DNA of 33,000 bases, taken from the NCBI GenBank assembly GCA_013152755.1, contig JAADFR010000135.1, positions 6,416 to 39,415 on the forward strand, in the 5' to 3' direction. The translations under genes and the position numbers were made by a program. Shown in pieces: positions 1 through 33,000 of the stretch (the first letter of the stretch is position 1; every line of letters begins with the position of its first letter). The notes beneath the pieces are model-generated. The model saw only the letters and a list, made by a program, of their open reading frames with translations, was not told where the DNA came from and did not search any database. This DNA is from Alphaproteobacteria bacterium. Lineage in GTDB: Bacteria; Pseudomonadota; Alphaproteobacteria; Sphingomonadales; Emcibacteraceae.

Positions 1-20
1 GCGGGGGAGCATCCCCCTAT
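1..20 (+). repeat. Partial copy (3' hairpin) of a dispersed structured intergenic element
   Basis: Positions 3-8 (GGGGGA) pair with 12-17 (TCCCCC) around a 3-nt loop. The same GGGGGA/TCCCCC hairpin, preceded by a C and followed by an AT-rich stretch, ends the two complete copies at 9504-9618 and 11071-11171. The window begins inside this copy, so its 5' part cannot be seen. It ends about 46 nt before the first possible start codon of the MATE gene, a placement similar to the other two copies. Confidence 0.5.
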
Positions 21-63
21 ATTAAAAAGATGACTTTTCCCAAACTTCTATCTATGAAGGGCA

Positions 64-1440
64 ATGACCAAGCAAACAGACATACATAATCCCGGATGGG
101 TAAGGACACGGATGCTGCGGCAGTTTTCGGAACTGTTGCGCCTGTCATTTCCTGTGGTTCTACAACGGCTTGGCATCATGACCATGGGCATCGTGGACAC
201 GGTCATGGTGGGCCGTTTTTCTGCGCAGGAGCTGGCCTATCAGAGTATCGGTTATGTGCCGGTGATGACGGTGATCGTCATTTCCATCGGCCTGATGATG
301 GGGACCATGGTGCTGACCTCCAATGCCTTTGGTGCAGAGGAGTATGAAAAATGCGGCCGTATCTGGCGGCGGTCTTTACCTTATGGCTTTGCCCTCGGCA
401 TGGTTGGCTTTGCGGTCTGTATGTTTGGGGAGAGCCTTTTGCTGTTGCTGGGCCAACAGCCGGAAATTGCGCGCGGCGGCGGGGCGGTGATGCGGGCGGT
501 GGCCCTTGGTATTCCCATGACCACCATCATGCTGGCCAGTACGTTTTTTCTGGAGGGGATTAACAAACCCCTGCCGGGGATGATATTCATGTTGTTGGCC
601 AACCTGGTGAATATATTTTTCAACTGGATGCTGGTTTACGGCCATTATGGTTTTGATCCTATGGGGGCGGTGGGCTCGGCCTGGGCAACGACCATTGTCA
701 GAACATTTCTGGCCGTGGGCCTGATTGTCTATATTTTCAGAATGGCGGACCATGCGAAATTTGGTATTCGGGCACAAGTGGATTTACGCTTTCACAAGTG
801 GAAAAGATTGCGCAATATCGGGTACGGCGCGGGCCTGACCAACGGGGCCGAGCATATGGGGTTCGCCACATTGGAGGTTTTCGCGGGCTGGATCGGGCCA
901 TTGACCCTGGGGGCCATGGCCATTGCCTTTAATGTTTACGGCATCCCCTATATGATTGCTTATGGTATCGCCGGGGCCACGGCGGTCCGGATCGGGATTG
1001 CGCTGGGCCGCAAAGATCATAAAGATCTGTTACTGGCCGGGACTTGCGGCATTTTGCTTAATTTCCTGACCATGGTGCCTTTGTTGGCCATCCTGTTGAT
1101 TTATCCGGCGCAAATCGCTGGATTTTTTACCCATGAGCCGTTGCTGGTCACGGCGACGGTGCCGCTGATCATTCTGACGGGCTGGATGCTGTTATTTGAC
1201 AGTATGCAGACGGTGATCGGCAATGGTCTGCGCGGGCGGCGGGATGTGTGGCTGCCTACGGCCCTGTATTTTTTCAGCTATATCATTGTGATGATTCCGC
1301 TGTCCTATATTCTGGCCTTCCCGATGGGGCGCGGCGCGATCGGCCTGTTTGAAAGTACGGTGGTTGCCAGCCTTATTTCATGCGTTCTGTTGACCGTGCG
1401 CTTTTATAGCCTGTCATACGGCGATTTCAAGCGGTCTTGA
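64..1440 (+). CDS. MATE family multidrug/cation exporter (NorM-like)
   Basis: A multi-spanning inner-membrane protein of 458 residues, the usual MATE length, with about twelve hydrophobic segments in two similar halves. The first helix carries the family pattern around residues 25-50 (ELLRLSFPVVLQRLG, then a VDTVMVGRF segment). MATE proteins expel cationic drugs or metabolites in exchange for Na+ or H+; the substrate here cannot be read from sequence. The start is uncertain. ATG 64 has a Shine-Dalgarno-like AAGGG only 2 nt away, while ATG 112 (residue 17, MLRQFSELL) has AAGGA at a good 5-nt spacing and sits just before the conserved region, so the protein may be 16 residues shorter. Its 3' end overlaps the converging RND permease gene by 27 bp. 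Confidence 0.9.
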   Translation: MTKQTDIHNPGWVRTRMLRQFSELLRLSFPVVLQRLGIMTMGIVDTVMVGRFSAQELAYQSIGYVPVMTVIVISIGLMMGTMVLTSNAFGAEEYEKCGRIWRRSLPYGFALGMVGFAVCMFGESLLLLLGQQPEIARGGGAVMRAVALGIPMTTIMLASTFFLEGINKPLPGMIFMLLANLVNIFFNWMLVYGHYGFDPMGAVGSAWATTIVRTFLAVGLIVYIFRMADHAKFGIRAQVDLRFHKWKRLRNIGYGAGLTNGAEHMGFATLEVFAGWIGPLTLGAMAIAFNVYGIPYMIAYGIAGATAVRIGIALGRKDHKDLLLAGTCGILLNFLTMVPLLAILLIYPAQIAGFFTHEPLLVTATVPLIILTGWMLLFDSMQTVIGNGLRGRRDVWLPTALYFFSYIIVMIPLSYILAFPMGRGAIGLFESTVVASLISCVLLTVRFYSLSYGDFKRS

Positions 1441-4400
1441 GGCGGTGAGAGCCGCCTGTGCCTTGCGCGCCCGTCTGCGCACGCGCAGGTAATAAAGTGT
1501 CGGCACGAAAATCAGTGCCAGCAGGGTCGCCCCTACCATGCCGCCGGAAATGGCGGTGGCCAGCGGTGGCCACATGCCCCCGCCCCATATGATCAATGGC
1601 ATAAAACCGCCGATGGTGGTCAGGGTGGTGGAGATGATATGGCGGCTGGCCCCGACCACAATGTCAACGATCACATCTGGGTTTGCGGCCCGGGCTTCTT
1701 CATTGGCGCGCAGGGCGGCCAGCACCACGATGCTGTCATTAATGGCCAGCCCGATCAGGCCCATGGTCCCCATGATGCCGGTAAAGCCCATGGGGAAACC
1801 GAACAGCCATATGGCGAAAAAGGCCAGTCCCATACTGAAAAAAGCTACCCCTCCGATGATCAGAGCCGACGTAAAGCTGTTGAACGCCAACACAAGAATA
1901 CCCATCATGATCACCAGAAGGGGCAGGACAGTCGAGAATAATTTTCCCTGGGATTCGGACCGTTTTTCGGTCTCGCCGCCAAATTCCATATGATAGCCCT
2001 CAGGCAGTTGAAAATTCGCCTCTTTCAGACGGCGTTGAAAATCAGTGAGGGCCACACTGGGCAGGCTGAAAGGGATGGTGAAGGCCTGAAGGATATTCAG
2101 TCGCTGACTATCGCGCCGGGTCACCGTATTATAGGTGGGGACGAGTTTCAATGTACCAAGGCTGCTGAGGGGTACGCCGGACATATGTTGCCCGCCGGTG
2201 GCAAGGCTGCCGCCCGCCGCCACAAGGGAGTTATTGAACAGATAATCAAGGCTGGAGCGATCCCGGCCCCCCACCTGAACCCGCACCGGTAGATTCTCAT
2301 TACCCTCCAGCACACTGCCGCCAATTCGGCCCTCAAGGGCATTATTTAACTGTTCTGCAATCTGGTTGAGCTTCAGCCCTGCCGCCTCTGCCGCGTCCTC
2401 ATCGGGGATGAAGGTGAGTTTGGGCTGGCTCAGGGAAATCTTGGCGCTGGTATAGGTGATATTTTTGGTTTGGGTCAGGATGGCCCGGATTTCCTCGCCC
2501 TTGGCCGACAGTATTTTCAAATCCTGTCCATAGAGAAAAACTTCCACCGGGGCCTCAAAGGGCGGGCCCTGCTCAAAAGGGATCGCCAATATCATGGCGT
2601 TGGGCAGGCCCATCATCAGATCCCGCTGAAGCCGGGGCAGGATGTCCAGCGTGGCTTGCGGTGATATGGTATTGATAAAGCCGCCGGCAAAGCTGTTCAG
2701 CCCGGCTTGATTGAGGAAGGTATTATAGAATACGGCGGGCGGCGTTTCCGCCACGACCCAGTAATCGCCGGTGATTTCCGGGTAACGGGCCATGATTGCG
2801 CGCGCCTTGGCCACCTGCCGGGCGGTTTCCCCAATGCTGGCCTCGGGCGGCAGGGTCATCTGTATCTGAAACTGGTCCCGGTCCACGGGCGGGAAAAACT
2901 GCTGAACCAAGGTGGTGCTTAACCCAAAGCCAAGCAGGGGCAGGGTAATGGACAGCAGGACGGCTTTCCGCGGGTGATCCATGCACCAGCGCAGGGCGGA
3001 TCGATATTTTTCCTTGAGAGCCAGATTGCTGTAGCCACTTTGCAGGATGCCGCATTTGTCTTCCAGCAATTCGCCCCGATCAAAATATCCGGCTAGCGCG
3101 GGAATGATGGTCATGGATAGAAACAGGGAGGCAAAGAGCGAAATAATCACTGCAAGCCCCATGGTGCCGATAAACTCGCCCGTGGCCCCGGGGGAGAGGA
3201 CAATGGGCATGAAGGTCAGCGATGTGGTTACTGTTGACGCCAGCAGGGGGATGAACAGATGCTTGACCATTTTGGATATGGCGGCGGGCACGTCATTGCC
3301 CTGGCGGCGGCATTTGCGATATTCATCCACGGCAACAATGGCATTGTCAATCAACAGGCCAAGGGCGATGATCAGGCCGGTGATGGACATCTGATGCAGG
3401 GGAATATCCATAAAGTGAAAGGTAGCCATAACGATCAGCACGGTCAGCGGCAGGGCGGTGGCCACCAGAATGGCGGATCGCCAGCCCATCATTAAAACCA
3501 TGATCAGGATAATTATCCCTGCGCCCAGAAAAACATTGCCCACTAACGTGGACAGGCGCTGGGTGGAATAGACATCCTGATTGAAAATCACTTCGGCTTT
3601 GATGCCATCGGGCAGGGTTTTACGGAACTTGTCCAATTCTGAATTCAGCCGTGTCACCCAATGATCAACCCGGACGGTGTCATTGACCTTGGCCCCGACG
3701 ATGATGCCGCGCTGTCCATTGAGCAGGGCCATGCTGAGCGGGGGATTGCGATAGCCCTTGCGCACGTTCGCCACATCACGCACCCTCAGGAAACGCCCGT
3801 CTGCGGTTTGTTTTAGCGGGATATTACGAATGCGGTCTTCGGATTTAAGCTCGCCGCCCACTTCCAGAACCAGATCATGCTGGCGGCCCCGAAACTGTCC
3901 GGCGGGGACTTTGGAATCTGTGCGGGCTATGGCATCCGAGACATCCCGGACGGTCAGCCCGACAGAGGCCAGGGCATCGGGATCAATGGTGACGATGAAT
4001 TCTTCGTCCAGCTCACCGAAAACATCGGTTTCCTCTGTACCGGGTAGGGGCGATATGATCCGTTCGAATTCTTTGGCAAAACGGCCCAGAATATCCACCT
4101 GTGGTTCTGTGGGCAACTGCCACGTCAGGCCAACCATATAGGTGAAAACGGCTGACTTCCGGTCAAGAATATAGGGCGTTCCCGCCCCGTCCGGTAAATC
4201 TTGCTGGGCGTCTTTCAGCTTGTCACGGACCTGCGACCAGACATTGGATACCTCGCTCTTTTTGACCCAGTCTTCCAGTTGAATGGATACTGTGGACATG
4301 CCGGTGCGTGAGGTACTTCTGAGCCGTTTGATCTCGTCAATTTCGCTTAAATGAGCCTCAATTTTTTCCGTGACCAGAGCCTCAACCCGTTCGGCGCTGG

Positions 4401-4560
4401 CGCCGGGGAAGGGGGTATTGGCGGAATCAAAACGATGGGTCAGGCTGGGGTCTTCCTGCCGGGGTAATGATCCGATGGCGGAAAATCCGGCCACAATGAT
4501 CAGGCCAATGACCAGCGCCGTCAGACGGCGATTTCGAAAGAAAAGATTGCTCCACATCAT
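1414..4560 (-). CDS. RND family efflux transporter, inner-membrane permease subunit
   Basis: A 1048-residue protein, typical for AcrB/MexB-type (HAE) pumps: an N-terminal transmembrane helix, a large periplasmic porter domain, a block of helices around residues 330-540, a second periplasmic domain and a final helix block around 870-1030. The central helix carries the proton-relay pattern GLLIDNAIVAVDE with Asp405. The AcrB double Asp is here Asp-Asn, as in several divergent RND branches. It should take substrates from periplasm or membrane and pass them, with the adaptor encoded just upstream, to an outer-membrane channel not encoded in this window. The start ATG overlaps the adaptor stop codon (ATGA), indicating translational coupling. 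A second ATG follows immediately, so the protein begins Met-Met. Substrate unknown. Confidence 0.93.
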   Translation of the reverse strand: MMWSNLFFRNRRLTALVIGLIIVAGFSAIGSLPRQEDPSLTHRFDSANTPFPGASAERVEALVTEKIEAHLSEIDEIKRLRSTSRTGMSTVSIQLEDWVKKSEVSNVWSQVRDKLKDAQQDLPDGAGTPYILDRKSAVFTYMVGLTWQLPTEPQVDILGRFAKEFERIISPLPGTEETDVFGELDEEFIVTIDPDALASVGLTVRDVSDAIARTDSKVPAGQFRGRQHDLVLEVGGELKSEDRIRNIPLKQTADGRFLRVRDVANVRKGYRNPPLSMALLNGQRGIIVGAKVNDTVRVDHWVTRLNSELDKFRKTLPDGIKAEVIFNQDVYSTQRLSTLVGNVFLGAGIIILIMVLMMGWRSAILVATALPLTVLIVMATFHFMDIPLHQMSITGLIIALGLLIDNAIVAVDEYRKCRRQGNDVPAAISKMVKHLFIPLLASTVTTSLTFMPIVLSPGATGEFIGTMGLAVIISLFASLFLSMTIIPALAGYFDRGELLEDKCGILQSGYSNLALKEKYRSALRWCMDHPRKAVLLSITLPLLGFGLSTTLVQQFFPPVDRDQFQIQMTLPPEASIGETARQVAKARAIMARYPEITGDYWVVAETPPAVFYNTFLNQAGLNSFAGGFINTISPQATLDILPRLQRDLMMGLPNAMILAIPFEQGPPFEAPVEVFLYGQDLKILSAKGEEIRAILTQTKNITYTSAKISLSQPKLTFIPDEDAAEAAGLKLNQIAEQLNNALEGRIGGSVLEGNENLPVRVQVGGRDRSSLDYLFNNSLVAAGGSLATGGQHMSGVPLSSLGTLKLVPTYNTVTRRDSQRLNILQAFTIPFSLPSVALTDFQRRLKEANFQLPEGYHMEFGGETEKRSESQGKLFSTVLPLLVIMMGILVLAFNSFTSALIIGGVAFFSMGLAFFAIWLFGFPMGFTGIMGTMGLIGLAINDSIVVLAALRANEEARAANPDVIVDIVVGASRHIISTTLTTIGGFMPLIIWGGGMWPPLATAISGGMVGATLLALIFVPTLYYLRVRRRARKAQAALTASRPLEIAV

Positions 4561-5876
4561 TGGCTATCTCTGGGGCTATCTCTGGGGCTATCTCTGGGGC
4601 TATCTCTGGGGCTATCTCTGGGGCTATCTCTGGAGTTATCTCTGGACAGGCGCACCAATTGTCCGGGCACAAGCCGGTGGATGCCCTGCGTGACCACTCG
4701 GTCGCCGTTCTGTAATGTACCCTGAACATATACCCGCTCACCGTCCGTATAAATTACTTGCAATTCCTGCCGGGACAGGGTGGCATATTCCACCTTGCCC
4801 TCATAGGGTTTCAGGCTATAGACACTCCATAACCCCCGGCGGCTTTCGGCCAATGCGCCGGTGGGGAGCCAGTATCCGGATTGCTCAATATCGCTCAGGA
4901 TGGAAAATTGTACCAGATCGCCGGAGCGCATATTCTTGCCGCCATCCCGAACGTCAAAAATGGCGGTCACGGTGCGGGTGGATGGGTCAACATTCCGCAG
5001 AACAGATCGTAATTTTGCCATGACCTTTTGGCCCTGATAACGGAACATATGAAGCTCGCCCGGGGTCAGAGAAGAGGCCGTTGCCGCCGGAAGCCCCACA
5101 TGAATTTCCAGCTTTTTATCCTCTATGAGGCGCACAACCGGGGTCCCGGCGGCGATGGCGGTGCCTTCATCCAGATAACGGCGGGTAATGCTGCCGTCAA
5201 ACCGTGCCGTCAGGGTGGCCATATCCCGGTCAATTTTCAGGCTTTCCAAAGCCGCTCGTGATTTTGAAACGGCAGCGGTGGTGGCGACTTTTCGGGCCTT
5301 GAGGGCGATCAGGTCAAATTTAACCTGATCAAATTTTTCTTCGGAAATATGTTTCTTTTTTACCAGAACCCGGTAACGGCCAAAGGTTGCCTCGGCCCGG
5401 TCAAGGCGGGCGATGGCCTCCCGGTTCAGGGCCTCTGCCTGAGCAAGGTCGGCGTTGAGTTCCTGTTCTCTGGCATCCAGACGCCGCATATCAAGCCGGG
5501 CCAGAATATCACCCCTATGCACCTGATCCCCCTCATCCACCATAACATCAGCCAGCAGGCCCGCCCGGTCAAAGCCGTGGTCGCTTTCCCGGCCCGCCGT
5601 GATGCTGCCGGAGTATTTCTGTTTTACCTGATAGTGGCTTTCCGTCTGAAGGGTGGTTGTGCTGACCGCGATGGCATGGGTCAGGGCCTCCTGATCCCTG
5701 TTCAGGCTGGCGAGCGCAGATGACTTGATAAAGAACATAGTCCCAGACACGGCAATGATAATGGCGGCCATCAGCATGAACCGCAGGCTGTTACGGCCCC
5801 AGAATGTGGTTGATTTGCCCTTGTTGTTCATGGCTTCAGACGTCTTCTCTGTTTGGTGTATATTATTTTCGGTCAT
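4557..5876 (-). CDS. RND efflux system periplasmic adaptor subunit (membrane fusion protein)
   Basis: A 439-residue HlyD/AcrA-type adaptor. It has a cytosolic N-terminus, one membrane anchor near residues 30-52, a lipoyl-like half motif (residues about 85-120, including VDEGDQVHRGDILARLD), an alpha-helical hairpin rich in Ala/Glu/Arg/Lys (about 120-210), the second lipoyl half and a beta-barrel (VGLPAATASS), then the membrane-proximal domain ending in QGIHRLVPGQLVRLSR. It bridges the permease encoded next in the operon to an outer-membrane factor. The unusual part is the C-terminus, an Arg-Asp-Ser-Pro tail encoded by a 12-bp tandem repeat that reaches almost to the stop codon. Transcription probably starts at the promoter at 5930-5957. 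Confidence 0.9.
   Translation of the reverse strand: MTENNIHQTEKTSEAMNNKGKSTTFWGRNSLRFMLMAAIIIAVSGTMFFIKSSALASLNRDQEALTHAIAVSTTTLQTESHYQVKQKYSGSITAGRESDHGFDRAGLLADVMVDEGDQVHRGDILARLDMRRLDAREQELNADLAQAEALNREAIARLDRAEATFGRYRVLVKKKHISEEKFDQVKFDLIALKARKVATTAAVSKSRAALESLKIDRDMATLTARFDGSITRRYLDEGTAIAAGTPVVRLIEDKKLEIHVGLPAATASSLTPGELHMFRYQGQKVMAKLRSVLRNVDPSTRTVTAIFDVRDGGKNMRSGDLVQFSILSDIEQSGYWLPTGALAESRRGLWSVYSLKPYEGKVEYATLSRQELQVIYTDGERVYVQGTLQNGDRVVTQGIHRLVPGQLVRLSRDNSRDSPRDSPRDSPRDSPRDSPRDSQ
4562..4645 (-). repeat. 12-bp tandem repeat (six exact units plus one variant) encoding a Ser-Pro-Arg-Asp tail
   Basis: On the + strand the unit GGCTATCTCTGG is repeated exactly six times (4562-4633), then once as AGTTATCTCTGG (4634-4645). 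Read on the minus strand each unit gives four residues of the (Ser-Pro-Arg-Asp)n tail of the RND adaptor. Because 12 is a multiple of 3, unit gain or loss keeps the frame and only changes tail length. The array ends one base before the ATGA junction with the permease gene, so the permease ribosome-binding region lies inside it, and no good Shine-Dalgarno sequence is seen there. Confidence 0.95.
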
Positions 5877-5918
5877 TACCTTCTCATCATGGGTGACGGG
5901 ATAGAATCAACTTATATG

Positions 5919-5957
5919 TTTACAGTGATAACATAGCAATTATATATGCACTGTCAA
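5919..5957 (-). promoter_or_regulatory. Probable promoter and palindromic operator of the RND efflux operon
   Basis: On the minus strand TTGACA (5957-5952) and TATGTT (5935-5930) are separated by 16 bp, a good sigma-70-type pair whose expected transcript start is about 45 nt before the adaptor ATG. An inverted repeat frames it: TTGACAGTG overlaps the -35 and CACTGTAAA follows the -10 (+ strand 5949-5957 and 5919-5927). A regulator bound to both arms would cover the promoter, as TetR-type repressors of RND pumps do. No regulator gene is in this window, so the binding protein is unknown. Confidence 0.5.
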
Positions 5958-6106
5958 CATTTAACTGGTGAATAGGATCTGAGCCTAGCTAAGTGATCTT
6001 GTGTTTCTTTTGGTAAGTCGCTATATTTTAAAATAACAGGCTTGTTAACCGTCTTGCGTCATAATATTTCGCTCACAGCCACATTGTTGAGGATAATCAA
6101 ACAAGT

Positions 6107-7804
6107 ATGACAAAACCGTTCAAAATATTATTCATCAACTTTCCAACCATCCCCATGCATGAGGTCGATCTTATATTGGCCAAAAAGAATGCCATGCCCC
6201 ATACTATGGTCATTCCGTTGGGTATTCTTTACCTGTCATCAAACCTGAAATCAAAAGTTCAGAATGTGGAGGTGCGTGTTCTGGATTACCTGCGGGAGGT
6301 GAAAACCAATCCGGAACGCTATTCAGACAGTAAGGAAATGATCCGGGTGCTGGCTGAGGAAATGGCCGGGGAGTTCACCCCGGATTTGATATGCTATTCC
6401 ATGCTGTTTTCCATCATTCATCCGTTTTTCAATGCGGCGGCCACAGCCCATAAAAAAATATGGCCCAAGGCGAGACTTGTGGCGGGCGGCAACCATACCA
6501 CCAACGCGGTCAATGCGGTTATGGATCATCCGGACCTTGATTATGTGGCACGGGGCGAATGTGATTTTGCTTTTCCCGAGTTTGTTCGACAATTACAAAG
6601 GGGAGAAGTATCACAAGTTCAGGGCATTTACAGCCGCGCGCATGTTGAGGGCCGTCTGTCCATGCCGCTGGCGGACAGTCCCAAAAACCTTGATGACCTG
6701 TCTTTCCCCGATTGGGAATTGCTGGATATATATTCTTATATTACGGCGGATAAGGGCCGGGCCACTTGGCGGGATGAGGAACATCAGAAAACCCGGGAAA
6801 TTTCCATAATGACCACCCGGGGCTGCCCCTTTTCCTGCACATTCTGCGCTGCCCATACAACCATGGGCCGGAAAATGCGGTATCGTTCTGATGACAGTGT
6901 TATTGCCGAGATGCGGGAGCTTAACGAAAAATACGGGATAAACCTTTATATTCCCGAGGATGATCTCTTCACCGCCAACCGCAAAAAAGTTATCTCCCTG
7001 TTGCAGGAAATAAATAAATTTGGCCGAAACATTCCTAATTTCGAGATTCAATTCCCCAATGCCCTGTCGGTGAATACCCTGTTTGATGATGTTATGGACG
7101 CCTTGATAGAGGCCGGGATGCAGACAACCAATGTGGCCATTGAATCCGGCTCCCCCTATGTTCAGCGTAAAATTATCAAAAAGAATGTCAAGCTGGACCG
7201 GGCGGTGGAGGTCGTCAAATATTTCCGGGACCGGAATATTCATGTGCGCTGTTTTTTCATCGCCGGTTTTCCGGAAGAAACCCGTGAAATGATCGAGGAA
7301 ACCATAAGATATGCCCGGGATCTTAAAACCGATTGGGCTTCTTTCAGTATTGCGGTCCCCCTGCGCGGTTCCGAAATGTATGACCAGTTCATTGAACTGG
7401 GCCATATCAAGGATGATATTTCCATGTGGTCCACGGCCATTTTCCGGGAACGGCTTTTTGATACGCCGGAAATCTCTGCCGAAGACCTGAAAGAATTGAT
7501 GTATACGGCCAACCTGGAGGTTAATTTCCTCAATAATCCAAATTATGTTGATCAGAATTGGGATAAAAGCATTGACCTTTTCAAGTCAATGACCCGGGAT
7601 TATCCCTTCCAGATCTTTGGCTGGTATATGCTTATGAAAAGTTATGAAGGGGCGGGGCATGTTAAAGAATCTCAATTGGCAAAACAGAAAATATATGACT
7701 GGATAGAGAAGGATGAACGGGCGGCGGACATCTATCATAAATATGGCCATTATCTGGAGGCGATAAATCATAAGCCTACGAAAGCACAGGCTTTGACAAA
7801 CTGA
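6107..7804 (+). CDS. B12-binding domain-containing radical SAM protein (BchE-like class), function unknown
   Basis: A 565-residue protein. Residues about 8-190 look like a Rossmann-type cobalamin-binding domain (start FKILFINFPTIP, later RLVAGGNHTT and DYVARGECDFAFPEF). Residues about 225-440 form a radical SAM barrel with the 4Fe-4S ligands Cys240, Cys244 and Cys247 in TRGCPFSCTFCAAH, followed by PEDDLF, AIESGS and FIAGFPEE. A helical tail of about 110 residues may be a substrate domain. This class performs methylations, cyclisations or rearrangements on cofactors, lipids, antibiotics and hopanoids. The product cannot be deduced. The acyltransferase 65 bp downstream suggests, weakly, a lipid-related substrate. 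The Shine-Dalgarno (GAGG at 6089) is about 14 nt from the ATG, rather far. Confidence 0.85.
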   Translation: MTKPFKILFINFPTIPMHEVDLILAKKNAMPHTMVIPLGILYLSSNLKSKVQNVEVRVLDYLREVKTNPERYSDSKEMIRVLAEEMAGEFTPDLICYSMLFSIIHPFFNAAATAHKKIWPKARLVAGGNHTTNAVNAVMDHPDLDYVARGECDFAFPEFVRQLQRGEVSQVQGIYSRAHVEGRLSMPLADSPKNLDDLSFPDWELLDIYSYITADKGRATWRDEEHQKTREISIMTTRGCPFSCTFCAAHTTMGRKMRYRSDDSVIAEMRELNEKYGINLYIPEDDLFTANRKKVISLLQEINKFGRNIPNFEIQFPNALSVNTLFDDVMDALIEAGMQTTNVAIESGSPYVQRKIIKKNVKLDRAVEVVKYFRDRNIHVRCFFIAGFPEETREMIEETIRYARDLKTDWASFSIAVPLRGSEMYDQFIELGHIKDDISMWSTAIFRERLFDTPEISAEDLKELMYTANLEVNFLNNPNYVDQNWDKSIDLFKSMTRDYPFQIFGWYMLMKSYEGAGHVKESQLAKQKIYDWIEKDERAADIYHKYGHYLEAINHKPTKAQALTN

Positions 7805-7869
7805 TATGAAATAAATAATATGCCGCTGAAATCCTTTTTGGATCCCTGAGAAAGCCGAGTATTCTTTTT

Positions 7870-8598
7870 ATGAGTTATATCCGCTCCCTGATTTATAATA
7901 TCCTCTTTTGGACCACTGGCCCTACATGGGTAGTTTTTGTCCTTGTTCCCCTTTCTTTTCTGAAATCGCCGGTCCCCATGCGCCGCGCCCTGTCCATGTG
8001 GTTTGATGCGGTATTTTTCCTTCTGGATAAAATAGGCGGCATAAAACTGGAGGAGCGGGGGCTTGAAAATCTGCCCAAGGATCAGGGATTTATTCTATGT
8101 TGCAAACATATGAGTAATCTGGAAGCCCTGATCACCTATCGCCGGATGCCAAACCTCACGGCGCTGGCCAAAGCGGAACTGTTCAAGGTTTTTGGCTTTA
8201 AACAGGTTCTGGAGAAAATGGAGGTTATCCCTATCGACCGGGGCAAGGGGGAGGCAAAGGATAAAACCATCGCAATCTCCAAACTGCTCCTGAAAGAAAA
8301 AATACCCCTTTTACTATTTGTCGAAGGCACCCGTGTTTCGCCGGGCAAGCGCAAGCGGCTTAAATCCGGGGTATATTATATGCAAAGGGATGTGGATATT
8401 CCGGTTATCTGTGCCTCAACTAATTCAGGGGTCCATTGGCTGAAAGGCAGTCCCTTTAACAAGCCGGGCACCATTGTCATGGAATATCATCCGCCCATTG
8501 AGCGCGGTTTGAGCAAAAAGGATTTTATGGCCCGCCTTAAGGAAAACGTGGTTATTCATAGTGAAAAACTGATGGGTATTGAGGGGAAAGACGAATAG
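7870..8598 (+). CDS. Lysophospholipid/1-acylglycerol-3-phosphate acyltransferase family protein (PlsC-like)
   Basis: A 242-residue membrane-associated acyltransferase with an N-terminal hydrophobic segment (residues 8-30). Motif I is His80-x4-Glu85 (CKHMSNLEA), the HX4E variant of HX4D seen in many alphaproteobacterial PlsC proteins. Motif II is VIPIDRGKG, the substrate-binding motif III is Glu152-Gly-Thr-Arg155, and motif IV is near IPVICASTNSG. PlsC transfers the second acyl chain to lysophosphatidic acid in phospholipid synthesis; paralogues acylate ornithine lipids and others, and the exact acceptor is unclear. It follows the radical SAM gene by 65 bp on the same strand, perhaps as an operon. 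The ribosome-binding site is weak. Just past the stop a T-rich stretch (8602-8616), with an imperfect GAGG/CCTC hairpin, may end transcription. Confidence 0.88.
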   Translation: MSYIRSLIYNILFWTTGPTWVVFVLVPLSFLKSPVPMRRALSMWFDAVFFLLDKIGGIKLEERGLENLPKDQGFILCCKHMSNLEALITYRRMPNLTALAKAELFKVFGFKQVLEKMEVIPIDRGKGEAKDKTIAISKLLLKEKIPLLLFVEGTRVSPGKRKRLKSGVYYMQRDVDIPVICASTNSGVHWLKGSPFNKPGTIVMEYHPPIERGLSKKDFMARLKENVVIHSEKLMGIEGKDE

Positions 8599-8619
8599 AG
8601 ATTTTCCTCTTTTTCTTTA

Positions 8620-9282
8620 TCAATCCATGTGAAGGATCACGCCGATTCTAAAGACCTGCGTACTGGGGTCAAAGCGAAAGCTGTCACCCGCCTGTGTCCA
8701 GGTGACGGCGGCATGTGCGGTTCTGACATATTCCACGCGCAGGGCAATATCTTCCAATATGCCAACTTCAAAGCCTGCCCCGTAACGGTATCCGCCAAGC
8801 CCTTTTGACTGGCCATTAACAAAACCCTTGTTGCTGAATTTTATGGAGGTATAACCGCCCAGCGCATACACGAGAACTCGGTCCGATACGGTCATGCCGA
8901 CGCGGGTTGTAATATCAAGGGAAAAACCGGCTTTCAGGCCAAAAGTACTTGTGCCGTCGGTTACGAATGATGTGCCGCCATTGACGCCAAGTCCAGCTTC
9001 GATTCCCACATACATGGGCCCCCAAATATTGGTGCCGATGCCGCCATATAAAACGCCGCCGTATCCGGTGCTGTTGCTGCTTGAAGATATGCCACCAAAT
9101 GAATTGGTATTGGCATCCAGAATTTCATAGGTGGCATCTGCGGTTACTTTGGAATAATTGGCATTGAAGCCCAGATACAGCCCCTCGAACGGGTTTCCGT
9201 CCAGCCCGGCCTGGGCCTGAGAGGTCATTAACATCGTGGTCAATCCGCCGATGGCAAGTGCTGTTTTCAATCGGTTAGACAT
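8620..9282 (-). CDS. Outer-membrane beta-barrel protein (opacity/OmpA-like porin family)
   Basis: I start the gene at ATG 9282 rather than the longer open frame. It is preceded by AGAAGGAA and opens a clear signal peptide (MSNRLKTALAIGG, cleavage after AQA near residue 26). The mature chain of about 195 residues begins with GLYLGFNANYSK and shows alternating aromatic/hydrophobic strands (GGVLYGGIGTNIWG, VYALGGYTSIKF, YRYGAGFEVGI) and a terminal strand ending FRIGVILHMD, the pattern of an eight-stranded barrel such as OmpX, OmpA-N or Omp25. Such proteins sit in the outer membrane with roles in adhesion or stability. No peptidoglycan-binding domain follows. It converges with the acyltransferase gene (21 bp between stops). 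Exact function unknown. Confidence 0.85.
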   Translation of the reverse strand: MSNRLKTALAIGGLTTMLMTSQAQAGLDGNPFEGLYLGFNANYSKVTADATYEILDANTNSFGGISSSSNSTGYGGVLYGGIGTNIWGPMYVGIEAGLGVNGGTSFVTDGTSTFGLKAGFSLDITTRVGMTVSDRVLVYALGGYTSIKFSNKGFVNGQSKGLGGYRYGAGFEVGILEDIALRVEYVRTAHAAVTWTQAGDSFRFDPSTQVFRIGVILHMD

Positions 9283-9503
9283 TATGGCAAAGTTCCTTCT
9301 ATATTTTTTCTGTAAGTTTTTATTTTGTGAACTTATGGCATTTTTTTTGGCTTCGGGAAACAAGAACTTGACTCTTGGGCAGAATCCCCATATTTTCCGC
9401 CCAACTATCACGGATTTGCAGAAGTAATGCGTCCAAGGATGTCCACCAGTCAGCGAAGATTCGCCCACTGGTGCGTTTGTGTTGTGTGATTTAATAAGAA
9501 TAT
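9283..9503. other. Non-coding divergent region with a compound hairpin
   Basis: This stretch separates the start of the outer-membrane protein gene (-) from the structured repeat before ffh. I see no believable gene. It holds an A/T-rich part just upstream of the minus-strand gene (9300-9350, presumably its promoter, no clear -35/-10 assigned) and a compound hairpin at 9444-9473: CACCAGT (9444-9450) pairs with ACTGGTG (9467-9473), and within it GCGAA and TTCGC form a second stem. No T-tract follows on either strand, so it is not an obvious terminator. Confidence 0.45.
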
Positions 9504-9618
9504 CCGAAGACCCAAAAGGTCTGAGGCAAGGCCAAGGGCCGTCCGAGCTAATGCGAGGAGGGGGAGTGCCGCTAAAAATTATTGGGGGCACGGGGGAGTT
9601 ATCCCCCTGAATAAAATA
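9504..9618 (+). repeat. Complete copy A of a dispersed structured intergenic element, upstream of ffh
   Basis: The core 9504-9570 matches 11071-11136 with one indel and a few substitutions, and the 3' end 9587-9618 matches 11139-11171. Predicted stems are AGACC/GGTCT (9508-9512 with 9518-9522), GGCC/GGCC (9530-9533 with 9537-9540), GTGCC/GGCAC around a long loop (about 9566-9591), and GGGGGA/TCCCCC (9592-9597 with 9602-9607). Copy A has about 14-16 extra nt in the third loop. It ends 65 nt before the ffh start codon. The upstream gene runs the other way, so this copy cannot be that gene's terminator. Confidence 0.75.
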
Positions 9619-9672
9619 ATGGTTATGGTGTTGTCTTTAAGAGATACACAAGAACCAAAAAGAGAGAACAAC

Positions 9673-11040
9673 ATGTTTGACAGTTTAAGCGATAAGCTTG
9701 GCGGTATATTTGACAAGTTAAAGGGCCGCGGTGCGCTGAAAGAAGCGGATGTGACCGCCGCCATGCGTGAAGTGCGTATTGCGCTGCTGGAAGCCGATGT
9801 TGCCCTGTCCGTGGTCAAGGACTTTGTCGCCAAGGTTACCGAGCGCGCTATCGGACATGAAGTCATGAAGTCCGTCTCCCCCGGACAACAGGTGGTCAAG
9901 ATCGTTAATGATCATCTGGTGGAAATGCTGGGCAGTGAGACGGTGGGTATCAGCCTTGCGGCGGTGGCGCCGGTGCCGATTCTGATGGTGGGCTTGCAAG
10001 GCTCCGGTAAGACCACGACGGCGGCCAAGATCGCCAAACGGCTTACGGAAAAAGAAAATAAAAAGGTCATGATGGCCTCGCTGGACATCTATCGTCCTGC
10101 GGCCATGGAACAGCTGAAAATTTTAGGCGAGCAGATTGGGGTCGCGACCCTGCCCATCATTGAAGGTCAGATGCCGGTGGATATTGCCCGGCGGGCCATG
10201 ACGGCGGCAAAATTACAGGGCATGGATGTTGTGCTTCTGGATACGGCGGGCCGCCTGCATATTGATCAGACATTGATGGCCGAGGTCATCGGGGTCAAGG
10301 GCGCAACCTCGCCCCATGAAACTCTGCTGGTGGTCGATAGCCTGACCGGGCAGGACGCGGTCAATGTGGCCCAGCAGTTCAGCGATCAGATCGGCATTAC
10401 CGGCGTTGTCCTGACCCGTATGGACGGTGACGGGCGCGGCGGGGCGGCGCTCAGCATGCGGGCCGTGACCGGACAACCCATCAAACTGGTGGGCGTTGGT
10501 GAGAAGCTGGATGATCTGGAAGAATTCCATCCTGAGCGGGTGGCGTCGCGGATTCTGGGCATGGGCGATGTGGTGTCGCTGGTGGAAAAAGCCGCCGAGA
10601 CCATTGAGGCCGAAGACGCCGAAAAAATGATCAAGAAGATGAAGAAGGGCCAGTTCGACTTTGACGATCTGCGCTCTCAGCTTCGTCAGATGAAGAAACT
10701 GGGCGGTATGGCCAGCATATTGGGTATGTTGCCGGGTATCGGCAAAATGCAGAAACAGATGGCCAGTGCCAAAATTGATGACAATCTCCTGAAACGGCAG
10801 GAAGCGATCATCAACAGCATGACGCCCAAGGAACGCACATTCCCGAAAGTCCTGAACGCCTCGCGCAAGAAAAGAATTGCCGCCGGGTCCGGAGTGACGG
10901 TGCAGGATGTCAACAAGCTGATCAAGATGCAAAAGCAGATGGCTGGCATGATGAAGAAAATGGGCAAGATGGGCAAGGGCGGCGGCATGCCCCTCCCCGG
11001 CCAGATGCCCCCCGGAATGGAGAATTTATTGCCGAAATAG
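9673..11040 (+). CDS. ffh: Signal recognition particle protein Ffh (SRP54 GTPase)
   Basis: A 455-residue protein that binds 4.5S RNA and targets nascent membrane proteins to FtsY and SecYEG. The N domain (MFDSLSDKLGGIFDKLKGRG, then EVRIALLEADVA) is followed by the G domain with P-loop GLQGSGKTTTAAKIA, DTAGRLHID, and TRMDGDGRGGAALS, and by the Met-rich M domain (from about residue 295: GMASILGMLPGIGKMQKQM, TPKERTFP, SRKKRIAAGSG) with a Met/Gly/Pro-rich tail. I chose ATG 9673 because it gives the family N-terminus; an in-frame ATG at 9619 would add 18 non-conserved residues. The structured repeat lies 65 nt upstream of this start. No 4.5S RNA gene is visible nearby. Confidence 0.97.
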   Translation: MFDSLSDKLGGIFDKLKGRGALKEADVTAAMREVRIALLEADVALSVVKDFVAKVTERAIGHEVMKSVSPGQQVVKIVNDHLVEMLGSETVGISLAAVAPVPILMVGLQGSGKTTTAAKIAKRLTEKENKKVMMASLDIYRPAAMEQLKILGEQIGVATLPIIEGQMPVDIARRAMTAAKLQGMDVVLLDTAGRLHIDQTLMAEVIGVKGATSPHETLLVVDSLTGQDAVNVAQQFSDQIGITGVVLTRMDGDGRGGAALSMRAVTGQPIKLVGVGEKLDDLEEFHPERVASRILGMGDVVSLVEKAAETIEAEDAEKMIKKMKKGQFDFDDLRSQLRQMKKLGGMASILGMLPGIGKMQKQMASAKIDDNLLKRQEAIINSMTPKERTFPKVLNASRKKRIAAGSGVTVQDVNKLIKMQKQMAGMMKKMGKMGKGGGMPLPGQMPPGMENLLPK

Positions 11041-11070
11041 ATAAACCCTCACCAGATATAAACTCAGTAA

Positions 11071-11171
11071 CCGAAGCCCAAAGGGGCTGAGGCAAGGCCA
11101 AAGGCCGCCCGAGTTAATACGAGGAGGGGGAGTGCCCACGGCACGGGGGAGTTATCCCCCCCAATAGAATA
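11071..11171 (+). repeat. Complete copy B of the dispersed structured element, between ffh and rpsP
   Basis: It begins 30 nt after the ffh stop and its last stem ends 68 nt before the rpsP ATG. Stems are AGCCC/GGGCT (11075-11079 with 11084-11088), GGC-AA-GGCC/GGCC-GCC (11091-11099 with 11103-11109), GTGCC/GGCAC with loop CAC (11132-11144), and GGGGGA/TCCCCC (11145-11150 with 11155-11160). The first stem differs from copy A by a paired A-T to C-G change, so pairing is kept although sequence is not. The third stem also survives despite a large loop-length difference. Confidence 0.75.
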
Positions 11172-11228
11172 AAGAGAATTAAACCAAACATTTGAATATT
11201 TAAAAAACCAAAGAAAGGATTAGCCGGA

Positions 11229-11684
11229 ATGGCTGTTAAAATCAGATTAGCTCGCGGCGGCGCCAAAAAGCGCCCCTATTACCGGATTGTTGTTGCGGAT
11301 GTACGCTCCCCCCGTGATGGCCGCTATATTGAAAAAGTGGGTACTCATAACCCGCTTCTGCCCAAGGATCACGAGGACCGTGTGCGTCTGGTCGAAGACC
11401 GGATTATATACTGGCTGGGTCAGGGTGCGCAACCAACGGACCGTGTGGCCCGCTTTCTGGATGCCGCTGGTCTCATGAAACGGGAAGCCAGCAACAACCC
11501 CAACAAGGGTAAGCCCGGTGCCAAGGCTCTGGAGCGTGTTGAAGAAAAACAGGCCAAGGCTGAAGCTGCTGCAGAAGCCGCAGAAACCGCCAAACAAGAA
11601 GCCGCTGAAGCTGCTGCTGCCCCTGTTGAGGAAGCTCCGGCAGAAGAAGCTGCTGCTGAAGAAACTTCAGAGGAAAAGGCCTAA
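11229..11684 (+). CDS. rpsP: 30S ribosomal protein S16
   Basis: Residues 1-85 are a canonical S16 ([60 protein letters not shown]), a small-subunit assembly protein that binds 16S rRNA. After residue about 95 comes a low-complexity tail of Ala, Glu, Lys and Pro, bringing the protein to 151 residues against 80-90 in E. coli. Such tails are known in alphaproteobacterial S16. It is the first gene of an rpsP-rimM-trmD run, with a good AAGGA at 11215-11219. The structured repeat lies 68 nt upstream of its start. Confidence 0.97.
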
Positions 11685-11710
11685 ATTTTTTAGGCCCGGA
11701 AAGAACCGTC

Positions 11711-12310
11711 ATGGCGCGACCAAACTATGTACATTCCCGGCGTGAGGAGCCCGACATTGATCCAAAATGGATTTCAGTCGGGGTCATCGTCGGGGCGGTC
11801 GGGGTCAAGGGGGCGGTTCGGCTCAAGGTTTTTACTGATGATCTGAAATCTGTGTTGGACCGGGGGCCGGTGACGATTTTCCCCGATCTGTCTAGCACAG
11901 GTGAGAAGCGTCAGGTAACATTGATGCATAAGATCAAGGTAGGCTATGCCTGTCAGATGGCCGGTGTTGAAAGCCGGGATCAGGCAGAGGCCATGAAAGG
12001 CTTGAAACTCTATGTCTCACGGGACGGGCTGCCGGAAATCGAGGAAGACGGCAGCTATTACTATGAAGATATGGAGGGGCTGATCACCAAAGACTTGAGC
12101 GGTGCCGCGTTCGGGGTGGTTCAGTCCATATATAATTTTGGTGCCGGAGATGTGTTGGAGGTGCTTCTGGATGATGTTCAGAACCGCCCCGCATCCGGCA
12201 CACAGATGTATCCTTTCCGGGACGAATTCGTGCCGGAGGTAAATATAGACGCCGGTTATCTGGTGATTGATCGCGCCGCGTTCGGCGGCGATCAGATGTC
12301 AGATGACTGA
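11711..12310 (+). CDS. rimM: Ribosome maturation factor RimM
   Basis: A 199-residue cytosolic protein needed for maturation of the 30S head; it binds S19 and assists 16S rRNA processing. The N-terminal RimM domain begins at about residue 20 (ISVGVIVGAVGVKGAVRLKVFT) and the C-terminal PRC-barrel is around residues 105-185 (YYYEDMEGLITKD, GAGDVLEVLL, PFRDEFVPEVNIDAGYLVID). It lies 26 bp after rpsP, and its last 8 bp overlap the start of trmD, which points to coupled translation. The first 18 residues are not conserved family sequence, but the ATG at 11711 is the natural start directly after rpsP. Confidence 0.95.
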   Translation: MARPNYVHSRREEPDIDPKWISVGVIVGAVGVKGAVRLKVFTDDLKSVLDRGPVTIFPDLSSTGEKRQVTLMHKIKVGYACQMAGVESRDQAEAMKGLKLYVSRDGLPEIEEDGSYYYEDMEGLITKDLSGAAFGVVQSIYNFGAGDVLEVLLDDVQNRPASGTQMYPFRDEFVPEVNIDAGYLVIDRAAFGGDQMSDD

Positions 12311-13046
12311 GCCGCTCTGGACAGCGCAGATACTTACTTTGTACCCGGAAATGTTTCCGGGGCCGCTCGGGGCATCCCTTGCGGGTAAAGCGCTGGACAA
12401 GGGGTTATGGGCCATGGATGTGGTGCAGATCCGGGATTATGCCACGGATAAGCACCGCACGGTGGACGCGCCGCCAGCAGGCGGTGGTCCGGGCATGGTC
12501 ATGCGGGCGGATATATTGGCGGCGGCCATTGATGATGTGAGCCGTGATGCCGAAAGTCGTGATGCCGAAAGTCGTGATGAATGGCCGTTGGTTTATTTAT
12601 CGCCGCGCGGCAAAAGGCTGGACCGGGATATGGTTCGGAATTTTGCGGCAAAGAAAGGCATCACGCTGATCTGTGGCCGTTTTGAGGGCGTGGATGAGCG
12701 GGTGCTGGAAGGGCGCGATATTATTGAGGTCAGCCTCGGTGATTTTGTCCTGTCTGGCGGTGAGCTGGCGGCCATGGCCTTGATGGATGCGGTGGTGCGG
12801 ACCATACCGGGGGTGATCGGTGACGCGGCCACACTGGATGAAGAGAGTTTTGAGGTGGGGTTGCTTGAGTATCCCCATTATACCCGGCCCAGAATATGGG
12901 AAGGGCGCGAAATACCGGCGGTGCTTCAATCGGGGCATCACGGCAAGATAAAGGAATGGCGGCGAAGCCGGTCAGAGGAACTGACACAGACCCGGCGTCC
13001 GGACCTGTGGAAAAACTATATTCACGGCAAAAATGGCGTGAAATAA
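12303..13046 (+). CDS. trmD: tRNA (guanine(37)-N1)-methyltransferase TrmD
   Basis: A 247-residue SPOUT-class enzyme that methylates G37 next to the anticodon using S-adenosylmethionine and prevents +1 frameshifting. It shows AQILTLYPEMFPGPLG at the N-terminus, GGGPGMVMR, the knot residues YLSPRGKRLD and ICGRFEGVDERVLE, and GDFVLSGGELAAMAL, then HYTRP. I start at ATG 12303, which overlaps the rimM stop region and gives the family N-terminus; the longer in-frame extension inside rimM is not conserved. Between GMVMRADILAAAIDD and YLSPRG there is a short charged insertion, DAESR repeated twice, encoded by a perfect 15-bp duplication. Confidence 0.96.
   Translation: MTEPLWTAQILTLYPEMFPGPLGASLAGKALDKGLWAMDVVQIRDYATDKHRTVDAPPAGGGPGMVMRADILAAAIDDVSRDAESRDAESRDEWPLVYLSPRGKRLDRDMVRNFAAKKGITLICGRFEGVDERVLEGRDIIEVSLGDFVLSGGELAAMALMDAVVRTIPGVIGDAATLDEESFEVGLLEYPHYTRPRIWEGREIPAVLQSGHHGKIKEWRRSRSEELTQTRRPDLWKNYIHGKNGVK
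12546..12575 (+). repeat. Perfect 15-bp tandem duplication inside trmD
   Basis: GATGCCGAAAGTCGT occurs twice head to tail (12546-12560 and 12561-12575), preceded by AGCCGT and followed by GATGAA, so the protein reads SRDAESRDAESRDE. It lies in the loop before the knot motif, where E. coli TrmD has a shorter Ala/Gly-rich linker. The reading frame is preserved. Confidence 0.9.
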
Positions 13047-13064
13047 AGATGATGAAATTTGCTA

Positions 13065-13099
13065 TTGGAATCTAAAGACCCTTGCTATATAAGCGGGTC
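13065..13099 (+). promoter_or_regulatory. Probable rplS promoter overlapped by a small hairpin
   Basis: TTGGAA (13065-13070) and TATAAG (13088-13093) are 17 bp apart, with an overlapping extended -10 (TTGCTATATA). The short stem GACCC (13077-13081) and GGGTC (13095-13099), with GCT/AGC inside, spans the -10. This would give rplS its own start of transcription, separate from rpsP-rimM-trmD. No T-tract follows the hairpin. Confidence 0.45.
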
Positions 13100-13118
13100 A
13101 GCGAAAAGAGAGACTGTT

Positions 13119-13535
13119 ATGAATATTATTGAAAAATTTGAAAAAGAGCAGATTGCCAAGCTCACAGACGGTAAGGAAATCCCTGAGTTTGCCGCTGGTG
13201 ATACGCTTCGGGTAAATGTGAAAGTTATCGAAGGCACGCGCGAGCGTATTCAGGCCTATGAGGGGGTATGTATTGCCCGCTCCAACCGGGCGCTGAATTC
13301 CTCCTTCACGGTCCGTAAAATTTCTTATGGCGAGGGGGTTGAGCGTATCTTCCCGCTTTATTCGCCAAATGTGGATAGCATAGAAGTGATCCGCCGCGGT
13401 AAAGTCCGGCGCGCGAAACTATATTATCTGCGTCCTCTGCGCGGCAAGAAAGCCCGTATTGCGGAAAGAAAAGACTGGATGAAAAAAACGGCTCCTAAAA
13501 AAACTGAGGAAATTACCCCCTCAGAGGAAGCCTGA
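13119..13535 (+). CDS. rplS: 50S ribosomal protein L19
   Basis: A 138-residue protein at the 30S-50S interface. The family core is complete: [62 protein letters not shown], and [13 protein letters not shown], followed by a Lys/Glu-rich tail of about 20 residues. I chose ATG 13119 (after AAAAGAGAGAC) over the longer frame starting at 13059, since that position is the normal L19 N-terminus. It lies 72 bp after trmD and has its own candidate promoter. A clear terminator follows. Confidence 0.97.
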
Positions 13536-13590
13536 TTGACTTAAATTATTAAGAAAATCCGGGCTGTAAGACAGAGCCCAAAAAAGACAC

Positions 13591-13622
13591 AAGGGGCTCG
13601 ATTATAACGAGCCCCTTTTTTT
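13591..13622 (+). terminator. Rho-independent terminator after rplS
   Basis: AAGGGGCTCG (13591-13600) pairs perfectly with CGAGCCCCTT (13608-13617) around a 7-nt loop and runs into a T-tract through 13622. It lies only about 15 nt before leuC, so leuCDB is either read through this hairpin or started from a promoter close to or inside the rplS end. Confidence 0.92.
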
Positions 13623-13636
13623 GTAGGGAAATGACG

Positions 13637-15019
13637 ATGCAACGAACGCTTTATGACAAATTATGGGACAGCCATATTGTGGAACAGCAGGAGGATGGTA
13701 ACTGCCTGATCTATATTGATCGCCAGATCATCCATGAGGTCACCAGCCCCCAGGCTTTCGAAGGGCTGGCGAACGCGGGGCGTTCGCTGGCCCAGCCCGC
13801 CGCCATGCTGGCGGTTCCGGATCATAATGTGCCTACCGGCCCCGACCGGGCCACGGCGATCAATGCAGAGGACAGCCAGATACAGCTGGATACGCTGGAA
13901 AAAAACTGTGAAACTTTCGGCGTTGATTATATCCCCATGATGGATGTGCGTCAGGGCATTGTCCATATTGTCGGTCCGGAACAGGGCTTTACCCTGCCCG
14001 GTATGACTATCGTTTGCGGTGACAGCCATACCTCAACCCATGGGGCCTTTGGGGCGTTGGCCTTTGGCATCGGCACGTCCGAAGTCGAACATGTGATGGC
14101 GACTCAGACCCTGATTCTGAAACGTCAGAAGAATATGCGCATTGATGTGGACGGCACCTTGGGACAGGGGGTCAGTGCCAAGGATATTGCGCTGGCCATT
14201 ATCGGCGAAATCGGTACGGCGGGCGGCACAGGCCATGTGATTGAATTTACCGGTTCTGCCATTCGCAGCCTCAGCATGGAAGGGCGCATGACATTATGTA
14301 ATATGTCCATCGAAGCCGGGGCGCGCTCCGGCATCATTGCCCCCGATCAGGTCACCTTTGATTATGTGATGGGCCGGCCACAATCGCCCAAGGGTGCGGG
14401 CTTTGAGCAGGCGGTCAGCTATTGGAAGACCCTGCCCACTGACGACGGGGCAACCTATGATAAGGAAATTTTTCTGAAAGCAGAAGACATTATCCCGCAG
14501 GTCACATGGGGCACCAGCCCGCAGGATGTCCTCCCCATCACGGGTAGCGTACCCTCAGCGAACGGCGATGCGGGCATTGAACGTGCGCTGGATTATATGG
14601 GGCTGGAACCGGGTCAGAAATTACAGGATGTGAAGATTGACCGGGTATTCGTCGGCTCCTGCACCAATGGCCGGATAGAGGATGTTCGCGCGGTGGCTGA
14701 TGTGGTCAAGGGCCGCAAGGTGGCCGACCATGTGACCGCTTGGGTGGTGCCGGGGTCCGGGCTGGTCAAGGCGCAGGCCGAGGACGAGGGGCTGGACCAG
14801 ATCTTGATCGACGCGGGCTTCGACTGGCGGGAGCCAGGATGCTCCATGTGTCTGGCCATGAATGCGGACAAGCTGGGACCGCAAGAACGCTGTGCCTCCA
14901 CCTCAAACCGAAATTTTGAAGGCCGTCAGGGGCCAAAGGGCCGCACCCATCTGATGAGCCCGGCCATGGCGGCGGCGGCGGCCATAACCGGCCATTTAAC
15001 CGACGTCAGGGAGCTTTGA
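13637..15019 (+). CDS. leuC: 3-isopropylmalate dehydratase large subunit
   Basis: LeuC with LeuD isomerises 2-isopropylmalate to 3-isopropylmalate in leucine synthesis. It is an aconitase-family 4Fe-4S protein: the ligands are the Cys of VGSCTNGR and the two of GCSMCLAMN. Other signatures are [37 protein letters not shown] and [14 protein letters not shown] prefer ATG 13637 (MQRTLYDK) because AGGGA at 13625 is then 7 nt away and the N-terminus matches the E. coli length; ATG 13631, two codons upstream, has almost no spacing. 460 residues. First gene of leuC-leuD-leuB-asd, directly behind the rplS terminator. No leader peptide or attenuator is visible. Confidence 0.96.
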
Positions 15020-15021
15020 CC

Positions 15022-15642
15022 ATGGATAAATTTATCAGATTAAGTGCCGTTGCGGCCCCTCTGCCCATGTCCAATATTGACACGGATATGATCATCCCTC
15101 AGCAGTTCCTGAAAACCATCAAGCGGACCGGCCTTGGCCTTGGCAAACATGCCTTCACCAATATCCGTTATCATGATGACGGGACGGAGCGGGCGGATTT
15201 TGTCCTGAATCAGCCGGCGTATCGTGCGGCGGAAATTCTGGTCACAGGCGAGAATTTCGGCTGTGGCTCCAGCCGCGAACATGCGCCCTGGGCCCTGAAG
15301 GATTTCGGCATCAAATGCATCATCGCCCCCAGCTTTGCCGATATTTTCTACGGTAATTGTTTCAAGAACGGATTGCTGCCGATTATCCTGCCGCAAGACA
15401 CCATTGACCTGTTGATGGATGATGCCGGGCGGGGGGCCAATGCCATCATTACCGTTGACCTTGAGAAACAGGAAATTTCCGGCCCGGACGGCGGTGTGGT
15501 TTCATTTGAGATCGACCCCTACCGCCGCCATTGCCTGCTTAATGGGCTGGACGATATTGGCCTGACGTTACAGAAAAAAGATGTGATCAAAGATTATGAA
15601 GCGAAGACACGGCTCAGCCAGCCGTGGTTGTTTAAGGATTAA
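15022..15642 (+). CDS. leuD: 3-isopropylmalate dehydratase small subunit
   Basis: A 206-residue swivelling-domain partner of LeuC. It begins [15 protein letters not shown], then [14 protein letters not shown], and carries the substrate-binding loop [17 protein letters not shown] and the segment [22 protein letters not shown] 15022 lies two bases after the leuC stop with CAGGGAG about 9 nt upstream; a TTG two codons earlier is in frame but unnecessary. Tight spacing implies co-translation with leuC, matching a 1:1 heterodimer. Confidence 0.96.
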
Positions 15643-15645
15643 ACC

Positions 15646-16743
15646 ATGCCCAAAAAACTATCCCTACTTATGTTGCCCGGTGACGGGATTGGCCCGGAAA
15701 TCATGGCCGAGGCCCGGCGGGTCATTGACTGGCTGGTGAGCCATCGCGGTCTTGATTTTACCGTCCATGAGGATCATGTGGGCGGTGCGGCCTATGATGT
15801 TTATGGCAAGCCCTTGTCCGACGATGCGCTGGCCTGTGCCAAAGAGGTTGATGCGGTTTTGCTGGGGGCCGTGGGCGGGTCAAAATGGGACGGGGTCGAT
15901 TATGACAAACGCCCGGAGGCGGGTTTGCTGATCCTGCGCAAGGAGCTTGAGCTGTTCGCCAATCTGCGCCCGGCCATCTGCTTTGATGCGCTGGTGGACG
16001 CTTCCAGCCTGAAACCGGAATTGGTGAGCGGCCTTGATATTATGATCGTACGCGAACTGACCGGCGGTGTATATTTCGGGGAGCCGCGGGGTATTGAGAC
16101 GTTGCCAAATGGTGAGCGGCGCGGCGTCAACACACAGGTCTACACTACGTCGGAAATACATCGTATTGCCCGGGTGGCCTTTGACATGGCTGCCAAGCGG
16201 GATGGCCGTCTGATTTCCTGCGAAAAGGCCAATGTGATGGAAAGCGGCCTGCTGTGGCGAGAAGAAGTAACCAAAATCGGTGCCGACTATCCCAATATCA
16301 AGCTGGACCATATGCTGGCCGACAGCTGTGCCATGCAACTGGTGCGCAATCCCAAACAGTTTGATGTGATCGTCACCGATAACCTGTTTGGTGATCTGCT
16401 CAGCGATGTGGCGGCTATGCTCACGGGCTCTCTTGGTATGCTGCCCTCTGCGGCACTCGGGGCCGAAGGAAGCGGCGCTATGTATGAGCCGGTTCACGGC
16501 AGTGCGCCGGATATAGCGGGTCAGGGTGTGGCCAATCCCATTGCCACTATTATGAGCCTTGCCATGGCATTGCGCTATACCTATGACTGCGCCGATGAAG
16601 CACAGCTTATTGAGGATGCGGTCAAGAAGGTTCTGGCGGGCGGCCTGCGCACGGCGGATATTATGCAGCCGGGCAAGGCCAAGGTTTCAACCGCCGTTAT
16701 GGGCGACAGTATTTTACAGGCGCTGGACAGCCTGAACAGATAA
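15646..16743 (+). CDS. leuB: 3-isopropylmalate dehydrogenase
   Basis: A 365-residue NAD+-dependent beta-decarboxylating dehydrogenase that oxidises 3-isopropylmalate and releases CO2 to give 2-oxoisocaproate, the leucine precursor. Signatures: [43 protein letters not shown], the catalytic segment [15 protein letters not shown], and [20 protein letters not shown] with the metal-binding Asp residues, then [18 protein letters not shown] for NAD specificity. It starts three bases after leuD and is followed by asd after 15 bp. Confidence 0.97.
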
Positions 16744-16758
16744 TCATTGGAGTGAATT

Positions 16759-17778
16759 ATGTCTTATAAAGTTGCCGTTGTCGGCGCAACCGGAAATGTT
16801 GGCCGGGAAATGTTGAATATACTGGCGGAACGTCAATTTCCCGCATCGGAAGTGGTGGCGCTGGCCTCTCGCCGGTCTCTGGGGCAGGAGGTTACCTTTG
16901 GCGATCGGACCATCAAAACCAAATGCCTTGATGAGTATGATTTTACCGGCACGGATATTGCGCTCATGTCGGCGGGCGGTGCGGTGTCCAAGAAATGGGC
17001 TGAAAAAATCGGGGCGCAGGGCTGCGTGGTGATTGATAACAGCTCCTATTTTCGTATGGACCCGGATGTGCCGCTGATCGTGCCGGAGGTGAACGGCGGG
17101 GCCATCGCGGGCTATACCAAAAAGAACATCATTGCCAATCCCAATTGCTCCACGGCGCAGATGATGGTGGCTTTAAAGCCACTCCATGACTATGCCAAAA
17201 TCAAGCGGGTGGTGGTTTCAACTTATCAGTCCGTATCGGGCAGTGGCCGCGCCGGCATGGATGAACTTTGGAGTCAGACCCGGGCGATTTTTGTCAATGA
17301 CCCGGTGGAGCCGGAAGTATACCCCAAACAGATTGCCTTTAACGTGATCCCCCATATTGACGTGTTCATGGACAGCGGCGATACCAAGGAAGAATGGAAA
17401 ATGGTGGCCGAGACCGCCAAAATCCTTGATCCGAATATTCGCCTGACCGCCACCTGCGTGCGGGTTCCGGTGTTCCTTGGCCATTCAGAATCGATCAATA
17501 TCGAGTTTAAAAATCCGGTGGATGAGGCGGAGATATATGACCTTCTGCGCGCCGCACCGGGCATAATGGTGGTGGATAAGCGCGAGGACGGCGGCTATAT
17601 CACGCCGGTGGACTGTGCCGGGGAATTTGCCACCTATATCAGCCGTATACGCCGCGATGTGACCGTGAAAAACGGGATCAACCTGTGGTGTGTGTCTGAC
17701 AATCTGCTGAAGGGTGCGGCCCTGAATGCGATTCAGATTGCCGAAAAGCTATGCAATGATTATCTGAAAAAAGGCTGA
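16759..17778 (+). CDS. asd: Aspartate-semialdehyde dehydrogenase
   Basis: A 339-residue NADPH-dependent enzyme that reduces aspartyl-phosphate to aspartate semialdehyde, the branch point to lysine/diaminopimelate, threonine and methionine. It has the nucleotide-binding start VAVVGATGNVGREML, the conserved VVIDNSSYFRMDPDVPLIVPE, and the catalytic Cys130 in ANPNCSTAQM, followed by VSTYQSVSGSGRAGMDEL and HSESINIEF. Start ATG 16759 follows GGAG at a good distance. It is the last gene of the leu-asd run, closed by a strong terminator. Pairing leuB with asd is common in proteobacteria. Confidence 0.97.
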   Translation: MSYKVAVVGATGNVGREMLNILAERQFPASEVVALASRRSLGQEVTFGDRTIKTKCLDEYDFTGTDIALMSAGGAVSKKWAEKIGAQGCVVIDNSSYFRMDPDVPLIVPEVNGGAIAGYTKKNIIANPNCSTAQMMVALKPLHDYAKIKRVVVSTYQSVSGSGRAGMDELWSQTRAIFVNDPVEPEVYPKQIAFNVIPHIDVFMDSGDTKEEWKMVAETAKILDPNIRLTATCVRVPVFLGHSESINIEFKNPVDEAEIYDLLRAAPGIMVVDKREDGGYITPVDCAGEFATYISRIRRDVTVKNGINLWCVSDNLLKGAALNAIQIAEKLCNDYLKKG

Positions 17779-17820
17779 TCGAATATTTCGATTTCTGGCC
17801 CTTGATCAGAAGATAATTTT

Positions 17821-17865
17821 ATAAAGCGGTAGATATAGCGTATCTGCCGCTTTATTTGTTTTTTT
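17821..17865 (+). terminator. Rho-independent terminator after asd
   Basis: A 15-bp stem joins ATAAAGCGGTAGATA (17821-17835) to TATCTGCCGCTTTAT (17841-17855) through a 5-nt loop, with one G-U pair, and is followed by a T-rich tract to 17865. It ends the leuCDB-asd transcription unit. Confidence 0.93.
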
Positions 17866-17936
17866 ACGGTGTTTTTTATAGGACAATTCCCGCCCATTTG
17901 CTAACGTCTGCGCGTTGCAATTAAGGAGGACTAACA

Positions 17937-19772
17937 TTGTCTAGTTTCACATCATTTAAACATAAAATTATTGCCGGTGCGGTTGTCACGCTGATGAGCA
18001 GTGCTGCCGCCTTTGCCATTGATAAGGCCCCTGTTGAAATCAATGATTTCTTTCAGCAGGTTTTTGAAGAAAACCTGATGGATTCCCCGGAAAACCTGAC
18101 CGATACCCGCTTTATGGAACAGCAGGGCAAGAAATGGCGCCATAATAAACTTGATGACCGTTCACTGGCCCATGAAGAAAAGAATATGGTGCTGGAGCAT
18201 CATAATTATGATCTGCTGAAAAGCTATGATGTGAAAAAACTGGACGCCGATGAACGGCTGTCAGCCCGACTTATGGCCTGGCAGATGGAAAATGATTTTG
18301 CCTTGGATAAATACCGCTTTCATGGCTATAGCATTACTCAGCTGGACGGCCTGATGAACGACTATCCGCTGTTTATGAATGGCTATCACCAGATAAATTC
18401 AGCTGAGGAAGCCGAGGATTATATTGCCCGTCTTTACGGGGTAAAGGCACAGTTCGACGACATACTGGCGCGCATGAAGGTTCAGCAGGAAAAAGGTATT
18501 ATCCTGCCCAAATCTCTGCTTGGTAAAGTAATAGCCGCCAATGAGGCCTTCACCAAACAGGCCCCAAAGGACAATATTCTCTATAAGACATTCGCCAGCA
18601 AAGTAGCTGAGCTAAAAGACATTGATGATAAGGCCAAGGATACTCTCTATGCCAAGGCAGAGGCGGCTATTAAACAAACGGTCTATCCAGCCTATGATGG
18701 GATGCTCGGTTTTTTAAAGGCGCAGGAAAAGATCGCCAGCAATGATGCGGGTGTCTGGAAACTGCCTGACGGTGATAACTATTATCAGGCAAAAATCCAC
18801 GAAAGCACCACCACCAATATGACGGCGGCCCAGATTCATGCCCTTGGCCTGAGCGAAGTGGCCCGCATACAGGGTGAGATCATGTTCATCCTGAAAAAAG
18901 AGGGCTATGACACCACCAAAGGTTTCGAAGTTCTGATACAGGATATGGCCAAGGAAGACCGCTTTTATTACAGCGATGATGACGAGGGCCGCGCTCAGAT
19001 ATTGAAAGATTACGGCACCATCATAGAGGAAGTGAACGCTCGGGTGCGGGATGTATTCAATGTGGTGCCCAAAATGGGGGTTGAAGTACGGCGGGTGCCG
19101 AAATTTTCGGAAAAATCCGCGCCCGGTGCTTATTATTCCGGCCCGGCGCTGGACGGCTCGCGCCCCGGCATTTTCTGGGCCAATCTTTATGACATCAAGG
19201 CGACCCCGAAATACGGCATGCGCACGCTGGCCTATCATGAGGCGGTTCCCGGCCATCATTTTCAAATCGCCATTGCCCAAGAGCTGAAAGACATCCCCAT
19301 GTTCCGCAAATTCGGCGGCTATACGGCTTACATAGAAGGCTGGGCGCTCTATTCCGAACGGCTGGCCAAGGACTTGGGGCTACAGGACAACAGCTTTGAT
19401 GACATTGGCCGTTTGCAAGCAGAATTATTCCGCGCTGTACGGTTGGTGGTGGATACGGGCCTGCATTATAAGAAATGGTCCCGCGAGAAGGCCATAGATT
19501 ATATGTTCCGCAATACGGGCTATGCCATGAGCGATGTGGTGGCGGAGATTGAACGCTATATGGTCTGGCCGGGACAGGCGCTGGCCTATAAAATGGGCAT
19601 GCTGAAAATTCTGGAATTGCGGGATATGGCTAAAAAGGCCTTGGGCAAGGATTTTGACTTGCGGGCCTTCCATGACGTCATCCTGACACGGGGGGCCATG
19701 CCGCTGGACATACTGGAAGAACAGGTGAAGGCTTATATTGCCGCCGCCAAAAACCATAAACAGACAAAATAA
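17937..19772 (+). CDS. Exported DUF885-family putative zinc metallopeptidase
   Basis: A 611-residue protein with a signal peptide (hydrophobic residues 12-26, cleavage after AAAFA). The metal-site motif is His434-Glu435 with His440/His441 in AYHEAVPGHHFQ, the HExxxGHH form typical of DUF885, and the likely third ligand is in YIEGWALYSERL about 35 residues later. The family is predicted to hold zinc-dependent, gluzincin-like peptidases, but few members have been characterised. The start is TTG: a near-perfect AAGGAGGA (17923-17930) is 6 nt upstream and no ATG near the signal peptide fits. It lies 17 bp before an M2-family peptidase gene on the same strand, suggesting joint peptide degradation in the periplasm. 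Confidence 0.88.
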   Translation: MSSFTSFKHKIIAGAVVTLMSSAAAFAIDKAPVEINDFFQQVFEENLMDSPENLTDTRFMEQQGKKWRHNKLDDRSLAHEEKNMVLEHHNYDLLKSYDVKKLDADERLSARLMAWQMENDFALDKYRFHGYSITQLDGLMNDYPLFMNGYHQINSAEEAEDYIARLYGVKAQFDDILARMKVQQEKGIILPKSLLGKVIAANEAFTKQAPKDNILYKTFASKVAELKDIDDKAKDTLYAKAEAAIKQTVYPAYDGMLGFLKAQEKIASNDAGVWKLPDGDNYYQAKIHESTTTNMTAAQIHALGLSEVARIQGEIMFILKKEGYDTTKGFEVLIQDMAKEDRFYYSDDDEGRAQILKDYGTIIEEVNARVRDVFNVVPKMGVEVRRVPKFSEKSAPGAYYSGPALDGSRPGIFWANLYDIKATPKYGMRTLAYHEAVPGHHFQIAIAQELKDIPMFRKFGGYTAYIEGWALYSERLAKDLGLQDNSFDDIGRLQAELFRAVRLVVDTGLHYKKWSREKAIDYMFRNTGYAMSDVVAEIERYMVWPGQALAYKMGMLKILELRDMAKKALGKDFDLRAFHDVILTRGAMPLDILEEQVKAYIAAAKNHKQTK

Positions 19773-19789
19773 TTCAAGGGAGTTTTATT

Positions 19790-21589
19790 ATGATTGGAAA
19801 GACAAGTATTCTGGTAATTGCGCTTATGCTGGCCGGATGTAACATTAGCGTTGAAACGGACAAGGACGTGAAAATCGTTACCCCGGCAAAGGCCAAGGCC
19901 TTTGTTGATGCGGTGGAAGCAGATTTTGCCGAGAAAAATGAATTTGCCGCCCAGGTATTCTGGGTTCAGGCCAATTTCATGACCGTGGACACCAACGCCA
20001 TGGCGGCCAAGGTGGGCGGCGATATGACGGCGCTGGCGGTGAAATACGCCACGCAAGCCAAACAGTTCAATGACCTGAAGCTTGATCCGGTTTTGCGGCG
20101 CAAGATGGAAATGATCAAGCTGGGCATTACCCTGCCCGCGCCGACCAATGTGGCGGAAAATAAGGAACTGGCCACTATTTCCGCTGATCTGGACAGCATG
20201 TATGCCACGGGCAAGGGGCCAGAGGGCCGCACCCTGGGCCAGTTGGAAGATGTGATGGCCGAGTCCCGTGACCCGGCGGAACTGCTGAAAGCCTGGGAAG
20301 CCTGGCGGACCATCTCTCCGGCCATGAAGGATAAATATGCTCGCATGGTGGCTATTGCCAACAAGGGAGCCAAGGAGCTTGGCTATAGTGATGTGGGTTA
20401 TATGTGGCGCGCAGGATATGATATGCCCGCCGATGATTTCCGCAAAGAAGCCGATCGCCTGTGGGATCAGGTAAAGCCGCTTTATGACAGCCTGCAATGT
20501 CATGTGCGGGCCAAGCTGAATGAGAAATATGGCGATGATATTGTGCCGCTGGACCAACCGATTCCGGCGCACTTGTTGGGTAATATGTGGGCCCAGCAAT
20601 GGGGCAACATATATGAACTTGTTGCGCCCGAAGGCAGCCGCATTGGTTATGACCTCACCGCGGCCTTAAAAGAAAAGGGCTATGACGAGGTCAAGATGGT
20701 GAAAACCGGCGAGCAGTTTTTCACCTCGCTGGGCCTTGATCCGCTGCCCGAAACTTTCTGGGAACGGTCCCTGATCACCAAACCCCGCGACCGGGAAGTT
20801 CAATGTCATGCCAGCGCGTGGGACATTGACAGTAAGGATGATGTCCGCATTAAAATGTGTACCAAGATCAATGCGGAGGATTTTAAAACCATTCATCATG
20901 AGCTCGGGCATAACTTCTATCAACGGGCCTATCAAAACCAAAGCACGCTCCATCAGAACGGGGCCAATGACGGCTTTCATGAGGCCATCGGCGATGCCAT
21001 CGCGCTTAGTATTACCCCGGATTACTTAAAACAGCTTGGCCTGATCGACAAGGTGCCGGGACCAGAGGGCGACATTGGATTGCTCATGCGCCGGGCTCTG
21101 GACAAGGTGGCATTCCTGCCCTTTGGCCTGATGGTGGACCAATGGCGCTGGCAGGTGTTTAACGGGGAGCTTACGCCGGAGACTTATAACCAAGGCTGGT
21201 GGGACCTGCGCCTGAAATATCAGGGCATCCGGCCACCGGTGGCGCGCGATGCGAACGCCTTTGATCCGGGGGCGAAATATCATATTCCGGGCAATACGCC
21301 CTATATGCGTTATTTCCTCGCTCATATCCTGCAGTTCCAGTTCCACAAGGCCGCCTGCGCGCAGGCCGGATATGATGGCCCGCTGAGCCGCTGTACTATT
21401 TACGGCAACAAGGAGGTTGGCAAGAAACTTAATGCCATGCTGGAAATGGGGGCAAGTAAGCCCTGGCCCGATGCCTTGGAAGCCTTCACCGGCACCCGCC
21501 AGATGGACGGCAGCGCCGTACTGGAATATTTCGCCCCGCTGAAAGTATGGCTGGACGAACAGAATAAAGACCGTAAATGCGGTTGGTAG
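19790..21589 (+). CDS. M2 family zinc peptidase, lipoprotein (peptidyl-dipeptidase A / ACE-like)
   Basis: A 599-residue relative of angiotensin-converting enzyme, a dipeptidyl carboxypeptidase releasing C-terminal dipeptides. The zinc motif is His370-Glu371-Leu-Gly-His374 within IHHELGHNFYQRAY, and the third ligand Glu398 lies in NDGFHEAIGDAIALS; the 24-residue spacing from the second His equals that in ACE. The N-terminus is a lipoprotein signal with lipobox LAGC (Cys17) followed by Asn, so the protein is probably anchored to the periplasmic face of the outer membrane. Start ATG 19790 follows AAGGGAG. It is co-directional with the DUF885 gene and closed by a shared terminator with the converging GFA gene. 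Confidence 0.93.
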   Translation: MIGKTSILVIALMLAGCNISVETDKDVKIVTPAKAKAFVDAVEADFAEKNEFAAQVFWVQANFMTVDTNAMAAKVGGDMTALAVKYATQAKQFNDLKLDPVLRRKMEMIKLGITLPAPTNVAENKELATISADLDSMYATGKGPEGRTLGQLEDVMAESRDPAELLKAWEAWRTISPAMKDKYARMVAIANKGAKELGYSDVGYMWRAGYDMPADDFRKEADRLWDQVKPLYDSLQCHVRAKLNEKYGDDIVPLDQPIPAHLLGNMWAQQWGNIYELVAPEGSRIGYDLTAALKEKGYDEVKMVKTGEQFFTSLGLDPLPETFWERSLITKPRDREVQCHASAWDIDSKDDVRIKMCTKINAEDFKTIHHELGHNFYQRAYQNQSTLHQNGANDGFHEAIGDAIALSITPDYLKQLGLIDKVPGPEGDIGLLMRRALDKVAFLPFGLMVDQWRWQVFNGELTPETYNQGWWDLRLKYQGIRPPVARDANAFDPGAKYHIPGNTPYMRYFLAHILQFQFHKAACAQAGYDGPLSRCTIYGNKEVGKKLNAMLEMGASKPWPDALEAFTGTRQMDGSAVLEYFAPLKVWLDEQNKDRKCGW

Positions 21590-21607
21590 TAGCGTTGTCA
21601 GTAAATT

Positions 21608-21636
21608 TAAGAGTGGGTCCACGGGATCCACTCTTA
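21608..21636. terminator. Bidirectional terminator between the M2 peptidase and GFA genes
   Basis: A 13-bp stem (21608-21620 with 21624-21636, one G-U pair, 3-nt loop) lies between two convergent genes. ATTTATTTAT follows on the + side and TTAAATTTAC on the minus side, so it can serve both. Confidence 0.85.
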
Positions 21637-21637
21637 T

Positions 21638-22069
21638 TTATTTATATGTGACGTTGCCAATCCAGTTTTTCTTACGACGGGCAAGGCGATGTTCTTTGGT
21701 TTCCGTATTGGAACTGAGCAGGGTATCATTCTCTGTAAGCTGGTCAACCTTGTCCAGACAGTTTACATTGATCACCGCAAAGCTGTTCCCGTTAATCTCC
21801 GAGGTAAAAAAGGGCAGGCCCCCACAAATAGTACAGTTGATGAAATCGGCGGTTTTATGACCAAAATTATAGCGGTTGATATTGTCTGCATCAGAAATTT
21901 TTATGGATAGCTTGCCGTTCGGGTCGCTGGTGTAACGCCCTCCCTGTTTCCGGCAAAAACTGCAACCGCATCGTCGAAGGGCCATTTCAGGAACGTCAAT
22001 AGTAGTCTCAAATATAAAACTTATATTTCCGCAATGGCATTGGCCTTTATGGTGATGTATTTCGGTCAA
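21638..22069 (-). CDS. GFA-family (glutathione-dependent formaldehyde-activating/CENP-V-like) zinc protein
   Basis: A small cysteine-rich protein with the GFA pattern: GQCHCGNISFIFE near the N-terminus, RRCGCSFCRKQGG in the middle and INCTICGGLPFF later, ligands for two zinc ions. Founding members were linked to S-hydroxymethylglutathione formation, but most GFA proteins have no proven reaction. I place the start at TTG 22069 (143 residues): it lies right after the stop of the upstream M28 gene, has AGGAAG 4 nt before it, and gives the usual family N-terminus. The nearest ATG, 22123, would add 18 residues inside the M28 gene and a 53-bp overlap. Probably co-transcribed with that peptidase gene. 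Confidence 0.85.
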   Translation of the reverse strand: MTEIHHHKGQCHCGNISFIFETTIDVPEMALRRCGCSFCRKQGGRYTSDPNGKLSIKISDADNINRYNFGHKTADFINCTICGGLPFFTSEINGNSFAVINVNCLDKVDQLTENDTLLSSNTETKEHRLARRKKNWIGNVTYK

Positions 22070-22070
22070 A

Positions 22071-23471
22071 TTACTTCCTGAAATCAACCTCGGACTGGGC
22101 GGCGAAATAGCTGTAGATGACATAGACAGCGGTGTTCTGTTTCAGGGCCTCCGCATCCACTTTGTCCAGCGTATCATTCTGCGTATGGTGATAGTCGAAA
22201 TAGTCCATGCCATCCGGCTCGAAATTGATGGCGGGCATACCCTTGTTGCCCAGCGCGCTCATGTCGGACTGTCCCTTGGCGGTATTTTTCGGGCTTAGGG
22301 AAACGCCGAGCGGGGCCAGAAGATCGGCCAATGCACGTACCGCATTCAGGGCAGAGGGACCAACGCCGGGGGTCATTTCATAAATCCGTCCGGTGCCGAA
22401 ATCCCACTCTGCGCCAATCATGTGATTGACCATATTATCTTCATGTTTCCGGACATATTCTTCTGCGCCGACAAGGCCCACTTCCTCGGCGGCAAACAGG
22501 ATCACCCGGATGGTGCGTTTTGGTCGCTCAGGCAGGTTGGCAATATAATGGGCGGCGGCGAGAGTGATAGCCACGCCGATACCATCATCCACGGCCCCGG
22601 TGCCCACGTCCCAACTGTCCAGATGGGCGCCCATGACCACATATTCATTCGGATGGGTGCGGCCTGTGACCTCACCGATAACATTATGGGTGATGACCGG
22701 GGTATCATCCCGGCGTTCGGCGGTCAGTTTCAGGAAGACCTTGACCGGCTTGCCGCGCCTGATCTGATTGGACAGCAGGTCCGCGTCGGGGTTGGACAGG
22801 GCGGCGGCGGGAATTTTGGCAATGCCGTCCTTGTAACGCAGCCCACCCGTATGACCAAGGCGATTGTTATCAGTACCCACAGAGCGGATGATCAGGGCAA
22901 GAGCCCCCTTGCTGGCGGCGACACTGGGACCGGCGCCCCGGCTTATAACAGCTGGCCGGTAGCCTGCGCCGTTAATCTTGCGCTCCATACGGTAGGAAAT
23001 ATAGGCGATCTTGCCGTCAAGGCTGCCCGGTGCGGCGGCTTTGAGCGCGGCAAAATTGGCAAATTCCACCACTTCGGCGTTAAGGCCGCTTTTGGGGGTG
23101 CCCACACTGCCGCCGAGGGCAATGGCCACCATCTTTTGGGGAAAAGGGGCCAGAATACGGGCCTCTATGGTGCCCCTGTGCCAGACGTAATGGGTGACGT
23201 CTTCGGTCCAGACCTTGTCAAAGCCAAGCTGTTTCATCTTGGCCACCGCCCAGTCAACCCCAAGCTTGTCTCCCGGCGTGCCCACCCGGCGTGGCCCGAC
23301 CTCCGTGGTCAGCGACTCGTCAATCTCGTAGGCGAGGTTAGAGGAGAGGGCGGTTTTTTTCAGAGCCATAATCTGCGCCCTGTCCTGTTCGGACAAGAAT
23401 TGGGCATGGGCGGAGGTTATGAAAAAAACTGTAATAAGGCTGAGGACGGTGGTTTTAATTAGGCTGGTCAT
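22071..23471 (-). CDS. Exported M28 family zinc aminopeptidase
   Basis: A 466-residue protein with a signal peptide (MTSLIKTTVLSLITVFFITS, cleavage after AHA). The PA-type inserted domain lies around residues 110-255, and the catalytic di-zinc domain follows with ligands His283 (GAHLDSWD), Asp295 (GAVDDGIGV), Glu330 beside catalytic Glu329 (FAAEEVGLVG), Glu355 (IGAEWDFG) and His428 or His429 (DYHHTQNDT). The architecture resembles M28 carboxypeptidase Q/aminopeptidase proteins that release amino acids from peptides in the periplasm or medium. It is divergent from the Mcl-type gene and followed by the GFA gene with a 1-bp gap. Confidence 0.93.
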   Translation of the reverse strand: MTSLIKTTVLSLITVFFITSAHAQFLSEQDRAQIMALKKTALSSNLAYEIDESLTTEVGPRRVGTPGDKLGVDWAVAKMKQLGFDKVWTEDVTHYVWHRGTIEARILAPFPQKMVAIALGGSVGTPKSGLNAEVVEFANFAALKAAAPGSLDGKIAYISYRMERKINGAGYRPAVISRGAGPSVAASKGALALIIRSVGTDNNRLGHTGGLRYKDGIAKIPAAALSNPDADLLSNQIRRGKPVKVFLKLTAERRDDTPVITHNVIGEVTGRTHPNEYVVMGAHLDSWDVGTGAVDDGIGVAITLAAAHYIANLPERPKRTIRVILFAAEEVGLVGAEEYVRKHEDNMVNHMIGAEWDFGTGRIYEMTPGVGPSALNAVRALADLLAPLGVSLSPKNTAKGQSDMSALGNKGMPAINFEPDGMDYFDYHHTQNDTLDKVDAEALKQNTAVYVIYSYFAAQSEVDFRK

Positions 23472-23548
23472 ATAAAATTATCCCTTGATGTTTTTTCCAT
23501 GATGGAGACTCTTCCATCTTAAATCAATATGATTTTACATCTTAACTT

Positions 23549-23595
23549 ATATTGCAACGCAGCATCTTGTCATGCGGCGCAATATTATATATAAA
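23549..23595 (+). promoter_or_regulatory. Probable promoter of the Mcl/mesaconyl-CoA hydratase genes with an inverted repeat
   Basis: TTGTCA (23567-23572) and TATAAA (23590-23595) are exactly 17 bp apart, a strong sigma-70-type pair about 50 nt before the start codon at 23646. An imperfect inverted repeat overlaps the -35: ATATTGC (23549-23555) matches GCAATAT (23579-23585), and inside it GCAGCAT (23559-23565) matches ATGCGGC (23572-23578) with one mismatch. It could be an operator for this carbon-assimilation unit. Confidence 0.5.
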
Positions 23596-23645
23596 CGAAC
23601 GGCTTAATGTGAAATAATATATCAAGAATAGTGAGGATACTGCCC

Positions 23646-24521
23646 ATGAGTGACCAGATCAGACCGCGACGTAGTGTTTTATATATGCCCGGTTCTAACC
23701 CGCGCGCTTTGGAAAAGGCCAGGACGCTGGCGGCGGATGGTCTTATTCTGGACCTTGAGGATGCGGTGGCCGTGGCGGCCAAGGAAGAGGCCCGCGAACT
23801 GGTCGCGGCGGCGGTGAAAGAAGGCGGTTACGGGGCGCGGGAACTTGTCATTCGCATCAATGGGCTGGATAGTCCGTGGGGCGCGGATGATATGGCGGCG
23901 GCCTGTACGGCGGGACCGGATGCGATCCTTCTGCCCAAGGTAGAATCCGCACAGATGGTCAGGCAGGCCGAGGAAATGATGGTCAAATACGGCGCGCCGG
24001 ACAAGACCAAAATCTGGTGCATGATGGAAACGCCATACGCCATGTTACGGGCCGCAGAAATCGCTGCCAGCACTGACCGTTTGACCTGTTTTGTCATGGG
24101 CACCAGTGATCTGGTCAAGGATTTACATGCCCATCATACAGAAATGCGCCTGCCGGTGGTGACCAGTCTGGGCCTATGCCTGCTGGCGGCGCGGGCGGAG
24201 AATATTGATATATTGGACGGGGTTTATCTGGACCTGAATGATGAGGCGGGTTACCGCGCCAGCTGCCAGCAGGGGCTGGAATTTGGCTTTGACGGCAAAA
24301 CGCTGATCCATCCCAAACAGCTGGCCGGGGCCAATGAGGTCTTTGGGCCAAGCGCCGATGAGCTGGATTTTTCCCGGCGGATAATTGAGGCTTTTGGGGA
24401 GGCCGAAGCGGCGGGTCAGGGTGTGGTCTTGCTGGACGGCAAGCTGATTGAAAACCTGCATGTGGAAAATGCCCGCCGTCTGGTCACTTTGGCGGATGCC
24501 ATTACAAAGCTGGAGGGATGA
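23646..24521 (+). CDS. HpcH/HpaI-family CoA-ester lyase; malyl-CoA thioesterase (Mcl2) or malyl-CoA lyase-like
   Basis: A 291-residue member of the HpcH/HpaI/citrate lyase beta family with the N-terminal signature RRSVLYMPGSNPRALEKA, then DGLILDLEDAVA with acidic metal ligands, IRINGLDSPWG, ILLPKVESA, WCMMETPYAML and GFDGKTLIHPKQL. In alphaproteobacteria two paralogues exist: Mcl1 cleaves malyl-CoA and methylmalyl-CoA (about 318 residues), and Mcl2 hydrolyses (3S)-malyl-CoA to malate (about 285). Length, N-terminus and the adjacent mesaconyl-CoA hydratase gene make Mcl2 the likelier identity, from my knowledge of Rhodobacter sphaeroides. Start ATG 23646 has GAGGA 8 nt upstream; the in-frame GTG 23631 covers that site. 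It ends one base before the next gene. Confidence 0.85.
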   Translation: MSDQIRPRRSVLYMPGSNPRALEKARTLAADGLILDLEDAVAVAAKEEARELVAAAVKEGGYGARELVIRINGLDSPWGADDMAAACTAGPDAILLPKVESAQMVRQAEEMMVKYGAPDKTKIWCMMETPYAMLRAAEIAASTDRLTCFVMGTSDLVKDLHAHHTEMRLPVVTSLGLCLLAARAENIDILDGVYLDLNDEAGYRASCQQGLEFGFDGKTLIHPKQLAGANEVFGPSADELDFSRRIIEAFGEAEAAGQGVVLLDGKLIENLHVENARRLVTLADAITKLEG

Positions 24522-25583
24522 ATGAGTAAGAAAAATGACGGTAATTATTTTGAGGATTTCACCCTTGGGCAGGTGATCACCCATGCCACACCGCGCACGG
24601 TGACGGTGGGGGATGTGAGCCTCTATTCTGCTCTGTACGGCATGCGCTTTGCTCTGCAATCTTCCGATGAATTTGCCCGCGCGTCCGGCCTGCCGCGCGC
24701 GCCGGTAGATAATATGCTGACCTTTCATATTGTTTTTGGCAAGACGGTGCCGGATATTTCCATCAATGCGGTGGCCAATCTGGGCTATGCAGATTGCAGA
24801 TTTTTGCGCCCGGTCTATGCCGGGGATACCCTGAGCGCGACCAGCAAGGTCATCGGCCTGAAAGAAAATTCCAATGGCCGGACGGGCAATGTTTACGTGC
24901 GCACCAGCGGCGTCAATCAGCGGGGTGAGGAGGTGCTGGACTATGTGCGCTGGGTCATGGTTAACAAGCGGGATAGCGCAAGCCCAGCCCCGGAAACGGT
25001 CATTCCTGATTTGCCCGATGTTGTCGCGCCGGAGAATTTGATCGTGCCGGAGGGCCTGCAGTATAAGAATTATGACGCCCGTCATGCCGGGTCAGCCTAT
25101 TATTGGGAAGATTATGACATTGGCGAAAAGATCAGCCATGTGGACGGTATGACGGTGGAGGCCGAGGGTCATATGCTGGCCACACGACTCTATCAGAATA
25201 CGGCCAAGGTTCATTTCAATCTTCATGCCATGAAGGACGGGCGTCTGGGGGAGCGGATTGTGTACGGCGGTCATGTGATTTCACTGGTTCGGGGTTTGAG
25301 CTTTAACGGCCTTGGCAATGGTCAGACTATTCTGGCCATCAATGGGGGCCGCCATGTGAATCCCTGCATCGCCGGGGATACGGTTTATGGCTGGTCAGAA
25401 GTGCTGGACAAGGCGGAAATTGCGGGCCGGGATGATCTGGCGGCACTGCGGTGCAGGTTGGTGGCGCTCAAGGACAAGACGCCGGAGGATTTTACCAGTA
25501 TAATGGATGACGGAAAATATGACCCGGCGGTATTGCTGGATATTGACCTGTGGCTGCTGATGCCCAAAAGGATGCAGAAATAA
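24522..25583 (+). CDS. mch: Mesaconyl-CoA hydratase (MaoC-type, double hotdog)
   Basis: A 353-residue protein of two MaoC-like hotdog halves. The first holds YFEDFTLGQVITHATPRTV and ARASGLPRAPVDNMLTFHIV; the second holds YWEDYDIGEKISHVDGMTVE and NTAKVHFNLHAM with GERIVYGGHVISL. It hydrates mesaconyl-C1-CoA to beta-methylmalyl-CoA in the ethylmalonyl-CoA pathway of acetyl-CoA assimilation. Placing it directly behind an Mcl-type gene (no gap, TGA then ATG) and before sdhCDAB supports this over other MaoC hydratases. No other pathway gene (ccr, ecm, mcd) is in the window, so the complete route cannot be confirmed here. Confidence 0.85.
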   Translation: MSKKNDGNYFEDFTLGQVITHATPRTVTVGDVSLYSALYGMRFALQSSDEFARASGLPRAPVDNMLTFHIVFGKTVPDISINAVANLGYADCRFLRPVYAGDTLSATSKVIGLKENSNGRTGNVYVRTSGVNQRGEEVLDYVRWVMVNKRDSASPAPETVIPDLPDVVAPENLIVPEGLQYKNYDARHAGSAYYWEDYDIGEKISHVDGMTVEAEGHMLATRLYQNTAKVHFNLHAMKDGRLGERIVYGGHVISLVRGLSFNGLGNGQTILAINGGRHVNPCIAGDTVYGWSEVLDKAEIAGRDDLAALRCRLVALKDKTPEDFTSIMDDGKYDPAVLLDIDLWLLMPKRMQK

Positions 25584-25693
25584 ATTTTTTCAATCTATTC
25601 CTTGCCCTGTGGTCACAATCGTTTTAAGGATAACTATATATTGGGTCTGCGTAAAAATACTTTTTGCGCCGTTATATGAAGAGGGAACTGAGT

Positions 25694-26080
25694 ATGGCAA
25701 CCACAAAGCGGCCTACCTCGCCGCATCTCCAGATATATAAATGGGGTCCGCATATGACCCTGTCCATTCTGCACCGGGCATCGGGTGTGGCTCTTGGCGC
25801 GGGAACATTGTTTCTGGCCTGGTGGCTGATCGCGCTGGCGTCCGGGCCGGAGGCTTATGATCAGTTTCTGACCTTTATGGGCAGTATCGTCGGCAAGATT
25901 TTTCTGATGGGTTTTACCCTGTCGCTGATGTTGCATCTCTGTAACGGGGTGCGGCATTTATTCTGGGATATGGGCATGGGCTTTGAAGTGGAAACCACCG
26001 CCCGGACCAACATGCTGGTGTTTCTGGGGGCGGCGGTGCTCACGGCCCTGTCCTGGGTCATTGGCTACGGTTTGATATAG
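25694..26080 (+). CDS. sdhC: Succinate dehydrogenase cytochrome b556 subunit
   Basis: A 128-residue inner-membrane subunit with three helices (about residues 30-52, 68-90 and 108-128). It shows the family start SPHLQIYKWGPHMTLSILHR followed by ASGVAL, and the heme-ligand helix LMLHLCNGVRHLFWDMG. With SdhD it binds heme b and ubiquinone and anchors SdhAB. ATG 25694 is chosen because GAGGGA lies 7 nt before it and the residues upstream are unconserved. The 110-bp gap after mch may hold an sdh promoter, but I cannot assign it firmly. Confidence 0.95.
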   Translation: MATTKRPTSPHLQIYKWGPHMTLSILHRASGVALGAGTLFLAWWLIALASGPEAYDQFLTFMGSIVGKIFLMGFTLSLMLHLCNGVRHLFWDMGMGFEVETTARTNMLVFLGAAVLTALSWVIGYGLI

Positions 26081-26093
26081 GGAGGATCAAGAC

Positions 26094-26468
26094 ATGGATA
26101 TGAATACCCCGATTAGCAAAGTACGCGGCCTTGGTTCCGCCCGAAGTGGTGCCGAGGAATGGTGGATGCAAAAGATTGCGGCGGTGGCTTTGATCCCGCT
26201 GACCATCTGGTTTGTGGCCTCTATCGTACAGATGACCCATGCGGATTATTTCACCGTCCGGGCGTGGCTGGCGTCCCCGGTTTCGGCTATTCTGTTGCTG
26301 CTTTATATTGTCATTGGCCTGTATCACCTGCGCCTTGGCTTGCAGGCGGTGGTTGAGGATTATGTCCACGGCGGCGGCATGAAGGTTTTTTGCCAGTTCA
26401 CCATCCTGTTCGGCTGCGCCGTGATTGCGGTGGCGTCCATTTTTTCCGTTCTTAAAATTGCATTGTAA
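26094..26468 (+). CDS. sdhD: Succinate dehydrogenase hydrophobic membrane anchor subunit
   Basis: A 124-residue protein with three transmembrane helices (about residues 28-48, 58-80 and 98-122). The start [20 protein letters not shown] and the helix-2 segment [20 protein letters not shown], with a His near the likely heme/quinone site, identify it. It starts 13 bp after sdhC with GGAGG upstream and precedes sdhA by 11 bp. Confidence 0.95.
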
Positions 26469-26479
26469 GGCACATACAG

Positions 26480-28267
26480 ATGAGCAAGACATATGAATTA
26501 ATTGATCACGTTTATGATGCCATTGTGATTGGCGCTGGCGGCGCGGGCCTGCGGGCGGCTATGGGCATTGCGGAAAGCGGTCTGAAAACAGCCTGTATTT
26601 CCAAGGTATTTCCCACCCGGTCCCACACGGTTGCGGCCCAGGGCGGTATCGCGGCGTCGCTAGGCAATATGGGGCCGGATAAATGGCAGTGGCATATGTA
26701 TGACACGGTTAAGGGCTCTGACTGGCTCGGCGATCAGGATGCCATCGAATATATGGTGCGTCAGGCCCCGGATGCGGTTTATGAACTGGAGCATATGGGC
26801 GTACCTTTTTCCCGTACCGAAGACGGCAAGATTTATCAACGGCCCTTTGGCGGTATGACCACCGAATTTGGTGAGGGCGATCCGGCCCAGCGCACCTGTG
26901 CTGCCGCCGACCGTACCGGCCACGCCATGCTTCATTCGCTTTATCAGCAATCCCTGAAATATGACACGGATTTCTATGTGGAATTTTTCGCCATTGATCT
27001 GATCATGGTGGACGGCGAATGTCGGGGTGTGATTTGCCTTGATATGAATACGGGCAAGCTGCACCGGTTCCGGTCCCATATGACGGTTCTGGCCACGGGT
27101 GGTTATAACCGGACTTACTTTTCGGCCACCTCCGCCCATACCTGCACCGGTGACGGCGGCGGTATGGTTCAGCGGGCCGGTCTGCCCTTGCAGGATCTCG
27201 AATTTGTCCAATTCCATCCCACCGGGGTTTACGGCGCGGGGGTATTGATTACCGAAGGTGCGCGCGGCGAAGGTGGCTATCTGGTTAATTCAGAGGGCGA
27301 ACGGTTTATGGAGCGTTATGCGCCGTCGGCCAAAGACCTTGCTTCCCGCGATGTGGTCAGCCGGGCCATGTCCGTGGAGATCAGCGAAGGCCGCGGTGTC
27401 GGCGAGCATAAAGACCATATCTTCCTGCATCTGGACCATCTGTCACCTGAAATTTTGGCGGAACGTCTGCCGGGTATTTCGGAATCAGCGCGTATCTTTG
27501 CCGGGGTTGATGTGAATAAGCAACCCATCCCCGTAGTGCCAACGGCCCATTATAATATGGGCGGTATTCCGTGTAATTATCACGGTGAAGTCCTGAACCC
27601 CACGGCAGATGATCCGGACCGGGTCGTGTCCGGTCTGATGGCGGTGGGTGAGGCGGCCTGTGTGTCTGTGCATGGCGCCAACCGTCTTGGGTCCAACAGC
27701 CTGATTGACCTTGTGGTCTTTGGCCGTGCGGCGGCCCACCGGGTGGCCGATGTGGTCAAACCCATGACCCCTCATAGCGCGTTGCCCGATGATCATGCTG
27801 ATCTGGCCCTTTCCCGGCTGGAGAAATACCGGACCGCAGATGGCAATACGTCAACCGCCGTCATCCGCGACAAGATGCAGCGCATGATGCAGGGCCATTG
27901 CGCTGTTTTTCGTCAACAGGATGTTCTGGATGAGGGCGTTGCGGGCATTGACGAGATTTACGCCATGCTCGGTGATGTGAAAACCACCGATCGGTCGCTG
28001 ATCTGGAACAGTGATCTGATTGAGACACTGGAGCTTGAAAATCTTCTGATGCATGCGGTGACTACCATGCATTGTGCGGCCAACCGACATGAGAGCCGGG
28101 GCGCCCATGCGCGCGAAGATTATCCGGACCGTAATGATGACGAATGGATGAAACATACCGCCGCCTGGTTGGAGAATGGTAAAATCCGCATCGACTATCG
28201 CCCGGTACATGATTATACGCTGACCGATGAAATTGATTATATCAAACCTAAAGCCCGGGTTTATTAG
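26480..28267 (+). CDS. sdhA: Succinate dehydrogenase flavoprotein subunit
   Basis: A 595-residue catalytic subunit, peripheral on the cytoplasmic face. It contains the dinucleotide-binding [20 protein letters not shown], the covalent-FAD His in [16 protein letters not shown], the active-site segments [11 protein letters not shown] and [23 protein letters not shown], and the C-terminal [19 protein letters not shown]. It oxidises succinate to fumarate and passes electrons through SdhB to ubiquinone. Full length, no anomalies, co-directional with sdhCD and sdhB. Confidence 0.98.
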
Positions 28268-28293
28268 AACAGATTTATTAAGGGACACCAGAC

Positions 28294-29076
28294 ATGGCTG
28301 AATTCAGACTTCCCGCAAATTCCAAGGTGAAAAAGGGAAAATATTTCAAAGCGGCGGACGGGGCAACCAATGTTCGCAAGTTTAATATCTATCGCTGGAA
28401 TGAGGACGACGGGGAAAACCCGCGCGTTGACACCTATGAGGTGGATATGGACAAATGCGGCCCCATGGTGCTGGATGGGCTGATCAAGATCAAGAATGAG
28501 ATTGACCCAACCCTGACCTTTCGCCGGTCCTGCCGGGAGGGCGTTTGCGGCTCTTGCGCCATGAATGTGGCGGGCACTAATACGCTGGCCTGCACAAAGG
28601 CCAATGACGAGATCAAGGGCGACATCAATATCTATCCCCTGCCTCATATGGAGGTGGTCAAGGATCTGGTCACCGACCTGACCCATTTTTACGCTCAATA
28701 TTCGTCCATCAAGCCATGGATGCAGACCGTCAGCCCGACGCCCAGCGGGGCCGAACGCCTGCAAAGCCCGGAAGACCGGGCCAAGCTGGACGGCCTGTAT
28801 GAATGTGTGCTGTGCGCCAGCTGTTCCACAAGCTGTCCCAGCTATTGGTGGAACAGTGATAAATATCTCGGCCCTGCGGTGTTGTTGCAAGCCTATCGCT
28901 GGTTGATTGACAGCCGGGACGAGGCCACGGGCGAACGACTGGATGATCTGGAAGATCCGTTCCGGCTTTATCGTTGCCACACGATCATGAATTGCACCAA
29001 TACCTGCCCCAAGGGGCTGAACCCGGCCAAGGCCATTGCCGAAATCAAAAAGATGATGGTTGAACGTCAGGGGTGA
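28294..29076 (+). CDS. sdhB: Succinate dehydrogenase iron-sulfur subunit
   Basis: A 260-residue electron-transfer subunit. An N-terminal ferredoxin-type domain binds 2Fe-2S ([21 protein letters not shown]), and a C-terminal domain binds 4Fe-4S ([16 protein letters not shown]) and 3Fe-4S ([17 protein letters not shown], with the final Cys of the previous motif). It carries electrons from the SdhA flavin to quinone at SdhCD. ATG 28294 follows AAGGGAC. Last gene of sdhCDAB, followed by a perfect 16-bp hairpin terminator. Confidence 0.98.
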
Positions 29077-29118
29077 TGTTGTTCTGGACATCTAAAATTT
29101 CAGGAAGCCCAGTAGATA

Positions 29119-29160
29119 AAAATAGAGCGGTACTTTCCAGTACCGCTCTATTTTACTTAT
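29119..29160. terminator. Bidirectional terminator between sdhB and a PEP-CTERM gene
   Basis: A perfect 16-bp stem (29119-29134 with 29139-29154, loop TTCC) with A-tract on the left and T-tract on the right lies between convergent genes. It can stop sdh transcripts on the + strand and the PEP-CTERM transcript on the minus strand. Confidence 0.95.
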
Positions 29161-29168
29161 TTTTGTAT

Positions 29169-29822
29169 TTAACTTTGGTGACGTTTTCTTACCGCTAAAA
29201 GTCCGAGCAGGCCTAATCCCAATAGTGCCATTGGAGCCGGTTCCGGCACTTCGTTCATGCTGTTGCCGATGGTAACATTATCAACCCGAAAAGACCCGTT
29301 ATTTTTTGCCCCCCCGTTGGGCAGGCCAAAATGCACCTGTTTAATCAGACTTGTTGAGGTAAGGCCAAAAAAAGTTCCACCTAGCCCCAAACCAAAATTC
29401 TGCGTCGACCCATCACCATATGTAACGAATGCCGTATAGGACGATGAGAAATTATTGCTTGTGATATCCAGTCCAAAGCCGAATATACCAACATTTGAAC
29501 CTATGGTCGTTCCGTCCAGTATAATTTGTCCAGTCCCGTTACACCCCCAGCATAATTGCTGGGTACTAACAATGTTAAGATCAGGAGCACTGAAGAAAGT
29601 GCTTTCATAGCCGATTGATCCTGCGGACAGGTTTTTCATGCTTATGGCACTGTTAACAATCGAATATGCTGGACTATTGAAATCATCGGTGAGGATGTTT
29701 GTTAAGGTGGCTTCAAAGGTCACGCGGTTATTATAGGATATGACTGTTGCATTTGCGATTGAGGTCGCGCTGACAAGCCACAGTGAAATAAATAATACTG
29801 AAATTATTTTCTTTATAAACAT
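29169..29822 (-). CDS. PEP-CTERM sorting-domain protein, function unknown
   Basis: A 217-residue exported protein. The signal peptide covers about residues 1-26 (IISVLFISLWLVSA, cleavage after IANA). The C-terminus is a full PEP-CTERM signal: VPEPAPMALLGLGLLGLLAV followed by RKR, i.e. the Pro-Glu-Pro motif, a hydrophobic helix and a basic end. Exosortase (EpsH/XrtA type) recognises such tails and moves the protein to the cell surface or exopolysaccharide. The middle is Ser/Asn/Gly/Thr-rich with beta-strand character (VTFEATLTNIL, FGFGLDITSN, FRVDNVTIG) like other PEP-CTERM proteins of low sequence conservation. No exosortase is in this window. The ribosome-binding site is weak (AAGAAAG). Confidence 0.88.
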   Translation of the reverse strand: MFIKKIISVLFISLWLVSATSIANATVISYNNRVTFEATLTNILTDDFNSPAYSIVNSAISMKNLSAGSIGYESTFFSAPDLNIVSTQQLCWGCNGTGQIILDGTTIGSNVGIFGFGLDITSNNFSSSYTAFVTYGDGSTQNFGLGLGGTFFGLTSTSLIKQVHFGLPNGGAKNNGSFRVDNVTIGNSMNEVPEPAPMALLGLGLLGLLAVRKRHQS

Positions 29823-29986
29823 GATAGACGTGCTTTCTTTATACTACTCTGGTTCAAATACTATAAAACTCTAAGCAAGGGGCATGCCAATTCAATGAAG
29901 TTGGCGGAAAAGCAACCTTTTCTGGATGTTATCAATATTATCCTTTGCAGAAACTGTAAAGAAAGCTGACAGTTTTGGCATTAATT

Positions 29987-30691
29987 TTACACAATGAATA
30001 AAATTCTCCGGCGGTAAAACATTGCCAATAGACCAAGGCCGAAAAGAACGAAAATTCCGGGTTCCGGGACCTGTAAAGTCGGCGTCGAGGGCTGTTGTTG
30101 CTGTTGCGGTGTTGACGTGGTCACATCAAGCTGGTTTATGACAAAGCCCCGACTGTTGGTCACATTGAAGGTCAACATGGCGATATTCAGGCTGTCGCTC
30201 AGAAGACCAATGAAAATTGCCGAGTTATCGCTGACGGAGGTGCTGCTGCCGTCAAGGAAATAGGAGGCCAAAAGGCCGCCGAGGTTGTCAAAAGCCTTAA
30301 TTTCGGCGGTGAAGGCGCCGTAAGCATCCCATTGGATTTGCGCGCCTGCCCCGCTGACAAGGCCATTAAAATCAACGGTTAGAGGACCGCTGTTGCCATT
30401 GGTTGATAACAATGGCGTATTATTTGAAAAATTTCCAAGCCAAGGCTGCTGATCCGTTTTGACCATATCGCCGCTAGGGATGGAAAGGGTTGCCTGAAGG
30501 CCATTATTTGAGGTAACGACAGTGCCGCTTGGAATAGGCGTCGCGGTGCCGCCCAACAAGGCCCAGTCATAATAATCAGTACCGCCCAGTGATGTTCTGT
30601 CGGTGATCAGGACAACGCCGGCTGATGCCGTATATGCAAATGAGGCCAGTAACAACAGGCCCGCGAAAAAAACTTTTGAAATCTTTAACAT
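29987..30691 (-). CDS. PEP-CTERM sorting-domain protein with Gln-rich linker, function unknown
   Basis: A 234-residue exported protein with a signal peptide (FFAGLLLLASFAYTASAG). The body is beta-rich and Gly/Ser/Asn/Thr-rich (VDFNGLVSGAGAQIQWDAYG). A low-complexity linker TPQQQQQPSTPTLQ precedes the sorting tail VPEPGIFVLFGLGLLAMFYRRR. Same strand as the other PEP-CTERM gene, 164 bp upstream of it; little sequence is shared between the two outside the signals. Presumed surface or extracellular-matrix protein. The Gln run is encoded by CAA/CAG repeats and may vary in length. Confidence 0.88.
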   Translation of the reverse strand: MLKISKVFFAGLLLLASFAYTASAGVVLITDRTSLGGTDYYDWALLGGTATPIPSGTVVTSNNGLQATLSIPSGDMVKTDQQPWLGNFSNNTPLLSTNGNSGPLTVDFNGLVSGAGAQIQWDAYGAFTAEIKAFDNLGGLLASYFLDGSSTSVSDNSAIFIGLLSDSLNIAMLTFNVTNSRGFVINQLDVTTSTPQQQQQPSTPTLQVPEPGIFVLFGLGLLAMFYRRRILFIV

Positions 30692-30795
30692 TATACTACT
30701 CCCAATACATTGCTTGTATTGTATTCGTGGTTCATTTGCAATTGTTATGGTTAACAGCCCCTGATATATTTGTGGAAATGCCGGAAATTCTCCAT

Positions 30796-30816
30796 CTTTT
30801 GGTTATCAGCCAAAAG
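30796..30816 (-). terminator. Possible weak terminator hairpin after the 72-residue gene
   Basis: CTTTTGG (30796-30802) pairs perfectly with CCAAAAG (30810-30816) around a 7-nt loop, 22 nt past the stop of the minus-strand small gene. No clear T-tract follows on that strand, so termination is only suggested. Confidence 0.3.
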
Positions 30817-30838
30817 TGTGAAGAATTTATTACCTTGC

Positions 30839-31057
30839 CTATTCAAATCCCGGTATTTCAGACACATCCACGATGACAAAGCCCTTTTGTTCGGGATAGC
30901 GCCGATGGATGGCTCTTTTGGCATCATCTTCGCTGCGGGCGCCGATTTGCACGAACCTTTGATCTGCCCAGCCGGAATCATAATGATGGTGGCTTTTGTT
31001 GTCATTGACCAGATCACGGACAATCTGATTATAGAGTGTTATTTCATATTTATTCAT
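30839..31057 (-). CDS. Small conserved-looking protein of unknown function (72 residues)
   Basis: A short soluble acidic/basic-mixed protein (MNKYEITLYNQIVRDLVND, SGWADQRFVQIGARSEDDAK, RAIHRRYPEQKGFVIVDVSE) with no signal peptide or membrane segment. It looks real rather than accidental: a strong GGGAGGG lies about 8 nt before ATG 31057, residue use is balanced, and the predicted beta-alpha-beta order is compact. The His/Asp/Trp cluster around residues 23-31 is notable. I think related small proteins exist in other alphaproteobacteria but cannot confirm it, and I assign no function. It is flanked by a PEP-CTERM gene and divergent from zapE. Confidence 0.7.
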   Translation of the reverse strand: MNKYEITLYNQIVRDLVNDNKSHHHYDSGWADQRFVQIGARSEDDAKRAIHRRYPEQKGFVIVDVSEIPGFE

Positions 31058-31197
31058 AATTTTGACCCTCCCTTAAATCTTCTTTATCTAATATGATATA
31101 TCAGGGGCCGGTAAAAGTGAATATAGAATATGGTGGATTTCAGGGGCTTTAATGCCTATGACTGGTTTTTTTATAATTTAAGTAGTGAATATTTATT

Positions 31198-32355
31198 TTG
31201 TCTGATCCTTTAAGTCGATACAGGCGTATGCTGGCCGATGGCGAGCTGAGGCCTGACAGTCATCAGTTGGCTATTATGGAGAAATTGCAAAACCTCCATA
31301 ATGAGCTGATTGGTTATGAGGAAAAGCTGCCCGGCAAGAAAGGTCTTTTAGGCCGCCTGCTTAAATCCCGTAAGAATGTGACTTTCCCCAGGGGCCTGTA
31401 TGTACACGGCGATGTGGGGCGGGGCAAGTCCATGATCATGGACTTATTTTTCGCGGCCATGCCGCTTGCGGCCAAAAGGCGGGTGCATTTTCACAGCTTC
31501 ATGTTGGAAATTCATAAAGCCATGCATGAATGGCGGTACATGAGTTCGGCGGACCGCATAGAGCTTCACGGCACTGACGAGGATGACCCAATCCCGCCGC
31601 TGGCCGATAAAATCTCAAAAAGCAGCCTGCTGTTGTGTTTTGATGAGTTTCAGATAACTGACGTGACCGATGCCATGATCCTTGGCCGTCTGTTCAGGCA
31701 CCTTCTGGACCTTGGGGTGGTCATGGTGCTGACCTCCAACCGTCCGCCTGCTGATCTGTATCTGGGCGGCCTGAACCGGGAGCTGTTTCTGCCGACCATT
31801 GATATGATCACCGAAAAGCTGGATGTGGTCAGCCTGAACGGCCCGATAGATTACCGTATGGAACGTATGAAGGGCATCAAAGTCTATTATCATCCGCTAG
31901 GGGAGGCGGCGACCAAGGCCTTGTCGAAAGCCTTTTGGCAGATGACCGATCATGAGGTCGCGGACCGGTCCAAAGTGGGGCCTGTGGATTTGACCGTACA
32001 GGGACGAACGATCCATGTGCCAGTGGCAGACAAGGGGGTTGCGGTATTTTCTTTCAAGAAACTCTGCGGGGCGGCTTTGGGGGCTGCGGATTATCTGGAG
32101 ATCGCCTGGCAGTTTCATACGGTGATTATGGTCGGTATTCCCTGCCTTGGCCCGTCAATGCGCAATGAGGCAAAACGCTTTGTGACCTTCATTGATGTAT
32201 TATATGAGAATAATGTCAATTTTCTCTGTTGCGCGGAGGTGGCCCCGTCGGACCTCTATCCCGAGGGCCATGGTAATTTCGAGTTTCAACGCACTGTATC
32301 GCGCCTGATCGAAATGCAAAGCCAGGACTATCTGGCCCGGGGCCATGCTGTTTAA
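31198..32355 (+). CDS. zapE: Cell division protein ZapE (AFG1-like AAA+ ATPase)
   Basis: A 385-residue P-loop ATPase with Walker A GDVGRGKSMIMD (residues about 70-81), Walker B LLCFDEFQITD, sensor region VVMVLTSNRPPADLY, and the family C-terminal AKRFVTFIDVLYENN. ZapE modulates Z-ring constriction in E. coli, and the related AFG1/LACE1 supports membrane-protein turnover in mitochondria. The start is TTG 31198 (MSDPLSRYRRMLADGEL), which restores the family N-terminus; a stop lies four codons upstream and the next ATG (31228) would remove conserved residues. No clear Shine-Dalgarno is seen, so the start is less certain than the rest. zapE immediately before mdh is a frequent alphaproteobacterial arrangement. 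Confidence 0.93.
   Translation: MSDPLSRYRRMLADGELRPDSHQLAIMEKLQNLHNELIGYEEKLPGKKGLLGRLLKSRKNVTFPRGLYVHGDVGRGKSMIMDLFFAAMPLAAKRRVHFHSFMLEIHKAMHEWRYMSSADRIELHGTDEDDPIPPLADKISKSSLLLCFDEFQITDVTDAMILGRLFRHLLDLGVVMVLTSNRPPADLYLGGLNRELFLPTIDMITEKLDVVSLNGPIDYRMERMKGIKVYYHPLGEAATKALSKAFWQMTDHEVADRSKVGPVDLTVQGRTIHVPVADKGVAVFSFKKLCGAALGAADYLEIAWQFHTVIMVGIPCLGPSMRNEAKRFVTFIDVLYENNVNFLCCAEVAPSDLYPEGHGNFEFQRTVSRLIEMQSQDYLARGHAV

Positions 32356-33000
<645 letters not shown>

Follow-up and report, generated by a model that had tools for sequence, protein, structure and literature searches.

In the accessible part of the source on REP and BIME elements, these are described as GTAG- and CGTC-tagged superfamilies of single hairpins of 20-40 bp with an unpaired GTAG or CGTC tag, which lie mostly between convergent or unidirectional genes, near gene 3' ends; in Alphaproteobacteria, according to that source, the CGTC families are the prevailing ones (PMC3733652). 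The excerpts available on longer repeats describe the CcrM-associated intergenic repeats (CIR) of Caulobacter and Brucella, which are about 110 bp long and intergenic, with hairpin arms and a conserved, exposed GANTC, as well as the enterobacterial ERIC or RU-1, a transcribed intergenic repeat of 127 bp that can affect the stability of the upstream message (PMC2229807). The ffh RNA motif (RF01793) is, according to the portion of its description at hand, a single-hairpin RNA (PMC2704228).

The window, by which we mean the whole stretch of 33,000 nucleotides that was analysed, belongs to a draft genome of 2.9 Mb in 191 contigs (G000) and carries two copies of a structured repeat, about 90-130 nt long across its family, in the ffh operon (Table 1). 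Judging from the accessible description of the ffh RNA motif, which lies directly upstream of copy 1, the motif is separate and the repeat is not part of it. The start codon of ffh was inferred from a match that starts at residue 1 in 12 relatives. The fragment at the 5' edge of the window belongs to a third site, the full copy of which lies 5' of the window (G000:C135:6246-6337), separated from the fragment by a run of N.

Table 1. Features of the ffh operon region and of the window edge (window coordinates).
Feature	Position	Strand	Remarks
Repeat copy 1	9504..9618	+	Between ffh RNA motif (RF01793) and ffh; H1 AGACC/GGTCT; H4 loop long
Repeat copy 2	11071..11171	+	30 nt past ffh stop codon, before rpsP; H1 AGCCC/GGGCT
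Third-site fragment	1..30	+	H5-like GCGGGGGAGCATCCCCC; read directly from sequence
ffh RNA motif RF01793	9429..9481	+	52.3 bits vs gathering score 35; copy 1 begins 22 nt later
ffh (signal recognition particle protein)	9673..11040	+	TIGR00959 608 bits, cut-off 473
rpsP (30S ribosomal protein S16)	11229..11684	+	Downstream of copy 2; TIGR00002 105.3 bits, cut-off 45.3

As the preliminary description had proposed, the two copies are homologous and on the same strand (60 nt at 90% and 33 nt at 91% identity), and copy 1, used as a BLAST query of its own genome, retrieves copy 2 with an E value of 1.4e-21. The compensatory change from AGACC/GGTCT to AGCCC/GGGCT that it had pointed out was verified, and a second one, absent from it, is seen in GC-TAAT-GC of copy 1 compared with GT-TAAT-AC of copy 2. 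Its claim that both copies end at a similar distance from a start codon is right for the terminal CCCCC hairpin, which ends 65-66 nt before ATG 9673 (ffh) and ATG 11229 (rpsP), but the homology itself extends to 9619 and 11172; likewise, each copy does form a chain of several hairpins, but five were drawn here (H1-H5) rather than four. The + strand fold of copy 1 was better than those of all 200 shuffles (z -3.64; - strand z -1.95), and that of copy 2 better than 196 of 200 (z -2.23; - strand z -1.50). A promoter-like TTGACT-17-TATTTT at window positions 9368-9396 lies directly before the ffh RNA motif, and similar sequence is present in the flanks of several relatives; in the region around the motif and the repeats, promoter-like sites showed no excess over shuffles.

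The covariance model of the repeat (R1) has 92 positions and several helices. The element begins with H1 (CC-GA-stem-loop-stem-GA-GG, then CAA), H2 (GGCC/GGCC or GCGC/GCGC, among other forms), and H3 (CC-GA-GY-TAAT-RC-GA-GG), after which follows either tail A, composed of GGGGGAG, H4 (GYGCC/GGCRC), and H5 (GGGGGA/TCCCCC), or tail B (AAGCCTAAGCG..CGCCGGCG..TTGAGGC). The tandem GA/GA of H1 is kept in 79 of 85 parsed hairpins, and some H4 loops are GNRA-like (GTGC-GCGA-GCAC, GCGAG-GCGA-CGAGC). Arms have been exchanged at the rpsP site, where G000 has GGCC-AAA-GGCC and both G014 and G011 have GTGCCCAGTATTAAATTATGGGGC, and two copies in G007 carry an all-Watson-Crick CGCGCATAATTGCGCG in place of the tandem-GA H3. 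Copies occur singly, in tandem (as for two copies at the end of contig C107 of G000), or in inverted pairs with their 5' ends facing, and such inverted pairs were found repeatedly outside the genus of G000. A 27-nt hairpin cassette, CTAGCTTTAGTTTACTAAAGCGGAAAA, is identical within H4 of two otherwise diverged G000 copies (L021, L022), a repeat inside a repeat, and is nearly identical in copies from other genomes. Another repeat, AATAAGGGGGGAGCGAGC..GCGAGCGGGGGGAACTCAAGTAGTGA, which runs antisense to the element, lies immediately 5' of several copies (in the upstream flanks of L071, L083, L064, L066, L138, and L147).

The pairing of these helices is real, and outside the genus it is far beyond chance. 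The core pattern could be parsed in 138 of 143 copies, 133 of them distinct; among the distinct copies fitting fixed helix lengths, H1 was fully paired in 74 of 82 (shuffled mean 29.8), H2 in 97 of 99 (55.8), H3 in 102 of 104 (75.9), and H4 in 41 of 51 (22.6). When identical arm pairs were collapsed, the arm-swap test held for H2 (7 of 9 fully paired; shuffled mean 2.0, maximum 6) and was weak for H1 (6 of 13; mean 2.6, maximum 8) and H3 (5 of 7; mean 3.4, maximum 7). Among 16 core sequences, 98.3% of cells were paired compared with 90.6% after shuffling, and 18 cells held double changes compared with 5.9; no slid register came close, and four of five measures were reached by 0 of 500 shuffles, the number of pair types by 11 of 500. 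For 65 distinct rows from outside the genus, in an alignment that was fitted to the model and includes one place (G045) that is also part of it, 98.4% of cells were paired compared with 74.8% after shuffling, with 185 double-change cells compared with 48.4 and double changes in 13 of 15 pairs. The 16-core test and the rows from outside the genus bear out the maintained pairing proposed from the window; since the copies share ancestry, the shuffles in all these comparisons overstate its significance. Covariation between two copies alone is, as a caution, no evidence of a 5'-UTR regulator.

A search with copy 1 matched seven places in G000, and R1, which was built from seven copies, found nine copies there at E below 1e-15, namely the window pair and seven more; a tenth match (E 0.156) was disregarded. 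A local duplication of one stretch inside the ffh operon, with which the spacing of 1.57 kb and the shared orientation of the two copies would agree, has practically no chance of being the explanation, being refuted by the seven further copies in this draft and by more than 200 R1 matches across the 60 genomes searched. R1 matched 20 of these 60, G000 included (E <= 0.01): 13 of the 16 genomes of the genus, with 3 to 40 matches each and none in G005, G008, or G009, and seven beyond the genus, of which three gave just a single weak match; the counts from drafts are probably low, many copies lying near contig ends and one beside a run of N. A core model (R2, 56 positions) was built from 16 cores of equal H1 length, since the 5' arm of H1 had been placed wrongly when 59 cores were aligned with MAFFT. 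With at most 14 candidates scored in any genome, R2 gave matches in at least 139 of the 396 genomes from the order and in at least 15 of the 385 from the class, and at least 11 of these class genomes lie beyond the order. A search of named genomes for an exact 24-base core sequence yielded 33 stretches, which come from MAGs labelled Alphaproteobacteria, Sphingomonadales, or Emcibacter and from one Pseudodesulfovibrio bin (OB3), whose contig (L069) is probably a mis-binned Emcibacter-like contig because its two copies show the spacing of the ffh operon. Neither plasmids and phages (with one copy as the query) nor viral contigs (with the exact pattern) gave a match, and carriage by phage or plasmid was rejected on these results.

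No Rfam family exceeded its gathering threshold on the repeat, in the window or at 12 further loci, which agrees with the preliminary description, where no known family had been recognised. A literature search confined to an open library, exclusive of supplementary files and of print outside that library, found no description of the repeat, and none is present in the accessible parts of PMC12306157, PMC2267715, and PMC1273637. What is absent from Rfam here is a family with strong covariation that R2 matched in at least 35 of 84 sampled genera of one order (best 14 candidates per genome scored).

The repeat is a new family of a known kind, REP/CIR-like yet without a consistent tag of the REP kind or the conserved GANTC of CIR, with CIR compared by description only. 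As far as the available excerpts on REP/BIME go, it resembles these in being dispersed, palindromic, and often arranged in inverted pairs, and within the genus, but not outside it, in lying at gene 3' ends in convergent and unidirectional gaps. Unlike the single REP hairpin of 20-40 bp in the same excerpts, it is about 100 nt long and has several hairpins and tandem G-A pairs. Among the 142 copies with flanks, CGTC is present anywhere in 26 and GTAG in 18. GGAG is a tag variant of REPs; it occurs in 120 of the 142 copies, where it forms part of the G-rich tail rather than a tag at the end. The accessible description of CIR is matched in length (about 110 bp), intergenic location, alphaproteobacterial hosts, and hairpin arms but not in the conserved GANTC, which is found in 15 of 142 repeat copies compared with about 26 sites expected from local density; a CcrM/GANTC link was rejected on this count. 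The stem of ERIC, again going by partial description, consists of its two ends paired, whereas the repeat here is a chain of hairpins.

The genomic position of the repeat was assessed for 142 copies in the genus, which remained of 144 R1 matches in 99 stretches after one duplicate and one mainly coding match were removed; genes were called by coding score, earlier longest-ORF calls having given a like trend but also false genes on rRNA. Forty-five copies lay between convergent genes, 35 between tandem genes in sense, 9 between tandem genes in antisense, and 10 between divergent genes, with 43 lacking a called gene on one side, while the element-free gaps of at least 60 nt in the same stretches were tandem in 60 cases, divergent in 38, and convergent in 7. 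Three copies fell within called genes, two of which were counted as tandem sense and one of which had no assignable class; the copy inside a called gene at the rpsP site of G012 surely reflects a gene start that was extended too far. The ffh site, at which the ffh RNA motif closely precedes the element on the same strand, accounts for seven of the 10 divergent copies. When orthologous sites, recognised by homologous neighbours, were merged and the three in-gene copies omitted, 55 site groups were obtained (convergent 15, tandem sense 13, tandem antisense 5, divergent 3, mixed 1, no class 18), and convergent exceeded divergent by 15:3 compared with 7:38 in the element-free gaps (Fisher p 7e-7), while sense exceeded antisense by only 13:5 (p 0.096). 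Copies in the genus collect at gene 3' ends. Outside the genus this preference and that of orientation are absent, the 53 site rows, unmerged by orthology and taken from high-scoring matches with three in-gene matches and one duplicate stretch excluded, comprising 13 sense, 12 antisense, 8 both, 11 convergent, and 8 divergent cases and one edge; a 3'-end role therefore cannot characterise the whole family. In the single-contig genome G010, three copies lie in antisense between the 23S and 5S rRNA genes of near-identical rrn operons (L156, L157, L158).

These positions bear on the suggestion in the preliminary description that the two copies exert a shared 5'-UTR control. We regard a shared cis-regulatory leader of ffh and rpsP, with autoregulation by Ffh, S16, or another RNA-binding protein, as improbable. 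Although several species carry the repeat at both sites of one operon, and the sites upstream of ffh and rpsP, with 6 loci each, rank high among the shared sites (largest group 8), the repeat is also found downstream of dozens of further genes, in convergent gaps, and within rrn operons, and copy 1 stands behind an already known RNA upstream of ffh. Neither the 142 genus copies, nor the 55 site groups, nor the 53 rows from outside the genus are consistently upstream of one gene class in sense; the genus copies lie preferentially between convergent genes or, in sense, downstream of a gene, and orientation is even outside the genus, which leaves the shared control unsupported. The preliminary description had named random copies in both orientations and without paired substitutions as the finding that would tell against a 5'-UTR regulator; both orientations do occur, but the paired substitutions are kept.

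True ffh was found in 14 of the 16 genus genomes (split over two contigs in G009); none was found in G001, and by our reading the match in G003 is of the related ftsY type only. The nearest relative, G014, has an Ffh that is 99% identical, and the window probably derives from a marine, Emcibacter-like alphaproteobacterium. In the 13 genomes of the genus that were readable at this locus, G000 included, occupancy as judged by eye was as follows. Upstream of ffh, six genomes (G000, G014, G011, G002, G012, and G007) have the repeat family, four (G006, G008, G013, and G010) have a different hairpin repeat (AGCCTTGAGC..GTTTC..GAAAC), and three have neither. Upstream of rpsP, eight genomes carry the family (truncated by a contig end in one of them) and two the other hairpin repeat, G010 retains an H1 remnant, and the remaining two show nothing clear. 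The frequent presence of the different repeat where the family is absent speaks for a leader function, and the fact that both sites are empty in G005 speaks against it. What still argues best for a role in the ffh operon is the recurrent filling of these sites, yet each family also occurs elsewhere. The second structured repeat, AGCCTTGAGCNCGTTTCA-hairpin-GGAAACAAAAC, lies singly or in tandem at the ffh- and rpsP-upstream sites of G006, G008, G013, and G010 (L098, L101, L099, L104; L254, L261, L263, L264). Its GTTTC/GAAAC stem varies with pairing preserved (GTATC/GATAC, GTTCC/GGAAC, GGTTC/GAACC), and by exact or near-exact patterns it is rare elsewhere in the genus. At the ffh and rpsP sites, no target-site duplication was noticed by eye. 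In a comparison of 119 copies, there were 68 for which both a copy at an orthologous site and another in the same genome existed, and 46 of these 68 were closer to a copy elsewhere in their own genome than to the same-site copy of another genome, the two sets being of unequal size; the mean scores (0.496 for same genome and other site, 0.377 for same site and other genome) agree with this count. The sites persist, while their sequences appear to be homogenised or replaced within each genome.

It is likely (with a probability of about 0.62) that the family consists of non-autonomous, dispersed, structured intergenic repeats of Alphaproteobacteria with exchangeable hairpins, which are spread by an enzyme and serve, where transcribed, as a 3'-end or intercistronic RNA barrier. 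The REP/MITE-like reading offered from the window alone has stood up, the copies being dispersed and their hairpins kept by compensatory change. An enzyme acting on hairpin DNA would spread the copies, which would later homogenise within a genome. Where a copy is transcribed, its hairpins may form a barrier behind the upstream RNA and protect or set the 3' end of that RNA, which would be the ffh RNA motif for copy 1 and the ffh message for copy 2. By analogy with REP and ERIC, a chain of hairpins behind a message could hinder 3'-to-5' degradation or set processing between cistrons; the copies would not act as switches for the downstream gene. Y1_Tnp was found in 8 of the 16 genus draft genomes but not in G000 or in the copy-rich G001, G007, and G015, and no core match lay within 12 fetched Y1_Tnp loci; a RAYT/Y1 transposase link was rejected on both results.

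A purely selfish repeat without host function, in which pairing would serve mobility only or be kept by palindrome-correcting template switches, and in which the 3'-end bias would reflect tolerated or targeted insertion, is rather unlikely but deserves serious consideration. Nearly all stem changes replace one Watson-Crick pair by another, and wobble is rare (counts outside the genus: WC 862, GT 11, AC 7, other 7); the scarcity of wobble throughout fits DNA-level hairpin exchange at least as well as RNA; the lack of an orientation preference and the recurrence of inverted pairs outside the genus, as well as the homogenisation within genomes, point the same way. Difficult to reconcile with it are the occupation of the same sites across species with 85-92% Ffh identity and the retention of the tandem G-A mismatches in H1, which have stayed uncorrected. 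In the genus, moreover, GT outnumbers AC in the stems by 15 to 1 (beside 30 other mismatches), as is expected if the + strand works as RNA. Only the + strand contains the tandem G-A pairs and GNRA-like loops. In each of the five copies that were folded, this strand also had the lower energy, the difference being just 0.1 kcal/mol in one of them; two of the five were not distinct from + strand shuffles (27 and 11 of 200 as good). Intrinsic transcription terminators, which the 3'-end location and the strong G+C hairpins might bring to mind, are a very improbable explanation, refuted by the missing T run: no terminator-like site is present on either strand in 9300-11300, and at least 5 T in the 8 bases right after the element were found in 1 of 142 copies (7 of 142 on the antisense side).

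A further reading, unlikely and held tentatively, would see in the family a class-wide, uncatalogued structured RNA repeat made of hairpin cassettes, with a core of H2 and H3 with its tandem G-A pairs, interchangeable first hairpins and tails, and arms swapped with pairing kept, which was co-opted in Emcibacter-like genomes as a 3'-end or intercistronic element. If so, the ffh operon would be its clearest case, its two sites being refilled by either hairpin family in most of the 13 genomes. Since its hairpins can be followed across orthologous and paralogous sites, and in lineages that have a sense-strand bias as well as in others that lack one, the family offers a natural test of whether compensatory change in bacterial repeats marks RNA function or DNA mobility. 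Elsewhere in the window, the 3' end of a minus-strand ORF (4557-5876) carries a 12-bp tandem repeat, GGCTATCTCTGG, which has roughly seven or eight units and occupies positions 4550-4645.
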